Assembly: GCF_040546595.1 (NCBI RefSeq)
Contig: NZ_JBEPOB010000001.1
Coordinates: forward strand, 441,501 to 505,500
Direction: 5' to 3'
DNA from: Bosea sp. OAE506
Lineage (GTDB): Bacteria > Pseudomonadota > Alphaproteobacteria > Rhizobiales > Beijerinckiaceae
DNA length: 64,000 bases
How positions within the stretch are numbered: the stretch's first letter is position 1; each line of letters starts with the position of its first letter. This document shows positions 1 through 64,000 of this stretch, piece after piece. Below the pieces are notes generated by a model that saw only the letters and a program-made list of their open reading frames with translations, did not search any database and was not told the origin of the DNA. A program made the translations under genes and the position numbers.

Positions 1-206
1 ACGAACTCGCCGACAGGGCAATGAACACGTTCGAGCCTGAGAAGTCGCTCGCCATGTTCACCCGGCTGCACGAGATCGTCAGCGAGCAGGCCGGCCGGCT
101 CTTCATCGTCCACGACCTGAACCCGCGGGCGATGTCGCCCAAGGTCAAGGGCTTCGTGCCGGCCCAGAGCTGGATGCAGGACTTCGTGACGATCAGCCTC
201 GACTGA
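1..206 (+). CDS. C-terminal end of a peptide/nickel-class ABC solute-binding protein (partial)
   Basis: Only the last 67 or so codons are in the window; the reading frame is open from the left edge (frame of base 3) to the TGA at 204-206. The tail contains HDLNPRAMSPKVKGFV and AQSWMQDF. These match almost residue for residue the C-terminus of the complete family-5 solute-binding protein at 16599-18215 (HDLNPRALSPKVKGFV, AQSWFQDL). It is therefore a paralogue of that binding protein, presumably periplasmic and delivering substrate to an ABC importer encoded further left. It is followed after 101 bp by the first amidase, so uptake and hydrolysis genes are probably co-transcribed. Confidence 0.85.
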   Translation, partial: ELADRAMNTFEPEKSLAMFTRLHEIVSEQAGRLFIVHDLNPRAMSPKVKGFVPAQSWMQDFVTISLD

Positions 207-307
207 GCGTCACCGGCGCGGGGGCGGTTTCCTCCCCGGCCCGCCTCCGCGTCATCACCCCTTTGCTCGATCCCGCCGCCCGTCGGCGCCGTCAGGAGGC
301 CCGTGCC

Positions 308-1732
308 ATGTCCGCCCCGCTGCATTTCATGACCGTCGCTGAACTGGCCAAGGGGATCGCGGCCAGGACCGTCTCCCCGGTCGAGCTGACGAAGGCGCTG
401 ATCGCCCGCGTCGCCGCGCTCGACGGCATGACGCATGCCTTCATCGAAGTAACGGCGGAGCTCGCGCTGGCCCAGGCCAAGAAGGCCGAGGACGAGGTCA
501 TGGCCGGGATCAGCCGCGGGCCGCTGCATGGCGTGCCGGTCGGGCTGAAGGACATCATCGACCTCAAGGGCGTGCGCACCACCGCCCATTCGCGCCAGCT
601 CATCGACAACTGGGCGACCGACGACGCCTTCGTCACCCAGAAGCTGAAGGCGGCGGGCGCCGTCATCCTCGGCAAGCTCGCGACGCATGAATTCGCGATG
701 GGCGGGCCGTCATTCGACCTGCCGTTCCCGCCGGCGCGGAACCCGTGGAATCTCGCGCATTTTACCGGCGGGTCGTCGTCCGGCTCTGGCGCCGCAGTCG
801 CAGCAGGCTTCGTGCCGGCGGCGCTAGGCACCGATACCGGCGGCTCGATCCGCCTGCCGGCCGCCTTCTGCGGCATCGTCGGGATGAAGCCGACCTACGG
901 GCTGGTCTCGCGGCGCGGCGTGCTGCCGCTGTCGCAGAGCCTCGACCATATCGGCCCAATGACCTGGACGGTCGAGGACAACGCCCTGCTCATGAAGGTT
1001 CTAGCCGGCCATGACCGGCTCGACCCCGCCAGCGCCGACCGGCCCGATCCCATCTCCGAGGAACTGCTCGGCGCGGGCGTGAAGGGCCTTCGCGTCGGCT
1101 ATCTGCCGTCGCTTGGGGCGCAGGCCGAGGCCACCGAGGAGGTGCAGGTCGCGGTCGCCGCCGTGGCTGCGACGCTCGCCGACCTCGGGGCTACGGTCGA
1201 GGAGGTGACGCTGCCGCCGCTGGCCGATTTCGCCGCCTGCGGGATGATGATCCTGCTCTCGGAAGCCTTCGCCATCCATGAGCGCAACATCCAGGCCAGG
1301 CCTGAGCTCTATGGCGAGATCCTGCGCGACCGGCTGCTGCTGGCCGGGCTGATCGACGCCAGCGACTATGTCCAGGCGTTGCGGATGCGGACGGAACTGG
1401 TCGCGGCGGTGGCGAAGACGATGGCGCGCTTCGACATCATCGTCTGTGCGGCGACCGCGACGCCCGCCCCCGTGATCACCGAAATCCCGAAGTTCGGCCT
1501 GTTCGCCAAGCCGCCGCTGACCTTCCCCTTCAACGTCACCGGCATGCCCTCGCTGACGATGTGCTGCGGCTTCTCGGCCTCGGGCCTGCCGCTCTCCGTG
1601 CAGATCGCCGGCCACGCCTTCGGCGAGGCGACGATCTATCGCGCCGCACAGGTCTATGAGGCCGCGACCGCCTGGCGGGGACGCCGGCCGACCTTCGAGG
1701 CCGCCACGCCGATGAGCCTCGCCGCCGAATAA
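308..1732 (+). CDS. Amidase-signature family hydrolase 1
   Basis: Hydrolase of the amidase signature (GatA/AtzE) superfamily, 474 aa. ATG 308 lies 8 nt after an AGGAGG site at 294-299; a TTG at 263 would put the start upstream of that site and is less likely. The Ser-cisSer-Lys machinery is visible: Lys81 in VGLKDIID, the loop GGSSSGSGAAV and the nucleophile Ser180 in DTGGSIRLPA. The family cleaves carboxamide C-N bonds in the cytoplasm; the substrate cannot be read from sequence. It is the only amidase here without a small AtzG-like gene directly upstream; its upstream neighbour is an ABC binding-protein tail. It begins a run of amidase and small-subunit genes to 7647 that looks like tandem duplication. 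Confidence 0.9.
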   Translation: MSAPLHFMTVAELAKGIAARTVSPVELTKALIARVAALDGMTHAFIEVTAELALAQAKKAEDEVMAGISRGPLHGVPVGLKDIIDLKGVRTTAHSRQLIDNWATDDAFVTQKLKAAGAVILGKLATHEFAMGGPSFDLPFPPARNPWNLAHFTGGSSSGSGAAVAAGFVPAALGTDTGGSIRLPAAFCGIVGMKPTYGLVSRRGVLPLSQSLDHIGPMTWTVEDNALLMKVLAGHDRLDPASADRPDPISEELLGAGVKGLRVGYLPSLGAQAEATEEVQVAVAAVAATLADLGATVEEVTLPPLADFAACGMMILLSEAFAIHERNIQARPELYGEILRDRLLLAGLIDASDYVQALRMRTELVAAVAKTMARFDIIVCAATATPAPVITEIPKFGLFAKPPLTFPFNVTGMPSLTMCCGFSASGLPLSVQIAGHAFGEATIYRAAQVYEAATAWRGRRPTFEAATPMSLAAE

Positions 1733-1771
1733 CCGCCGCCCACCCTTTCATCCGAGTCCCGGAGGCCCGCC

Positions 1772-1963
1772 ATGACCGACACGCCCGCCACGCCGATACC
1801 GATCGAGGCCAAGCTCGCCGAATACGGCCTCCGGGTCGGCCCGGAGACGCTGGAGTCCCTGAAGAGCTCCGTCGCCGATCTCGAAGCCGCCGCCCGCAAC
1901 ATCCGGGTCAAGCGCAGCTACCTGCAGGAGCCGGTCCACGCGCTCCGGCTCTGGACCAAGTGA
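1772..1963 (+). CDS. Small GatC/AtzG-like amidase subunit 1
   Basis: A 63-aa acidic-to-amphipathic protein with no signal peptide. It resembles the other small proteins that precede amidases in this window: a helical N-terminal half, a short spacer, and a C-terminal EPVHALRL segment comparable to EPAHIF and EPAHVF in its paralogues. In known systems (GatC with GatA, AtzG with AtzE) such a peptide wraps around the amidase and stabilises it. A good ribosome site (CCGGAGG) precedes ATG 1772. Its stop overlaps a possible GTG of the next amidase and lies 8 nt before that gene's better ATG. Assignment as an AtzG-like (DUF4089-type) subunit is inferred from size, position and tail motif; the sequence is divergent. 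Confidence 0.7.
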   Translation: MTDTPATPIPIEAKLAEYGLRVGPETLESLKSSVADLEAAARNIRVKRSYLQEPVHALRLWTK

Positions 1964-1971
1964 GGGCTGCC

Positions 1972-3390
1972 ATGACCGCGCTGCACGATCTGACGATCGC
2001 CGAGGCCGCTCCACTGCTGAAGGCCAAGAAGCTTTCCCCGGTCGAACTGACCGCGTCCTATCTGTCCCGGATCGACGCCTTCGACGGGCAGCTCAACGCC
2101 TTCATCCGCGTGCTGCCCGAGCAGGCCATGGCGGCCGCACGCAAGGCCGAAGGCGAGATCATGAAGGGCGGCTACAAGGGCCCGCTGCATGGCGTGCCGA
2201 TCGGGCTGAAGGACATCTACAACACCAAGGGCATCCCCACGACCGGCCATTCCGCCCTCTACAAGGACCATGTCCCGGAGGCGGATGCGACGACGACGCG
2301 GCTTCTGGCGGAGGCGGGCACCATCCTGCTCGGCAAGCTCTCGACCTGGGAGTTCGCGATCGGCGGCACCTCCTTCGACCTGCCCTGGCCGCCGGCGAAG
2401 AACCCCTGGAACCTCGCCCACGACCCGGCGGGCTCCTCCTCCGGCTCGGGCGCGGCGATCGCGGCCGGGCTCGCCATGGGCTCGATGGGCACCGACACCG
2501 GCGGCTCGATCCGCGGGCCGGCGGCCTGGTGCGGGATTTCGGGCCTGAAGCCGACCTATGGGCTGGTCAGCCGCCGGGGCATCCTGCCGCTCTCCTTCAG
2601 CCTCGACCATGGCGGGCCGATGTGCTGGACCAGCGAGGATTGCGCGCTGATGATGGAGGTGCTGGCGCAGCACGACCCGCTCGACCCCGGCAGCGCCGAT
2701 GTCGCCAAGCCGGATTTCGCCGGCTCCGTGCAGAAGGACGTGAAGGGGCTGCGCATCGGCGTGGTCCGGCATTTCTTCGCGAGCTACGCCGAGATCGACC
2801 CCGAGATCAAGGCCGGCATCGAGGCGGCGCTGGTGACCTTCCAGGAGCTGGGCTGCGAGGTGATGGACGTCACGCTGTCGCCGCTCTCGGCCTATGGCGA
2901 CGTCGCCGCCCTGATCTCTCGCTCGGAGGCCTTCGCCTTCCATGAGGAAACGCTGAAGGCGACGCCGGAGCTTTATGGCGAACTCGCCCGGCAGCGCATC
3001 ATGATGGGCGCCTTCATCCGCGCCTGCGACTATGTCAACGCGCTGCGCGAGCGCGGCCGGCTGATCGCCGAGATCGCGACCGTCTTCGAGAGCGTCGACG
3101 TGCTGATCTGTCCGACCATGCCGGGCGTGGCACCGGAGCTCGGCGACCTCGGCAACATGATGTCGCGCTCCCGACCCTCCTTCACCCGCGTCTTTAACCT
3201 GACCGGCTCGCCGGCCCTGTCGGTTTGTTCGGGTTTCTCGGCGGCGGGGCTGCCCTTGAACATGCAGATCGTTGGGCGACCGTTCCAGGACGATCTCGTG
3301 CTGCGCGTCGGCAGCGCCTTCGAGAAGGCCACGGCCTTCCGTGACCTGCGCCCGGCGCAATGGGCGCAGCAGGCGCTCGCCGCCGAGTGA
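1972..3390 (+). CDS. Amidase-signature family hydrolase 2
   Basis: 472-aa amidase-signature enzyme, a close paralogue of its neighbours. Lys80 (IGLKDIYN), the serine loop GSSSGSGAAI and Ser179 (DTGGSIRGPA) supply the Ser-cisSer-Lys triad. ATG 1972 has GAGGG 5 nt upstream; a GTG at 1960 overlapping the preceding stop is the alternative start and would add four residues. It is translated immediately after the small AtzG-like gene at 1772-1963, the same order as atzG-atzE, so a heteromeric amidase is inferred. Substrate is unknown; the island context (ABC import, cysteine hydrolases, formamidase) points to amide or ureide nitrogen release. Confidence 0.9.
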   Translation: MTALHDLTIAEAAPLLKAKKLSPVELTASYLSRIDAFDGQLNAFIRVLPEQAMAAARKAEGEIMKGGYKGPLHGVPIGLKDIYNTKGIPTTGHSALYKDHVPEADATTTRLLAEAGTILLGKLSTWEFAIGGTSFDLPWPPAKNPWNLAHDPAGSSSGSGAAIAAGLAMGSMGTDTGGSIRGPAAWCGISGLKPTYGLVSRRGILPLSFSLDHGGPMCWTSEDCALMMEVLAQHDPLDPGSADVAKPDFAGSVQKDVKGLRIGVVRHFFASYAEIDPEIKAGIEAALVTFQELGCEVMDVTLSPLSAYGDVAALISRSEAFAFHEETLKATPELYGELARQRIMMGAFIRACDYVNALRERGRLIAEIATVFESVDVLICPTMPGVAPELGDLGNMMSRSRPSFTRVFNLTGSPALSVCSGFSAAGLPLNMQIVGRPFQDDLVLRVGSAFEKATAFRDLRPAQWAQQALAAE

Positions 3391-3422
3391 CGCCCTGCAT
3401 TTCCCCTCTCCCGGAGACGATC

Positions 3423-3611
3423 ATGAGCGAGACCATCTCGACCGAAGCCTTCCAGGTGCTGCTCGACCGGTCCGGCATCAGCGTCAAGTCCGAGAACATG
3501 GACGAGATGCGCAGCGCCTATATGCTGCTGCAGGCGATGCGGGAGCGCGTGCGCAAGCCCCGCGGCTATGATGCCGAGCCGGCTCATATCTTCGCTCCGG
3601 CGGAGCGCTGA
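3423..3611 (+). CDS. Small GatC/AtzG-like amidase subunit 2
   Basis: A 62-aa soluble peptide starting at ATG 3423 after GGAGA. The N-terminal two thirds are predicted helical (MDEMRSAYMLLQAMRERV) and the C-terminus carries AEPAHIFAP, the clearest form of the Glu-Pro-Ala-x-x-Phe tail that AtzG/GatC-like subunits use to contact the amidase. Its TGA (3609-3611) is one base before the ATG of the following amidase, giving translational coupling. It is one of five such genes in the window, each directly upstream of an amidase. Confidence 0.78.
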   Translation: MSETISTEAFQVLLDRSGISVKSENMDEMRSAYMLLQAMRERVRKPRGYDAEPAHIFAPAER

Positions 3612-3612
3612 T

Positions 3613-5019
3613 ATGGTCAGCGACCCCACGCTGCTAACCATCCGCGAGGCCTCGACGCTGATCGCGGAGCGCAAGCTCTCGCCGGTCGAGCTGACCAAGG
3701 CCTGCATCGCGCGAACCGAAGCGCTCGACGCCACCTTGAGCACCTATGTCGCCTTCACGCCGGAGCTGGCGCTGGAAGCGGCCGAGGCGGCCGAAGTCGA
3801 GATCGGCACGAGCGGACCGCGCGGCCCGATGCACGGCATCCCGGTCGGGCTGAAGGACATCTACGACACGGCCGGCGTGGCGACGACGGCCCACTCCAAC
3901 CTGCTGAAGAGCCGCGTGCCGACCGAGGATGCCTTCACCGTCGCGAAGCTGCGCGAGAGCGGCGCGGTCATCACCGGCAAGCTCGGTACCTTCGAATTCG
4001 CCATCGGCGGCCCCTCCTTCGACCTGTTCACGCCGCCCGCGCGCAACCCCTGGGACCCGGCCCGGACCACGGGCGGCTCCTCTTCGGGGTCGGGCGCGGC
4101 GGTCGCCTCCGGCATGGTGCTGGGCGCGACCGGCTCGGACACCGGCGGCTCGATCCGCAGCCCGTCCTCGCTGTGCGGGCTGGCCGGCATCAAGCCGACC
4201 TATGGGCTGCTCTCGCGAAGGGGCATCCTGCCGCTGTCGCAATCGCTCGACCATGCCGGGCCGATGTGCTGGACGGTCGAGGATGCAGCGTTGATGCTGC
4301 AGGCGATGGCGGGGCATGACCCGCTCGATCCGGCCTGCGCCGATGTGGCGGTGCCGGACTTCACCGAAAAGCTCGACGAGACGGTGAAGGGCAAGACTAT
4401 CGGCGTGATCCGCCATTTCCACGAGACCGACCATCAGGCGGCGCCGCCCGTGCTGGCGGCGATCGAGCAGGCGATCGCGGTCTACAGATCGCTCGGCTGC
4501 GTCATCAAGGAGGTGACGCTGCCACCGCTGATGGACTTCGCCGCGGTGGGGCTGATCATCATGTCCTCGGAAGCCTTCACGATCCACGAGGCGGATCTGC
4601 GGGCGACGCCGGAGCTCTACGGCGAGATCGCGCGCGACCGGATCAGCATGGGCGGGCTTTTGACGGGCGCCGACTATGTCCAGGCGCTACGGCGCCGGCA
4701 GGAACTTTGCGCCGCCGTCGCCGAGGCGATGATCGGCGTCGACGTGCTGCTGACGGCGGGCTCGCCCTTCCCGGCGCAGCCGATCGACAAGGTGCCGAAA
4801 TGGCTGATGTACCAGAAGCCCTCGATCACCATGCCCTTCAACGTCACCGGCCTGCCGGCGCTGGCGCTGTGCGCCGGCTACGAGCCCGGAACGGGCTTGC
4901 CCGTTGCCATGCAGCTCGTCGGGCAGCCCTTCGCCGAGACGACCGCGTTCCAGCTCGGCCACGCCTATGAGCAGGCGACCCAGTGGCGTGCGACCCGGCC
5001 GGCCCTGCTCGCCGCCTGA
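3613..5019 (+). CDS. Amidase-signature family hydrolase 3
   Basis: 468-aa amidase-signature hydrolase. Catalytic Lys81 (VGLKDIYD), the GGSSSGSGAAV loop and nucleophile Ser180 (DTGGSIRSPS) are all present. ATG 3613 begins one base after the stop of its small AtzG-like partner; upstream in-frame codons belong to the overlap with that gene. The C-terminal region (PFNVTGLPALALCAGY) is well conserved among the six paralogues, while the middle (residues about 230-330), which lines the substrate pocket in this family, is the most divergent. This suggests different amide substrates. An EamA transporter gene follows after 69 bp. Confidence 0.9.
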   Translation: MVSDPTLLTIREASTLIAERKLSPVELTKACIARTEALDATLSTYVAFTPELALEAAEAAEVEIGTSGPRGPMHGIPVGLKDIYDTAGVATTAHSNLLKSRVPTEDAFTVAKLRESGAVITGKLGTFEFAIGGPSFDLFTPPARNPWDPARTTGGSSSGSGAAVASGMVLGATGSDTGGSIRSPSSLCGLAGIKPTYGLLSRRGILPLSQSLDHAGPMCWTVEDAALMLQAMAGHDPLDPACADVAVPDFTEKLDETVKGKTIGVIRHFHETDHQAAPPVLAAIEQAIAVYRSLGCVIKEVTLPPLMDFAAVGLIIMSSEAFTIHEADLRATPELYGEIARDRISMGGLLTGADYVQALRRRQELCAAVAEAMIGVDVLLTAGSPFPAQPIDKVPKWLMYQKPSITMPFNVTGLPALALCAGYEPGTGLPVAMQLVGQPFAETTAFQLGHAYEQATQWRATRPALLAA

Positions 5020-5088
5020 TCCTTCGCCGGGCGGCCCGCTGGGGCCGCCCGGCTCCCTCACGCAAGCTGCAGAGGAACCCGCCCCGCC

Positions 5089-5967
5089 ATGGCCGAGGCC
5101 CGCAACACCGTCCAGGCCGGCATCCTCTGGATGATCCTGAGCACGGCTTTCCTGGCGGGTGGCAATTCGCTGGTCCGGCAGATCGCGACCGAGCTGCATC
5201 CTTTCCAGATCAGCTTCCTGGCCAATCTGATCATGCTCGCCTTCGTCTGGCCGCAACTGCGGGCCGAAGCGGGCCTGCCGGACCGGCGCGAGAAACGCCG
5301 GCTCTATGCGATCATGACCGCGGTCGGCTGCGTCTCGAACCTGACCTGGTTCTATGCGCTCGCCCATGTGCCGCTGGCCAAGGCCACGGCGATGACCTTC
5401 GCCGCGCCGATCATCGTGACGGCTCTGGCCGGGGTCCTGCTGGGCGAGAGCGTCTCGCGCAGCCGCTGGGCGGCCGTGCTGGTCGGCTTCGTCGGCGTGA
5501 TGGTGATCTCGCGGCCGGGCTTCGTCGCGCTCGACGCCGGCACCATCGCACTGATGATCTCCACCCTGTCAATGGCGTCGAGCTATCTGATCTCGAAGCG
5601 TCTGACGCAGATCGAGAGCACCAGCCGCATCGTCGCCGTCACCACGCTGATCCCGGTGGTCACCGGCCTGATCCCCGCCGTGCTCTACTGGCGGACGCCG
5701 TCCTTCGACATCATGCTGTTCCTGGTGGTGATGGCGGTGGCGATGTTCGTCGGCCGACTGACGCTGTTCCTCGCCCTGCGCAATGCGCCGGCCTCGACCG
5801 TGATGCCCTTCGATTTCGCCCGCCTGCCTTTCATCGCGCTGTTCGCCTGGCTCGCCTACCAGGAGATTCCCGACCGCTGGGCGCTTGTCGGCGCCGCGAT
5901 CGTGATGGGCGCGACCGTCTTCATCTTCCAGGACGAGCACCGCAAGCGTCGCCAGGTTCCGCTCTAG
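5089..5967 (+). CDS. EamA/DMT-family transporter 1
   Basis: 292-aa inner-membrane protein of the drug/metabolite transporter superfamily. About ten hydrophobic segments are arranged as two EamA repeats, the second starting near residue 150. Start ATG 5089 follows AGAGGAA. Family members export or import small metabolites such as amino acids, but substrate cannot be predicted. It sits inside the amidase operon between amidase 3 and the next small-subunit/amidase pair, so movement of a substrate or product of these hydrolases is plausible. Confidence 0.88.
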   Translation: MAEARNTVQAGILWMILSTAFLAGGNSLVRQIATELHPFQISFLANLIMLAFVWPQLRAEAGLPDRREKRRLYAIMTAVGCVSNLTWFYALAHVPLAKATAMTFAAPIIVTALAGVLLGESVSRSRWAAVLVGFVGVMVISRPGFVALDAGTIALMISTLSMASSYLISKRLTQIESTSRIVAVTTLIPVVTGLIPAVLYWRTPSFDIMLFLVVMAVAMFVGRLTLFLALRNAPASTVMPFDFARLPFIALFAWLAYQEIPDRWALVGAAIVMGATVFIFQDEHRKRRQVPL

Positions 5968-6037
5968 CCGGAGCCCGGCCCTTCGCCGCCCGCAGGCCTG
6001 CGGGCTTTCGACCCGCGTCACAGGAGAACCGCCAGCC

Positions 6038-6241
6038 ATGCCGACACCGATCGCATCCGAAGCCGAGATGAGCGCCTTCCTGGCGCGGGCCGGCTTCACC
6101 CTGACGCCCAAGCAGGTCGCCGAATATGCCGAGGCCTATGGCTACATCGTCGAGATGTCCGCCCGGATCCGCGGCGAGCGCAGCTACATGGCCGAGCCGG
6201 CCCATGTCTTCAGCTTCCCGACCGAGGAGAGCGCCCGATGA
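6038..6241 (+). CDS. Small GatC/AtzG-like amidase subunit 3
   Basis: A 67-aa peptide starting at ATG 6038 with CAGGAGAA upstream. The helical region LTPKQVAEYAEAYGYIVEMS is followed by RSYMAEPAHVF, nearly identical in pattern to the tail of subunit 2. The stop codon overlaps the amidase start (ATGA, 6238-6241), the tightest coupling in this array and the arrangement reported for atzG-atzE. Inferred role: non-catalytic subunit needed for folding or activity of amidase 4. Confidence 0.8.
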   Translation: MPTPIASEAEMSAFLARAGFTLTPKQVAEYAEAYGYIVEMSARIRGERSYMAEPAHVFSFPTEESAR

Positions 6242-7647
6242 GCACGGACATCCTGACCATCAGCGAGGCCGCCGCCCTGATCAAGGCCGGCAAGCTCTCC
6301 CCGGTCGAGTTGACCGAGATGTGCCTTTCCCGCGTCAAGGCCTTCGAACCCGAGCTGCATGCCTTCGTCACCGTGACCGAGGATCGCGCCCGGGCCGACG
6401 CCAGGAAGGCCGAGGCGCAGATCAAGGCCTCGGGCCCGACATCGCCGCTGCACGGCATCCCGATAGGCCTCAAGGACATCATCGACACCAAGGGCATCCT
6501 GACGACCTGCCAGTCCGCCCACAACATCGGCAACGTCCCCGATAAGGACGCGACCTGCGCCGCGGCGCTCGATGCCGCCGGCACCGTGCTGATGGGCAAG
6601 CTGACCACGCATGAATTCGCCGATGGCGGCCCGTCCTTCGACTTGCCCTGGCCGCCCTCGCGCAACCCCTGGAACACGCAGCGCTTCACGGCGGGATCCT
6701 CCAGCGGCACGGGGGCGGCGGTTGCGGCCGGGCTGGTGCTCGGCGGGCTGGGCACCGATACGGGCGGCTCGATCCGCGGCCCGGCGGCGCTGTGCGGCAT
6801 CGTCGGCCTGAAGCCGACCTATGGGCTGGTCAGCCGCGCCGGCGTCGCGCCGGCGGCCTATTCGCTCGACCATATCGGCCCGATGGCCTGGACGACGGAG
6901 GATTGCGCGCTGATGCTGCAGGCGCTGGCCGGTCACGACCCGGCTGATCCCGCCAGTGCCAACAGACCGGTGCCCGACTACACCGCCGGGCTCGGCAAGG
7001 GGGCGAAGGGGCTGAAGGTCGGCGTGCTCAGCCGTTGGCACGAGACCGACCGGCCGGTCGCCCCCGCGGTCAAGGCCGGCATCGACGCCGCGATTTCGAC
7101 CTATGAGAGCCTCGGCGCGGAGATCGTCGAGATCAAGCTCTCGGCCATGCAGGAGTACACCGCCGCCGGCTTCTTCATCTCGACCGTCGAGCGCGGCGCG
7201 GCTTACGAGCGAATGATGCTGAAGAACCCGGAGAAGTTCGGGCAGCGCTATCGCGACCGCCTGGTCTTCGCCGCACTCTGCACCGGCATGGACTATGTCC
7301 AGGCGCTGCGGCGCCGGCGCGAACTGATCGCGGAAATGGCGGCGGCGATGGCCGGCGTCGATGTGGTGCTGACCGCCGGCAATCCCGACGAGGCGCCGCC
7401 GATCGACCAGGTGCCGCGGTGGGACAATCTCGACAAGCCGAACTTCACCATGGCCTTCAACCTGACCGGGATGCCGGCGATCTGCGTGCCCTCGGGCTTC
7501 GGCCCCAATGGCATGCCGGTCTCGATCCAGCTCGCGGCGCGGCCCTTCGGCGAGGCGGTTCTGCTGCAGGCGGCGCATGCCTTCGAGCAGGCCACGCCCT
7601 GGCGGCACAGGCGGCCGGCCATGCTCGGCCTGGCCGAAGCCGCCTGA
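6238..7647 (+). CDS. Amidase-signature family hydrolase 4
   Basis: 469-aa amidase-signature enzyme beginning at the ATG that overlaps the stop of its small partner. Lys79 (IGLKDIID), the loop GSSSGTGAAV (Thr where the paralogues have Ser) and Ser178 (DTGGSIRGPA) define the active site. The central region, with MMLKNPEKFGQRYRDRL, differs clearly from amidases 1-3, suggesting a distinct substrate. It is the last gene of the plus-strand run; a strong hairpin follows at 7659-7684. Confidence 0.9.
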   Translation: MSTDILTISEAAALIKAGKLSPVELTEMCLSRVKAFEPELHAFVTVTEDRARADARKAEAQIKASGPTSPLHGIPIGLKDIIDTKGILTTCQSAHNIGNVPDKDATCAAALDAAGTVLMGKLTTHEFADGGPSFDLPWPPSRNPWNTQRFTAGSSSGTGAAVAAGLVLGGLGTDTGGSIRGPAALCGIVGLKPTYGLVSRAGVAPAAYSLDHIGPMAWTTEDCALMLQALAGHDPADPASANRPVPDYTAGLGKGAKGLKVGVLSRWHETDRPVAPAVKAGIDAAISTYESLGAEIVEIKLSAMQEYTAAGFFISTVERGAAYERMMLKNPEKFGQRYRDRLVFAALCTGMDYVQALRRRRELIAEMAAAMAGVDVVLTAGNPDEAPPIDQVPRWDNLDKPNFTMAFNLTGMPAICVPSGFGPNGMPVSIQLAARPFGEAVLLQAAHAFEQATPWRHRRPAMLGLAEAA

Positions 7648-7658
7648 GGCGGCTCCCG

Positions 7659-7684
7659 CGCGGCACGGCCCCGGCCGTGCCGCG
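7659..7684. terminator. Hairpin between convergent amidase 4 and gntR genes
   Basis: A perfect 12-bp inverted repeat (7659-7670 against 7673-7684) with a two-base centre lies between the stop codons of two convergent genes. There is no T-run on either side, so it would act as a bidirectional, non-canonical terminator or mRNA-end stabiliser. Confidence 0.5.
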
Positions 7685-7689
7685 GCAGG

Positions 7690-8391
7690 TCAGGCGGCGC
7701 GGGCCTTCGTGCCGGCGGCGGGCTTGCGCGTATCCATCTTGCGCCAGTGCTCGATGATGCGCTGGCCCGAGCGATAGACATGCTCCTCGGCGATGCTCTC
7801 GGCCCGCACGACCTGCCCGCCGGTGATGGCGGCGAAGATCTGGCTGTGGTCGTCATGGGCACGGGCCAAAGTGCCCATGTCGAACCAGCGGAACTTAAGC
7901 TGGTTGAGCAGCGGAATGGCGCGCGACTTGCGCAGCATCATCGCGAGATGCGAGTTGCCGGAAGCCTCGATCAGCGTGTTGTGGAAGCGGTCGTTGAGAT
8001 CGCGCCAGAGATCGGAAACCTCGTCGGTCCAGCTCTCGACATTCTGCAGCTCTTCGCTCTCCGCCAGCACCTTGTGCAGGAGGCCGCGGTGGACATCCGA
8101 CAGGCCCTGCTGCGCCACCAGCCTTGCGCAGAGGCCCTCGAGATTAGCACGCACGACATAGATGCCCTCGATGTCCTTGGCGGCGAAGGTCTTCACCGCG
8201 TAGCCGCTGTTGGGGCGATATTCGAGCAGCCCTTCGGCCGCCAGGGTCGAGAGGGCAGCCCGGATCGGCGTGCGCGACACCGCCAGCGCGTCGGCGAGAT
8301 CGACCTCGTTCAGGCGCGTGCCTCCGGCATAGTCGCCTCCGAGCACGGCCTCCCTGAGCTTGTTGGTGACCGAGACGCCGCGTGTCGCCAT
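7690..8391 (-). CDS. GntR-family transcriptional regulator (FCD type)
   Basis: 233 aa from ATG 8391, preceded by AGGA; the longer open frame to 8472 has no ribosome site. Residues about 5-70 form the winged-helix GntR domain (LADALAVSRTPIRAALSTL recognition region, then a wing ending PNSGYAV). Residues about 75-215 are an all-helical FCD ligand domain with FHNTLIEASGN, which carries the usual metal-binding His pattern. Such proteins usually repress catabolic genes and are released by a carboxylate or amide effector. It lies in the centre of the amidase island, and a 12-bp box resembling those at the island's sigma-54 promoters is 189 bp upstream of its start, so it is the best candidate for the box-binding protein. 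Confidence 0.88.
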   Translation of the reverse strand: MATRGVSVTNKLREAVLGGDYAGGTRLNEVDLADALAVSRTPIRAALSTLAAEGLLEYRPNSGYAVKTFAAKDIEGIYVVRANLEGLCARLVAQQGLSDVHRGLLHKVLAESEELQNVESWTDEVSDLWRDLNDRFHNTLIEASGNSHLAMMLRKSRAIPLLNQLKFRWFDMGTLARAHDDHSQIFAAITGGQVVRAESIAEEHVYRSGQRIIEHWRKMDTRKPAAGTKARAA

Positions 8392-8579
8392 GTGTGTCGT
8401 CCTGTCGAAAAGGCGATTGAAGAAGAGCCCCTGCCCTCGGCCCGAGGATGACCATGCCGGCGGCAGAATCATCTCGATCGTGTACAGTTGGCAGGCAGTT
8501 AGGAGCTGAACATACCTACGTCAACGCAATTCCAGTATCGTTGACGAGAAAGTGTGCATGATGAGCGTTGCTGCACTCG

Positions 8580-8591
8580 ATTGTATGCAAC
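8580..8591 (-). promoter_or_regulatory. Candidate GntR operator upstream of the regulator gene
   Basis: On the minus strand this reads GTTGCATACAAT, one of five copies of a TTGNAYACAAT motif in the island. It is in the 210-bp gap (8392-8601) upstream of the gntR gene, suggesting autoregulation. The gap holds no gene, and no convincing sigma-54 element accompanies this copy. Confidence 0.5.
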
Positions 8592-8601
8592 CGGTCAAGT
8601 G

Positions 8602-9756
8602 CTATTCGGCCGGCAGTCCGCGCGCTTCGCCCGTTCGGGATCGGACCCGCTCCAGGCGGGCGATCACGGCGTAGACCGGCGCGGCGGCCACCATCACCAC
8701 GAAGATGCGGATGATGTGGTGGGCGGCGACGAAGGCGACCTCGGCATGGACCGCGAGCGCGATCAGGCTCATCTCGGCGAGCCCGCCCGGTGAGTAGGCC
8801 AGGATCAGCGTCATGGCGCGAAAGCCGGTCAGCCAGGAGACCAGAGCGGCGCAGGCGCCTGTCCAGAACAGCAGGATCGCGGTCGAGCCCAACGAGAGCA
8901 GGATGATGCGCCCGACCGTACGCGGCGCCGTGCCGGCGAAGCGGCAGCCGATGACGACGCCGAGGATCAGCTGCGCCGCATTGACGATCTCGAAGGGTGG
9001 CTTGAAGTCGCTCCAGCCCGCGAGATGGACGGCGGCGCTGACCAGCATTGGTCCGAGCAGATATTTCGCCGGCAGGTTCAATCGGTGGCCGAGGAGGCAA
9101 CCGGCCAGCCCGCAGCCCAGCAGCCAGAGCTCCGCCGTCGCGGGCGTGGAGAAGAGGGAGACGGCGCCGGCCATCCGGTTCAGCGAGACGCCCTCGAGCC
9201 ACTGGATGGCGAAGGGCAGCGTCATGACGATGAGCAGGATCCGAACCGAATGAACGAGAGCGATGACCTGGCCGTCGCCGCCGCGTTCCTCGCCGAGGCT
9301 GATCATCTCGACGAGCCCGCCCGGCATGCCGGCGAAATAGGCGGTGGTGCGGTCATAGCCGCCAATGGCGCGGAAATACCAGACCACCGAGCCACCGCAG
9401 AGCGCGATGAAGGCGATGAGCCCAAGCGTGGCGGGCCACCACTGCAGGATGCGGGCGACAAGATCGGGGCTGAAGGCCGCGCCGAGCATGACGCCGATCA
9501 CCATCGTCATGGGCGGGCGGATCACCGGCGGCGCGGCGACAGGCACGCGCAGCAGCGCCGCCAGCGTGCAGAACACCATCGGGCCCATCATCCAGGGCAA
9601 GGGCAGCGACAGGCGCTGGAACAGCAGGCCGCCGGTTACGCCAAGCGCCAGCGCCAGGGCGAAGCGGGGATAGGGGAAGCGGGAGGGCCGCATGGCGGCA
9701 AAGCCGGCCCGGACGTCTCGCATCCAGGCTGAGACGGGGGATGTTAGGCGATTCAT
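8602..9756 (-). CDS. AbrB-family membrane protein
   Basis: 384-aa polytopic membrane protein starting at ATG 9756, which overlaps the stop of the upstream EamA gene by ATGA; the longer frame to 10020 is a shadow. Two homologous halves each contain the AbrB-duplication pattern (LPLPWMMGPM near the N-terminus, PAKYLLGPMLV near the middle, SPGGLAEMSLIAL near the C-terminus), about ten membrane spans in total. Some members are annotated as putative ammonia monooxygenase or AbrB transport proteins, but the biochemical role is unknown. Operon position after asparaginase-like and EamA genes suggests a transport role for an island metabolite. Confidence 0.8.
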   Translation of the reverse strand: MNRLTSPVSAWMRDVRAGFAAMRPSRFPYPRFALALALGVTGGLLFQRLSLPLPWMMGPMVFCTLAALLRVPVAAPPVIRPPMTMVIGVMLGAAFSPDLVARILQWWPATLGLIAFIALCGGSVVWYFRAIGGYDRTTAYFAGMPGGLVEMISLGEERGGDGQVIALVHSVRILLIVMTLPFAIQWLEGVSLNRMAGAVSLFSTPATAELWLLGCGLAGCLLGHRLNLPAKYLLGPMLVSAAVHLAGWSDFKPPFEIVNAAQLILGVVIGCRFAGTAPRTVGRIILLSLGSTAILLFWTGACAALVSWLTGFRAMTLILAYSPGGLAEMSLIALAVHAEVAFVAAHHIIRIFVVMVAAAPVYAVIARLERVRSRTGEARGLPAE

Positions 9757-10667
9757 GGCGCTTCTTCGAGCCGAACCGGGGCGGGCACCGGCTTGGGTGC
9801 CAGATAGACCAGCGCGCTCGCTGCAATGACGATCGCCGAGCCGGCGAGGACCAGCACAGTCGGCACGTCGCCGAACCAGATGAAGCCGACGATCAAGGCC
9901 CAAAGCATCTTGGTGTAGGAGAGCGGCGCAATCGTCGCCACAGGCGCGTGAAAGAGCGCCCGCGTGGTGAGGTACTGGCAGGCGCCCGAGGCCAGGCCGT
10001 TGCCGATCAGCAGCGCCCATTGCGCAGGTGTCGGCTGGACCCAGTTGAAGGGCAGGCTCGGCAGGACGAGCAGCGCCGAGCCGGCCAGGGTCCAGAACGC
10101 GATCGACAGCGAGGTCTCATTGCGCGAGAGGCTGCGCTGCTGGATCAGCGAGAGCGCGCTGAAGACCGTGCCGATGACCGACATGGTCAGCCCGAACAGG
10201 CTGCCGCCGCCGCTCGGCTTGACCATCAGCAGGACGCCCCCGAGCCCGAGCAGCAGTGCGAGCCAGCCCAGCCGCGTCACCTTCTCGCCGAGCAGCGGCG
10301 CCGAGAGCAGCAGCACCAGAACCGGCTGGAGGAAGGAGATCGCGGTCGCGTCGGCCAGCGGCATGTGGCGATAGGCCACGAAGATGAAGAGCAGCACGGC
10401 CGTGAACTGCACCGCCTGCAGCGCCATGCCGCGTCGGTTATGGACCTTGAGGGCGGCAAAGCCCCCGAGCCCGCGCGCCATCAGCAGCAGGGTCACGAGC
10501 GCGAAGCCGTTGCGGAAGAAGACGATCTGGTTGACCGCGAAGGTCTCCGCCAGCGCCTTGACGACGCCGTTCAGGATCGAGAACAGCGCCAGCCCGACGA
10601 GCATCATCACGACGCCGCGTCGTGCGTCGCGCTCCTCCCCCGCCGGCGCGTTCAGGATCACGGTCAT
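9753..10667 (-). CDS. EamA/DMT-family transporter 2
   Basis: 304-aa ten-span transporter with two EamA repeats (GLALFSILNGVVKAL near the N-terminus; a second repeat from about residue 155). ATG 10667 is chosen; a TTG at 10673 overlapping the stop of the asparaginase-like gene is an alternative start. It is coupled at both ends, so it belongs to one transcription unit with the asparaginase-like and AbrB genes. Substrate unknown. Confidence 0.85.
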   Translation of the reverse strand: MTVILNAPAGEERDARRGVVMMLVGLALFSILNGVVKALAETFAVNQIVFFRNGFALVTLLLMARGLGGFAALKVHNRRGMALQAVQFTAVLLFIFVAYRHMPLADATAISFLQPVLVLLLSAPLLGEKVTRLGWLALLLGLGGVLLMVKPSGGGSLFGLTMSVIGTVFSALSLIQQRSLSRNETSLSIAFWTLAGSALLVLPSLPFNWVQPTPAQWALLIGNGLASGACQYLTTRALFHAPVATIAPLSYTKMLWALIVGFIWFGDVPTVLVLAGSAIVIAASALVYLAPKPVPAPVRLEEAP

Positions 10668-10669
10668 CG

Positions 10670-11671
10670 TCAATAGGTCAGGAAGATGCGTTCGATCTCG
10701 GCCGGCTCGGCGCTGATCGTCAGCGCCAGCGCGAGCAGCAGCCGCGCCTTCTGCGGCGTGAGATTGTCGGCGATCAGGAAGCCGCCCTCGCGCAGGCGTT
10801 TGCCCTTGAAGGTGCGGCCCGAGCCGGCGCGGGTCGACTGCATCACGACGATGCCAGCCGCCACGGCCTCCTTGAGCACCTCGAAATCGGCGGGGCCGGC
10901 GAAGCCCGGCGCGAAGCCGGCGGAGATGATGCCCTTGGCGCCGGCCGCGACGAAGGCGCGGGCCGCCGTCCCGTCCGAGCCGGTATAAGCCAGCACGATG
11001 TCGACGCGCGGCAGGGCGTCGAGCCTGCGGATGTCGAACTCCGTGTCGGGCGCCGCCTTCCGCACCGGCTTACGGTAGAACACGACCGCGTCGCCATCGG
11101 CATGGCCGAGCACGCCGAAATCAGGCGAGCGGAAGGTCTGCAGCCGGAAGGTCGAGGTCTTCGTCACGTCGCGCGCGGCATGGATCTCGTCGTTCAGCAG
11201 CACGAGAACGCCGAGGCCGCGCGCCTGCGGGCAGGCCGCGGTGCGGATCGCATTGGCGAGGTTCATCCCCGCATCGGTCGATAGCGCGCTCGCCGGGCGC
11301 TGCGAGCCGACGACGACGACCGGCACCGCCACCTTCACCGTCAGGCTGAGGACATAGGCCGTCTCCTCCAGCGAGGCGGTGCCGTGCAGGATGACGATGC
11401 CGGCGAGGTCGGGATGCTCGGCGACCAGCCGGTCGCAGGTCAGGACGAGCGTCTTCCAGTCCTCGAAGAAGATGTTGGGGCTCGGCACCGCCTTGAACGG
11501 AACGGCGATGATCTCGGCCAACTGGGCGACGTCGGGAAACATCGCGACCAGCGCATCGGCATGAAGCATCTTTTCATTGGCGCCGTAGTCGAGGATGTCG
11601 AAGGGGCCGGTGCCGATGGAACAGATCGTGCCGCCGGTCCCAATGACCGCGACCTTGGGCAAAACAGGCAT
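10670..11671 (-). CDS. Asparaginase-family amidohydrolase with altered active site
   Basis: 333-aa member of the type II L-asparaginase fold. The first catalytic threonine is Thr12 in GTGGTI. The second motif reads HGTASLEET (residues 96-104): Thr98 is kept but the following Asp, which in asparaginases binds the substrate amino group, is Ala99. Lys171 (RDVTK) of the second triad is present. There is no signal peptide, so it is cytoplasmic. The Asp-to-Ala change suggests that the substrate is not asparagine but an amide lacking the alpha-amino group, or that activity is lost. It is read with downstream EamA and AbrB genes and lies 33 bp downstream of a cysteine hydrolase. Confidence 0.88.
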   Translation of the reverse strand: MPVLPKVAVIGTGGTICSIGTGPFDILDYGANEKMLHADALVAMFPDVAQLAEIIAVPFKAVPSPNIFFEDWKTLVLTCDRLVAEHPDLAGIVILHGTASLEETAYVLSLTVKVAVPVVVVGSQRPASALSTDAGMNLANAIRTAACPQARGLGVLVLLNDEIHAARDVTKTSTFRLQTFRSPDFGVLGHADGDAVVFYRKPVRKAAPDTEFDIRRLDALPRVDIVLAYTGSDGTAARAFVAAGAKGIISAGFAPGFAGPADFEVLKEAVAAGIVVMQSTRAGSGRTFKGKRLREGGFLIADNLTPQKARLLLALALTISAEPAEIERIFLTY

Positions 11672-11704
11672 TGTTCTCTCTGGGTGTCGGGCGCGCGCGC
11701 CGGG

Positions 11705-12415
11705 TTATTCGGCCGCCTGGCGGAAGCGGGCGTTTGTCTCAAGACAGCCGATCAGCATCTGCGTGTCCATGATGTCGCCGAAGGTGAGGTAGAAGGCGAT
11801 CAGCGAGGCGTTGTGCTCGGCATCGGAATTGGCGGCATTGCCGTCGGTGACCATGATCGTCCTGAAGTTCAGCATCATGGCGTCGCGGGCGGTGGATTCG
11901 CAGCAGACATTGGTGACGGTGCCGGTGATGATCAGGGTGTCGTAGCCCTGCGCGCGCAGCCGCGCCTCGAGATCCGACGAGCCCTGGATGAAGGCGCTGA
12001 AGCGCGTCTTCTGGACGATCTCGTCCTCCGGGCTGACCTCGAGATCGGCCCAGAGTTCGTGGCCGAGCTTGCCTTCCGACACGGATTCGACGCGCGCGCC
12101 GCGCCGCTCCGGCCGCGTCAGATCCTCGTGGAAATGCGACCAGGAGGTCAGACAGGCCTCGTCATGGGTGTTCTTGATCCAGAACACCTTGCCGCCGGTC
12201 CGGCGCACGGCGTCGGCGATCCGGTTGACGTTGGGCACGATCTCGCGGGCCGTGTCGCAGAGCGCATGGGCGACGCCCGGCATCATGAAGCCGTTCTGGA
12301 GATCGACGACGATCAGCGCCGTGCGGGCGGGATCGAGATCGGCATAGACATGCTCGACGCCGCGGCGGGCAACGACATGCTGCGTGACATAGGCGGGAAT
12401 CTCGACCTTGTGCAT
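11705..12415 (-). CDS. Isochorismatase-fold cysteine hydrolase 1 (ureide/biuret hydrolase-like)
   Basis: 236-aa enzyme of the isochorismatase-like hydrolase family. The Asp38 (VVDLQNGF), Lys136 (QKTRFSAF) and Cys171 (TNVCCESTARDA) triad is complete. The TNVCCESTARDA loop is typical of the branch containing biuret hydrolase (BiuH), ureidoacrylate hydrolase (RutB) and N-carbamoyl amidases, which release carbamate or ammonia from ureido groups. Which of these it performs cannot be told from sequence. It is cytoplasmic and read after the ABC importer genes; a paralogue lies at 18599-19306 on the other side of the importer. Confidence 0.87.
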   Translation of the reverse strand: MHKVEIPAYVTQHVVARRGVEHVYADLDPARTALIVVDLQNGFMMPGVAHALCDTAREIVPNVNRIADAVRRTGGKVFWIKNTHDEACLTSWSHFHEDLTRPERRGARVESVSEGKLGHELWADLEVSPEDEIVQKTRFSAFIQGSSDLEARLRAQGYDTLIITGTVTNVCCESTARDAMMLNFRTIMVTDGNAANSDAEHNASLIAFYLTFGDIMDTQMLIGCLETNARFRQAAE

Positions 12416-12438
12416 GGCGGTCTCTCTCGTGCGAGGGA

Positions 12439-13473
12439 TCAGGAGGACAGGGCGGGCGAGCCGACCTTGAAGCAGCAGACGGTGCGGTCAGGCGCGGGCA
12501 CGGTTTCCGGCGGGCTCGCCGCGCGGCAGGCCTCGTCGGCGAACTTGCAGCGTGGCGCGAAGGCGCAGCCCGGCGGCAGGCGGCGCATGTCGGGCGGCGA
12601 GCCGGGGATCGCCTCGATGTCGACGCCGCGGGCGCTGCCATGGACGGAGGAGGCCAGCATTCCGCGGGTATAGGGGTGCTGCGGGTTCATCAGCACGTCG
12701 CGAACCGGCCCGGATTCGACGACGCGGCCGGCATACATCACCGCGACACGGTCGGCGATTTGGGCGGCGACGCCGAGATCATGGGTGACGAAGATCACGC
12801 TCATACCCATGTCGCGCTGGAGCTTGCGCAGCAGCACGAGCACCTGGATCTGCACGGTCGCGTCGAGCGCCGTCGTCGGCTCGTCGGCCAGTAGGAGCTG
12901 CGGCCGGCAGGACAGCGCCATCGCGATCATAGCGCGCTGGCGCAGGCCGCCGGAGAGCTCGTGCGGATAGGCCTTCAGGCGCCGCTCCGGCGAGGGCACC
13001 TTGACGAATTCGAGCAGCTCCAGACCGCGCTTGAGCCCGTCGGCATAGGAGCAGCCTTCGTGCTTGACGACCGTCTCGGCAATCTGGTGGCCGATCGTGT
13101 AGACGGGGTCGAGCGCCGTCATCGGCTCCTGGAAGATCATCGAGATGGTGGAGCCGCGGATCTGCGTCAGCTCCTTGTCGCTGAGCGCCATGATGTCGTG
13201 ATCGCCGACGCGCATCTTGCCGCCGATCCTGGCCCTACCCTTGGGCAGCAGCCGCATCAGAGCGCGCATCGTCACGGATTTGCCGGAGCCGGACTCGCCG
13301 ATGATGCAGAGCACCTCGCCGGGCTGGATCGAGAAAGAGACGCCGTTCACGGCGGCGACGGTCGCTTCGCGGCTGACGAATTTGACCGAGAGATCCTCGA
13401 CCTCGACCAGCGGTCTGACCGCGGCGAGGGCGACGGGACCGGGGACGGCGGATGGCGCTGTGGCTGTCGTCAT
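12439..13473 (-). CDS. Peptide/nickel-class ABC transporter ATP-binding protein (DppD-like)
   Basis: 344-aa nucleotide-binding subunit. Start ATG 13473 follows GAGGAGGAA; the longer frame to 13599 covers the neighbouring gene. Walker A GESGSGKS, signature LSGGLRQR, Walker B LLLADEPT and H-loop VTHDLG are intact. The C-terminal oligopeptide/dipeptide domain with the PPGCAFAPRCKFADEAC cysteine cluster, often an iron-sulfur site in this class, is present. It pairs with the second ATPase at 13484-14626, two permeases and a binding protein in one minus-strand operon. Confidence 0.93.
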   Translation of the reverse strand: MTTATAPSAVPGPVALAAVRPLVEVEDLSVKFVSREATVAAVNGVSFSIQPGEVLCIIGESGSGKSVTMRALMRLLPKGRARIGGKMRVGDHDIMALSDKELTQIRGSTISMIFQEPMTALDPVYTIGHQIAETVVKHEGCSYADGLKRGLELLEFVKVPSPERRLKAYPHELSGGLRQRAMIAMALSCRPQLLLADEPTTALDATVQIQVLVLLRKLQRDMGMSVIFVTHDLGVAAQIADRVAVMYAGRVVESGPVRDVLMNPQHPYTRGMLASSVHGSARGVDIEAIPGSPPDMRRLPPGCAFAPRCKFADEACRAASPPETVPAPDRTVCCFKVGSPALSS

Positions 13474-13483
13474 CGGTTCCTCC

Positions 13484-14626
13484 TCACGCGGTGGCGGCCA
13501 GCGGGGCGGCGCCGACCTTCGGCCTGGCGACCAGCACCGGCGCCTTGCCGGCGAGGCTGTGGCCGGAGCCCGGGTTCTGGACATGGCAGGCGGCGACATG
13601 GATGTCGGCCGCGACGGCGCCCTCGAGCCGGGGCGAGGTTTCCGCGCAGACGCTTTCCGCCATCGGGCAGCGGGTGCGGAAGCGGCAGCCCGACGGCGGG
13701 TTGATCGGGTTGGGCGGATCGCCGGTCAGCGGCGCCTCATGGACGCGCTCGGCGGGATCGAAGGACAGCCGCGAGGCCAGCAGCGCGCGGGTGTAGGGGT
13801 GTTTGGGATGCTCGTAGATCGCATCCACCGGCCCGATCTCGACGATCTCGCCGAGATACATCACCAGCACGCGGTCGGAGATGTACTGCACCACGTCGAG
13901 ATCGTGGCTGATGAAGACATAGGTCAGGTTGAAGTGGCGCTTGAGCTGGCGCAGCAGGTTGAGAACCTGCGCCTCGACCGATTTGTCGAGCGCCGAGACC
14001 GCCTCGTCGAGGATCAGGAGCCGCGGTTCGAGCGCGAGCGCCCGGGCGATGTTGACGCGCTGCTTCTGACCGCCGGAGAGTTCGTGCGGATACCGCTGGG
14101 CGAAGAGATCGGGCTTGAGGCCGACCTTGGTGAGGAGTTCGCGGGCGATCTCCTTGGCCTTGGCAGCGGGAATGCCATGGACGCGCGGGCCGTAGGCGAT
14201 CGATTCCTCGACCGGCAGGCGCGGGTTGAGCGAGGAGTAGCTGTCCTGGAACACCATCTGCATGGCGCGCCGGAACTCCTTCATCGTCAGGCCGCGGACG
14301 CCGCCGATCGACTCGCCGTCGAACAGCACCTCACCCGCGTCATAGGGAATGAGGTGCATCAGGAGCCGCGCCAGGGTGGACTTGCCGCAGCCGGACTCGC
14401 CGACGACGCCGAGCGTTTCGCCCTTGAGCACGGTGAAGGAGACGCCGTCGACGGCCCGCACATGCCCCTGCGTGCGGTTGAGCATCCCTCCCTTGATTGC
14501 GAAATGCTTCTTCAGGTCGGAGACGATCAGCATCGGCTGGGAGGGGCCGCCGCGATCGCGGATGTCTCCCTCCGGGACCGAGGAGAGCTGCGGCGGGCGG
14601 GCGGTCGGCGCGGTTGTCATGGACAT
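13484..14626 (-). CDS. Peptide/nickel-class ABC transporter ATP-binding protein (DppF-like)
   Basis: 380-aa nucleotide-binding subunit with Walker A GESGCGKST, signature LSGGQKQR, Walker B LLILDEAV and the C-terminal CRFRTRCPMAESVC cluster. ATG 14626 has AAAGGG upstream; a GTG at 14641 overlapping the permease stop is possible. The Walker B Pro-Thr usually seen after Glu is Ala-Val, an ordinary variation for the DppF branch. It forms the ATPase heterodimer with the DppD-like subunit. Confidence 0.93.
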   Translation of the reverse strand: MSMTTAPTARPPQLSSVPEGDIRDRGGPSQPMLIVSDLKKHFAIKGGMLNRTQGHVRAVDGVSFTVLKGETLGVVGESGCGKSTLARLLMHLIPYDAGEVLFDGESIGGVRGLTMKEFRRAMQMVFQDSYSSLNPRLPVEESIAYGPRVHGIPAAKAKEIARELLTKVGLKPDLFAQRYPHELSGGQKQRVNIARALALEPRLLILDEAVSALDKSVEAQVLNLLRQLKRHFNLTYVFISHDLDVVQYISDRVLVMYLGEIVEIGPVDAIYEHPKHPYTRALLASRLSFDPAERVHEAPLTGDPPNPINPPSGCRFRTRCPMAESVCAETSPRLEGAVAADIHVAACHVQNPGSGHSLAGKAPVLVARPKVGAAPLAATA

Positions 14627-14637
14627 GGCGGGCCCTT

Positions 14638-15540
14638 TCACAGTCTGACGTCCATCGCCTGGCGCAGCCCGTCGCTGACCATGTTGAAGGCGAGTGAGGT
14701 GACGAAGATCATCACGCCCGGCAGCGCGCAGACGATCGGGTTGACGTAGATCGACTGGCGCAAAGTCGAGAGCATCAGCCCCCAGTCGGGATGCGGCGGC
14801 TCGACGCCGAGGCCAAGGAAGGACAGGCCCGACGCGATCAGGATCGAGACAGAGACCAGGCCCGAAGCGTAGATGAAGATCGGGCCGAGCACGTTGCCGA
14901 GGATGTGGGTGGCGATGATCGAGCGGGTCGAGCCGCCCGAGGCCCGGGCCGCCTCGACAAAATCGAGCCCGCGCACCTGGGTCGTCGCCGTCTCGGCGAT
15001 GCGGCAGAGTGGCGGGATGAAGACCAGCGTCAGCGCGACCATGCCGTTGGCCATGCCACCGCCCATGGCGCCGGAGATCGCGACCGCCAGCAGGATCGAG
15101 GGGAAGGCGTAGAAGACGTCCATGGTCCGCATGATCGCCATGTTCAGCTTGCCGCCGATGAAGCCGGCGAGCACGCCGAGGAAGCCGCCGATCAAGGTGG
15201 CGAAGACCACCGGCACCACGCCCATGAGCAGCGACATGCGCCCGCCATGGATCAGGCGCGAGAGGATGTCGCGGCCGAGCTCGTCGGTGCCGAGATGGAA
15301 GTCGCGGAAGCCGACCGGGCGCAGCCGGAAGGCCATCGAGGTCTTGTAGGGATCCTTCGGCGCGATCCAGGGCGCAAACACGGCCATCGCCACGATCAGG
15401 ACGATGATGAGCGCGAAGGCGAGCGTGACGTAGTCGTAGCGCAGCCGGTAGCCGACATTCTGCCAGTAACCGCGGACCTTGGTGGCCGGGGCCTCTTCTT
15501 CCGCCGCAAGCAGGCGGGTCGCCGTGGTGAAATCGGTCAT
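14638..15540 (-). CDS. Peptide/nickel-class ABC transporter permease (DppC-like)
   Basis: 300-aa inner-membrane permease with a cytoplasmic N-terminal extension, six spans and the EAA-type loop ARASGGSTRSIIATHILGNV that contacts the ATPase. The start at ATG 15540 has a strong GAGGAGG site. DppC-like features include HLGTDELGRDILSRLIHGGR near residue 77. It partners with the DppB-like permease at 15551-16507, just upstream on the transcript. Confidence 0.93.
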   Translation of the reverse strand: MTDFTTATRLLAAEEEAPATKVRGYWQNVGYRLRYDYVTLAFALIIVLIVAMAVFAPWIAPKDPYKTSMAFRLRPVGFRDFHLGTDELGRDILSRLIHGGRMSLLMGVVPVVFATLIGGFLGVLAGFIGGKLNMAIMRTMDVFYAFPSILLAVAISGAMGGGMANGMVALTLVFIPPLCRIAETATTQVRGLDFVEAARASGGSTRSIIATHILGNVLGPIFIYASGLVSVSILIASGLSFLGLGVEPPHPDWGLMLSTLRQSIYVNPIVCALPGVMIFVTSLAFNMVSDGLRQAMDVRL

Positions 15541-15550
15541 GGCCGCCTCC

Positions 15551-16507
15551 TCAGGAGCGCTTGATGCGCGGGTCGACCGCGGTCTGGAACAGATCGACGA
15601 CGAGGTTGGTGAAGACGAAGACGAGGGCGAGGATCAGGATCGTGCCCTGCAGGACGGGGATGTCGCGCGTCAGGATCGCCTTGTTGAGGAGGAAGCCCGT
15701 GCCCGGCCAGTTGAAGATCGTCTCGACCAGGATCGAGCCGCCCATCAGGTAGCCGAACTGCAGGCCCATCACGGCCAGGATCTGGGGCATGGCGTTCTTG
15801 AGCGCGTGCCGGATGACCGCGAGTTCGCCGAGGCCCTTGGCGCGCAGCGTGTTGACGAATTCGTTGCCCAGCACCTCCGAGACGGCGGAGCGGGTGGTAC
15901 GGGTGATCATGCCGACCGGCACCATGCACAGTGTGACGATCGGCAGGATCACATGCTTGAAATGGGACCATTCAAAGAGGTTGAAGGTCTCCGAGCCGCG
16001 CGGGCCCATGCCGGTCGCCGGCAGCCAGTTCAGCTCGACCGCGAAAATGATGACCAGGACGATGCCGAGCCAGTAATTGGGGATCGAGACGCCGACGATC
16101 GACAGGGCCGTGACGCCTCGATCGGTCGCGCTGCCCCGGTAATAGGCGGCCAGCGTGCCGAGCACGAAGGCGATGCTGAAGGCCAGCGCCACCGCGCCGA
16201 AGGAGAGGAAGATGGTGTTGCCGAGCGCGCGCAGCACCTCGTCGATCACCGGACGGTTCGACTGGATCGAGACCCCGAGATCACCGACGACGGCGCGCGT
16301 CAGCCAGGTCCAGTACTGGACCGGCAGCGGCCGGTCGAAGCCGTAGGTCTTCATGATGAGGTCGACGACCTCCTGGCTGGCATCGGCCGGGAGCAGCATC
16401 TGGACGGGGTTGCCCGGGGCCAGGAAGACGAGCGCGAAGCAGAAGACCGTGACGCCGATGGCGATCGGGATCGCGTAGACGATGCGACGGGCGATGTAGT
16501 GCCACAT
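15551..16507 (-). CDS. Peptide/nickel-class ABC transporter permease (DppB-like)
   Basis: 318-aa inner-membrane permease, six spans, start ATG 16507 with AAGGAGA; the longer frame to 16585 lacks a ribosome site. The DppB hallmarks are an N-terminal span (ARRIVYAIPIAIGVT), a periplasmic loop ending DLGVSIQSNRPV, and an EAA loop around LRAKGLGELAVIRHAL. It is the first permease gene after the binding protein, from which it is separated by 91 bp. Confidence 0.93.
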   Translation of the reverse strand: MWHYIARRIVYAIPIAIGVTVFCFALVFLAPGNPVQMLLPADASQEVVDLIMKTYGFDRPLPVQYWTWLTRAVVGDLGVSIQSNRPVIDEVLRALGNTIFLSFGAVALAFSIAFVLGTLAAYYRGSATDRGVTALSIVGVSIPNYWLGIVLVIIFAVELNWLPATGMGPRGSETFNLFEWSHFKHVILPIVTLCMVPVGMITRTTRSAVSEVLGNEFVNTLRAKGLGELAVIRHALKNAMPQILAVMGLQFGYLMGGSILVETIFNWPGTGFLLNKAILTRDIPVLQGTILILALVFVFTNLVVDLFQTAVDPRIKRS

Positions 16508-16598
16508 GGAGGTCTCCTTCGGTCGGCTCGGGTCCTGGATCGCTGTGGGCTCGGGGGGATGCGGCCCCGACTGGCCGCATCCCAAAGGCGGGGCCGCG

Positions 16599-18215
16599 TC
16601 AGTTCGTCGTGCCGACGGTGATCGGCGTCAGATCCTGGAACCAGCTCTGGGCCTGGACGAAGCCCTTGACCTTGGGCGACAGCGCCCGCGGGTTGAGGTC
16701 ATGGGTGACGAAGAGCATGGCGGCGTCCTCGTTCATGATCTCGTGGACGCGGGTGATCATCGCGTCGCGCTTCGTCTGCTCGAAGGTGTTGTAGATGTCG
16801 GTGATCAGCTTCTCGATCTCGGCGTTCTCGTAGTGCCCCCAATTGCCGCCGGCCGGCGCCCATTGCTTGCGCATGACGAAGCGGAAGATGCCGGAGAAGG
16901 GATCCTGCGTGGCGCGGCTGACATTGACGGCATGGTAGGCGGGGAACTTCTCGCGGCCCTTGAAGGTGACGTCGAGCAGGGCGTTCCAGTCCATCACCTC
17001 GAGCTTGACCTTGAAGCCCACCGCCTCGAGCTGCGACTTGACCAGCTCGTTCATCGGCAGCGGCTGCATCTGGCCCGAACCCGAGGTCGAGATCGCCAGC
17101 GTGACCTCGCAGGGGAAGCACTTCGCCTCCTTCAGCAGCGCGGTCGCCTTCTTCGGATCGAGCTTGTAGAGGACCGGCTTGCCGAAATAGGGCGAGCTGG
17201 GCGGCACGGTCGCATAGCCCTCCTGGGCCAGGCCGTTCAGCATCTCGACCATTTCGCCGCGGTCCATCGCGTAGTTCGCCGCCTGGCGCACGCGCTTGTC
17301 CTTGAACGGACCATCGACGAAGTTGAACTGATAGTGCCAGTTGTGCGGATAGGGCAGGGTGATGACCTGCATCCCTGAGGATTTCAGCCGCGCGATCGTG
17401 TCCGGCGAGGGCGCCTCGATGAAATCGACCTGTCCCGACAGAAGGGCCGCTGCGCGCGTCGTCGCCTCGGGCATCGGCTGCAGCACCAGCCGGTCATGTT
17501 TGGGAATGCGCTTGGGGTTCCAGTAGGTCTCGTTGCGGGTCATCTCCAGCCGTTCGCGCGGCACGATGCCGGCGAAGCGATAGGGCCCCGTGCCCGAGGG
17601 CATCTGGGCGTATTTCTCGTAAGAGCCCGCCTTCTCGAACTGCGCCTTCGAGATCATCATCCAGAAGCTCATCTGGATGTAGAAGAGCGAGTCCGGCTCC
17701 TTGGTGATGATCGCGACGGTGTGGTCGTCGACCTTCTCGGCACGGTCGATGTTGACCGTGCGGGTGCGCATCGCCGCGAACTGCTTGGCGTTGAAATGCG
17801 GAACCTTCTCGTCGATCAGGCGCGAGATGTTCCAAAGCACGACATCGGCGTTGAAATCCGAGCCGTCATGAAACTTCACGTCCTTGCGCAGGGTGAAGAT
17901 CCAGCGCTTGCTGTCCTTGGGGTCGATCTCCCATTTCGTCGCGAGGCCGGGCGTCAGCGAGGCCTCGACATCAGAGCGCGAGAGATCCCACAGGATCAGC
18001 GAGTCATAGAGTGTGTAGCCGACGAAACGGTAGCCCTCGAAGCCCTGGTCGGGCTGGCCGGTGACATCGGGGATGTCGCCCGCCGTCATCGCGACGCGCA
18101 GCGTCGTCTGGGCCTGCGCCGGGGCGGGAGCCGTGAGGGCCGCCGCGACCGCGAACGACAAGCCGGCCGCGAGGCGAACGACGGAACTCCGAAATGTCTG
18201 AGACGGGTGAGGCAT
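16599..18215 (-). CDS. ABC transporter solute-binding protein, family 5 (peptide/nickel/opine class)
   Basis: 538-aa periplasmic binding protein. A Sec signal peptide (hydrophobic residues about 14-30, cleavage after AQA near residue 35) precedes the mature domain. Family-5 hallmarks include LTPGLATKWEI, FTLRKDVKFHDG, PSGTGPYRF and VRQAANYAMDR. Start ATG 18215 follows GGAGGGAG. It is the first gene of the importer operon, which continues with two permeases, two ATPases and a cysteine hydrolase. The sigma-54 promoter at 18269-18285 lies 54 bp upstream. A paralogue ends at base 206. In this island the ligand is more likely an amide, ureide or opine-like compound than a peptide, but that is inference. 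Confidence 0.92.
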   Translation of the reverse strand: MPHPSQTFRSSVVRLAAGLSFAVAAALTAPAPAQAQTTLRVAMTAGDIPDVTGQPDQGFEGYRFVGYTLYDSLILWDLSRSDVEASLTPGLATKWEIDPKDSKRWIFTLRKDVKFHDGSDFNADVVLWNISRLIDEKVPHFNAKQFAAMRTRTVNIDRAEKVDDHTVAIITKEPDSLFYIQMSFWMMISKAQFEKAGSYEKYAQMPSGTGPYRFAGIVPRERLEMTRNETYWNPKRIPKHDRLVLQPMPEATTRAAALLSGQVDFIEAPSPDTIARLKSSGMQVITLPYPHNWHYQFNFVDGPFKDKRVRQAANYAMDRGEMVEMLNGLAQEGYATVPPSSPYFGKPVLYKLDPKKATALLKEAKCFPCEVTLAISTSGSGQMQPLPMNELVKSQLEAVGFKVKLEVMDWNALLDVTFKGREKFPAYHAVNVSRATQDPFSGIFRFVMRKQWAPAGGNWGHYENAEIEKLITDIYNTFEQTKRDAMITRVHEIMNEDAAMLFVTHDLNPRALSPKVKGFVQAQSWFQDLTPITVGTTN

Positions 18216-18268
18216 GCAGGCTCCCTCCGGGATGCGAATGAGGTCGTGAGCGGCGTCCCAGGGATTTT

Positions 18269-18306
18269 AGCAAGGGCCGTGCCAAGCCGGCTCGATTGTG
18301 TCCAAT
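18269..18306 (-). promoter_or_regulatory. Sigma-54 promoter P1 with ATTG-N4-CAAT box
   Basis: On the minus strand TTGGCACGGCCCTTGCT (18285-18269) matches the sigma-54 -24/-12 consensus, with GG and GC separated by exactly 10 bases. Nine bases upstream of the -24 hexamer is the palindromic box ATTGGACACAAT (18306-18295). The predicted start near 18258 gives a leader of about 43 nt for the binding-protein gene. The same architecture recurs at P2 and P3. Confidence 0.8.
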
Positions 18307-18598
18307 CTGATCAACCGACCTGTTTTGGCCCCATGGCCCCGCTCGGAGCCACACCGCCGTCAGAGACTCATTTTCAGCAATATCGGGTTATTTCCGCCTT
18401 GATCAGCGGACCAAGCAGACGCCCCACCCGCAACGGCGGAAGTGAGCCCGGACTTCATTGCACACAACTTCGCCAAGGCGACCCGCACCCCGACCGGACT
18501 GGCGCGAATGACGCCCACTTTGTGCTGCGCTGCACAATGTTGCGCCGACACGCTCCGGCGGAGCGGCCCCGCCGCTCCGCCAGAGCCCACACCCGACC
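18307..18598. other. Upstream region of P1 with inverted repeats
   Basis: No gene is evident. An ATTG-N4-CAAC box lies at 18457-18468. A perfect inverted repeat TTGTGC-N6-GCACAA lies at 18520-18537, about 260-280 bp upstream of the P1 start, a typical distance for an enhancer-binding activator site. A 10-bp GC-rich hairpin (18557-18566 with 18572-18581) just past the end of the cysteine hydrolase gene may mark its transcript end. Confidence 0.45.
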
Positions 18599-19306
18599 TC
18601 ACTCGGCCGCCTGCAGCACAGTGGCGCCGGCGCCGATCGCGGCGATGACCTCGTCGGTCGACTGGACGTCACCGAACAGGGCCAGGATGTTGCCGAGCGT
18701 CGCGTTGTGCTCCTCGTCCGTCCGGCAGGCATTGGCGTCGGAGACGAAGACGACCTTGTAGTTCATCATCATCGCGTCGCGCGCGGTCGACTCGCAGCAG
18801 ACATTCGTCGCCGTGCCGACGATGATCAGCGTGTCGATGCCCCGCTCCTGCAATTGCGCATGAAGCGTCGATGAACCCTCGACAAAGGCACCGAAGCGCT
18901 GCTTCTCGACCGCCCAGTCCCCGGGCAGGACCTCCAGCTCTGGATAGATCGCATGGCCGAAGCTGCCGCGCGCGAAGGCGGCGATCATGCGCTGCTTGAA
19001 GTCGCCCTTGGTGAAGTTGTCGAACCAGACGCACCAGTCCGCCTGCGTCTCCTCCGTGATCGTGTTCTGGATGTAGACGACGAGGCCGCCGGCGGCCCTG
19101 AGCGCCTGCCCGATGCGGTTGACGTTGGGCACGATCTCGCGGGCATAGGGGATTTCGGCCGGCTGGCCCGGCGCCATGAAGCCGTTCTGGAGATCGACCA
19201 CGATCAGCGCGGTCCGGGCCGGATCGAGCGCCTCGAACAGCCTGACCTTACCGCGCCGCTCGACGACGCGCTGGAGAACGTAATCCGGGATCGCAATGGT
19301 GTGCAT
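18599..19306 (-). CDS. Isochorismatase-fold cysteine hydrolase 2 (ureide/biuret hydrolase-like)
   Basis: 235-aa paralogue of the enzyme at 11705-12415. Triad Asp38 (VVDLQNGF), Lys135 (EKQRFGAF) and Cys170 (TNVCCESTARDA) is present, with the same double-Cys loop found in biuret/ureidoacrylate-type hydrolases. The segment at residues 80-125 (NTITEETQADWCVWFDNF) differs most from copy 1, so substrate may differ. The gene is monocistronic and has its own sigma-54 promoter (P2) with the island box. Confidence 0.87.
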   Translation of the reverse strand: MHTIAIPDYVLQRVVERRGKVRLFEALDPARTALIVVDLQNGFMAPGQPAEIPYAREIVPNVNRIGQALRAAGGLVVYIQNTITEETQADWCVWFDNFTKGDFKQRMIAAFARGSFGHAIYPELEVLPGDWAVEKQRFGAFVEGSSTLHAQLQERGIDTLIIVGTATNVCCESTARDAMMMNYKVVFVSDANACRTDEEHNATLGNILALFGDVQSTDEVIAAIGAGATVLQAAE

Positions 19307-19388
19307 GGGACGCTCCTGATCGACGGGACGAGGGTCGCGCCGACATGGGCCCCGCCTCGGGCCGCGCCGGCGATAGCTCCACCATCAC

Positions 19389-19426
19389 AGCAAGCCCCAT
19401 GCCAAGCTCGGGTGATTGTATTCAAT
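19389..19426 (-). promoter_or_regulatory. Sigma-54 promoter P2 with ATTG-N4-CAAT box
   Basis: Minus-strand TTGGCATGGGGCTTGCT (19405-19389) has GG and GC 10 bases apart. The box ATTGAATACAAT (19426-19415) ends nine bases upstream of the -24 hexamer, as at P1. Predicted start near 19378, leader about 72 nt, driving cysteine hydrolase 2. P2 and P3 are divergent with 186 bp between their boxes; nothing else is obvious in that interval. Confidence 0.8.
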
Positions 19427-19612
19427 GCAGCGCTGCCGCCAAAATGGACGCTTCATGCTGGCGCGAGGCCAGAGCGTCGGGATGAGCGGCTTCTGCGCCC
19501 AATAGGCCGCGAAGTAGCCGCCGCTTTATTGGGCTTCTGCGCGCTTGGTCCCCTCTGGACCCCATAGGCCAGCAGGAGAGCTGCTGCCGCCAGCGCCGAG
19601 ACAGCTTACCTC

Positions 19613-19650
19613 ATTGGATACAATGATGCGGAAATGGCATGGCTGTTGCA
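19613..19650 (+). promoter_or_regulatory. Sigma-54 promoter P3 with ATTG-N4-CAAT box
   Basis: Plus-strand ATGGCATGGCTGTTGCA (19634-19650) carries GG (19636-19637) and GC (19648-19649) separated by 10 bases. The box ATTGGATACAAT (19613-19624) ends nine bases before the -24 hexamer. Predicted start near 19661 gives a leader of about 28 nt for the small subunit/amidase 5 operon. Confidence 0.8.
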
Positions 19651-19688
19651 TCGCCCGGGCCGACGAAAGCGGACCAGAGGACAGGGCG

Positions 19689-19898
19689 ATGAGCGAAGCG
19701 AGCACGGCGGATCTGAAGCTCGAACTGGAGGTGCTGCTGCGGCGCGCCGAAGTGGCTGTCCCGGAAGACCGGATGGCCGCCGTCCTGGCCGGCTATGGCG
19801 ACCTCAAGCGCATGTGCGCGCTGCTGCGCCAGCCGCGCACGGCGGCGGACGAGCCCTCCAACACCTTCTCCCTCGTCACCCTGATGAAGGGGGTCTGA
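19689..19898 (+). CDS. Small GatC/AtzG-like amidase subunit 4
   Basis: 69-aa soluble peptide from ATG 19689; the longer frame from 19545 would run through the sigma-54 promoter. A helical stretch (LELEVLLRRAE, AVLAGYGDLKRMCALL) is followed by the tail DEPSNTFSL, a variant of the Glu-Pro-x-x-x-Phe tail of the other small subunits. The amidase ATG comes one base after its stop. It is first in an operon running to the SDR gene at 24247. Confidence 0.72.
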   Translation: MSEASTADLKLELEVLLRRAEVAVPEDRMAAVLAGYGDLKRMCALLRQPRTAADEPSNTFSLVTLMKGV

Positions 19899-19899
19899 C

Positions 19900-21334
19900 A
19901 TGCCCGCAACCGGCACCACCAAACCGCTGCACGAACTGTCCATTGCCGAGGCTGGCGCCGCCCTGCGTGCGGGCGAGCTGACAGCAACCGCGCTCGCGCA
20001 GGACGCGCTGGCACGGATCGCCGCGCTGGACGGCGCACTGAACAGCTTCATCACCGTCACCGCCGAACGGGCGCTCGCCGATGCTGATGCCGCCGACGCC
20101 GCCTTCAAGGCGGGCATCGACGCCGGCCCGATGCAGGGCGTGCCCTATGCGCTGAAGGACATCTACGACACGGCCGGCATCCGCACGACCTGCCACTCCA
20201 AGCTGCTGGTCGACAATGTGCCCGCCGCCGATTCCGTCGTGGCGGCCAAGATCAAGGCCGGGGGAGGCGTGCTGCTCGGCAAGCTCTCGACGCATGAATT
20301 CGCGCTGGGCGGCCCGAGTTTCGACCTGCCGTTTCCGCCCGCGCGCAACCCGTGGAACCCCGAGCACATTCCCGGCGGCTCGTCTTCCGGGTCGGGCGCG
20401 GCGGAGGCTGCAGGGCTGTGCCGCATGGCGATGGGGTCCGACACCGGCGGCTCGATCCGCGGGCCGGCCGCCTATTGCGGCACGGTCGGGCTGAAGCCGA
20501 CCTATGGACTGGTGTCCCGGCGCGGCGTCTTCCCGCTCTCCTATACGCTCGACCATTGCGGCCCGCTGAGCTGGACGGTCGAGGACGCCGCGATCACCAT
20601 GGAGGTGATCACCGGGCACGATCCGCTCGATCCCGCCAGTGCCGATGTGCCCGCCCCCGATTTCCGCAGCGGGCTGGGCGGCGATGTCAGCGGGCTGAAG
20701 ATCGCGCTGCCACGCCATTTCTTCGCGCAGGCCGAGGGCGTCTCGCCCGAGGTCCTGGCGGCGATCGACAAGGCCGCCGATTTGCTGGCGAAGGCCGGCG
20801 CGATCGTCGAGGAGGTCACGATCCCCGATTACGAGCTGTTCAACGCCGTCGGGCGGGTGATCATGTTCTCCGAGGCCTTCGCGATCCACGAGAAGGATTA
20901 CCGCGAGCGCCCGCTCGATTTCGGCCGTCTGACCTTCACCCGTATGATCCTGGGCGCCACCACGAGCGCCGCCGACCTGACCCAGGCCTATCGCCTGCGC
21001 CCGGGAGCTGGCGGTGGCGGTCAACCACCAGCTGCTCAAGCAGTACGACGCGATCCTCTGCGCCTCGGCGCTGGCGCCGGCCGCGCGCTTCGACAGCTTC
21101 TCGGACGCCTTCCCGCCAAACTGGCCGATCCAGACCATGCCGTTCAACGTCACCGGCAACCCGGCGATGTCGATGCCGGCCGGGTTCTCGGCCTCGGGCC
21201 TGCCGCTTTCGGTGCAGATCGTCGGGCGGCCCTTCGACGAGCCGACGGTTCTGCGCATCGGGGCGCAGATCGAGAAGGCGCTGGCCCTGACGGGGCTGCG
21301 GCCGGCGACAGCCGCGCTCAGGCAGGCGGCATGA
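19900..21334 (+). pseudogene. Amidase-signature family hydrolase 5, interrupted by a one-base frameshift
   Basis: Amidase-signature gene with Lys86 (YALKDIYD), loop GGSSSGSGAAE and Ser185 (DTGGSIRGPA). Homology to its paralogues runs in frame from ATG 19900 to about 20999, then jumps one frame: after YRLR the frame reads into unrelated Pro/Gly/Arg-rich sequence, while the +1 frame continues with ELAVAVNHQLLKQYDAIL to a normal C-terminus ending at 21334. A C-run at 21000-21002 with one extra C explains this; removing it restores a 477-aa enzyme. It may be a real inactivation or a sequencing error. The truncated product would still contain the whole catalytic triad but lack the C-terminal quarter. 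Confidence 0.85.
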
Positions 21335-21370
21335 GGCGCCGGTGCGCCGAGGGCCACACCCGGTGCCCCC

Positions 21371-22477
21371 ATGAGCGAGGATGATGCCGGGGCGCGCGCC
21401 GTCGCCTTCCTCCCTGACGAGGCGCTGCCGGAGCCGGCTCCGGAGCTTGTCACCGTCGAGGCCTCGGCGGACAGCCTCGCGGCCGCCGCCTCGATCCTCG
21501 CAGCCAGTGCTTTGCCGGCTGCGGCGAACGCCCTGCCGACAGCGCGAGCACGCCATCGCGACCGCGCCCGCGGCTGGTGGCGCGCGGCCACGCCCAATCT
21601 GCGCGGCTCGCTTCTGATGATCGCCGCCTTCAGCGCCTTCGCGGTGATGATGACGCTGATCAAGCTCGCGGGCGGACGCGTGCCGCTGCCGCAGATCCTG
21701 ATCGTCCGGCAGCTGGTGATGACGCTGATCCTCGCTCTGGTGGTCGGGCGCGCCCTGCCCCGGATCATGCACACCAGCCGTCCGGGGCTGCAGTTCCTGC
21801 GGGGGATGTTCTCGCTCGGCGCCATGCTGTGCGGCTTCACGGCGCTGATCTATCTGCCGATGGCAGAGGCGACGGCGCTGGGCTTCGCGCAGGTGCTGTT
21901 CGTGACGCTGCTCGCCATCCTCATCCTGGGCGAGGTCGTCGACCGGCGGCGCTGGATCGCCCTGGCGATCGGCTTCGCCGGGGTCTTCGTCATGCTGCGG
22001 CCGGGCGGCGAGGCAATGAGCGGTTATGCGCTGCTCGCCATTCTCGGCGCGCTGTTCGGGGCCGGCATCACGATCTCGGTGCGCGTGCTCGGCCAGTCCG
22101 AGCGCACGGAGACGATCCTGTTCTGGCAGGGCGCTGTGGTGCTGATCGCACTTGGCGCACCGGCCGTCTTCCTGTGGACCCATCCGACTCCGGTCGAATG
22201 GGTGCTGATGATCGGCATCGGCGTCGTCGGCACGGCCGGGCAATGGCTCGTCACCCGCGCCTACCAGATGGGCGAGGCCTCGGCGCTCGCGCCGCTCGAC
22301 TTCGTCCGCCTGCTGCTGGCGACGCTGAGCGGCTATCTCGTCTTCGCCGAGCTGCCCAATCTCGTCACCATCGTCGGCGCTGCGCTGGTCGCCGGCGGCA
22401 CCCTCTATACGATGCGCCACAACGCCGGCGCGCGCCGCCTAGCCGCCACGCCGCTGCCGGACAACCCGCCCGCCTGA
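21371..22477 (+). CDS. EamA/DMT-family transporter 3 with extended N-terminus
   Basis: 368-aa transporter; ten spans in two EamA repeats begin near residue 77 (GSLLMIAAFSAFAVMMTLIK). The first 75 residues are an acidic, alanine-rich, non-membrane extension not seen in the other two EamA proteins here. The ribosome site before ATG 21371 is weak; no later Met gives a more typical length without entering the first span. It is co-directional with amidase 5 and the formamidase-type gene, suggesting transport of an island metabolite. Confidence 0.83.
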   Translation: MSEDDAGARAVAFLPDEALPEPAPELVTVEASADSLAAAASILAASALPAAANALPTARARHRDRARGWWRAATPNLRGSLLMIAAFSAFAVMMTLIKLAGGRVPLPQILIVRQLVMTLILALVVGRALPRIMHTSRPGLQFLRGMFSLGAMLCGFTALIYLPMAEATALGFAQVLFVTLLAILILGEVVDRRRWIALAIGFAGVFVMLRPGGEAMSGYALLAILGALFGAGITISVRVLGQSERTETILFWQGAVVLIALGAPAVFLWTHPTPVEWVLMIGIGVVGTAGQWLVTRAYQMGEASALAPLDFVRLLLATLSGYLVFAELPNLVTIVGAALVAGGTLYTMRHNAGARRLAATPLPDNPPA

Positions 22478-22512
22478 CACCATCTCCGCCCCTCTGACCC
22501 GGACGACGACGC

Positions 22513-23466
22513 ATGACCCATCATCACCTGAAAGCCAGCGGCGCGACCTGCCATTGGGGCTTCTTCGACGCGGCGCTGAAGCCGAAGCTGGTGATCGCCA
22601 GCGGCGACACGGTCACCGTCGACACGGTGACCGGCGCTCCGGAAGTCCATCCCAAGCCGGGCAGCGGCTTCACCACCCCGCCCGAGATCGCCGACGTCCA
22701 TGCCCATGCCGAGAAGACCCTGCCCGGCCATATCCTGACCGGGCCGATCGCCGTCGAGGGTGCTAAGCCCGGCCATGTGCTGGAGGTGCGGATCGAGGAT
22801 ATCCAGCTTCGGCAGGACTGGGGCTACAACGTCATCCGCCCGCTCGCCGGCACGCTGCAGAGCGATTTCCATGATGTCCGGCTGCTGCACATCCCGCTCG
22901 ACCTCAACGCCAAGATCGGTAAGCTGCCCTGGGGCCTGGAACTGGAACTCGCGCCCTTCTTCGGGGTGATGGGCACGGCGCCGCCGCCGGCCTGGGGCCG
23001 CGTAACCTCGATCGTGCCGCGCGCCTTCGGCGGCAATCTCGACAACAAGGAGATGGTCGCGGGCGCGACGATCTTCCTGCCGGTCTTCGTCGAGGGCGGG
23101 CTGTTCTCGTGCGGCGACGGCCATGCGGCGCAGGGCGACGGCGAGGTCTGCGTCACGGCGATCGAAACCGCGCTGCAGGGCCGCTTCACCTTCATCCTGC
23201 GCGAGGACCTCACCTTCACCTATCCGCGGGCGGAGACGCCGACGCATTACCTGACCATGGGCATGGACCCCGATCTCGACCGCTGCGCCGAGATGGCGCT
23301 GCGCGACATGATCGTGCTGATCGGCGAGGTGGCCGGCTTCTCGCGCGAGGACGCCTACACGCTGTGCTCGATCGCCGCCGATCTGCGGGTGACCCAGACG
23401 GTCAACGGCTCCAAGGGCATCCACTGCATGCTCGCCAAGAAGCTCCTGCTCCCGAAGGCGGCCTGA
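22513..23466 (+). CDS. Acetamidase/formamidase family protein
   Basis: 317-aa soluble protein of the FmdA/AmdA family, which hydrolyses short amides (formamide, acetamide) to the acid and ammonia. Family features include DTVTGAPEVHP, the metal/active-site region DVHAHAEKTLPGHILTGPI near residues 60-80 and the conserved GGNLDNKEM and SCGDGHAAQGDGEV segments. It has no signal peptide. In the operon it follows an EamA transporter and precedes an SDR by one base. Its presence supports nitrogen release from simple amides as the common theme. Confidence 0.88.
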   Translation: MTHHHLKASGATCHWGFFDAALKPKLVIASGDTVTVDTVTGAPEVHPKPGSGFTTPPEIADVHAHAEKTLPGHILTGPIAVEGAKPGHVLEVRIEDIQLRQDWGYNVIRPLAGTLQSDFHDVRLLHIPLDLNAKIGKLPWGLELELAPFFGVMGTAPPPAWGRVTSIVPRAFGGNLDNKEMVAGATIFLPVFVEGGLFSCGDGHAAQGDGEVCVTAIETALQGRFTFILREDLTFTYPRAETPTHYLTMGMDPDLDRCAEMALRDMIVLIGEVAGFSREDAYTLCSIAADLRVTQTVNGSKGIHCMLAKKLLLPKAA

Positions 23467-23467
23467 G

Positions 23468-24247
23468 ATGGATCTGGGTCTGAAGGGGAAGATCGCGCTG
23501 ATCACCGGCGGCAGCCGCGGCATCGGCAAGGCCACCGCGTTGCTGCTTGCCGGCGAGGGCGTCCGCCTCGCCATCGCCGCGCGCGGGGCGGACACGCTCG
23601 CCGCAACCGCGGCCGAGATCCGGGACGCAGGCGGCGAGGTTCTCACCATCCAGGCGGATTTCCGCAGCCCCGCGGAATCGGCGCGGGCCGTGGCGGAGAC
23701 CATGGCGGCCTATGGCGGGCTCGACATCCTGATCGCCAATGCCGGCGGCAGCTTCGGCGAGCGCGAGCTGGCCAGCGCCAGCGACGCCGACTGGGAGGAG
23801 ACCTTCCGCTTCAATGTCGGCCATGCCATCGCGGCGCTGCGCGAAGCGACGCCGGCGCTTACCCGCAGCGACATCGGCAACGCCGTCTTCGTCGCCTCGA
23901 TCTCCGGCCGTGCTCCGGCCGCGCGAGGCGCGCAATATGCCGCGGCCAAGGCCGGCCTGATCCATGCCGCGCGCTCGCTCGCCTGGGAGCTGGGGCCTCA
24001 GGGCATCCGCGTGAACGCCGTCTCGCCAGGCTCGACGATCTTCCCCGGCGGCGGCTGGGAGCGGATCCGGGCCGAGCGCCCCGAGGATTTTGCCAAGTTC
24101 GAGGCGGAGGATTTTCCGGCGCAGCGGCTCGGTGCGGTCCAGGAGATCGCCGACGCAATCACCTTCGTCGTCTCGCCGCGCGCGGCGGGCATCAATGCGG
24201 CCGACATCCATGTCGATGGCGGCCAGCGGCGGCCCTCGATCCGCTGA
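23468..24247 (+). CDS. SDR-family NAD(P)-dependent oxidoreductase
   Basis: 259-aa Rossmann-fold reductase/dehydrogenase with the nucleotide motif TGGSRGIGKAT (residues about 14-24), NAG in IANAGGSFGE, and the catalytic Ser plus Tyr-x-x-x-Lys (QYAAAKAGL). ATG 23468 is directly after the formamidase stop, so translation is coupled. Substrate unknown; related to 3-oxoacyl reductase-like enzymes that act on hydroxy or keto intermediates. It is the last gene before the hairpin at 24251-24287. Confidence 0.88.
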   Translation: MDLGLKGKIALITGGSRGIGKATALLLAGEGVRLAIAARGADTLAATAAEIRDAGGEVLTIQADFRSPAESARAVAETMAAYGGLDILIANAGGSFGERELASASDADWEETFRFNVGHAIAALREATPALTRSDIGNAVFVASISGRAPAARGAQYAAAKAGLIHAARSLAWELGPQGIRVNAVSPGSTIFPGGGWERIRAERPEDFAKFEAEDFPAQRLGAVQEIADAITFVVSPRAAGINAADIHVDGGQRRPSIR

Positions 24248-24250
24248 GGG

Positions 24251-24287
24251 TGATCTGCCGCCGCCGGGGGGGGGCGGCGGCAGATCA
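24251..24287. terminator. Perfect 15-bp hairpin between convergent SDR and amidase 6 genes
   Basis: TGATCTGCCGCCGCC (24251-24265) pairs exactly with 24273-24287 around a loop of seven Gs. It sits between two convergent stop codons and should stop or protect transcripts from both sides; no T-run follows. Confidence 0.7.
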
Positions 24288-24297
24288 GTGTGCAATC

Positions 24298-25731
24298 TCA
24301 GGACACGTTGGGCGGCAGGCGGCGGTGCCAATCGGTGTCGCGCTGATAGGCGTCGGCGATCTTGAGAACGCGCGCCTCAGCGAAGGGGCGGCCCTGGATC
24401 TGGAAGCCGATCGGCAGGCCGTTGGAATCGAGCCCGCAGGGCACGCTGACCGAGGGCAGTCCGAGATAGTTGATCGGCCGCGTGTTGATCGAGACGTCCT
24501 GGAAGGTCTCGATCGCGCCCGGTGTGCCGGCATCGATGTCGGTGGCCAGCAGCGTCGGCACCTTCATCCGCAGCGTCGGCGTGATGAAGGCATCGCAGAC
24601 GCCGAACACCGCAGCCGCCACCGCCTTCAGGATCGCGCCGCGCCTTGCCAGCGCCTCGAGATAATAGGTGCCGGGAATGCCCTGCGACGGGTAAAGCCGG
24701 CCGCTCAGATGCACGGCATAGTCCTGCGGGCGCTGGCGCATCCATTGCGCATGGATCGTGCCGCCCTCGACGCGTGAGACGATGCCGCCATAGGTCGCCA
24801 CCGCATCCATATGCGGGATCGTGACCGGGACGATGACGGCGCCGCGGGCCTCCAGCACCGCGACCATGGCGTCGAAGGCGGCCTGGACCTCGGGGTCGAT
24901 GCCGTCGAAGAAGTAGTTGGTGGGCACGCCGATGCGCATGCCCCGGATGTCGCCGGTCAGGGCGGCTTCGTAGTCCGGCACCGGCTCGGCGGACGAGGTC
25001 GGGTCCTTGGGATCCTGTCCCGCGATGACGCCGAGGAAGCGCGCGGCATCGCGGGCGGTCTGCGTCAGCGGCCCGACATTGTCGGCCGAGAAGGAGAGCG
25101 GCATGACGCCATGGCGCGAGACACGGGTCTGCGTCGCCTTGATGCCGGTGACGCCGCAGATTGCGGCCGGAAGTCGGATCGAGCCGCCGGTGTCGGAGCC
25201 GAGCGCACCATAGACCAGCCGCGCCGCGACCGCCGCGCCCGAGCCCGAGGAGGAGCCGCCGGTGCAGTAGTCGGTGTGCCAGGGATTGCGGCAATGGCCG
25301 TAATGCTGGTTGTGGCCGGTCGGGTTTTGCGCGAACTCGGCCATGTTCAGCCCGCCCAGCGTCACCGAGCCGGCGTCCTCCAGCCGCTCCATCACGGTGG
25401 CGGTGTAGCCCGGGCGGAAATCCTTGCGGATCGCCGAGCCGCAGGTCGAGAGCTTGCCGGCCTTGTAGTACATGTCCTTGTGGGCCAGCGGCAGGCCGTG
25501 GAGCGGACCCAGCGTCGCGCCCGATTTCCGCTTCTTGTCGAGCGCCTCGGCGGCTTCGAGCGCGGCGGCGCCCTCCAGCCAGATCGCCGAATTGATCGCC
25601 TTGTCGACGCGGGTGAAGGCTTCCAGCGCGACGGTGGTGAGTTCGACGGCGGTGACGGAGCCGTCCTTCAGCGCATCGGCGGCGTCGGTCAGCGAGAGAT
25701 GCAGGAGCGAGCTTTTCGCGGCGGCGTTCAT
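24298..25731 (-). CDS. Amidase-signature family hydrolase 6
   Basis: 477-aa amidase-signature enzyme, the most divergent of the six. Lys85 lies in PLAHKDMYY instead of the usual GLKD; the loop GGSSSGSGAAV and Ser184 (DTGGSIRLPA) are standard. The pocket region (MRQRPQDYAVHLSGRLYPSQ) is unlike the plus-strand paralogues. ATG 25731 overlaps the stop of the small subunit gene (ATGA). Its divergence and separate promoter argue for an older duplicate or independent acquisition. Confidence 0.9.
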   Translation of the reverse strand: MNAAAKSSLLHLSLTDAADALKDGSVTAVELTTVALEAFTRVDKAINSAIWLEGAAALEAAEALDKKRKSGATLGPLHGLPLAHKDMYYKAGKLSTCGSAIRKDFRPGYTATVMERLEDAGSVTLGGLNMAEFAQNPTGHNQHYGHCRNPWHTDYCTGGSSSGSGAAVAARLVYGALGSDTGGSIRLPAAICGVTGIKATQTRVSRHGVMPLSFSADNVGPLTQTARDAARFLGVIAGQDPKDPTSSAEPVPDYEAALTGDIRGMRIGVPTNYFFDGIDPEVQAAFDAMVAVLEARGAVIVPVTIPHMDAVATYGGIVSRVEGGTIHAQWMRQRPQDYAVHLSGRLYPSQGIPGTYYLEALARRGAILKAVAAAVFGVCDAFITPTLRMKVPTLLATDIDAGTPGAIETFQDVSINTRPINYLGLPSVSVPCGLDSNGLPIGFQIQGRPFAEARVLKIADAYQRDTDWHRRLPPNVS

Positions 25732-25934
25732 GACTGCGGCTCCTTCGTTTCCTGGAGCGCGGCCTCGAAGCTCGACGGCTCGTCCTCGAAGGCGAGCTGC
25801 CCGCGCAAGGCGGTGAAGCCCGCAATGCTGGCGGCCAGCGCATCGGCCATGATGCCGGCCGCCTCATTGGGCTGGCTGATGCCCGACCATGTCTGCGCCT
25901 GGACGGCGACGATGTCCCGCAACGGGGTCTGCAT
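25728..25934 (-). CDS. Small GatC/AtzG-like amidase subunit 5
   Basis: 68-aa peptide starting at ATG 25934 after AGGAGA. It has a helical centre (EAAGIMADALAASIAGFTAL) and tail FEDEPSSF, again the Glu-Pro-x-x-Phe pattern. The four-base overlap with amidase 6 gives strict coupling. It is shifted in sequence from subunits 1-3 just as amidase 6 is from amidases 1-4, consistent with co-evolving pairs. Confidence 0.72.
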   Translation of the reverse strand: MQTPLRDIVAVQAQTWSGISQPNEAAGIMADALAASIAGFTALRGQLAFEDEPSSFEAALQETKEPQS

Positions 25935-25969
25935 AGCTTTCTCCTCTCTCCATCAGAATGACGAGAAGG

Positions 25970-26033
25970 ATTGTATGCAAACGACGTGCCTGGCCGCTCT
26001 TATCGGATGCCATAGCGTGAAATAGGATACATT
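25970..26033 (-). promoter_or_regulatory. Variant sigma-54 promoter P4 with overlapping and upstream boxes
   Basis: Minus-strand CAGGCACGTCGTTTGCAT (25992-25975) has GG and GC 10 bases apart; the -24 is CAGGCAC rather than TTGGCAC. One island box, TTTGCATACAAT (25981-25970), overlaps the -12 element. A second, AATGTATCCTAT (26033-26022), is 29 bp upstream of the -24 hexamer, 20 bp further than at P1-P3. Predicted start near 25965, leader about 31 nt, for subunit 5 and amidase 6. Confidence 0.6.
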
Positions 26034-26048
26034 CGGCTGTACCACCGC

Positions 26049-27098
26049 TCAGGCGACAGCTGCCTGTGCCCGAAGCAGCATGCCGAACAGGTCGCGCGGT
26101 TCGTCGGGGTCGGCGAGGAGGTCGAGTTCGTCATATTCGCGCTGCCGCTGCGCCTCCTGCGCCAGCCAGCGCAGAGCGGAGAAGTCCTCGATCGCAAAGC
26201 CGACCGAGTCGAACAGCGTGATCTGGCGCGGATCGTGGCGGCCCGGATGCTGGCCCGCGACGACGCGCCAGAGTTCGGTGACCGGGTGATCCGGAGCCAG
26301 CTGCTGAATCTCGCCCTCGATCCGCGTCTGCGGGGGGTATTCGACGAAGATGGCGCTGCGCCTGAGGATGTCGGGATGCAGTTCCGTCTTGCCGGGGCAG
26401 TCGCCGCCGACCGCGTTGATGTGAATGCCGGCCCCGACCATGTTGTCGGTGAGAATGGTGGCGCTGGCCTTGTCGGCGGTCGCGGTGGTGACGATCTCGG
26501 CGCCCTGCATGGCAGCCTCAGCCGAGGCACACAGGGTGATGTCGAAGCCATAGCCCGCCAGATTGGCGGCGCATCGCGCGCTCGCAGCAGGGTCGATGTC
26601 GTAGAGCCGCAGCCGGTCGACGCCGAGCAGCGCCTTGAAGGCGAGCGCCTGAAATTCCGACTGCGCGCCGTTGCCGATCAGGGCCATGCAGCGCGCGCCC
26701 GGCGGGGCCAGATGGAGCGCCGCCAGGGCCGAGGTCGCGGCGGTTCGCAGCGCGGTCAGGATCGTCATCTCGCTCAGCAGCAAAGGATAGCCCGTGGCGA
26801 CGTCCGAGAGCACGCCGAAAGCAGTGACGGTCTGGCGCCCGTCGCGGGTGTTGCCGGGATGGCCGTTGACGTATTTGAACGCGTAGTGGGCGCCATCGCT
26901 GGTCGGCATCAGCTCGATGACGCCGCCGGGGCTGTGCGAGGCGACGCGAGCCGTCTTATCGAAGAGCTCCCAGCGTCGGAAATCGGCCTCGATGCAGCTC
27001 GCCAGCGCCGTGAGGGCGGTCTCGATGCCGCAGGCGCCGATGATCCGCATCATCCGCTCGACGCTGACGAAGCGCACGAGGTTGAGCTTGCGATCCAT
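26049..27098 (-). CDS. ocd: Ornithine cyclodeaminase
   Basis: 349-aa enzyme of the ornithine cyclodeaminase/mu-crystallin family, converting L-ornithine to L-proline and ammonia with bound NAD+. The dinucleotide fold is marked by LIGNGAQSEFQALAF and the ornithine-binding region by NGHPGNTRDGRQTV and GGDCPGKTELHPD, close to classic long-form bacterial cyclodeaminases. It is two bases downstream of arginase on the same strand, completing arginine to ornithine to proline conversion in the cytoplasm. Confidence 0.92.
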   Translation of the reverse strand: MDRKLNLVRFVSVERMMRIIGACGIETALTALASCIEADFRRWELFDKTARVASHSPGGVIELMPTSDGAHYAFKYVNGHPGNTRDGRQTVTAFGVLSDVATGYPLLLSEMTILTALRTAATSALAALHLAPPGARCMALIGNGAQSEFQALAFKALLGVDRLRLYDIDPAASARCAANLAGYGFDITLCASAEAAMQGAEIVTTATADKASATILTDNMVGAGIHINAVGGDCPGKTELHPDILRRSAIFVEYPPQTRIEGEIQQLAPDHPVTELWRVVAGQHPGRHDPRQITLFDSVGFAIEDFSALRWLAQEAQRQREYDELDLLADPDEPRDLFGMLLRAQAAVA

Positions 27099-27100
27099 GG

Positions 27101-28030
27101 TCAGAAGCTCCGTGTCGGGCGGTCGAGCACGCGCCGGCCCATCAGGCTGGCGGCGAGATCGACCATCAGCCGGGCGGTGCGGCCGCGCTCGTCGAGGAAG
27201 GGGTTGAGCTCGACGAGATCGAGACTGGCGACGCGGCCGCTGTCATGGAGCATCTCCATGATCAGATGCGCCTCGCGGAAGGTGGCGCCGCCCAGCACGG
27301 TGGTGCCGACACCGGGCGCGATGTCGGGATCGAGGAAATCGACGTCGAGGCTGACATGAAGCAGGCCGTCCTGTGCCGCGACCTCGTCGAGAAAGCCGCG
27401 CAGCAGGGGGGCGACGCCCTCCTCGTCGATGGCGCGCATGTCGTGGACGCGAAGCCCCATGGCGGCCAGAACCTGCCGCTCCGCCGGATCGACGCTGCGC
27501 AGGCCCATCATGCAGATCCGCGCCGGATCGAGTGTGGCCGTGAGCGGCGGGAAGACACCCGCGAAGCCGGGCAGCCCGAGCGCATAGGCCATCGGCACGC
27601 CATGGAGATGGCCGCTTTCGGTCGACTCCAGCGTGTGGACGTCGGGATGCGCATCGAGCCAGAGGACGAAGAGCTTGCGGCCGCTCTCCTGCGCCCGGCG
27701 GGCATGGCCGGCGAGCGTCCCGGCCGCCAGGCTGTGGTCGCCGCCCAGCACGATCGGCATGCCCTCGGCCCCGGCCTCGTAGATGGCCTGCGACAGCGCC
27801 TGCGTCCAAGCGACGACCTCGGGCAGCGCATGGATGGCGGGGTTGGGGTGGCTCAGCGACTGCAGCGGCGCGGGCGCGACATTGCCGCGGTCGACGACGC
27901 CATGACCGAGCGAGCGCAGCGCCTCGCCGATGCCGGCAGCACGAAAAGCGCTCGGGCCCATGTCGCAGCCGAGCCGGCCTGTGCCGTCCTGCACCGGGGC
28001 CCCCAGGAGAATGCAGTTCGTCCGATCCAT
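27101..28030 (-). CDS. rocF: Arginase
   Basis: 309-aa binuclear-manganese ureohydrolase that cleaves L-arginine to ornithine and urea. Metal-binding motifs are complete: GGDHSLAAGT, WLDAHPDVHT and SLDVDFLDPDIAPG. The serine-containing loop ESGHLHGVPMAY matches arginase rather than agmatinase. It is the first gene of a two-gene operon with ornithine cyclodeaminase. A divergent Lrp-type regulator starts 129 bp away, which probably controls it in response to arginine or ornithine. Confidence 0.93.
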   Translation of the reverse strand: MDRTNCILLGAPVQDGTGRLGCDMGPSAFRAAGIGEALRSLGHGVVDRGNVAPAPLQSLSHPNPAIHALPEVVAWTQALSQAIYEAGAEGMPIVLGGDHSLAAGTLAGHARRAQESGRKLFVLWLDAHPDVHTLESTESGHLHGVPMAYALGLPGFAGVFPPLTATLDPARICMMGLRSVDPAERQVLAAMGLRVHDMRAIDEEGVAPLLRGFLDEVAAQDGLLHVSLDVDFLDPDIAPGVGTTVLGGATFREAHLIMEMLHDSGRVASLDLVELNPFLDERGRTARLMVDLAASLMGRRVLDRPTRSF

Positions 28031-28158
28031 CGCGCCCTCGCTTGCTCGCGACGGGTCTAGGACGAGGGGCCGGCAGGACGAAGCAGCCAGATTGGCATAA
28101 ATGGCGGCTTGATCTATCGTTTCGGCACCCTCGACTTCTCACAATGGCGGAGCCGGCC

Positions 28159-28614
28159 ATGGACGACCTCGACCGCCGCCTCGTCACGCTGCTGCGCCGC
28201 AATGGCCGTCGCGCCATTTCCGACCTCGCGCTCGATCTCGGTGTCTCCCGGGCGACGGTTCGCTCCCGTCTGGAGCGTCTCGAACAGGCCGGCGAGATCG
28301 TCGGCTACACCGTGATCCTGCGGGCGGACGCGGTTTCGGCCCCGGTGCGGGGCATCACGCTGATCGAGGTCGAGGGCCGGGCCAAGGACCGCGTGGTGAC
28401 GGCGCTCAGCGGCTTTGCCGAGATCACCGCCATCCACACCACCAGCGGCAAATGGGATCTGATCGCCGAGCTCGGCACGGACAGCTTGACGGCTCTGGAC
28501 GCGGTGCTGACGCGGATGCGACTGATCGCGGGCATCGCGGCTTCCGAAACGCATCTGCTGCTGGCGACGCCGCGCAGCAGCCGGGCCGGGCTCGGCCCGG
28601 CGCAGCCCGGCTGA
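28159..28614 (+). CDS. Lrp/AsnC-family regulator, probably of arginine catabolism
   Basis: 151 aa from ATG 28159, which has GGAG six bases upstream; in-frame codons back to 28042 lack a ribosome site. The N-terminal helix-turn-helix (ISDLALDLGVSRATVRSRLERLEQAG) is followed by a C-terminal RAM ligand domain. It is divergent from arginase/ornithine cyclodeaminase, the usual arrangement for an Lrp-type activator of that pathway. The shared intergenic region includes the AT-rich stretch at about 28091-28125 as a candidate binding site. Confidence 0.88.
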   Translation: MDDLDRRLVTLLRRNGRRAISDLALDLGVSRATVRSRLERLEQAGEIVGYTVILRADAVSAPVRGITLIEVEGRAKDRVVTALSGFAEITAIHTTSGKWDLIAELGTDSLTALDAVLTRMRLIAGIAASETHLLLATPRSSRAGLGPAQPG

Positions 28615-28623
28615 GCCATCCGC

Positions 28624-29439
28624 TCAGTCGTTGACGCGGTCGAGCCCAATCGTCAGCGAGATCGCCAGAAGGGCCAGCATCGCCAGCAGGATCTGCACGC
28701 TGGAAACGGCGGCGACCAATGGCGAGCTGCTGTTCTGGACGATCGCGAGCAGCTCGATTGGCAGCGGCCGGTCACGATAGCCATGGGTGAAGATCGTCAC
28801 CGAGAGATTGTCGACGCCCTCGATGAAGGTGAAGACGGCGCCGGCCAGGATCGCCGGCAGCAGCAGCGGCAGCGTGATGGTGCGGAAGGTCTGCCAGCGG
28901 CTCGCGCCGAGATTGGCGGAGGCCTGCTCCAGCAGCGGGTCCAGCCGCTGCAGCCGCGCCATCACGGTGCGCACCATCACCGCCATGACATAGACCGAGA
29001 GCGAGACCGACTGCAGCCAGATCGATGGGCCGATGCCCAGCAGCGCGCCCGAGAACAGCACGGCGACCCCGAGGACGATACCCGGCACCATATGCGGCAC
29101 CAGCACGAAGACGGAGAGCGCCGTGGCGCCGCGGAAGTCGCCACGGGCGCAGGCCAGCGCGGTCGGCACACCAAGCACGATGCAGAGCGCGGTGACGTAG
29201 AGCCCGACCTTGATGCTCGTCCACATCGCGTTGACCAGCACCGGCTGGTTGAAGACCTTGACGTACCAGTCGAGCGTGAAACCGGCGGGCGGGAAGCTGA
29301 TATAGCCGCGCGTGTCGAAGGACATCATCACGACGATGACCGCCGGCAGCAGGAGCAGCGTGAGCGCCAGCACCGCGAGCGCGATGATGAAGCCGATGCC
29401 CAGCCGATCGAGGAGTTCGGCGCCGTCGATCCGCTTCAT
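28624..29439 (-). CDS. ABC transporter permease (PotC-like)
   Basis: 271-aa inner-membrane permease from ATG 29439, overlapping the upstream permease stop by ATGA; upstream codons to 29553 are shadow. Six spans and the EAA loop ASANLGASRWQTFRTITLPL are present. It belongs to the spermidine/putrescine-iron-thiamine class of importers (family-1 binding protein plus two unequal permeases). It is the last gene of the four-gene importer unit. Confidence 0.9.
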   Translation of the reverse strand: MKRIDGAELLDRLGIGFIIALAVLALTLLLLPAVIVVMMSFDTRGYISFPPAGFTLDWYVKVFNQPVLVNAMWTSIKVGLYVTALCIVLGVPTALACARGDFRGATALSVFVLVPHMVPGIVLGVAVLFSGALLGIGPSIWLQSVSLSVYVMAVMVRTVMARLQRLDPLLEQASANLGASRWQTFRTITLPLLLPAILAGAVFTFIEGVDNLSVTIFTHGYRDRPLPIELLAIVQNSSSPLVAAVSSVQILLAMLALLAISLTIGLDRVND

Positions 29440-30337
29440 CTTTGTGCCACCCGTGTCCAGCGCGTCGCGATATGCGTCAGCCAGGCGAAGACCAGCAGCA
29501 CGGCGAGGCAGCTCGCCATCAGGATCATCGCGGTCACCGCGCCCTTGCTCCATTGCAGCGAGTAGACCACCTGCTCGTAGACCATCGTCGCGGCGTTCAG
29601 GTAATTGCCGCCTCCGAGGAGCTGCGGCACCACGAAGGTGGTGTAGCTCAGCGTGAAGACGAGCGCGGCGCCGGTGCCGAGCCCGGGCACGCTCAGCGGC
29701 AGGATGATGGTTCGCAGCGTCGCCAGCCGGCTGGCGCCGAGATTGGCGGACGCTTCCTCCAACCGGGTGTCATGCCGGCTCATCACCGCGATCAGCGGCA
29801 GGATCATGATCGGCAGATGGATCTGGACCATGCCGATCAGCACCGCCCAATGCGTGTTGATGATGCGCAGCGGCTGCGAGATCAGCCCGAACTCCATCAG
29901 CGTCGCATTGACCACGCCGCGGCCGCCGAGGATGACGATCCAGGCATAGGTCCGGACGATGCCGCTGGTCAGGATCGGCGCGATCGTCAGCACCAGGATA
30001 ATGCGGCGGGTCCAGGGGCCGCCGATCAGGAAGAGATAGGCGACGGGGAAGCCGAGCAGCGCGCAGAACAGCGTCGTCGTCAGTGCCAGCGTCAGCGAGC
30101 GCTGGAAGGTGATGTGATAGAGCGGGTCGGCCAGCGCGGTCGCGAGATGGCCGAGCGAGAATTCCTGCGAGACGATGACCCCGCGCGACACGGTGATGTC
30201 GGAGAAGCCGAGCGAGAGCAGCACGCCGAAGGGGATGACGGCGACGACGACGAGCACGACGATCGCCGGCACGGCGGGCCAGATGCCGCGCCCCGAGAGC
30301 AGCTCGTCGACCAGCCGCAGCAGGAGAGGCCGGCGGG

Positions 30338-30341
<4 letters not shown>
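29436..30341 (-). CDS. ABC transporter permease (PotB-like)
   Basis: 301-aa permease, six spans, with EAA loop EEASANLGASRLATLRTIIL. Its start overlaps the ATPase stop (ATGA), and its own stop overlaps the next permease start, so stoichiometry is set by translational coupling. It heterodimerises with the PotC-like subunit. Confidence 0.9.
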
Positions 30342-31425
<1,084 letters not shown>

Positions 31426-31429
<4 letters not shown>

Positions 31430-32469
31430 CCGGCGAACATCCGGTCGAAGGCCTCGACGATCTTGCCGCGGTTAGGCGCCACCTTCGGCCAGTCGACCGA
31501 CACCATCGAGGCGATCTCCTCCGGCGTGGAAGGCAGGAACGCGGCGGCCCCCGCCGGGGCGACGATGCCCTTCACCGTGGTGCCGAAGTAATAGGGCGGC
31601 TGGGCGGCGAAGGTCTGGCTCTCGCTGGTGAGCAGGATGTCGGCGAATTCGTGGATCAGGTCGCTATGGGCGGTGCGGGTGAACTTGACGATCATGGTCG
31701 GCAGGATCAGCGGACCCGGGCCGGTGACCTTGGCGTAGCCGAGCGGCAGGCCGCTGGCGATGGCGATGCCGGTGTTGTCGTGCCAGAGCGGGCAGAGCCC
31801 GATCTCGCTGCGCTCCAGCATCTGCTGCAGCAGGTTGGGATTGCGCCCGACCAGCGGCTTCAGCTCCTTCCACTTGGCGAGGCCGAAATCGGTGTCCGCA
31901 TCGGTCTTGCCGAAGGCCGAGGCCGCGATCGAGACGCAGGCGAGGCCGAGATTGGACTGCGGCCGAGAGACGCCGATCTTGCCGGCATAGTCCGGCTTCC
32001 AGAGATCAGCCCAGGTCTTGGGCGGGTTCGGGACCATCTGCTTGTTGTAGGCGATGCCGATGCCGGCATAGCTGATCGGCACGCCCATGCCGTAGGCGTA
32101 GGGCATGAAGCGCGGGTCAATGTTCTTGGCGTTGGGGACCTTGGCGATGTCGAGCGGCTCGAGCACGCCCTCGTCGACTGCGTTGATGATCGCGGGCGAG
32201 CCCATCACCGCGAAATCATAGGGCGAGGCGCCGCGCGAGGCCTTGATCTGGGCGATCGCCTCCGCCGAAAGGCCGCCGATGATGCGCAGCGAGACGCCGG
32301 GATACTTCTTGGCGAGGATGTCCCCGGCGCGCTTCAGCGGATCGTCCTGGGCGCTGCCATAGCCGATCATGACCAGTTCGCGGGCCTGGGCTCGCAGGAC
32401 CGTTGGTGCGGCCAGCGCGACGCTGCCCGCTGCGGCCCCGAGGAAACGGCGTCGAGACAAAGTCGTCAT
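31426..32469 (-). CDS. ABC transporter solute-binding protein, family 1, Tat-exported
   Basis: 347-aa periplasmic binding protein from ATG 32469. The N-terminus has a twin-arginine motif (SRRRFLG at about residues 5-11) followed by a hydrophobic stretch ending APTVLRAQA, so it is probably exported folded by Tat. The mature part has PotD/family-1 features (GMGVPISYAGIGIAYNK, TWADLWKPDYAGKIGV, GLCPLWHDN). Ligand is uncertain: polyamines, or in this context an amino-sugar conjugate. It leads the transcript of the importer, downstream of the DeoR regulator. Confidence 0.9.
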
Positions 32470-32548
32470 GGAGGTTCTCCCCGGCCTGCCTGCGTCGGAA
32501 CGGCACCCGCGGCCTGCGGGCGCGATGGATTGAGCTTTCAATTTGCGG

Positions 32549-32570
32549 ACAAACGAAAACAATCGCAAGC
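32549..32570. promoter_or_regulatory. Candidate DeoR-family operator before the importer
   Basis: The stretch contains AAACGAAAAC followed by AATCGCAAGC, an A-rich CGAAA-type arrangement typical of DeoR-family sites. A related pair, AACGAAG plus CGCAAG, occurs on the minus strand at 33431-33450 beside the deoR gene. Weak evidence, resting on shared elements and position. Confidence 0.35.
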
Positions 32571-32607
32571 ATAAAACTTAGCCAGGTCGCGCCGATTTTT
32601 CGAGCGC

Positions 32608-33423
32608 TCACGCGATGGTGACCTGAACCCCCGCCGCCTCGAGCGCCTGGATGTCGGCCGCCGCCGCGCCCTGGTCGGTGATCAGCAGATCCGCCTGGTC
32701 GAGCGGCGCGATGCGGGCACTGCCGACATGACCGATCTTGCCGTGGTCGGCGACGAAGACGACGCGCCGGGCCGAGGCCATCATCGCCTTCTTCACCTCC
32801 GCCTCTTCCCAGTTGCCATTGGTGAAGCCGCGGGCAGCATCGACGCCGGCACAGCAGAGAAAGGCGAGATCGGCGTTGATCTCACGCAGCAGCGTCGTGC
32901 CGAAGGGCGAGATCAGGCTGCTGGAGCGGGCATTGCGACCGCCGCGCTTGAGGCGCCCGCCGGTGACGATGACGGTGACGCCCTCATGCGCCTGCAGTGC
33001 CAGCGCGATGTCGAGACCGTTGGTGACGACGACGACATCGGTGAGCGCGGCCGGCAAGGCGTGGGCGATGGCGAGCGTGGTCGTTCCGGCGTCGAGGATG
33101 ACGGTTTCGCCGTCGCGGACGAGGGCGGCCGCCTGGTCGGCGATGCGCTCTTTCTCGTCCGAAAAGGACTGGCTCGGCAGGTCGACGGGGCGCTCGAAGC
33201 GGGCCGGGCGGAGCGCCATCGCCCCGCCGCGGATTCGGCGGATGAGCTGGCGCTTCTCCAGCGCGTCGAGATCGGCGCGGATCGTCACCGCGGAGACGCC
33301 AAGCTCCTCGGCCAGCGCCGCGACCTCGACCACGCCCTTGGCCGAGAGCCTTTCGATGATGCGCTCGTGGCGCGGCAATGTGCGGCCGCGGGCGAGATCG
33401 GGCAGGGCTTGCGTGGAGGACAT
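32608..33423 (-). CDS. DeoR-family transcriptional regulator
   Basis: 271 aa from ATG 33423; the open frame further upstream includes the intergenic region. The N-terminal DeoR helix-turn-helix (VAALAEELGVSAVTIRADLDAL) is followed by the DeoRC sugar-phosphate sensor domain with DAGTTTLAIA and VTNGLDIALAL. These regulators are usually repressors relieved by a phosphorylated sugar. It lies between the importer genes (same strand, downstream) and the divergent SIS/PfkB/BtpA genes, and so can control both arms. Confidence 0.9.
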   Translation of the reverse strand: MSSTQALPDLARGRTLPRHERIIERLSAKGVVEVAALAEELGVSAVTIRADLDALEKRQLIRRIRGGAMALRPARFERPVDLPSQSFSDEKERIADQAAALVRDGETVILDAGTTTLAIAHALPAALTDVVVVTNGLDIALALQAHEGVTVIVTGGRLKRGGRNARSSSLISPFGTTLLREINADLAFLCCAGVDAARGFTNGNWEEAEVKKAMMASARRVVFVADHGKIGHVGSARIAPLDQADLLITDQGAAAADIQALEAAGVQVTIA

Positions 33424-33430
33424 GGCAGGC

Positions 33431-33450
33431 TTCGTTGTCACTTGCGTTAC
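33431..33450. promoter_or_regulatory. Candidate DeoR-family operator in the deoR-SIS divergent region
   Basis: TTCGTTGTCACTTGCGTTAC carries two TNCGTT-like half-elements, resembling on the opposite strand the AACGAA/CGCAAG elements at 32549-32570. It lies 8 bp upstream of the deoR start, where it could autoregulate that gene and the divergent sugar genes. Confidence 0.35.
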
Positions 33451-33533
33451 CAGATAAAATGAAGGATATCGAAAGTCGAGCCCAGATCCGGCGAGCGGAT
33501 CCGGCACGAGACCTTCGACAGGACAGGACCAGC

Positions 33534-34667
33534 ATGGCCGACCACATGCAGCAGTTCAAAGCCCTCAAGCGCGAATCCTCATCGGATGCGCCTGGCGATC
33601 CTGAGCGCTTCCGGCGCGTGGAGCTGACGCATACGGAAATGATGGCGCAGGGCGACGCCATGACCCGCACGCTCGCGACCACGGCGGAGGCGGTGAAGCG
33701 CATTGCCGGCGAGATCGCCGCGCGGCCGCTGCGGCGCGTCGTCATCACCGGCTGCGGCGATTCCTGGATCGCCGGCATCGGCGTCCGGCTGGCCTATGAG
33801 CGGCTGCTGGGCGTTCCCTGCGAGCCCTATGAGGCCTTCGATCTCGAGCAGTACGGGCTCGACCTTCTCGACGACGGCACGCTGACGATCGGGCTGAGCT
33901 CGAGCGGCAACACCGCGCCCGTCAGCGCCAGCCTGAAGGCCACGGTCGCGCGCGGCGGGTATGCCGTGGCGCTGACCAACACCGCGACCTCGGCGATGAT
34001 GCAGGATTTCCCGGCCGCGCTGCTGATCCAGGCGACGCGCGGCGGCTGGCCGACACAGTCCAGCACGGCCGCCATGGCGTTGCTGATCGCACTGGCGCTG
34101 GCGATCGCCGAAGCGAAGGGCCTCGGCGAAGGCAAGGCACCGGGGCTCGCAAGCGACCTCGCCGCACTGCCCGCGGTGATGGATGCCGTCGCGACGGGCT
34201 TCTACGACAAGGCGAAGGCGCTGGGCGTGGAGCTGGCGCGCAGCGACATGATGCTGCTGGCCGGGGCCGGCCCGCATCTGGCGCCCGCCGCCTTCGGCGC
34301 GGCCAAGCTGAAGGAGCTGGCACCGATCCACGCCATCGCCTTCCCGCTGGAGGAATACCATCACTACCGCACGCAGAAGGCCGGCGACCCGCTCTTCCTG
34401 ATCGCGCCCGACCAGGCGAGCCGCCAGCGCGCACTGGAAACCGCCATCGTCGGCAAGGGCGTCGAGGGGCATACCATCGCGCTGGTGCCGGAGGGCGAAG
34501 ACGACTTCGGCCCCTATTGCGCCCATGTCTGGCATCTGCCGCCGGTGCGGATCGAGCTGGCGCCGCTGGTCTACAGCGTTCCGCTGCATCTGTTCGGCTA
34601 CCATGTGACCAAGGCACGCGACGCGCTCGGCCTCGGCGCCCCGCGGCTCGGCGGCCTCGCTGCGTGA
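33534..34667 (+). CDS. SIS-domain sugar isomerase/deglycase-like protein
   Basis: 377 aa from ATG 33534 with AGGACAGGA upstream. Two SIS (sugar isomerase) domains are visible: the first around ITGCGDSWIAGIG and GLSSSGNTAPV (phosphosugar-binding Ser-rich loop), the second around LLAGAGPHLAPA. EEYHHYRTQKAGDP holds a conserved Glu/His group near where FrlB and GlmS-type enzymes keep their catalytic base. The adjoining PfkB kinase overlaps by GTGA. This pairing recalls fructoselysine 6-kinase (FrlD) and deglycase (FrlB), so cleavage of a phosphorylated amino-sugar conjugate is a reasonable inference. Confidence 0.8.
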   Translation: MADHMQQFKALKRESSSDAPGDPERFRRVELTHTEMMAQGDAMTRTLATTAEAVKRIAGEIAARPLRRVVITGCGDSWIAGIGVRLAYERLLGVPCEPYEAFDLEQYGLDLLDDGTLTIGLSSSGNTAPVSASLKATVARGGYAVALTNTATSAMMQDFPAALLIQATRGGWPTQSSTAAMALLIALALAIAEAKGLGEGKAPGLASDLAALPAVMDAVATGFYDKAKALGVELARSDMMLLAGAGPHLAPAAFGAAKLKELAPIHAIAFPLEEYHHYRTQKAGDPLFLIAPDQASRQRALETAIVGKGVEGHTIALVPEGEDDFGPYCAHVWHLPPVRIELAPLVYSVPLHLFGYHVTKARDALGLGAPRLGGLAA

Positions 34668-35704
34668 CGCCGGAGCTCGTCACCGCGGGCGGGCTGACGG
34701 TCGATCATGTGATCTCGGCCGACGGGACGGTCGCGCTGGCGCGGGTCGGCGGCAACGGCGCCTATTCCAGCGTCGGCGCCTTGTGCTGGCGCGAGCCTAT
34801 CGGCCTCGTCAGCGTCGCCGTGGCGAGCTATCCGCGCGAGACGCTTGCGCGGCTTCGCGACAACGGCGTCGCGCTCGACGGCGTCGTCATGGTCGATGTC
34901 GCGCTCGAGAGCGGAAACTGGTTCATCTATGACGATGAGGGCCACCGCAGCGAGCGACTGACCAGCCGCCCCGAGGAGCTGGCGCAGGCCGGTTTCCCGA
35001 CCGACCGGCTCACGCCCCAGCAGGTCGATGACTGGCAGGCGCATCTGCGGCGGCGCGGCGATGGCGGCGAGCTGTCCTATTCGCAGTTCCGTGACACGCA
35101 TCCGATGGTCGCGGCGCAGGTGCCGGAGCACTATCTGCGCGCGCGAGGGGCCCATTGCGCGCCGAGCCGCCCGGTCGTGCTGGCCGACCTGCTGCCCCTG
35201 TTCAACGGCCGCGGCATGGTGGTGACGCTCGATGCCGGCTGGCAGCTGGCGGAACTCTCGCTCGACGATCTCTCGCCCTTCCTCGCGCAGATCGACGCCT
35301 TCCTGCCCAGCGAGATCGAGCTCGCCGCGCTCGTCCCCGGCGTCCCGATCGAGCAGGCGCTGGCACTCGCGGCAGCGCGCTGCCGCGGCACGGCGGCGGT
35401 GAAGCTCGGGCCGCGCGGCTGCCTCGTCTGGGACAAGGCGGCCGGTGCGCCCGTCGCCGTGCCGGTGATTCCGACCCATGCCATCGATCCCACGGGCGCA
35501 GGCGATTCCTTTTGCGGCGGCTTCCTCGCCGGGCTCGTCGAGACGGGAGATCCCGTCCTCGCGGCCGCCTTTGGCGCCGTCTCGGCCTCGCTCATCGTCA
35601 GCCGCCACGGCGCCGACGGGGCACTGCCGATCGACCGCGCCGCCTGCCGCGAAGCGTTGGCGCGGCTGACATCCTCCCTCGCCCGCGCGCCCATGCCAGC
35701 CTGA
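34664..35704 (+). CDS. PfkB-family carbohydrate kinase
   Basis: 346-aa ribokinase-fold kinase starting at GTG 34664, which overlaps the stop of the SIS gene; the frame further upstream lies inside that gene. An N-terminal substrate motif (ARVGGNGAYSSVGAL) and the C-terminal anion-hole/catalytic motif DPTGAGDSFCGGFLAGL with the base Asp are present. Middle part (residues about 110-170) carries an unusual insertion (RRGDGGELSYSQFRDTHP) relative to short ribokinases. Expected to phosphorylate the imported sugar or sugar conjugate before the SIS enzyme acts. Confidence 0.88.
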   Translation: MTPELVTAGGLTVDHVISADGTVALARVGGNGAYSSVGALCWREPIGLVSVAVASYPRETLARLRDNGVALDGVVMVDVALESGNWFIYDDEGHRSERLTSRPEELAQAGFPTDRLTPQQVDDWQAHLRRRGDGGELSYSQFRDTHPMVAAQVPEHYLRARGAHCAPSRPVVLADLLPLFNGRGMVVTLDAGWQLAELSLDDLSPFLAQIDAFLPSEIELAALVPGVPIEQALALAAARCRGTAAVKLGPRGCLVWDKAAGAPVAVPVIPTHAIDPTGAGDSFCGGFLAGLVETGDPVLAAAFGAVSASLIVSRHGADGALPIDRAACREALARLTSSLARAPMPA

Positions 35705-35764
35705 ACTCTTGCCCGCCTGATCCTTGCCCGCCTGACCCTGCCCTCGCCGCCCAGGAAGCCAGCC

Positions 35765-36550
35765 TTGACCACGCTCCGCGTCTTCGCCGCCCGCCCCCTC
35801 GTCATCGCTGCGCTGCACCTGCCGGATTTCGGCCGGATGCGCGACAAGAGCATGGCCTGGCTGGAGGATTACGTGGCGACCAATGCGCGGGTCTTCGCGC
35901 AGGCAGGCGTTCCCTACATCAAGCTGCAGGACCAGACCCGCGAGGCCGGGCCGATGGCGGCGAGTTCGCTCGCCATGACCGCCGCCCTCGCCCGCTTCCT
36001 GCGGGCCGAGGTGCCCGATATCGGGCTCGGCATCATCGTGGAGGCGCATGATCCGGTCGCCTCGCTGTCGATCGCCCATGCGGCGGGGGCCGATTTCGTG
36101 CGGCTCAAGGTCTTCGTCGGCGCCGCGATGACGGCGCAGGGGCCGCGCACCGGCATGGGCGCGCAGGCGCTCGCCTTCCGCAACGCGCTGGGCCGGGACG
36201 ACATCGCAATCCTCGCCGACGTGCATGACCGCACCGCCGTGCCGATGTCGTCCGAGACGCCGGAATTCGCCGCCGAATGGGCCCAGAAGACCGGCGCCGA
36301 CGGTCTGATCCTGACCGGGGCGGACTGGGCGGATTCGCTGTCCCGCATCCGTCGTGCCCGCGAGACGGGAATCAAGCGGCCGATCCTGCTGGGCGGCAGT
36401 GTGACGACCGGCAATGTCGGCGAGGCGCTGACCGCCGCCGACGGCGTGATCGTCTCGACGGCCCTGATGCGCAAGGACGCCGCGGCGTCCGACGTGCTGC
36501 GCTGGGATCTCGATCTCTGCCGGCGCTTCATGGACGCCGCGCGCGGCTGA
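35765..36550 (+). CDS. BtpA/SgcQ-family TIM-barrel protein
   Basis: 261-aa protein of the BtpA family, a TIM-barrel group named from photosystem I biogenesis and the E. coli sgc sugar cluster, with no firmly established reaction. Family features: GVPYIKLQDQTREAGP, IIVEAHDPVASLSIA, DFVRLKVFVGA, ILADVHDRTAVP and ILLGGSVTTGNV. A TTG start at 35765 after AGGAAG is used because no ATG precedes the conserved core. Gene order SIS-PfkB-BtpA suggests it acts on a product of that pathway. Confidence 0.85.
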   Translation: MTTLRVFAARPLVIAALHLPDFGRMRDKSMAWLEDYVATNARVFAQAGVPYIKLQDQTREAGPMAASSLAMTAALARFLRAEVPDIGLGIIVEAHDPVASLSIAHAAGADFVRLKVFVGAAMTAQGPRTGMGAQALAFRNALGRDDIAILADVHDRTAVPMSSETPEFAAEWAQKTGADGLILTGADWADSLSRIRRARETGIKRPILLGGSVTTGNVGEALTAADGVIVSTALMRKDAAASDVLRWDLDLCRRFMDAARG

Positions 36551-36612
36551 AGTCCTCGCGGCATCGCCTCCCTTGCCGGCGCCCGCGCAGCCCGGCACTG
36601 TCGGTCTCGAAG

Positions 36613-36637
36613 GGAACGATTCGACGGGCCCGCGGTT
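36613..36637 (+). promoter_or_regulatory. Candidate EcfG-type (general stress) promoter
   Basis: GGAAC (36613-36617) and GGTT (36634-36637) are separated by 16 bases, one base off the alphaproteobacterial EcfG consensus GGAAC-N16/17-CGTT. It lies 40 bp before the start of the small secreted protein gene. Confidence 0.4.
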
Positions 36638-36676
36638 GACGTCTCGCCGCATCAGAGCGGCACGAAAGGATTTTCG

Positions 36677-37024
36677 ATGAGCAGGCTTTCAGTCCTCGCG
36701 GGCATCTTCGGTTTCGTCGCGCTGGCCGCCGTCGGCGCCACGGCGCCGGCCGCCGCCTCGCAGGCCCTTCCGGCCGCGACGGCGCAGCAGCTCGACGAGC
36801 AGGATCTGGCCTTCACCATGACCGCCGCCAAGCAGCGCCGGCTCTACATGATGCAGGAAACCCAGCGCCAGCAGCGCTACGGCCGTGGTGGCTATGGGCG
36901 CGGCCCGGCCTATGGCCGTGGCTACGGGCCGCGGCCCGGCTATGGCCCCCGCCCCTATTACGGCCGTCCCGGCTACGGCGGCCCGCCTCCCGGCTACGGC
37001 TATCGCCGCTACGACCGCTACTGA
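36677..37024 (+). CDS. Small secreted Gly/Tyr/Arg-rich protein
   Basis: 115 aa from ATG 36677 with AAAGGA upstream. A Sec signal peptide (residues about 1-28, ending AAAS) is followed by a short helical part rich in Gln/Arg and then a low-complexity tail (from about residue 66) made of repeated GYGRGP/GYGPRP/YGRPGYG units. No enzymatic motif. Such tails occur in surface or stress-associated proteins; function unknown. Its upstream region has an EcfG-like promoter. Confidence 0.75.
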   Translation: MSRLSVLAGIFGFVALAAVGATAPAAASQALPAATAQQLDEQDLAFTMTAAKQRRLYMMQETQRQQRYGRGGYGRGPAYGRGYGPRPGYGPRPYYGRPGYGGPPPGYGYRRYDRY

Positions 37025-37096
37025 GGTCTGACGGCCCCTATCCCTCGCGCCGCTCCGGACGCTAGAACAGCGGACGGACAGCGCGAGGAGCAGGGC

Positions 37097-37798
37097 ATGA
37101 GCAGGAAAGTAGCGATCGTCACCGCCGGTGGCAGCGGCATGGGGGCAGCCACGGCGCGCCGCCTCGCCAAGGACGGCTATAACGTTGCGATCCTCTCCTC
37201 CTCCGGCAAGGGCGAGGCGCTGGCGCTAGAGTTGGGCGGGCTCGGGGTCACCGGCTCGAACCTCTCCGGCGACGACGTGAGGCGCTTAGTCGACCTGACG
37301 ATGGAGCGCTGGGGCCGCGTCGACGCGCTGGTCAACAGCGCCGGCCATGGTCCTCGCGGGCCGATCCTCGAGATCACGGACGAGGACTGGCAGCGCGGGC
37401 TCGACGTCTACTTCCTCAGCGCCGTGCGGGCGATCCGGCTGGTGACGCCGATGATGCAGGCTCAGAAATCCGGCGCGATCGTCAACATCACCACGGCCTG
37501 GGCGTTCGAGCCTGAGGCGATGTTCCCGACCTCGGCGATGGCGCGGGCGGGGCTCGCGACCTTCACCAAGATCTTCGTCGACCAGTATGGCGCCGACAAC
37601 ATCCGCATGAACAACGTCCAGCCGGGCTGGATCGACAGCCTGCCGGCGACGGAGGAGCGGCGCCAGCGCGTGCCAATGCAGCGCTATGGCCGCAGCGACG
37701 AGATCGCCGGCACCATCGCCTTCCTGCTGTCGCCGGATGCCGGCTACATCACCGGCCAGAACATCCGCGTCGATGGCGGGCTGACACGCTCGATCTGA
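37097..37798 (+). CDS. SDR-family protein with non-canonical active site
   Basis: 233-aa Rossmann-fold protein with a normal cofactor motif (TAGGSGMGAAT) and NSAG (residues 80-83). At the active site, the usual Tyr-x-x-x-Lys is replaced by Ser146-x-x-x-Arg150 in FPTSAMARAG, and the catalytic Ser region reads NITTAW. C-terminal GQNIRVDGG is standard. The fold is clear, but classical dehydrogenase chemistry is doubtful; it may be a divergent reductase or a binding protein. Single gene with RBS GCGAGGAGCAGG before ATG 37097. Confidence 0.82.
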   Translation: MSRKVAIVTAGGSGMGAATARRLAKDGYNVAILSSSGKGEALALELGGLGVTGSNLSGDDVRRLVDLTMERWGRVDALVNSAGHGPRGPILEITDEDWQRGLDVYFLSAVRAIRLVTPMMQAQKSGAIVNITTAWAFEPEAMFPTSAMARAGLATFTKIFVDQYGADNIRMNNVQPGWIDSLPATEERRQRVPMQRYGRSDEIAGTIAFLLSPDAGYITGQNIRVDGGLTRSI

Positions 37799-37807
37799 GC
37801 GCGCGCT

Positions 37808-38302
37808 TCAACGGATGTCCCGCGCCGTGAGATGCTTCCAGTTCCGCTCGGAGCGCGCGAGATAGGTCCTTGTGTCCTTCGACCAGGTGGCCCGCACGTC
37901 GAGATCGTAATTGAGGTAGAGGCGGCCCTCGACGATCGACCAGGCCTCGGGCTCGATCTTCACGAGATAGCCGCGCGACGTCCCGTAGGCACAGAAGCCG
38001 CCATAGGCCGGCTTGTAGCGCTCCGGATCGGCCAGGAAGAGCGCCCGGTTGGCGGCGCTGGCGAAATGCCAGGTGGCGCCGTCATGCCGGACGGCGTGCT
38101 CGGGCGAGCCCTGGCGCGGGCCGCCCTGGCGGAAATAGGCGACGGGGTCATAGCCGCGGATCGCGACACCCTCGGCCGAGCCCAGCGTGTTCACGGGCTT
38201 CCCGGTCATGGCCGGCGCGGCCGCGACACCCGGCAGGGCCAGGAGCGCGACCAGGGCCAGCAGCCCGCGACGGCCGATCAGGGCGGAGCGGTGAGAGATC
38301 AT
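37808..38302 (-). CDS. YHS-domain secreted protein
   Basis: 164 aa with an N-terminal signal sequence (GRRGLLALVALLALPGVAAA). The mature part contains a YHS domain (AIRGYDPVAYF, then WHFASAANRALFLADPERYKPAYGGFCAYG). YHS domains bind metals in copper or heavy-metal proteins, but this secreted subgroup is uncharacterised. It is convergent with the SDR gene, 9 bp apart. Confidence 0.85.
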   Translation of the reverse strand: MISHRSALIGRRGLLALVALLALPGVAAAPAMTGKPVNTLGSAEGVAIRGYDPVAYFRQGGPRQGSPEHAVRHDGATWHFASAANRALFLADPERYKPAYGGFCAYGTSRGYLVKIEPEAWSIVEGRLYLNYDLDVRATWSKDTRTYLARSERNWKHLTARDIR

Positions 38303-38320
38303 GGCGTCGGCCTCCCTTCC

Positions 38321-39703
38321 TCAATGCGCGATGGCGAGCGGTGTGGCGGCGAGAGCGAGCGCCGCCAGACCCGTGCGCGCCTTGCCGAGGCGGGCGAGCC
38401 GGCGGCTGGCGAAGAGATTGTGCCCGCCGCGCCGCGCCAGCCGCTCGCGCAGAACGGGAGCGGCGCGATCATGCGCGCCGGAGCGGATCAAGCTCTCGAT
38501 ATAGGCCTGCTCGAAGAGGTCGCGCTGGGCATGGCTGCCGCCGATGGCGGTCAGGCTCCCGCGCGCGGCACCCAGCAGGCGTGCCGCCTCGCCATAGTCG
38601 CCTTCGTGGAAAGCGATCAGCCCGTAGGCGGCGAGCGCGCCGCTGCGGGAGGCCTCGCGCCGCTCGCCGCTGGCGTGGACCTGTGCATCGGCGGCCAGCG
38701 ACTGCGCGATGGTGCCGGCCGCCCTATCGCGCCCGGAGCCGAGCAGGGCCAGCGCATAATGCAGATCGGCGAAGACGAGGCGGCGGTCGTCGATGCGGGC
38801 CTCGGCCTTCGTCGCCAGCTCCTCCCAGCGCGAGCCGACATCGAAGCCCGCATAGTCGAGTCGGGCCAGCAGCGCGGCCCCATTGGCGATGTCACGGTAA
38901 TCGTCAGTCTGCTCGGCCCGGATGCCTTCGTCATAGAGGCGCAGCACCTCCGCCGTCTCGCCGCGCTCCAGCCGGAACAGGGCCAGGTGCCAGGTGATGT
39001 GGAAGCGGAAGTTGTTGGCATGGGCCCAGCCCGCGCTGTCGGCCAGCCAGGCGATGCCTTCCTCCGTGCGGCCCGTCATCTCCAGCACATGGGCGACGGC
39101 ATGGCGCCCCCAGGCGTCGCGCGGCGCCCATTCGACGGCGCGGCGCCCGGCGGCCTCGGCCTCGCGGTAGAAGCCGCGCTCCTCGAGCGCGAAGGCGTAG
39201 CAGCCGAAGACATAGCCGCTCAGGCGGTGCCCGGCGGGAACATGCGGCACGACGCGGCGCAGGCAGGCCAGCATCTCGCCCTGGTCGCCGAGCATGAAGC
39301 GAATGCCATGCGAGAGCTTCAGCGCCAGCACGTCGCGGGGATGGTCGGCCAATACCGCCTCCAGCGCCTGGGCGGCGCGGCGCGGCCTGTCGTCGAGCCA
39401 GAGGCCGAGGGCTTCCACGAACCGCGTTTCGCGCGGCGTCACCGGCCGCTCGGCGCTGGCGCGGCGGGCCTGAGCGAGGCAGTCGCGCGCCGTGCCCAGC
39501 AATTCGGGCCGGGCAAGCGAGAGCAGCATCAGCCCTCTGGCGGCATGGGCCAGCGCGAAGCCGGGATCGGCCGCGAGCGTCCGGGCGAGGTGCTCGGGTG
39601 CGGACGCGGCATGGGCCAGCACCGCTTCCAGCGTCTCGTCCCAGGCGAGCCTGGCCGCATCGTTGGCGACGCCGATCCTGTTGCCGCAGAGGTCGAAGAA
39701 CAT
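38321..39703 (-). CDS. TTC38-like tetratricopeptide-repeat protein
   Basis: 460 aa from ATG 39703 (a GTG at 39712 would add three residues). All-helical, with repeated TPR-like units, for example AEAAGRRAVEWAPRDAWGRHAV and ETRFVEALGLWL. The overall pattern matches the bacterial TTC38 family, soluble proteins of unknown biochemical function. No signal peptide. It lies in a minus-strand series with YHS and OpgC genes but with gaps, so co-transcription is uncertain. Confidence 0.75.
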   Translation of the reverse strand: MFFDLCGNRIGVANDAARLAWDETLEAVLAHAASAPEHLARTLAADPGFALAHAARGLMLLSLARPELLGTARDCLAQARRASAERPVTPRETRFVEALGLWLDDRPRRAAQALEAVLADHPRDVLALKLSHGIRFMLGDQGEMLACLRRVVPHVPAGHRLSGYVFGCYAFALEERGFYREAEAAGRRAVEWAPRDAWGRHAVAHVLEMTGRTEEGIAWLADSAGWAHANNFRFHITWHLALFRLERGETAEVLRLYDEGIRAEQTDDYRDIANGAALLARLDYAGFDVGSRWEELATKAEARIDDRRLVFADLHYALALLGSGRDRAAGTIAQSLAADAQVHASGERREASRSGALAAYGLIAFHEGDYGEAARLLGAARGSLTAIGGSHAQRDLFEQAYIESLIRSGAHDRAAPVLRERLARRGGHNLFASRRLARLGKARTGLAALALAATPLAIAH

Positions 39704-39780
39704 GGGGCTCACTCTCGTTTCCGGCGAAGCCCGACTCCGCCGCTCGGAAGGGAGTTCGCAGCGGCGCGATCAACCGCCGT

Positions 39781-40968
39781 TCAACTCGCTTCACGCAGGC
39801 GTGATGGGGCCGATGCAGGCGCCTCTGCGGGCGTGTCGCGGGACGCGGGCGGCGGACCGGCCCAGGGCGCGCGCTTGAACCAGCCGACGACGCAGGCGAC
39901 GCCGAGGATGGCGGCGAAGCCCGCGACGTTGAGCAGGGCGACGGCGAGCCCGTCATGCCCCGCGATCTCCGACGCCGTCCAGGCGAGCCGCGCGAGCACG
40001 ATGCTGCCCAGGAAGGCCGCGAGCGACTGCCGGCCGATCAGGATGAGCAGGTGGCCGAGGCCGGCGTCGAGCCGGTCCCGGACCGGTTCGATCGCGCTCA
40101 AAACGAGATAGGCGAGCGCCAGGAAGTGCAAGATGCGCAGCGGGTGGAGATTGCTCTTCTCCGACGCTGCCGGCAGCAGGAGCTCGCGCAGCTCCCGGCC
40201 GGCGGGCCAATGCTCCAGGATGCCCCAGAAGGAGAAGGGCACGGACACGACCACGAAGACAGCGGCCGCCAGCAGCAGACCGGGCCGGCGCAGCGGCGGC
40301 ACCGGCAGCCACTTCATCGCGATGAAGAAGCCGATGAAGAAGATCGCCTGCCAGGCGAAAGGGTTCAGGAACCAGCCGGCGCCATTCCAGGGGTTGCCGG
40401 GGAGGTTCAGCCCTTCCGTCCAGACCAGCGCGTAGAGCAGCGCCACCATCAGGAAGGGCAGCCAGGGGTGGAGCCGCCGCAGCGCGATGGCGAGCGGGAT
40501 CAGCGCCAGGATGACGAGATACATCGGCAGGATGTCGAGGTAATCGGGCTGCCAGGTCAGGGTGACGAGGCCGAAGAGCGCCCGCTCCGGATCCGTCATC
40601 AGCGGCGCGAACTGGCGCCCCAGCTCGGCGCTGCCGACCAGCGTGTCGAGCAGCGTGGCCAGCGCCACCAGCGCGACGACGAGGCCGACATGGGCCCAGT
40701 AGACCTGCCAGAGGCGCTGCAGGATGCGCGCCGTGCCGAGCCACCAGCCCCTCCGGACGAAGGTCGCCCCAAAAGCGAGCGCGCTGGCGAAGCCGGAGCA
40801 GAAAACGAAGAGTTCAGCCCCGGACGAAAAGCCGAAGCGGGCGGGGATCCAGGCGTTCCAGCTGTTGGCCGGCACATGGGCGACGAAGATGATCAGCATC
40901 GTGATGCCGCGGAACAGGTCGAGGCGCTCGTCGCGCGGCCGCTTCGACGTCGGTGCCGGCGCGGCCAT
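39781..40968 (-). CDS. opgC: OpgC-type membrane acyltransferase
   Basis: 395-aa protein with about ten membrane spans. The N-terminus (RDERLDLFRGITMLIIFVAHVP) and HPLRILHFLALAYLV match the OpgC family, which succinylates osmoregulated periplasmic glucans at the inner membrane. Its ATG shares one base with the stop of the upstream TPP-enzyme gene (TGATG), so the two are co-translated, an odd partnership for OpgC. The C-terminal 35 residues are Pro/Ala-rich and cytoplasmic. Confidence 0.83.
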   Translation of the reverse strand: MAAPAPTSKRPRDERLDLFRGITMLIIFVAHVPANSWNAWIPARFGFSSGAELFVFCSGFASALAFGATFVRRGWWLGTARILQRLWQVYWAHVGLVVALVALATLLDTLVGSAELGRQFAPLMTDPERALFGLVTLTWQPDYLDILPMYLVILALIPLAIALRRLHPWLPFLMVALLYALVWTEGLNLPGNPWNGAGWFLNPFAWQAIFFIGFFIAMKWLPVPPLRRPGLLLAAAVFVVVSVPFSFWGILEHWPAGRELRELLLPAASEKSNLHPLRILHFLALAYLVLSAIEPVRDRLDAGLGHLLILIGRQSLAAFLGSIVLARLAWTASEIAGHDGLAVALLNVAGFAAILGVACVVGWFKRAPWAGPPPASRDTPAEAPASAPSRLREAS

Positions 40969-42611
40969 CAGAAGGCCCCCTCATAGGCGGCGGCGTCGAT
41001 GCGGCAGGCGAGCAGGCTGAAGCCGGGCCGCGCGAAGGCAGCGGCCGCCTCGCGGGTAAGGCTCGCGCGGTCATCAACCGTCGCGCCATGGCCACCGAAG
41101 GCGCGTGCCACGGCGGCGAAGTCGCTGAGGCCGAGATCGACGCCAGCGCGGGCCAGCCCCATCTGCTTCTGCTTCAACGCGATCAGGCCGAGCGCCTCGT
41201 CGACCAGCACGGCGATGACGACGGGCACAGCGAGATCGCGCAACGTCGCGAGTTCGCCGAGCACCATCTCCAGCCCGGCGTCGCCGACGAAGCAGAGCGT
41301 CGGCTGCCCGCTGCCGAGCGCCGCGCCGGTCGCCAGCGGCAGGGCACAACCCATGGTGCAGAGCCCGGTCGATTGCAGCAGGCGGCGCGGCCCGTCGCAG
41401 GACCAGAGTTGCGAGAGCAGGATGCGATGCGCGCCGGAATCCGCCGTCGCGACCGTGCCACTCGGCGCCGCCGCCCGCAGCGTCTCGAAGACGGCATGCG
41501 GGCCCCAGCCGTCGGGGGCCGCGAAGGCACGACGGAAGGCGGCGCGGATCGTGGCCGGCTCGCCCCGCTCCCAGACCGTCGCGGGTGAGAGCCGCTCGGC
41601 CAGCCGATCGAGGATGGTGCCGACATGGCCTTCGAGCGTCATCGTCGCGCGGTGCATCCCATGCGGCAGCGCCTGGGCGACGATGTCGATGACCGGCTTG
41701 TCGGCCGGCCAGGGGTTGCGCCAGCCCTGGCGCATCTCGATCGGGTCATAGCCGGCCAGCACGATCAGGTCGGCCGCCTCGATCAGCGGGCGGATCAGCG
41801 CATCCGCCTTCGGCGAGAGGCCAACGCCTCCGATGACGCGCAGGTCGTCCTCGGGCAGCAGCCCCTTGCCCTTGTAGGTGGTCAGCAGCGGCGCGCCGGT
41901 CCGGTCGATCAGCCGGGCTAGGGAGGCGGCGGCGTTCTCGTTGACGAGGTCGAGCCCGGCGAGAACGAGCGGCCGGCGTGCCCCGGCGAGCAAAGCCACC
42001 GCGCGGTCGAGATCGGCGGGCCCACCGACAGCCACCGGGGCGACCGGCGGCGGCGGAAGCGTCGTGGCGGGCGCCTCGGCGACGGCGATGGGCAGGTCGA
42101 TATGAACGGGGCCCGGCCGGCCGGACCGGGCGATGGCGAGCGCCTTGTCGACGACCAGCGCCTCGGTGCCGGGCGCCGCGCGGAAGCTCGCCTTGACCAG
42201 CGGGCGAAGCACCGCCTGATGGTCGAAGACCTGGTGGGTGTAGCTCTCGGCGAGCGCCTGATCGACGCAGCCGGTGATGAAGATCAGCGGCACTCGATCC
42301 TGCTGGGCATGGGCGACCGCGGTGATGGCGTTGCTGACGCCTGGCCCCAGCGTCGCCACTAAGACGGGCAGCGCGCCCGTGACGTGCCAGAGCCCCTCGG
42401 CCATGAAGCCCGCGGCGTTCTCGTGCCGCGCGAGTTCGAAGCGGATGCCCGCGCGCCCAAGCCCATCGACCAGCGCCAGCACCTCGCCGCCGGGGATGCC
42501 GAAGGCATGGGTCGCGCCGGCCGCCGCCAACCTCGCCGCGATGATGTCGGCGCCCGTCAGCGTGGCCGTGCCGGCCGGCATAGGGGCTGGCGGCGGGGTC
42601 TGGATCGTCAT
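40968..42611 (-). CDS. Acetolactate synthase-like thiamine-diphosphate enzyme
   Basis: 547 aa from ATG 42611 with GAGGAG upstream. Three-domain ThDP fold: N-terminal Pyr domain with catalytic Glu64 (ARHENAAGF), a central domain, and a C-terminal PP domain. The cofactor motif is degenerate: GDG is GDA (VGDAGLEMVLGE) and the usual Asn pair is Val-Asp (AVLVDEALGL), so Mg-ThDP binding may differ. The GPGVSN segment fits the acetolactate synthase/oxalyl-CoA decarboxylase group without defining a substrate. Coupled to opgC. Confidence 0.82.
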   Translation of the reverse strand: MTIQTPPPAPMPAGTATLTGADIIAARLAAAGATHAFGIPGGEVLALVDGLGRAGIRFELARHENAAGFMAEGLWHVTGALPVLVATLGPGVSNAITAVAHAQQDRVPLIFITGCVDQALAESYTHQVFDHQAVLRPLVKASFRAAPGTEALVVDKALAIARSGRPGPVHIDLPIAVAEAPATTLPPPPVAPVAVGGPADLDRAVALLAGARRPLVLAGLDLVNENAAASLARLIDRTGAPLLTTYKGKGLLPEDDLRVIGGVGLSPKADALIRPLIEAADLIVLAGYDPIEMRQGWRNPWPADKPVIDIVAQALPHGMHRATMTLEGHVGTILDRLAERLSPATVWERGEPATIRAAFRRAFAAPDGWGPHAVFETLRAAAPSGTVATADSGAHRILLSQLWSCDGPRRLLQSTGLCTMGCALPLATGAALGSGQPTLCFVGDAGLEMVLGELATLRDLAVPVVIAVLVDEALGLIALKQKQMGLARAGVDLGLSDFAAVARAFGGHGATVDDRASLTREAAAAFARPGFSLLACRIDAAAYEGAF

Positions 42612-42683
42612 GCAGGCAACTCCTCGCAGGCGAAGCGCCAAGCCGGCGGTTCAGGATGACAATCGCGGCGGAGCCTCCCGCGG

Positions 42684-43538
42684 TTACCGCTTCACGGAAA
42701 GGTGATCGGCGCGCGGGGACGGCTCGGTCATCGTCAGCCGCCAGGCCCGCTCGATCCACGCGGGATCGACGACATGGCCGCCGGCGTGCAGGCAGAGTTC
42801 CAGGGGCGGAGCGCCGGCCGCGCTCAGCGGCAGGCAGGAGAGCGAATCCGGAGCGGTGGCAAAATCCGCCACCGTCACCGCCCTCGCCTGCGGATCGAGG
42901 ATGGCGAGGCTCCTGAAGACATCGCCCTGGCGGTAGCCGTTGCGCAGGGCGCGGCCGGCGAGCGGCACGGTGCCGTCCGCCGTGCCATGGGTATGGATCA
43001 GGGCGGGCCGCGGTCCGGCGCAGGAGGCGGGCAGCGGCTCCCAGAAGGCACCGGCAACCGGCGCGAAGGCCCGGAAGCGCTCCGGCATCCGGCAGGCGAG
43101 ATACCAGACCATCGAGCCGCCCTGCGAGAAGCCGCTCGCCATGATCCGGCTTGAATCGACCGGGAAGCGCGCTGCGACATCGTCGAGAACCCGGCCGACG
43201 AAGGCGAATTCGTCGCGATGTCGGCCCGGCGACCCCGGATAGGACCAGGTGCGCCCGGCGCCGTCGGGCGCGATCAGGGCGATGCCGAGCCGCGTCGCCA
43301 GCGCGCGCAGGCCGACATCGGCGGCGGTTTCCTCGGCCGAGCCCTGCCAGCCATGGAAGTACATCAGCGCCGCAAGCGGGGCCCTGTCAGCGGCAGCATC
43401 GGGCAGGATCAGCCGATAATGCCCGCCCTCGACCCGGCAGCCCTGCTCGCCCGGGCAGGCCTCGACCGGCGCGGCGAGGCCGGGGCCTGCCAGAACAAGG
43501 CCGGCGAGGGCGAGCCAGAGCGGCCAGCGGCGGATCAT
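42684..43538 (-). CDS. Secreted PHB-depolymerase/feruloyl-esterase-like hydrolase
   Basis: 284 aa from ATG 43538 with GGAG upstream. A signal peptide (residues 1-24) is followed by an alpha/beta-hydrolase of the LpqC/PHB depolymerase type: nucleophile in SGFSQGGSMVWYLAC, oxyanion region YFHGWQGSAEE, a Thr-His-Gly-Thr-Ala-Asp segment (HTHGTADGTVPL) holding the acid residue, and catalytic His in HAGGHVVD. Substrate could be polyester or esterified plant phenolics; not resolvable. Confidence 0.82.
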   Translation of the reverse strand: MIRRWPLWLALAGLVLAGPGLAAPVEACPGEQGCRVEGGHYRLILPDAAADRAPLAALMYFHGWQGSAEETAADVGLRALATRLGIALIAPDGAGRTWSYPGSPGRHRDEFAFVGRVLDDVAARFPVDSSRIMASGFSQGGSMVWYLACRMPERFRAFAPVAGAFWEPLPASCAGPRPALIHTHGTADGTVPLAGRALRNGYRQGDVFRSLAILDPQARAVTVADFATAPDSLSCLPLSAAGAPPLELCLHAGGHVVDPAWIERAWRLTMTEPSPRADHLSVKR

Positions 43539-43695
43539 CGGTCGGCTCCATGGCCGGCCCGCCGATCGCCGGCCGTGCGCAGCCGACGCTAGCGGCGTTC
43601 GGCAGCCGCTGCGAGGGGCGCTCGCCGGCTTGTGAGCGAGTGGAAAGGCGTGCAAGGAGAAGACCTGCCTCCCTGTTCCGGACCCCTCGCCGCCC

Positions 43696-44268
43696 GTGTC
43701 GCTCGACGATTTCGAAGCCGTGCTGCACCCCGCCTTCATGGCCGGGCTCGAAGGCGACGCCGGCGCCTATCGCCGCTTCCTCGGCTTGATCGGGGGGCGT
43801 CTGCGCGGCTTCCTGCGCGGTCATCTGGCGCGGGCCGGCATCGCCAGCGCCGAGGAGGCGGAGGACGTACTGCAGGAGACTCTGCTGGCGCTGCATCTGT
43901 CGCGGCATACCTACGACCCGGCCGTGCCCGTCTCGGCCTGGGCCCATGCCATCGCCCGCTACAAGCTGATCGACCATCTGCGGCGCTCAGGCCGGCATCG
44001 CGGCCATCTGCAGATCGAGGACGAAGCGCTCTCCCAGGCGGCCCCCGGCAGCGCCGCCAGCGACGCCAAGCTCGATGTCGAGCGTGCGCTCGCCGCCCTG
44101 CCGGAACGCACGCGAACGCTGATCGATCGCGTCAAGCTCCAAGGCGGGAGCCTCGCCGATGCGGCCCAGGCCACCGGCATGACCGAAAACGCGGCCAAGG
44201 TCGCGCTGCATCGTGGTCTGAAGGCGATGGCGAAGGTGCTCAGCCGACGCGGAACGCGAACGCCATGA
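43696..44268 (+). CDS. sigF: ECF RNA polymerase sigma factor, SigF-like
   Basis: 190 aa from GTG 43696; ATG 43738 is an alternative start, and neither has a strong ribosome site. Region 2 (AEDVLQETLLALHL, AWAHAIARYKLIDHLRR) and region 4 (ALPERTRTLIDRVKLQGGSLADAAQATGMTENAAKVALHRGLKAM) are recognisable. It pairs with the downstream NrsF-type anti-sigma gene, as in Caulobacter SigF/NrsF, a unit known to respond to oxidative and heavy-metal stress. Confidence 0.85.
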   Translation: MSLDDFEAVLHPAFMAGLEGDAGAYRRFLGLIGGRLRGFLRGHLARAGIASAEEAEDVLQETLLALHLSRHTYDPAVPVSAWAHAIARYKLIDHLRRSGRHRGHLQIEDEALSQAAPGSAASDAKLDVERALAALPERTRTLIDRVKLQGGSLADAAQATGMTENAAKVALHRGLKAMAKVLSRRGTRTP

Positions 44269-44288
44269 TCTTTCGCCCCCTGAGCCGT

Positions 44289-44314
44289 GTAACCTTTCAG
44301 GCTCCGCCGCCGAA
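44289..44314 (+). promoter_or_regulatory. Candidate SigF-type promoter upstream of nrsF
   Basis: GTAACC (44289-44294) and CGAA (44311-44314) are separated by exactly 16 bases, the arrangement I recall for SigF promoters in Caulobacter. It is in the sigF-nrsF gap, not upstream of sigF, so it would raise the anti-sigma factor on activation. Confidence 0.55.
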
Positions 44315-44356
44315 CTCTCAGAACCGCAGCAGGCCCCCGCAGGTTTCGACAGCGCC

Positions 44357-44998
44357 ATGAAAACCGACGATCTCGTCACCCTCCTCGCCAGCGACTCCGG
44401 CCCCGTCGAGACGGCGGGCTTCGCCCGCGCGACGGGGCTGACCGCGCTGGCCGGGCTCGCCGCCTGCGCCGCCGTGGTCCTCCTGATGTTCGGGCCGCGC
44501 CTCGACCTGGCCGCGGCCGCCATGACGCTGCCCGTTCTCGCCAAATTCGTCCTGGGCGCCTCGGTGGCCGGCCTTGCGCTCATCGCCTTCCAGCGCAGCC
44601 TGCGGCCGGGCCGGGCGGCGGGCGGCCTGCTCGCGCTCGTCCTGCTGCCGGTCGCGGCCGTGCTCGCCTGGGCGCTGACGGTGCTGGCGGCCCAGCCGAT
44701 GCCGGCCTGGCCCGCGCTCCTGCTCGGGCGAACCTGGTCGGCCTGCCTCGTGCTGGTGCCGCTCTATGCACTACTGCCGCTGGCCGGGCTGTTCGTGCTC
44801 GCCCGACGCGGCGCGCCGGTGCGGCCGCGCCTGACGGGACTCGCGGCCGGGGTCGGCGCGGCGGGGCTTGCGACGCTCGCCTACGCGCTGCACTGCCCGG
44901 AAGACGCCGTGCCCTTCCTCGCCACCTGGTATCCCCTGGCGATGGCCGTCGCCGGTGGGCTCGGGGCGCTCGCCGGGCCGCGCCTGCTGCGCTGGTAG
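44357..44998 (+). CDS. nrsF: NrsF/DUF1109-family membrane anti-sigma factor
   Basis: 213 aa, six predicted spans, with a cytoplasmic N-terminus (MKTDDLVTLLASD) that binds sigma. The two Cys regions known to be required in NrsF proteins are present: SACLVLVPLY (about residue 132) and ALHCPEDAVPFLATWY (about residue 181). They are thought to sense oxidants or metals and release SigF. Gap of 88 bp to sigF holds a SigF-like promoter. Confidence 0.85.
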   Translation: MKTDDLVTLLASDSGPVETAGFARATGLTALAGLAACAAVVLLMFGPRLDLAAAAMTLPVLAKFVLGASVAGLALIAFQRSLRPGRAAGGLLALVLLPVAAVLAWALTVLAAQPMPAWPALLLGRTWSACLVLVPLYALLPLAGLFVLARRGAPVRPRLTGLAAGVGAAGLATLAYALHCPEDAVPFLATWYPLAMAVAGGLGALAGPRLLRW

Positions 44999-45006
44999 GC
45001 CGCGCC

Positions 45007-45789
45007 TCAGGGCTTGCGGGCGGAGACGATGAAGCGGTCCTGGCTGGCGCGCTCCAGCCGCTGATGCAGCGGCATGAAGCGTCCCTGCGCCCTGTGGATG
45101 GCACGCAGGTCGCGATCAACCCTGATATCGATGAAGCCGGCCTCGGCGAGAAGCCGCGCGATCTCTTCCGGCCGGCAGCCCTTCGCAAAATAGACGCGCG
45201 AGACGATGTCATCATGGGCCGCCTTGTAGGGCGGCGGCGGCTTCGGTGCCGAGACCATGCGGGCGAGCTTCGCCAGCAGCCGCAGCGCCTTGCCGTTGCC
45301 GGGGCGCGGATTGGTCATGTCGACATCGACGATGGCGACGCGGCCGCCGCGCTTCAGCACGCGATGCCATTCGCGGAAGGCCGCCGGCGGATCGGGCAGG
45401 GTCCAGACCAGATGGCGCGTCGCCACGGCATCATAGCTGTCGGAGGCTTCCAGCGTATCCTCGGCATCGCCCGCATAGAGGCGGATCGGCTTGCCGACGG
45501 TCTTGGCCCGGGCTCGGGCGAGCATGGCCTCGGACAGGTCGAGCCCCGTGACGGCATAGCCGAGATCGGCCAGCAGCAGGGAGATGACGCCGGTGCCGCT
45601 GGCGAGGTCGAGCGCCTTGGCGCCGGCCGGCGGTTGGCCAAGATGGCGCGCGAACAAAGCGAGCCAGGCCTGGCGCTCCGCGACCGAGAAGATCTCGTGG
45701 CCGGGCATGGTGTCGAAGGTTTCGGACCGCATCGACCAGAAGTCGCGGATCTCGTCCTTGAGGCTGAGATTGTGATGCAGGGTCGTCAT
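45007..45789 (-). CDS. Class I SAM-dependent methyltransferase
   Basis: 260 aa from ATG 45789. A classic methyltransferase fold: motif I ALDLASGTGVISLLLADLG, acidic loop YAGDAEDTLEA, and post-motif VLKRGGRVAIVDVDM. The substrate cannot be inferred. It is divergent from the siderophore-type ABC importer, with a candidate Irr box between them, so regulation by iron and a role in siderophore or haem-related metabolism are possible but speculative. Confidence 0.82.
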   Translation of the reverse strand: MTTLHHNLSLKDEIRDFWSMRSETFDTMPGHEIFSVAERQAWLALFARHLGQPPAGAKALDLASGTGVISLLLADLGYAVTGLDLSEAMLARARAKTVGKPIRLYAGDAEDTLEASDSYDAVATRHLVWTLPDPPAAFREWHRVLKRGGRVAIVDVDMTNPRPGNGKALRLLAKLARMVSAPKPPPPYKAAHDDIVSRVYFAKGCRPEEIARLLAEAGFIDIRVDRDLRAIHRAQGRFMPLHQRLERASQDRFIVSARKP

Positions 45790-45914
45790 GGCCGGCACTT
45801 CCGATGCAGGGCTGTCGGCTGCGAAAACCACGGAAACCGGGGCACCGCAAGCTGTTTCAGCACAAACGGCCAATTGCGATACGATTACTGCCGAAAACGC
45901 TCCACTCGTTTTTG

Positions 45915-45931
45915 TTTACAATAATTCCAAA
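45915..45931. promoter_or_regulatory. Candidate Irr (iron control element) box
   Basis: TTTACAATAATTCCAAA matches 15 of 17 positions of the rhizobial Irr palindrome TTTAGAAYNRTTCTAAA; the two mismatches are at symmetric positions. It is between a methyltransferase and an iron-type ABC importer, as expected for iron-responsive control. Confidence 0.5.
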
Positions 45932-45996
45932 AGATAAGACTTGACCCTTTACTGGAGCGGACCTACGGACCCGGCCACTTTTCCCGGAGATTGCCC

Positions 45997-47137
45997 ATGT
46001 CCCCCGCTGCGCGCCCTGCTCGCTGCCGCTACGGTCGCCGCCTCGCTCATGACCGGCGGCCCGTCCGCTTTCGCCGAGAAGGTCTCGGTCACCGATGTGC
46101 TCGGCCGCACAGTCTCGGTCGAGGCGCCGGTCCGGCGCGTCATCCTCGGCGAAGGCCGGCAGATGTACTTCGTCGCCGCGCTCGACAAGGAGGACCCGTT
46201 CAAGCGCGTCGTCGGCTGGCGCGACGACCTGCCCAAGGCCGATCCCGACAGCTACAAGCAGTATCTGGCGCGCTACCCGCAGATCGCGAAGCTGCCGAGC
46301 TTCGGCGGCATGAAGGAAGGCGCCTTCGACATCGAGCAGGCGATCGCGCTCAAGCCCGACGTGCTCCTGCTCAACATCGAGGCCAAGGTCGCCAGCGACG
46401 AGGCGAGCCTGGTCGAGAAGCTCGCCGCGGTCGGCATCCCCGTGGTCTATGTCGATTTCCGCGAGAAGCCCTTCCAGAACACCGAACCGTCGATGCGGCT
46501 GATGGGCAAGCTCTTCGACCGTGAGAAGGTCGCCGACGACTTCATCGCCTTCCGCGCCGCCGAGATCGCCCGCGTCACCGACCGGCTCGCCAAGGTCCAA
46601 GGGCTGAAGCGCCCGCTGGTGATGATGGAGCGGGCCGGCGGCTACAGCGACGATTGCTGCATGTCCTTCGGCAACGAGAATTTCGGCAAGATGGTCGATA
46701 TCGCCGGCGGCAAGAACTTCGCCTCCGACCTGATTCCGGGCACTTTCGGCACAGTCAATCCCGAGGCCGTCGTCGCCGCCAACCCCGATGTCGTCATCAT
46801 CACCGGCGGCAACTGGGGCGCCTATGTGCCGGGCGGCGCCTGGGTCGGGCTTGGGCCGGGCAGCGACCTCAGCGAGGCGCGCCGCAAGCTCGCTGGCCTC
46901 GCCAAGCGGCCGGCCTTCAGCCAGACCAAAGCGGTGAAGGACGGGCGCGTGCACGCCATCTGGCACCAGTTCTACAACAGCCCCTACCAGTTCGTGGCGA
47001 TCCAGGAGATCGCGACCTGGCTGCATCCGGAACTGTTCAAGGATCTCGATGCCGAGGCGACGCTGAAGACGCTGCACGAGCGCTTCCTGCCCCTGCCCTA
47101 CGAGCCCGGCTACTGGGTCACGGTGGACCGCAAGTGA
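45997..47137 (+). CDS. Siderophore-type ABC solute-binding protein, frameshifted in the leader
   Basis: FecB/FepB-class periplasmic binding protein of about 380 aa (VSVTDVLGRTVSVEAPVRRVIL; AIALKPDVLLLN; PEAVVAANPDVVIITGG). The real start appears to be ATG 45997, six bases after CGGAGA, but it is one frame off: a C5 run at 46001-46005 needs one C fewer to read MSPLRALLAAATVAAS into the mature protein. Without the correction the in-frame starts are a TTG at 45941, without a ribosome site, or ATG 46053, which loses the signal peptide. A sequencing indel or recent mutation is likely. First gene of a three-gene importer. Confidence 0.83.
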
Positions 47138-48195
47138 GCGCGACCGTCGCCGCGAGCCGACCGGCCGGGATCGCCTATCGCGCGCTGACGCTGCGGCGGC
47201 GGCTGATCCTTCTCGGCATGTTCGGGCTGCTCTTGGCGAGCCTCGTCGTCGACCTGATGCTGGGCCCCGCGCGCTACAGCGTCGGCCAGGTGCTAGCGAC
47301 GCTGCTGAACCCCTCCGAGGCGCCCGCCGCGCTGCGCGTCGTGATCTGGGACATCCGTCTGCCGGTGGCGCTGATGGCAGTCGTCACCGGGGCGGCGCTC
47401 GCGATGGCGGGCGCGCAGATGCAGACGATCCTGAACAACCCGCTCGCCAGCCCCTTCACGCTCGGCATCTCGGCGGCGGCTTCATTCGGTGCGGCGCTGG
47501 CGCTGGTCTTCGGCGTCGCGCTGGTGCCCTTCGCGATCGACTACATCGTGCCGATCAACGCCTTCATCATGGCGATGGGCGCGGCGATGCTGATCCATGT
47601 GCTGAGCCAGCAGCGCGGGGTGACGACCGAAACCGTGATCCTGCTCGGCATCGCGCTGGTCTTCACCTTCAACGCGCTGCTCTCGCTGCTGCAGTTCTTC
47701 GCCTCCGAGCAGGCGCTGGGCGCGGTCGTGTTCTGGACGATGGGGTCGCTGACCAAGGCTAACTGGCACAAACTCGGCATCACCACCGCGGTGCTGCTGT
47801 TCACCCTGCCCTTCTTCCTGCGCCGCGCCTGGGCGCTGACGACGCTGCGTCTGGGCGACGACAAGGCGGCGAGCTTCGGCATCAATGTCCGCCGCCTGCG
47901 GCTCGAGATCATGCTGCTGGTCAGCCTGCTCGCCGCTGTGCCGGTCTCCTTCGTCGGGACGATCGGCTTCATCGGGCTCGTCGGCCCGCATATCGCGCGC
48001 ATGGTGATCGGCGAGGACCAGCGCTTCTTCCTGCCCGCCTCGGCGCTGGCGGGAGCCGCGATCCTCTCGGCCTCCTCTGTGGTGTCGAAGTCGCTGATCC
48101 CGGGCCTGATCTTCCCGATCAGCATTGTCACCGCGCTGATTGGGGTGCCGTTCTTCTTCAGCCTGATCATGACGAGCCGGAAACGCTCATGGTGA
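47134..48195 (+). CDS. FecCD-family iron/siderophore ABC permease
   Basis: 353-aa inner-membrane permease, about nine to ten spans, starting at GTG 47134 overlapping the binding-protein stop (GTGA). Family signatures: IRLPVALMAVVTGAALAMAGAQMQ (N-terminal), LLGIALVFTFNALLSLLQF and GLVGPHIARMVIGEDQRFFLPASAL near the C-terminus, which contacts the ATPase. It works with the ATPase at 48203-48979 to import ferric-siderophore or a related metal chelate. Confidence 0.92.
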   Translation: MSATVAASRPAGIAYRALTLRRRLILLGMFGLLLASLVVDLMLGPARYSVGQVLATLLNPSEAPAALRVVIWDIRLPVALMAVVTGAALAMAGAQMQTILNNPLASPFTLGISAAASFGAALALVFGVALVPFAIDYIVPINAFIMAMGAAMLIHVLSQQRGVTTETVILLGIALVFTFNALLSLLQFFASEQALGAVVFWTMGSLTKANWHKLGITTAVLLFTLPFFLRRAWALTTLRLGDDKAASFGINVRRLRLEIMLLVSLLAAVPVSFVGTIGFIGLVGPHIARMVIGEDQRFFLPASALAGAAILSASSVVSKSLIPGLIFPISIVTALIGVPFFFSLIMTSRKRSW

Positions 48196-48202
48196 GGCTC
48201 TG

Positions 48203-48979
48203 ATGGTCCAGCTCACGCTCAGCGGCGTCGGTGTCGCCTATGGCAAACGCCGCGTCCTCAGCGGCGTCGATGCCGACGATCTGCGCGGCGGCGAGGTCGT
48301 GGCGCTGATCGGCGCCAATGCAGCCGGCAAATCCAGCCTGTTCCGGCGCATCGCCGGGCTGGCCTCCGGGGACGGCACGGTCAGCCTCGGCGGAACCAGC
48401 CGCGTCGCCGGCCGGGCCGCGCCGCAATGCTGCTACCTGCCGCAGGACACGGCAGTGAACGCCGTGCTGACCGTCTACGAGTCGATCCTGCTCGCGCTCA
48501 AGCAGGGCGGTGCCTGGTCGGTCAGCGACGAGGAGCTGCGGCGCATCGACAGCGTGCTGCGCGACCTCGAGATCGAGGATCTGGCCTTCCGGGGCCTGGG
48601 CGAACTCTCCGGCGGGCAGCGCCAGCTCGTCTCGATCGCACAGACGCTGGTGCGCGAGCCCGACGTCCTGCTGCTGGACGAGCCGACCAGCGCGCTCGAC
48701 CTGCACCGGCAGTTCGAGGTTTTGAGCCTGGTGCGGCGGCTGACGCGCGAGCGCGGCATGCTGGTGCTGATCTCGATCCACGATCTCAACCAGGCGCTGC
48801 GCTTCGCCGACCGGGTGATGGTGCTAGCGCATGCGCGGCTCATCGCGATGGGCGATCCGCGCAGCATCGTGACGCCGGCGCTGCTCGACGAGGTCTATGG
48901 GGTGCGCGCCCGTGTCGAGATCCTGGCCGGCGGCGAGCCCTATGTGCTGGTCGAGGGGTCGAGCCGGCAGGCTGCGTGA
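48203..48979 (+). CDS. FecE-type iron/siderophore ABC ATP-binding protein
   Basis: 258-aa ATPase: Walker A IGANAAGKSS, signature LSGGQRQL, Walker B LLLDEPTSALD and H-loop IHDLNQAL. Walker A has Ala-Ala in place of the usual Gly, still compatible with the GxxxxGK[ST] pattern. Seven bases after the permease stop. A complete import unit with the two upstream genes; the TonB-dependent outer-membrane receptor is not in this window. Confidence 0.92.
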   Translation: MVQLTLSGVGVAYGKRRVLSGVDADDLRGGEVVALIGANAAGKSSLFRRIAGLASGDGTVSLGGTSRVAGRAAPQCCYLPQDTAVNAVLTVYESILLALKQGGAWSVSDEELRRIDSVLRDLEIEDLAFRGLGELSGGQRQLVSIAQTLVREPDVLLLDEPTSALDLHRQFEVLSLVRRLTRERGMLVLISIHDLNQALRFADRVMVLAHARLIAMGDPRSIVTPALLDEVYGVRARVEILAGGEPYVLVEGSSRQAA

Positions 48980-48994
48980 GGCCGGTCCGGCTCG

Positions 48995-49399
48995 TCAGGC
49001 TGGCGGCGGCGGAAGCGGTTCGTCGGCGCGGGCGAGACGCCCCTCTTCCGCCTTGTGGACGTATTGCGCTGCCACGAGCCATCCTTTGAGCGGCTGCAAG
49101 GGCGGGATGCAGGTCAGCAGGATGAGCGGCAGCGTCGTGACCAGATGCACCCAGGTCGGTGGCTGGTAGGCGAGTTCAAGCCAGAGCGGGAAGGCGACCG
49201 CGGGAACGCAGACGAACATCATCACGAAAAAGGCCGGGCCGTCGGCCGGATCGGCGAAGGAATAGTCGAGGCCGCAAACCTCGCAGGAAGGCCTGATCTT
49301 CAGGAAGCCGTCGAAGAGATGGCCCTTGCCGCAGCGCGGGCAGCGGCCGCGCAGGCCGGTCTGCAGCGGCGACAGGGTCGGCCAATGTTCGCCGGACAT
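48995..49399 (-). CDS. DUF983 family membrane protein
   Basis: 134 aa. N-terminal zinc-ribbon-like cysteines (RCPRCGKGHLF, then CEVCGLDYSF) are followed by two hydrophobic spans. This small family is common in alphaproteobacteria but uncharacterised. Convergent with the ABC ATPase gene. The 193 bp to the bkd operon end holds no clear feature. Confidence 0.82.
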   Translation of the reverse strand: MSGEHWPTLSPLQTGLRGRCPRCGKGHLFDGFLKIRPSCEVCGLDYSFADPADGPAFFVMMFVCVPAVAFPLWLELAYQPPTWVHLVTTLPLILLTCIPPLQPLKGWLVAAQYVHKAEEGRLARADEPLPPPPA

Positions 49400-49592
49400 C
49401 TCGTTCTCCCAGGCAATGCCGCAAATATGGGCACCCGCCCGAGATGGGCGCCGTGACCGTCAAAGGCAATCTTCGCTCACGCATTGCCGGGCTGCATCGG
49501 TGTTGCCACGCCCCACAACGCCTGGGAACAACGGTCCATCGCCCCGCACGATCCCTCGCCGCACGGAGCCGGGACGGTTTGCCGCAGCCGGC

Positions 49593-50990
49593 TCAGATAT
49601 GGATGGCGTGGCCGAGCGCCTTGAGCGCCGCCTCCTGGAAGCCTTCGCCCAGTGTCGGATGGGCGTGGATCGTGCCGGCGACATCCTCCAGCGTGGCGCC
49701 CATCTCGATGGCGAGGCCGAAGGCGGTCGAGAGTTCCGAGACGCCGCAGCCGACGGCCTGAATGCCGAGCACCAGCCCGTTCTGCGCCAGGGCGACGATG
49801 CGGATGAAGCCCTGTTCGCCGTCGCGGGTCATGGCGCGGCCATTGGCGGCGAAGGGGAACTGGCCGATGCGGACCTCGTGCCCGGCGCGGGCCGCCTCGT
49901 CGGGCGAGAGGCCGACCGAGACGATCTCGGGATCGGTGAAGCAGACAGCGGGGATGGCGCGCTTGTCCCAGGCGCGCGGCAGGCCGGCGGCAATCTCAGC
50001 CACCATCTCGCCCTGCGCCATGGCGCGATGCGCCAGCATCGGCTCGCCGGTGACGTCGCCGATCGCGAAGATGCCACGCATCGATGTCTCGCAGCGATCG
50101 TTGATGCGGATGAAGCGGCCATCCATGTCGAGCACCAGCTCCTCCAGCCCGATCCCCGACGTGACGGGGGCGCGGCCGACGGTGACGAGGATCTTGTCGG
50201 CTGCGATGCGCCGCTCCTGCCCGTCCGCCGTCTCGACCAGCAGCGCATCGCCCGCGGGCGCGGCGCCGCGCGCCTTGGCGCCGAGCAGGACCTCGACGCC
50301 GAGCGCGGTGAGGCGTTTGGCCACGGGTGCCGTCAACTCCGCATCATAAAGCGGCAGGATGCGCTCTTGCGCCTCAATAATGGTGACCCGGCTGCCCAGC
50401 TTGGCGAAGGCGATGCCAAGTTCGAGCCCGATATAGCCGCCGCCGACGACGGCGAGACGCTGCGGGACTTGCGAAAGGGACAGCGCCTCGGTCGAGGAGA
50501 TCACAGGCCCGCCGAAGGGCAGGAAGGGCAGCTCGACCGGCACCGAGCCGGTGGCGATGACGATGCGCTCGGCGCGGATCACCTTCGGGCCCGTTTCCGT
50601 GTCGACCACGACCGTCTTGCCATCGCGGAAGCGGGCGCGGCCCTGCACGATCTTGACCTTGGCCTTGCGCAACAAGCCGCCTACGCCGTTGTTGAGGCGG
50701 CCGACGATGCCGTCCTTCCAGGCGACGGCCTTGGCGAAATCGAGCGCCGGCGCACCGGCCGTCAGGCCGAAGGGCGTCTTGCCGGCGGCGGCGTGGGCGG
50801 CCTTCTCGTATTCCTCGGCGACATGGATCATCGCCTTGGACGGGATGCAGCCGACATTGAGGCAGGTGCCGCCGAGCCTGCCGGCCTCGACGATGACGGT
50901 GTCGAGGCCGAGCTGCCCGGCGCAGATGGCGCAGACATAGCCCCCGGGCCCGGCGCCGATGACGAGCAGCTTGCAGGTGATCTCGGTCAT
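49593..50990 (-). CDS. lpd: Dihydrolipoyl dehydrogenase (E3) of the branched-chain complex
   Basis: 465-aa flavoprotein that reoxidises dihydrolipoamide with NAD+. FAD motif [10 protein letters not shown], redox disulphide in [13 protein letters not shown], second nucleotide motif [10 protein letters not shown], and C-terminal catalytic His-Glu in [10 protein letters not shown]. It is the last gene of the bkd operon; its position after E2 identifies it as the dedicated E3. Confidence 0.93.
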
Positions 50991-51005
50991 GATGCGGCTC
51001 CGCCC

Positions 51006-52354
51006 TCAGACATCGATGAACAGCGTCGCCGGGTTTTCCAGCAGCTCCTTGAGCCGCTGCACGAAGACCGCCGCGTCCCAGCCATCGACGACGCGGTGGT
51101 CGAAGCTCGACGACAGGTTCATCATCTTGCGCGGCACGAAGGTGGTGCCGTCCCAGACCGGGCGGATCATCATCTTGTTGACGCCGACGATGGCGACCTC
51201 CGGATGGTTGATCACCGGCGTCGTGGCGATGCCGCCCATCGCGCCGAGCGAGGTTATGGTGATGGTCGAGCCGGTGAGTTCGTCGCGGGTGGCGGTACCC
51301 TGCCGGGCGCGCTCGGCGATGCGGTTCAGCTCCAGCGCGCAGCCGAAGATGTCGCGCGCCTCCGCATGCTTCACCACGGGGACCATCAGCCCGCCCGGCG
51401 TCTGCGTCGCGATGCCGAGATGAATCCCGGCATGCTGGCGCACGATGCCCGCCTCGTCGTCATAGAGCGCGTTGAGATTGGGCTGCTCGGCCAGGGCCTT
51501 GACCATGGCGCGCATCAGGAAGGGCAGGAGCGTGAGCTTCGGGCGCTCGGGCGTCGGCTTCTTGTTGAGGACGGCGCGCAGATCCTCCAACGCCGAGACG
51601 TCCACCTCCTCGACGATGGTGATGTGCGGGATGCGCGCCTTCGACAGCGCCATCTTCTCGGCGATCTTACGCCTGAGGCCGACGACCTTGATCTCGCTGA
51701 CGCCAGTCTTTTCCGCGAGGCCGGGCTTGCGCTCGGCTTCAGGCCCGCGCAGCAGGAAGGCGTCGAGGTCCTCATGCAGGATGCGCCCGGCCGGGCCGGT
51801 GCCGGCGAGCTGTCGCAAGTCGATGCCGGCCTCGCGGGCCTTCAGGCGGACCGCGGGTGAAGCAACGGGCCGTTCTCCGGGCGCGCGCCGCGGCAGGGCT
51901 GGGGCCGGAGCGGAGGCGGCCGCGAGCGCCTTGGTAGGCCTCGGCACGGTCATGGCCTGTGGAGGCGCTACCGCGGCGGATTTCGGCTCGGTTTCACCGG
52001 CGCTTTTGCTCTCGGGCGCATCGGTTCTGGGTTCCGGGCTCAGGCCTTCGGCCTGCCGCGGAATGACAGCGTGCTTCTCGTCGGGCTCGGATGGTTCCGC
52101 CGTGCCACCCTCGCCTGCGACCTCGAGCTTCACCAGCGCCGAGCCGATCGCGACCGTGTCGCCGATCTCGGCACCGATCCAGGTGACCTCGCCGTCGACG
52201 GGGGCCGGGATCTCGACGGTCGCCTTATCGGTCATCACGGCGGCGAGCAGATCGTCCTCGCGAATGATGTCGCCGACCTTGACGTGCCACTCGACCAGCT
52301 CGGCCTCGGCGATGCCTTCCCCGACATCGGGGAGCTTGATGATGCGCTCGGCCA

Positions 52355-52355
<1 letters not shown>
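51006..52355 (-). CDS. bkdB: Branched-chain 2-oxoacid dehydrogenase E2 (lipoyl transacylase)
   Basis: 449 aa from ATG 52355. One N-terminal lipoyl domain with the modified Lys44 (MTDKATVEI), an Ala/Pro-rich linker, a peripheral subunit-binding domain (ASPAVRLKAREAGIDL, GTGPAGRILHEDL) and a C-terminal acyltransferase domain ending in the catalytic SFDHRVVDGWD. A single lipoyl domain and neighbouring E1alpha/E1beta point to the branched-chain complex rather than pyruvate dehydrogenase. Confidence 0.92.
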
Positions 52356-53371
<1,016 letters not shown>

Positions 53372-53375
53372 GGCG

Positions 53376-54731
<1,356 letters not shown>

Positions 54732-54832
54732 CTAGCCCGGAGGCGGCGGAGATTCCTGTCGAAATCAGTTGCGTCCGGAACCATCTGCGGAAATATCTTC
54801 TGACTTCTACCCACAATGCAGGATGATGTTCC

Positions 54833-55333
54833 GTGATACCGCGCAACCGCCGGAGCGATGAACCGGACGCCACCGATCTGCGGATTCTCTCCGCCCTGCA
54901 GGAGGACGGCCGTCTGACCGTCAATGCGCTGGCCGAGAAGGTCGGCCTCTCGCCCTCGCCCTGCTGGACGCGGGTGAAGCGGCTGGAGGAGAGCGGCGCG
55001 ATCGAGAAATACGTCGCGGTGCTCGACCAGAAGGCGCTGGGTTTCGGCAACATCGTCTTCGTCGAGATCACGCTCGACAAGCATGACGACAAGATCCTCG
55101 ACCATTTCGGCGAGGCGCTGACCCGGATTCCGGAGGTGGTCGAGGCCTATCTCGTCACCGGCGAATACGATTATCTCGTCAAGGTCGTGGTCAGCGGCAC
55201 CGACCATTACGAGCGCTTCCTGCGCGAGATGCTTTACCGCATCCCCGGCATCCGCCAGACGCGCACGACCTTCGGCCTGCGCACGCTGAAGCGCGCGATC
55301 TCGATCGACCCGCTGAAGATGCCGCGGCCGTGA
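54833..55333 (+). CDS. bkdR: Lrp/AsnC-family regulator, BkdR-like
   Basis: 166 aa from GTG 54833. Helix-turn-helix around VNALAEKVGLSPSPCWTRVKRLEESG and a RAM effector domain with YLVTGEYDYLVKVVV. Its divergent position beside the branched-chain dehydrogenase genes matches BkdR, the leucine/isoleucine/valine-responsive activator known in Pseudomonas and Agrobacterium. Confidence 0.9.
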   Translation: MIPRNRRSDEPDATDLRILSALQEDGRLTVNALAEKVGLSPSPCWTRVKRLEESGAIEKYVAVLDQKALGFGNIVFVEITLDKHDDKILDHFGEALTRIPEVVEAYLVTGEYDYLVKVVVSGTDHYERFLREMLYRIPGIRQTRTTFGLRTLKRAISIDPLKMPRP

Positions 55334-55371
55334 TCGCTCGCTTCAGAGCCTTGTGATGGTCAGTCAAACCG

Positions 55372-55470
55372 CACCGTCATCCCGGACGCAGCGAAGCGGA
55401 GCTCCGGAATCCATCGGAGATCTCCGGAGCCCTCCGATGGATCCCGGGTCAAGCCCGGGATGACGGTGGT
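55372..55470. repeat. Nested palindromic intergenic repeat
   Basis: Outer arms CACCGTCATCCCGG (55372-55385) and its exact complement (55455-55468); inner arms ATCCATCGGA (55409-55418) and TCCGATGGAT (55433-55442); innermost GCTCCGGA/TCCGGAGC. Such CGTCATCCCGG elements are dispersed in many alphaproteobacterial genomes and often fold at mRNA ends; this one lies between convergent bkdR and the fusion gene. Confidence 0.7.
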
Positions 55471-55502
55471 GGTTCCGAGAATAATCGCTTGGGCGCAAGC
55501 AC

Positions 55503-57557
55503 CTAGCCCAGCACGAACCCCTCATCCGCAGCCGCCAGCGCCACCGCCGCTTCGAGATCCGGAGCGGCCGCGGCGTGGATGGTGAAGAGCCCCTCGCCCG
55601 CCGCGACATCGTCGCCGACCGCGCGCAGCAGGTCGATGCCGGCGCTCTTGTCGAAGGGAGCGCCGGCGCGGCGCGCGATGCCGGCGATGCGCCAGCCGTC
55701 GATCTCGCTGATGCGCCCGGCACGGGAGGCCCGCATGGTGCGGGTCAGGGCGGCGGGCTTCGCGACGATGTCCCGGCGTCCCTGCGCCGCGACGATGCCG
55801 TCCAGCGCCGCGCGCGCCGCGCCCGAAGCCAGGAGTTCGGCGGCCCTTGCGCGACCCTTCTCCCGCGTGCCGATGGCTGGATCCCAGGCGAGGATGCGAC
55901 CGGCGAAGTCGAGCGCCTTCTCGCGCAGATCGGCCGGGGCCTGGGCATCGCCCTCCAGCACCCAGAGCACATCGCGGACCTCGAGCGCCGGCCCGATGCC
56001 CCGCCCGATCGGCCCGGCGCCGCAGGTCGCGACGGCCTCGACATGCAGGCCGACCGAACGCCCCACGCTCTCGAACAGCGCGCCGAGTTCGCGTGCCTCC
56101 GCCTCGCTGTGGAGCTTGGCGCGGCGGCCATAGGGCAGATCGACCACGACATGGGTCGAGCCGGCCGTCAGCTTCTTCGAGATGATCGAGGCGACCGACC
56201 AGCGGTTGGAATCGATGCCGAGCGGGCGCGTGATGGCGTTCATCACGTCGTCGACGGCGGAGTGGTTGAGGCGGCCATTCCAGGCGATGCAAGCGCGCGC
56301 CTGCGCCACCGTGCGGCGGACATCGTCCTCCGTCAGGTCGACCCTGGCCAGCACCTCCATCGCATCGGCCGTGCCGGCGGCCGAGGTGATGGCGCGCGAG
56401 GAGGTCTTGGGCATGGCCAGCCCGTGGGCGGCGACGATCGGCGCGACGATCAGCGTGATGCGGCTGCCGGGGATGCCGCCCATCGAATGCTTGTCGACGA
56501 CGATCGGCTCGTCCCAGCGCAGGGGCGTCGAAAAACTGGCCCTGACGCTCGCGAGCGCGGCGACCTCGGCATCGCTGAGCGAGCGCGTCGCGGCGACGAG
56601 GAAAGCCGAGATCTCGCCTTCCGGGTAGCGACCCTCGACGATGTCGCGCAGCAGCATGGCGTAGTCGCTGGCGCCGAGCTCGGCGCCCTGGATCTTGGCG
56701 CGCAGCGCATCGCGGCTGTGCTGCGGCGGCGTGCGGGTCAGCGTGATCTCGCTGCCTTCGGGCAAGTCGAGCTGCGCGAAGGCCTCGCGCGACAGGCCGA
56801 TCTCGTCGGGCTGGAGCAGCCAGCCGGCCTCGACGACGTTGACGCGGGCGCGGATGCTGCGGCGCGCCCCGTCCGCGGCGACCGGCCCGGCGACGTCGAC
56901 CTTGCCCGGCCCGTCGAAATCCGCGACGCCGATGAGGCTGTCGCGTGGCAGATAGGCGATGCTGTCGCGCCAGCCGTCGATCGGGACGGGCTTCAACGAG
57001 AGGCGGCGCGTGGCGGCGTCGATGGCGCCGAGAAAATGCTCGATGCCCTCCTCGACCGTGCCGTCATTGGAGACGGTGATGGTCTCGATGCCGTCAGGCC
57101 ATTGCGGCGGCTTGCGGGCGAGCCGCGCAGCGATGTCCTGCGCCGTCTCGCGTCCACGGGAGGCGAGACGGCGGGCGAGCGTCTCGGGCGAGGCGGTGAC
57201 GTTGATGATGATGAGCCGCCGCACGGCGCGAGCCAGCGTCTCCAGCACGCCGCGCGAGCCATTCGCGACGATGTGCTGGCCGGCGGCGAGATCGTCGCGC
57301 AGCGAAGCGCGCAGGCCGTAATGCAGCCCATGCGCCTGCCAGGAGACGAGAAGCCCGCCACCGCTCGCGAGCGCCGAGAAATCAGCCTCGGCGATCGCCT
57401 CGTGATCCTCCCCGCCGGCATCGGCCGGACGGGTGATCAGCCGTCGCGCGAAACCGAAGCGCCCGCCCTGCGCCAGGGCCCGGCGGGCCCCGTCCATCAG
57501 CGTATCCTTGCCGGCCCCGCTCGGCCCGACGACGACGAAGAGGATGCCTGGCCGCAT
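55503..57557 (-). CDS. Fusion: ribose-1,5-bisphosphokinase (PhnN) plus AMP/thymidine phosphorylase-like
   Basis: 684 aa in a single open frame from ATG 57557. Residues 1 to about 183 are a PhnN-type kinase (Walker A GPSGAGKDT at 11-19; LASRGRETAQDIAARLAR lid) that makes PRPP from ribose 1,5-bisphosphate. Residues about 190-684 match the long, archaeal-type nucleoside phosphorylase group, with KHSMGGIPGSR (356-366) and KTSSRAITSAAGTADAMEVL (from 384), close to AMP phosphorylase. Archaeal AMP phosphorylase releases ribose 1,5-bisphosphate, the PhnN substrate, so the fusion may channel nucleotide ribose to PRPP. nadC, a PRPP user, is 17 bp upstream. Catalytic specificity (AMP or thymidine) is not settled by sequence. 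Confidence 0.88.
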   Translation of the reverse strand: MRPGILFVVVGPSGAGKDTLMDGARRALAQGGRFGFARRLITRPADAGGEDHEAIAEADFSALASGGGLLVSWQAHGLHYGLRASLRDDLAAGQHIVANGSRGVLETLARAVRRLIIINVTASPETLARRLASRGRETAQDIAARLARKPPQWPDGIETITVSNDGTVEEGIEHFLGAIDAATRRLSLKPVPIDGWRDSIAYLPRDSLIGVADFDGPGKVDVAGPVAADGARRSIRARVNVVEAGWLLQPDEIGLSREAFAQLDLPEGSEITLTRTPPQHSRDALRAKIQGAELGASDYAMLLRDIVEGRYPEGEISAFLVAATRSLSDAEVAALASVRASFSTPLRWDEPIVVDKHSMGGIPGSRITLIVAPIVAAHGLAMPKTSSRAITSAAGTADAMEVLARVDLTEDDVRRTVAQARACIAWNGRLNHSAVDDVMNAITRPLGIDSNRWSVASIISKKLTAGSTHVVVDLPYGRRAKLHSEAEARELGALFESVGRSVGLHVEAVATCGAGPIGRGIGPALEVRDVLWVLEGDAQAPADLREKALDFAGRILAWDPAIGTREKGRARAAELLASGAARAALDGIVAAQGRRDIVAKPAALTRTMRASRAGRISEIDGWRIAGIARRAGAPFDKSAGIDLLRAVGDDVAAGEGLFTIHAAAAPDLEAAVALAAADEGFVLG

Positions 57558-57574
57558 GGTGGATGTCGTCGCCT

Positions 57575-58408
57575 TCAGGCCTCGTCGAGACCAATGTCGA
57601 CGGCGGGCGCCGACTGGGTGATCTTGCTGGTGGAGATGTAGTCCACGCCGGTCTCGGCGATGGCGCGGATCGTCTCGTAGCGGATGCCCCCGGAGGCTTC
57701 CAGCTTGGCGCGGCCGGCGACGAAAGCCACCGCCTCCTTCATCTGCGGCACGGGCATGTTGTCGAGCATGATGACGTCCGCGCCGGCGGCGACCGCCTCG
57801 CGCACCTGCTCGAGCCGGTCGCACTCGACCTCGAGCTTGGTCAGGACGGGCAGCCGCCGCCGCGCACGCTCGACCGCCTGGGCGATGCCGCCGCAGACGG
57901 CGATGTGGTTGTCCTTGATCATCACGCCGTTATCGAGCCCGAGGCGATGGTTCAGCCCGCCACCGCAGGCGACCGCGTGCTTCTCCAGCATGCGCAGGCC
58001 GGGCGTGGTCTTGCGGGTGTCGATCAGCCGGGCGTTCGTGCCCTTGATGATGTCGACATAGCGCGCCGTCTCGGTGGCGATGCCCGAGAGCCGCTGGACG
58101 ATGTTGAGCGCCGTGCGCTCGGCGGTGAGGATGCCCTGGGCCGGCCCCTCGACGAGGATCAGAGTCGCGCCCTTCTCGACGCGGTCGCCATCGGCGGCCT
58201 CGACCCTGATCGAGAGCCGCGGCTCGTAGCGGGTGAAGACGGCGGCCGCCACATCGAGCCCCGCCAGCACCATCGACTCGCGGGCGTTCATGCGGAAGGC
58301 ACCGGTTTCCGTCGGCTCGATCATCAGCTGGACGGTGAGGTCGCAGGAACCGATGTCCTCGCTCAGCCAGAGGTCGATCAGCCGCTGGGTGGTGAAACGG
58401 TCATACAT
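57575..58408 (-). CDS. nadC: Nicotinate-nucleotide pyrophosphorylase (quinolinate phosphoribosyltransferase)
   Basis: 277 aa from ATG 58408; codons further upstream are intergenic. NadC motifs: LNIVQRLSGIAT, DTRKTTPGLR, KDNHIAVCGG, KLEVECD and LEASGGIRYE. It converts quinolinate and PRPP to nicotinate mononucleotide, CO2 and PPi in de novo NAD synthesis. nadA and nadB are not present; instead the downstream gene is the PhnN-phosphorylase fusion. A molybdate-cluster paralogue (ModD) is an alternative, but no mod genes are near. Confidence 0.88.
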   Translation of the reverse strand: MYDRFTTQRLIDLWLSEDIGSCDLTVQLMIEPTETGAFRMNARESMVLAGLDVAAAVFTRYEPRLSIRVEAADGDRVEKGATLILVEGPAQGILTAERTALNIVQRLSGIATETARYVDIIKGTNARLIDTRKTTPGLRMLEKHAVACGGGLNHRLGLDNGVMIKDNHIAVCGGIAQAVERARRRLPVLTKLEVECDRLEQVREAVAAGADVIMLDNMPVPQMKEAVAFVAGRAKLEASGGIRYETIRAIAETGVDYISTSKITQSAPAVDIGLDEA

Positions 58409-58857
58409 GCTCAGCCCTGCCGCGCGCTCCGCCAGCCTCTGCGGGCTTCGCCATGGGAGCGAATAGCATGGATGGCCCGATCTCATGACTGTTTGCATAC
58501 CAACGATGCGAAGTGGGTCCTGATGTGTCAAGCAAGGATTCGGCGACATCCTGATGACAACCGGCCGCCGCATCGGCCAGCCCACGATATCGGCGCGGCA
58601 GACGTAGTTGTCGCGGCAAGGTTGCGAATTTTTGCTGCAGCGCACGCCATCGGTTTGAGCGATGGCCAGCATTGACAACCCATATGCACACCAACAAACT
58701 CTCCCTCGTGCTGCGCAAGACAGCATTCGACAAGGCGGCTTGAAGCCGCCGGGGAACGGCAGCTACGTCAGATCGCCGGCCGACCCGATCGGCCGGTACC
58801 ATTCGGTCGCACGGTCCGCCCCCGGACCGTGCCCGACACGAGGCTGGGAGGGTGATC
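58409..58857. other. Divergent intergenic region nadC-TAXI transporter
   Basis: No gene is supported in these 449 bp. The stretch TTTGCATACCAA (58492-58503) resembles the amidase-island box, 84 bp upstream of nadC. TTGACA (58672-58677) could be a -35 for the TAXI gene, but its -10 is poor. Two hairpins lie in the TAXI leader: GGCGGC/GCCGCC (58734-58750) and an 8-bp stem ACGGTCCG (58811-58818) with CGGACCGT (58823-58830). I do not recognise a riboswitch. Confidence 0.4.
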
Positions 58858-59841
58858 ATGAAGAGACTGGCTTTCGCATCGCTAGTGGCGGGCGCGCTCG
58901 CCCTCGGGGCGGGTTTCGCGGCGGCGCAGACGGCGCCCACCCGCAAGATCACCCTGACCGGCGGCTCGGTCGGCGGCGCCTGGAGCGCGATCGGCAACGC
59001 CATCGGCGAGACGATCCGGCGGGAATCGCCCGGCGCCTCCTTCGGCTACGAACCGGGCCGCGAGGCCGCCAACATCCAGCTCGTCTCGACCGGCAAGGTC
59101 GAACTCGGCATCGCCCATGCCCAGCTGATCAAGCGGGCGCAGGCGGGCGAAGACCCGTTCAAGGCGCCGATCGCCAATCTGCGCGCCATCGCGCTGATCG
59201 ACCCGCAGGCGGCGGTGCAGATCCTGGTGCGCGAAGAATCCGGCATCGAGAGCTTCGAGAGCATCCTGGCCGCCAAGAAGCCCGTCCGCATCGCGCTCAA
59301 CCAGCGCGGCACGCTGATGGCTGTGACCGGCGAAGAGGTGTTCAAGGCCTATGGCATCACCGCCAAGGACATCGAGGGCTGGGGCGGCCGCATCCACCAT
59401 GTCGACTACAATGCCGGCCTGGAGATGATGAAGAACGGCCAGGCCGACATCGTCATCAACATGCTCGCCTTCCCCTCCGGCCAGATCAACAGCGCGACCC
59501 GCGAGATGAAGGTGCGGATGCTCGGCATCTCGCCGGAGGCGACGGCCAAGCTCGGCGCCCTGCTCGGCACCGCTCCGATCACCGTCCCGGCCGCCACCTA
59601 TCCGTTCCAGCCGCAGGCAATCGCGACCGTGACCGGAAGCGTCGTGCTATTTGCGGCTTCCGAGATGAAAAACGAAGACGCGGCGCTGATCGTCGACGGC
59701 CTGATCAAGCATTTCGACTATCTGCGGCAGGCCCATGCCACAATGGCACGGCTGGAGCCCGTGAACCTGACCCAGACCGCACCGCTCGCGCTGCATCCGG
59801 GCGCCGAGGCCGCCTACCGGAAGGCCGGCCTGCTGAAGTGA
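58858..59841 (+). CDS. TAXI-family TRAP transporter solute-binding protein
   Basis: 327 aa from ATG 58858, six bases after GGGAGG. Sec signal peptide (residues about 1-23). TAXI features: GGSVGGAWSAIGNAIGE, ESPGASFGYEPGREAANI and GWGGRIHHVDYNAGLEMM. The protein binds a carboxylate-type ligand in the periplasm for the fused permease downstream. Ligand unknown. Confidence 0.9.
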   Translation: MKRLAFASLVAGALALGAGFAAAQTAPTRKITLTGGSVGGAWSAIGNAIGETIRRESPGASFGYEPGREAANIQLVSTGKVELGIAHAQLIKRAQAGEDPFKAPIANLRAIALIDPQAAVQILVREESGIESFESILAAKKPVRIALNQRGTLMAVTGEEVFKAYGITAKDIEGWGGRIHHVDYNAGLEMMKNGQADIVINMLAFPSGQINSATREMKVRMLGISPEATAKLGALLGTAPITVPAATYPFQPQAIATVTGSVVLFAASEMKNEDAALIVDGLIKHFDYLRQAHATMARLEPVNLTQTAPLALHPGAEAAYRKAGLLK

Positions 59842-59890
59842 CGGGCGCCGCGCCCGTCCCGTTCCGCCATCCAGAGGCCGAGGTGCCGCG

Positions 59891-61858
59891 ATGCCGAACC
59901 TGCTGAAGCTCCTGGCACCGGGGCGATCGCGCGAGCTCGCGGCACCGGAGCAGTGGACGGTGCATGTCGTGGGCTTCGCCGCGGCCGTGCTGCTGATCGC
60001 CATCTCCTTCGGCTGGTACGTCAAGCGCGAGATCGCGCTGTTTCTGTTCCTCGGCGCGGTTCTCGCCCTCGCCTTCCTGACGACGACAGCCAACCCGCTG
60101 CGGCCGACCGGCCGCTCCTGGTTCGCCTGGGCTCTGGTCGCGCTGTCGGTCGCCTGCTGCGGCTATTTCGTCGCGATGCAGCCGGTCCACGAGATGCGGC
60201 TGCCGATGATCGACGAACTCTCGACCGCCGACATCGCCGCCTCGATCGTGCTGATCGCGCTGGTGATGGAGGCGACGCGGCGCTGCATCGGGATGATCCT
60301 CGTCGTGCTGGTGGCGACCTTCCTCGCCTATGCGATCTTCGGCAGCAGACTGACCGGCTCCTTCGCCCATCGCGGCTTCAGCACCCAGGAGATCGTCGAC
60401 CATCTGGTGTTCTCGACCAACGGGCTCTTCGGCCCGGCGCTCGAGGTCGCGGCCTTCCTGGTCGTCGTCTTCGTGATCTTCGGCGCGCTGCTGGACCGGA
60501 TCGGCGGCGCCGATTTCTTCTACGACGTCGCCAACAGCCTGGTCGGCAAGCAGGTCGGCGGGGCGAGCAAGGTCGCGGTCGTGTCATCTGGACTCTACGG
60601 CTCGATCTCGGGCTCGCCGACGGCCGACGTCGTCACGACCGGCTCCTTCAGCATCCCGTTGATGATCCGCACGGGCGTCAGCCGGACCTATGCCGGCGCG
60701 ATCGAATCCGCAGCCTCGACGGGTGGGGCGCTGCTGCCGCCGGTGATGGGGTCGGCCGCCTTCCTGATGACGGACTTCACCGGGATCCCCTATGCGACGA
60801 TCGCCCTGTCGGCGCTGATCCCCGCCTTGCTCTATTATGAATCAGTCTTCCTTGCGGCCCATTTCAAGGCGCATCGGGACGGTCTCCGGCCGATGTCGGA
60901 AGGCGAGACGCCGTCGATCCTGGCCGTGCTGCGGCGCGACTGGGCCTATCTCCTGCCGATCGGCCTGCTGGTCTGGGGCGTGCTGAGCCTGAACCGCCCG
61001 TCCTTCGCCGGCGCCATCGCCTGCGCTGCGTTGCTCCCTGTCGCACTGCTGCGCCATCCTGACCCGGTTCGGCTGGTCAAGACGGTCTTTTTCGGCCTGA
61101 GCGACGGCATGCGCGGGATGATCGGCGTCGGCGTCGCCTGCGCCATCGCCGGGCTCGTGGTCGGGACGCTCTCGATGACGGACCTGACCGGCAAGATCAG
61201 CTCCGGCCTGTTCCACATGTCCGGCGGCAGCCCGATCCTCACCATCCTCGTCGCTGCCTTCGTCATCATCGTGCTGGGCATGGGCATGCCGACACCGGCG
61301 GTCTACGCGCTCTCGGCGGTACTGGCGGCACCCGCGCTGATCGCGCTGGGCATCGCGGTGCTCCCGGCCCATCTCTTCATCGTTTACATCGCGTCGATGT
61401 CCGCGATCACGCCGCCGGTGGCGGTGGCAGCCTTCGCGGCGGCCTCGATCGCCAAGGCCAATCCGGTGATGATCGCGATCGTCGCCTGCCGGATCGCGAT
61501 GGTCGCCTTCATTCTGCCCTTCGTCTTCATGTACCAGCCCGCCCTGCTGCTGATCGGGCCGGTCTGGCAGACCGTGCTGTCGGTTGCGGCCGTCGCGCTC
61601 GGCGTGTTCGCGCTGAACGCCGCCATCGAGGGCTATCTGTTCTCTCGCCTCGGCCTGGCCGGACGCTTGCTGCTGGCGGCAGGCGGGATCGGGCTCTTCT
61701 TGCCTTTCGCGGCGACGCAGCTTGTCGGGCTGGCCTTGCTCGCAGCGACGACCGTCTGGCTCTGGAGCATTCGCAGCCCGGCCCGCATGCAGCCCGTGCC
61801 GCCTGAGGCCGTTCCTCAGCTGCCGAGATCGCGCGCGACGCGGAAGCCCGCGACCTGA
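59891..61858 (+). CDS. TRAP transporter fused permease (DctQM-type)
   Basis: 655-aa membrane protein with about 16 to 18 spans: a small DctQ-like N-terminal part (to about residue 150) fused to a DctM-like large part. TAXI-type fused permease features: GSISGSPTADVVTTGSFSIPLM, GGALLPPVMGSAAFLM, GMGMPTPAVYALS and ITPPVAVAAFAAASIAKANP. Works as a cation-coupled importer with the TAXI binding protein. Its 3' end overlaps the convergent SUMF1-domain gene by 43 bp. Confidence 0.9.
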   Translation: MPNLLKLLAPGRSRELAAPEQWTVHVVGFAAAVLLIAISFGWYVKREIALFLFLGAVLALAFLTTTANPLRPTGRSWFAWALVALSVACCGYFVAMQPVHEMRLPMIDELSTADIAASIVLIALVMEATRRCIGMILVVLVATFLAYAIFGSRLTGSFAHRGFSTQEIVDHLVFSTNGLFGPALEVAAFLVVVFVIFGALLDRIGGADFFYDVANSLVGKQVGGASKVAVVSSGLYGSISGSPTADVVTTGSFSIPLMIRTGVSRTYAGAIESAASTGGALLPPVMGSAAFLMTDFTGIPYATIALSALIPALLYYESVFLAAHFKAHRDGLRPMSEGETPSILAVLRRDWAYLLPIGLLVWGVLSLNRPSFAGAIACAALLPVALLRHPDPVRLVKTVFFGLSDGMRGMIGVGVACAIAGLVVGTLSMTDLTGKISSGLFHMSGGSPILTILVAAFVIIVLGMGMPTPAVYALSAVLAAPALIALGIAVLPAHLFIVYIASMSAITPPVAVAAFAAASIAKANPVMIAIVACRIAMVAFILPFVFMYQPALLLIGPVWQTVLSVAAVALGVFALNAAIEGYLFSRLGLAGRLLLAAGGIGLFLPFAATQLVGLALLAATTVWLWSIRSPARMQPVPPEAVPQLPRSRATRKPAT

Positions 61859-62961
61859 TCACGGATGCCGGGCTCGCTGACGATCCTTGAATCGAGCCGC
61901 CGCGCCGCCGGCGGATCGGCCCAGGACCCGCCCCGCAGGATGCGCCCCTCCTCCTCGCGACAGACCGGCGGCGGGAAGGGCTGGCCCGGCACGGAGGGGT
62001 CGGGCGGGCAGGTATCGACCCATTCCCAGAGATTGCCGCTGAGGTCCGACAGGCCCCAGGGGCTGGCGGCGAAGCGGCCGACCGGCGCGGTGGTGCGGAA
62101 CCCGTCGCGGCACGGCGCGACCGTCCAGGAGGGCATCGCCTGTTTGGCGGTTTCGTCGGCGCCGTTGCCGATCGCGCAGAGGCGCGCGGGATCGGCCATC
62201 TCCTTCGCCGAGGCGGCGGCGACATGGTGCCATTCGGGGTCCGTCGGCAGGCGATAGCGCTGGCCGGTGCGCTTCGACAGCCAGGCGACATAGGCTTTCG
62301 CATCGCCATGGCTGACGCAGGCCACGGGCTCGTCGTCGCCCTGCGGATAGCCGGGATCCTGCCAGGACAGGGAGGGGTCGAGCTTCCAGACCGGCGCGCG
62401 GACATGGCAGCCGAGTTCGACGACATGGCCGGACTGCTGCATGAAGGCCTTGTACTGCGCCCGCGTCACCTCGAAGCGGCCGATCGCGAAGGGCTGGGGC
62501 AGCGTCACCTCGACATTGCGCGGCGTCGCGCCGGTCGAGAGCTGCATGCGGACATCGCCATCCGGCACCAGGACGAGTTCGGGGCAGTCGGCACAGTCGC
62601 GGAAACTCTCACCCCCGCCCGGCTTCAGCCAGACCCGCTGGCCACCCGCCGCGAGATCGACGAAGCCGAGCTGCGCCAGCCGTGCCGTGATCCTCGGCTT
62701 CTCGACGCCGGCCGCCAGAAGCTCGAGCAGGGCGGCGCGATCGGTGGTGGCCGCGATGCGTGCGGCCATCTCGGCGCCGGCGTCCCGGGGCGGCGCCACC
62801 GGCGCCAGTTTCAGCGTGGGAAGGGCCGAGGCGGCGCCGCTCTGGGGGGCCGTCTGTGCCGGTGCCGGGGCCGGCAGCGCCAGGCTCGCCGCCGCGAGAG
62901 CGAGCCCCAGAAGGGCCCGCCTGCCGGGCGCCGGCACGGGGGCAGTGTCCCGGGCGGTCAT
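61816..62961 (-). CDS. SUMF1/formylglycine-generating-enzyme-like secreted protein
   Basis: 381 aa. A signal sequence (GRRALLGLALAAASLALPAPAPAQ) is followed by a linker and an SUMF1/FGE-sulfatase fold (residues about 115-380) with ATPRNVEVTLPQPFAIGRFEVTRAQY, RLPTDPEWHHVAA, WGLSDLSGNLWEWV and RGGSWADPP. The family includes formylglycine-generating enzymes, but a Cys pair for that activity is not evident, so a binding or scaffold role is possible. It overlaps the OmpA-like gene start by four bases, forming an operon. Confidence 0.8.
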   Translation of the reverse strand: MTARDTAPVPAPGRRALLGLALAAASLALPAPAPAQTAPQSGAASALPTLKLAPVAPPRDAGAEMAARIAATTDRAALLELLAAGVEKPRITARLAQLGFVDLAAGGQRVWLKPGGGESFRDCADCPELVLVPDGDVRMQLSTGATPRNVEVTLPQPFAIGRFEVTRAQYKAFMQQSGHVVELGCHVRAPVWKLDPSLSWQDPGYPQGDDEPVACVSHGDAKAYVAWLSKRTGQRYRLPTDPEWHHVAAASAKEMADPARLCAIGNGADETAKQAMPSWTVAPCRDGFRTTAPVGRFAASPWGLSDLSGNLWEWVDTCPPDPSVPGQPFPPPVCREEEGRILRGGSWADPPAARRLDSRIVSEPGIRDQVAGFRVARDLGS

Positions 62962-64000
62962 GCGCAGGGCGCGGTCTTGAACTCGACACGGCGGTCGACC
63001 GCCGTGCTGGCATCGTCCCGCGGCAGGCCGACCAGCGTCTCGCGGAAGCCGACGCCGGAGGCCCGCAAGCGCTGCGACATGCCGGGCGCCTGCGCGTTCA
63101 TCAGGCCGGCGATGCGCTCCGCCCGCTCGCGCGAGAGCCGGTCGTTGAGCGTCTCGGGGCCGGTTCGGCTGGCATGGCCGACGATCTCGAGGCAGACACC
63201 GGCCCGGGTCGCCCGCATCGCGATCTCGCGCAACCAGGCGGGATAGCTCGCCGAGAGCTTGCGGTCGGCGTTGAAGGCGGTGGAGTTCGGCTCGAACAGG
63301 AACTTCACGCCGAGCCGGCCGAGGCTGAAGCCACGCTCGACCATCTGGCCGAAGGTCTCGTCCGCCGCGCCGGTCTCGCCGAGCGCCGCATAGGAAAGGT
63401 AGAGCCCGTTGAGCACGCGCAGCTGGTCGCCGCCCGGCTGGGCCTGGGCCTCGCGATAGAGATCGCGCGCCCGGCGATGGTCGCCGGCCTCATAGGCTGC
63501 GCCGGCCTCGCGGATACGGGCGGCCGCCCCGAGCTGGTCGAGATAGGCGGGCGAGACGGGCGTGCCCGGCTGCGAGCGCTGGCAGGCCTCGATATAGGCG
63601 CGCGTCGCGGCATCCAGCCCCCAGACCGGCGTGTCGGCATGGGAGGCGGCCGGGGCGATGTCTACATCGCCCACGGTCGAGCGGGCGACGCTGCGGGCAT
63701 AGACCGTCTTCGCCTCGCGCTCGACCAGGGCGAAGCAGATCCAGAAGGCATCGCGCTCGCCGCCCGGCTGGCCGGCATTGTTGATGGTGTTGAACGTCCC
63801 GATGAAGACGAAGCGCGCCTTGGCGACGTTTTCCGGCGTGAAGGCCAGGATTTTCACATGCGGGTAGCGTTCCGCGACCAGTTCGGCGATGCGCCGGTCG
63901 AAGCCGCGCGTCGCCGCCGACTGGATGCCGGTGACGCCGTCGATCAGCGGATCGATGACCACCGTGACCTCGCCGGCGCTGGCGGGCAGCCTCGCGAATA
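62958..64000 (-). CDS. OmpA-domain protein, N-terminus outside window (partial)
   Basis: The frame is open to the right edge; a GTG at 63962 is internal because coding sequence (LPASAGEVTVVIDPL) continues upstream. The N-terminal visible part resembles a curli/secreted-assembly type domain (TGIQSAATRGFDRRIAELV, LAFTPENVAKARFVFIGTFN). A TPR-like helical middle (GDHRRARDLYREAQAQPGG) and a C-terminal OmpA peptidoglycan-binding domain (FEPNSTAFNAD, VGHASRTGPETLNDRLSRERAERI) follow. It probably anchors a periplasmic or envelope complex with the SUMF1 protein. Confidence 0.78.
   Translation of the reverse strand, partial: FARLPASAGEVTVVIDPLIDGVTGIQSAATRGFDRRIAELVAERYPHVKILAFTPENVAKARFVFIGTFNTINNAGQPGGERDAFWICFALVEREAKTVYARSVARSTVGDVDIAPAASHADTPVWGLDAATRAYIEACQRSQPGTPVSPAYLDQLGAAARIREAGAAYEAGDHRRARDLYREAQAQPGGDQLRVLNGLYLSYAALGETGAADETFGQMVERGFSLGRLGVKFLFEPNSTAFNADRKLSASYPAWLREIAMRATRAGVCLEIVGHASRTGPETLNDRLSRERAERIAGLMNAQAPGMSQRLRASGVGFRETLVGLPRDDASTAVDRRVEFKTAPCA

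Follow-up and report, generated by a model that had tools for sequence, protein, structure and literature searches.

A PhnN-phosphorylase fusion encoded beside nadC in proteobacteria: a possible PRPP-recycling route from quinolinate to nicotinate

Results

Domain content and distribution of the fusion protein

The window, a 64,000-nucleotide stretch of the Bosea sp. OAE506 genome, carries on its minus strand a gene (55503..57557) for a protein of 684 amino acids that joins a PhnN-type ribose-1,5-bisphosphate kinase to an AMP-phosphorylase-like (type-2 'thymidine phosphorylase') domain. PhnN enzymes convert ribose 1,5-bisphosphate and ATP to PRPP and ADP. Analysis of the N-terminal domain (aa 1-182; 57012..57557, minus strand) with the PhnN model TIGR02322 gave a score of 186.5 bits (cut-off 156), and within its P-loop, GPSGAGKDT, the residues G11, P12, S13, G14, G16, K17 and D18 were invariant in 14 aligned fusions. 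The phosphorylase domain (aa 186-684; 55506..57002, minus strand) scored 595 bits with NF003338 (cut-off 434) and 454.6 bits with TIGR02645 (cut-off 434.6), and a structural match to the AMP phosphorylase fold (4ga4/4ga5) spanned its whole length. The score with the curated AMP phosphorylase model TIGR03327 was 384.5 bits, below the cut-off of 535. The base-pocket stretch (aa 427-461; 56175..56279, minus strand) contains the conserved residues S457 and K461 and the fusion-specific residues N427, H432, N440, T443, R452, W453 and S454; positions 440 and 443 lie in a helix spanning residues 434-446, and positions 454, 457 and 461 in a second helix spanning residues 451-464. These analyses confirmed the original prediction of PhnN fused to an AMP/thymidine-phosphorylase-like domain in a single protein.

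A protein search identified 2008 relatives of the fusion at E ≤ 1e-20, and 119 of the 120 listed were 677-702 amino acids long. This abundance of full-length relatives rules out a chance or frameshift fusion. The names among the relatives listed included Bosea, Rhodoplanes, Azorhizobium, Burkholderiaceae, Lautropia and Oxalobacteraceae. The family is widely distributed among proteobacteria, with members in the alpha and beta classes. It was present in 4/121 whole genomes of the order, 4/80 of the family and 5/398 of the phylum, the last count including G428, the PhnN part of whose fusion is visible in locus L147. Plasmids of Variovorax and Pacificitalea also carry the fusion.

Automatic annotation has named the relatives 'thymidine phosphorylase', 'PhnN' or 'Multifunctional fusion protein'. 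The first of these names, together with membership of family NF003338, would make the protein an ordinary thymidine or pyrimidine nucleoside phosphorylase. We find this barely credible, since the genome has a separate deoC-deoA pair (named from the sequences), the substrate of the fused kinase is a 1,5-bisphosphate, implying a 5'-phosphorylated product, and the fusion scored 162.3 bits with the classical thymidine phosphorylase model NF004490, for which the cut-off is 269.

The unfused bacterial type-2 'thymidine phosphorylases' are the nearest sequence relatives of the phosphorylase domain and share its family cut-offs (NF003338/TIGR02645), but fused and unfused domains formed two separate branches of a phylogenetic tree. 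In 2 of the 3 annotated unfused loci that were read, the phosphorylase gene is followed by a ribose-phosphate diphosphokinase gene. The genes nadC, phnN and phosphorylase are adjacent but unfused in Defluviicoccus (L083; own gene calls), and the phosphorylase of this locus was the first branch within the fused group. Other variants were fusions whose phosphorylase part is missing about 90 residues at its start (L036-L041) and a sub-branch of fused phosphorylases with other residues at positions 443 and 452-454.

Linkage of the fusion to nadC

NadC converts quinolinate and PRPP to nicotinate mononucleotide (NaMN), CO2 and PPi. A nadC gene (57575..58408, minus strand) lies upstream of the fusion in the same transcription direction, separated from it by 17 bp, and encodes a quinolinate phosphoribosyltransferase of 277 amino acids from a MYDRF start chosen by hand. 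The protein scored 329.4 bits with TIGR00078 (cut-off 198.4) and contains both QRPTase domains, QRPTase_N and QRPTase_C (PF02749, PF01729). This partner was not mentioned in the original prediction.

Comparison of loci, in stretches that differed in length from about 3 to 30 kb, revealed nadC in 26/30 fusion loci compared with 0/54 loci with an unfused phosphorylase (Fisher P ~8e-18, for loci that share ancestry). The 30 fusion loci comprised the window, 20 of 80 loci (L024-L042 and L083; in the remaining 60 the match was to PhnN only), 7 of 9 further loci and 2 of 3 well-covered plasmids, the three considered being those with most of the query covered. L144 and L147 were left out as repeats of L027 and L038, and L028 and L033, two pieces of one assembly's gene, are both within the 30. 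The 54 unfused loci comprised 3 plasmid loci and 51 others, with a G416 match and the remaining plasmid records left out. Among the fusion loci without nadC, L033 and L034 start at or near a contig edge, and L140 and L141, from one genus, truly lack the gene; no quinolinate phosphoribosyltransferase was found in the genomes of L140 and L141. The two genomes that have the fusion but gave no QRPTase_C match were G100 and G064 (98% and 96% complete). The fusion of G100 is preceded by cytochrome bc1 genes, and the fusions of both genomes also deviate at residues 443 and 452-454.

In a tree of 57 NadC proteins, the fusion-linked copies from alpha- and betaproteobacterial records shared one clade, with support of 91/89, which is below the tool's star. 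The short rows L035 and L041 were dropped from this tree, its other NadCs were mostly best-scoring matches and not a random draw, and its row D_L248, labelled 'other', is the fusion-linked copy of G428. The only other NadCs in the clade were from G042 and G161, of one related genus, and no fusion was found in either genome (E ≤ 1e-60). Genes scanned near nadC in G161 encode MetX, MetW and an oxidoreductase-type protein. G428, which its match to L038 places in Caballeronia, has another NadC next to nadA that was distant in the tree.

NAD genes in genomes with the fusion

Six fusion genomes of the window's order, namely the window genome (G000), G169, G129, G123, G072 and G567, had one NadC, and NadA was not found (G072 and G123 are 92-93% complete). 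The sole quinolinate phosphoribosyltransferase of the window genome is the NadC of the window. The presence of NadC without NadA in these six genomes indicates that the cells import quinolinate or produce it from tryptophan by the kynurenine route. A PncB-type protein was identified in 9/10 fusion genomes, the window genome included, so NAD can probably be made there from nicotinate. We also considered that the linked NadC simply serves de novo NAD synthesis; the six genomes without NadA and the second NadC beside nadA in G428 argue against this. In G485, which has NadA, the fusion-linked copy is the one clear NadC, so the module may serve NAD synthesis in that genome.

Transporter and nicotinate-type genes near the fusion

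Divergent from nadC, the window encodes a TAXI-family TRAP solute-binding subunit (58852..59841, plus strand; TIGR02122, 144.8 bits, cut-off 84.35), followed by a TRAP transporter fused permease subunit (59891..61858, plus strand; TIGR02123, 570.2 bits, cut-off 320.65). The TAXI subunit is a candidate for binding quinolinate or a different pyridine acid. TAXI and TRAP genes were found in 7/30 fusion loci versus 0/54 unfused loci, and TctC genes in 5/30 versus 1/54, with no locus having both types, so that 12 fusion loci carry one or the other; MFS or ABC transporter genes occur near some other fusion loci. These linked transporters fit quinolinate uptake. According to the available sections of PMC11452294, quinolinate is bound by the TctC protein Bug27 of Bordetella, whose Variovorax orthologs are encoded next to nadC and phnN. 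The Variovorax plasmid locus L218 has the same neighbourhood, where nadC is followed by a 2154-bp gene annotated phnN and then by a TctC gene, and the 'phnN' of Variovorax in the published account is probably the fusion described here. The sections available take the nadC-phnN link for NAD metabolism, and the word 'phosphorylase' is absent from the text of the paper.

A 496-aa neighbour protein gave no match in Pfam and NCBIfam; plasmid records give its relatives the name 6-hydroxynicotinate reductase. The reductase gene was linked in 7/30 fusion loci versus 0/54 controls. Within the stretches compared, these seven loci also encode a UPF0280-type protein (7/7; the name is the annotation in L224), an AA_synth protein (5) and a close xanthine-dehydrogenase-type molybdenum hydroxylase (3; L030, L031 and L142). 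The gene order in L030, all on one strand, is MarR, FAD subunit, Mo/FeS subunit, reductase, UPF0280, nadC and fusion, with successive gaps of 46, -4, -4, -31, -4 and 26 bp, and L031 matches this arrangement from the Mo subunit onward; in both loci the genes from the Mo hydroxylase to the fusion thus share a strand, spaced by -31 to 26 bp. Near the module in L024, L030, L139, L143, L145 and L146 lie genes for MarR proteins with 34-52% identity to an annotated NicR; the MarR proteins of L218 and L029 do not resemble it closely.

In Azorhizobium, Bradyrhizobium and others, such a cluster degrades nicotinate via 1,4,5,6-tetrahydro-6-oxonicotinate, and 6-hydroxynicotinate reductase belongs to it, as described in the accessible part of PMC3511419. 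The fusion loci share the reductase with it and partly also the genes for Mo hydroxylase, UPF0280, AA_synth and MarR; they add nadC and the fused enzyme, neither of which is seen in the annotated nicotinate cluster L224. The window genome has a nicotinate-type cluster elsewhere, at C1:3.18 Mb. The association of reductase and fusion was seen only as close linkage: genome-wide, the reductase did not track the fusion, being present in 6/10 fusion versus 9/20 non-fusion genomes of the family.

Relation to phosphonate metabolism

The fused kinase resembles PhnN in its domain score and P-loop but differs in being joined to a phosphorylase and placed with nadC, not with phn genes. A main role as the missing PhnN of phosphonate breakdown could be argued for the window genome, which has C-P lyase genes (PhnJ at C1:1569338, with PhnL, PhnM and a phn-type hexapeptide protein nearby), no phnN within a 20-kb region around phnJ, and genome-wide no second PhnN match (E ≤ 1e-15). 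However, the fusion is located 1.07 Mb from phnJ and follows nadC; G567, G485 and G428 have a phnN within 10 kb of phnJ in addition to the fusion, which is thus an extra copy there; and G123 and G100 carry the fusion while a PhnJ match is absent. We therefore regard this as a distinctly improbable main function, although the lack of a separate phnN means that phosphonate breakdown may be a side role of the fused kinase in the window species. The neighbours of the fusion point away from phosphonate use, in agreement with the non-phosphonate role originally proposed for the locus.

Residues of the base pocket

We compared 145 fused phosphorylase domains, mostly close relatives and not independent of one another, with 50 unfused domains in one alignment. 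H357, S457 and K461 were conserved in both sets and align with His116, Ser217 and Lys221 of human thymidine phosphorylase, whereas N440, T443 and S454 of the fusion align with its Tyr199, Arg202 and Ile214. Tyr199, Arg202, Ile214, Ser217 and Lys221 are active-site residues of the human enzyme, in which Arg202 binds O4 of the base and Tyr199 is also base-binding (PMC2719695, in the sections available). The fused set had R339 in 144/144 domains with a letter at that position, N427 in 144/145, and H432 and N440 in 145/145; the unfused set had M, G, L/F and I/V, respectively, in 50/50. At position 443, E was present in 50/50 unfused domains, compared with T in 138, N in 5 and V in 2 of the 145 fused domains. 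R452 (136), W453 (138) and S454 (137) predominated in the fused set, versus mostly G/E, Q and M/L in the unfused set. No unfused relative (0/50) had the fused residue at position 339, 427, 432, 440, 443, 452 or 454. Part of this contrast is plain divergence between two separate branches.

The Thermococcus kodakarensis AMP/NMP phosphorylase (4ga4, 4ga5; TIGR03327) shares with the fusion its fold, the KTSSRAITSAAGTAD stretch, R444, S457 and K461. It differs in that the fusion scores below the AMP phosphorylase cut-off, has a PhnN partner and carries other base-pocket residues: at positions 339, 427, 432, 440, 443, 452 and 454, 4ga5 has M, G, L, I, E, G and M where the fusion has R, N, H, N, T, R and S. 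The T. kodakarensis enzyme is thus like the unfused set at the base pocket, yet its S358 and A393 are like the fused set. A further difference is that ribose-1,5-bisphosphate isomerase did not exceed the TIGR00511 cut-off in any of 12 genomes (10 with the fusion; weaker matches in 8), and an archaeal-type pentose bisphosphate pathway is not indicated. The pocket residues of the fused family, unlike those of the T. kodakarensis enzyme and the 50 unfused relatives, suggest that AMP is probably not the main substrate. Judged from the alignment, an acidic (carboxylated) base such as nicotinate would be a good match for a pocket that lost the glutamate and gained Arg, His and Asn.

Discussion

The original prediction held that one polypeptide could return the ribose of an NMP to PRPP. 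The overall conversion of NMP, phosphate and ATP to base, PRPP and ADP is the natural reading of the two domains as predicted from sequence, and this part of the proposal is supported. AMP, CMP or UMP as the nucleotide is not supported: residues 339, 427, 432, 440, 443 and 452-454 differ from those of the T. kodakarensis enzyme and of the unfused relatives, and the usual partner of the fusion is nadC with transporters and nicotinate-type genes.

We propose a single metabolic module, made up of NadC and the fused enzyme, in which PRPP would be a recycled carrier. NadC would convert quinolinate and PRPP to NaMN, CO2 and PPi; the fused phosphorylase domain would split NaMN with phosphate to nicotinate and ribose 1,5-bisphosphate; and the fused PhnN domain would use ATP to rebuild PRPP from ribose 1,5-bisphosphate, releasing ADP. 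The net reaction would be quinolinate + ATP + Pi to nicotinate + CO2 + ADP + PPi. Quinolinate would be imported by the linked transporters, and the nicotinate formed would pass to breakdown by the Mo hydroxylase and 6-hydroxynicotinate reductase or, via PncB, to NAD. Such a cycle would account for the co-travel of the three activities, the transporters, the nicotinate-breakdown genes and the altered pocket residues. That the module decarboxylates quinolinate to nicotinate with recycling of PRPP seems to us very nearly an even call, with NaMN as the substrate, the direction of flux and the transported compound being what we infer. The more specific proposition, that PRPP is a catalytic handle for quinolinate decarboxylation and the fused domain a NaMN phosphorylase with its own base pocket, is a tentative one to which we give slightly less credence. 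Three observations stand against these proposals: G100 and G064 keep the fusion without NadC, the reductase does not follow the fusion across genomes, and the module copy is the only clear NadC of G485, a genome with nadA. A PncB-type protein and NaMN phosphorolysis in the same cell could also constitute a futile cycle, and the pocket argument for NaMN is drawn from an alignment.

The case of G485 would be expected if the phosphorylase splits AMP, CMP or UMP and PhnN supplies NadC with PRPP so that NAD can be synthesized from quinolinate, whether scavenged or made by the cell. The adjacency of nadC, the AMP phosphorylase fold and the common catalytic-site residues are consistent with this supply of PRPP; AMP, CMP and UMP are substrates of the T. 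kodakarensis NMP phosphorylase (PMC9700705, in the text available), and a link of PhnN to NAD synthesis in Escherichia coli has been reported, to judge by the title of a 2003 paper. We nevertheless consider it rather unlikely. The base pocket is unlike that of the T. kodakarensis enzyme and of all 50 unfused relatives, the fusion falls below the AMP phosphorylase cut-off, the linked nicotinate-breakdown genes are left unexplained, and a dedicated source of PRPP would be hard to justify for NAD synthesis, which needs little of it.

The persistence of the fusion in G100 and G064 without NadC, the sub-branch that deviates at positions 443 and 452-454, and the family's own, nearly invariant pocket residues would also agree with phosphorolysis of another pyridine or azole ribotide, such as a hydroxynicotinate or NMN-type nucleotide, with the kinase still rebuilding PRPP. 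This appears improbable, as the most constant linked gene, nadC, predicts its own product, NaMN, as the substrate.

We know of no NaMN phosphorylase. The literature surveyed, to which most subscription journals are external, yielded no description of a PhnN-phosphorylase fusion, a NaMN phosphorylase, PRPP-recycling quinolinate decarboxylation or a one-protein NMP-to-PRPP route tied to NadC, and the search found no paper, in the text it covered, with 'PhnN' and 'thymidine phosphorylase' together. Novelty in print is not proved by this, and a 2019 review on ribosyl 1,5-bisphosphate may discuss such fusions. The enzyme is a new combination of known parts that carries automatic names only. If the proposed cycle is true, it would provide a genetic route for bacterial quinolinate use and a NaMN phosphorylase, PRPP would be recycled as a carrier instead of spent, and NadC, a biosynthetic NAD enzyme, would become the first step of pyridine-dicarboxylate breakdown. 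The automatic names 'PhnN' and 'thymidine phosphorylase' would be corrected across the fusion family, and the nadC-phnN link reported in the available sections of PMC11452294 would become a testable pathway. With its NadC link and a base pocket of its own, the fused enzyme lends itself to a specific, cheap and decisive assay. In Aspergillus terreus, nicotinate genes are induced along with a quinolinate-forming pathway, according to the portions available of PMC9304392 and PMC7842363; the word 'phosphoribosyl' is absent from the text of the latter.

Variation among the fusions and in their linkage to nadC

The fused phosphorylases usually carry T443, R452, W453 and S454 in the base-pocket stretch (fusion numbering), and a sub-branch comprising loci L034, L035, L139, L140 and L141 is marked by N443 and an 'xLD' motif at positions 452-454. 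The fused phosphorylases of this sub-branch may possibly use a different substrate. Within it, nadC is linked to the fusion in L035 and L139. The genomes of L140 (G100) and L141 (G064) retain the fusion, with residues at positions 443 and 452-454 that differ from the usual fused ones, although no match to QRPTase_C, the C-terminal domain of NadC, was found anywhere in either genome. In L140 the fusion is preceded by cytochrome bc1 genes. No fusion was found at E<=1e-60 in genomes G042 and G161 (L277 and L278), whose NadCs nest within the fusion-linked NadC clade in the tree.

The phosphorylase part of fusions L036-L041 lacks the first ~90 residues. In Defluviicoccus (L083), the nadC, phnN and phosphorylase genes are apparently unfused, with a UbiD-family decarboxylase gene (L083:4000-5628) upstream. 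A ribose-phosphate diphosphokinase gene directly follows an unfused type-2 phosphorylase gene on plasmids of Novosphingobium (L220) and Roseovarius (L221); this gene order is a second pairing of a type-2 phosphorylase with a PRPP-forming enzyme.

Genomic surroundings

The Bosea sp. OAE506 genome carries C-P lyase genes at C1:1569338 (L283), together with a gene for a phn-type hexapeptide protein; no phnN was found in the surrounding 20 kb. Outside the nadC-fusion module, the window holds an ordinary branched-chain 2-oxoacid dehydrogenase operon (49593-54605, assigned by eye) and its divergent neighbour, an equally ordinary Lrp/AsnC regulator gene (54833-55333, assigned by Pfam). FRG-domain proteins are encoded close to the module in 6 of the 30 loci (L029, L037, L038, L142, L145 and the Variovorax plasmid L218).
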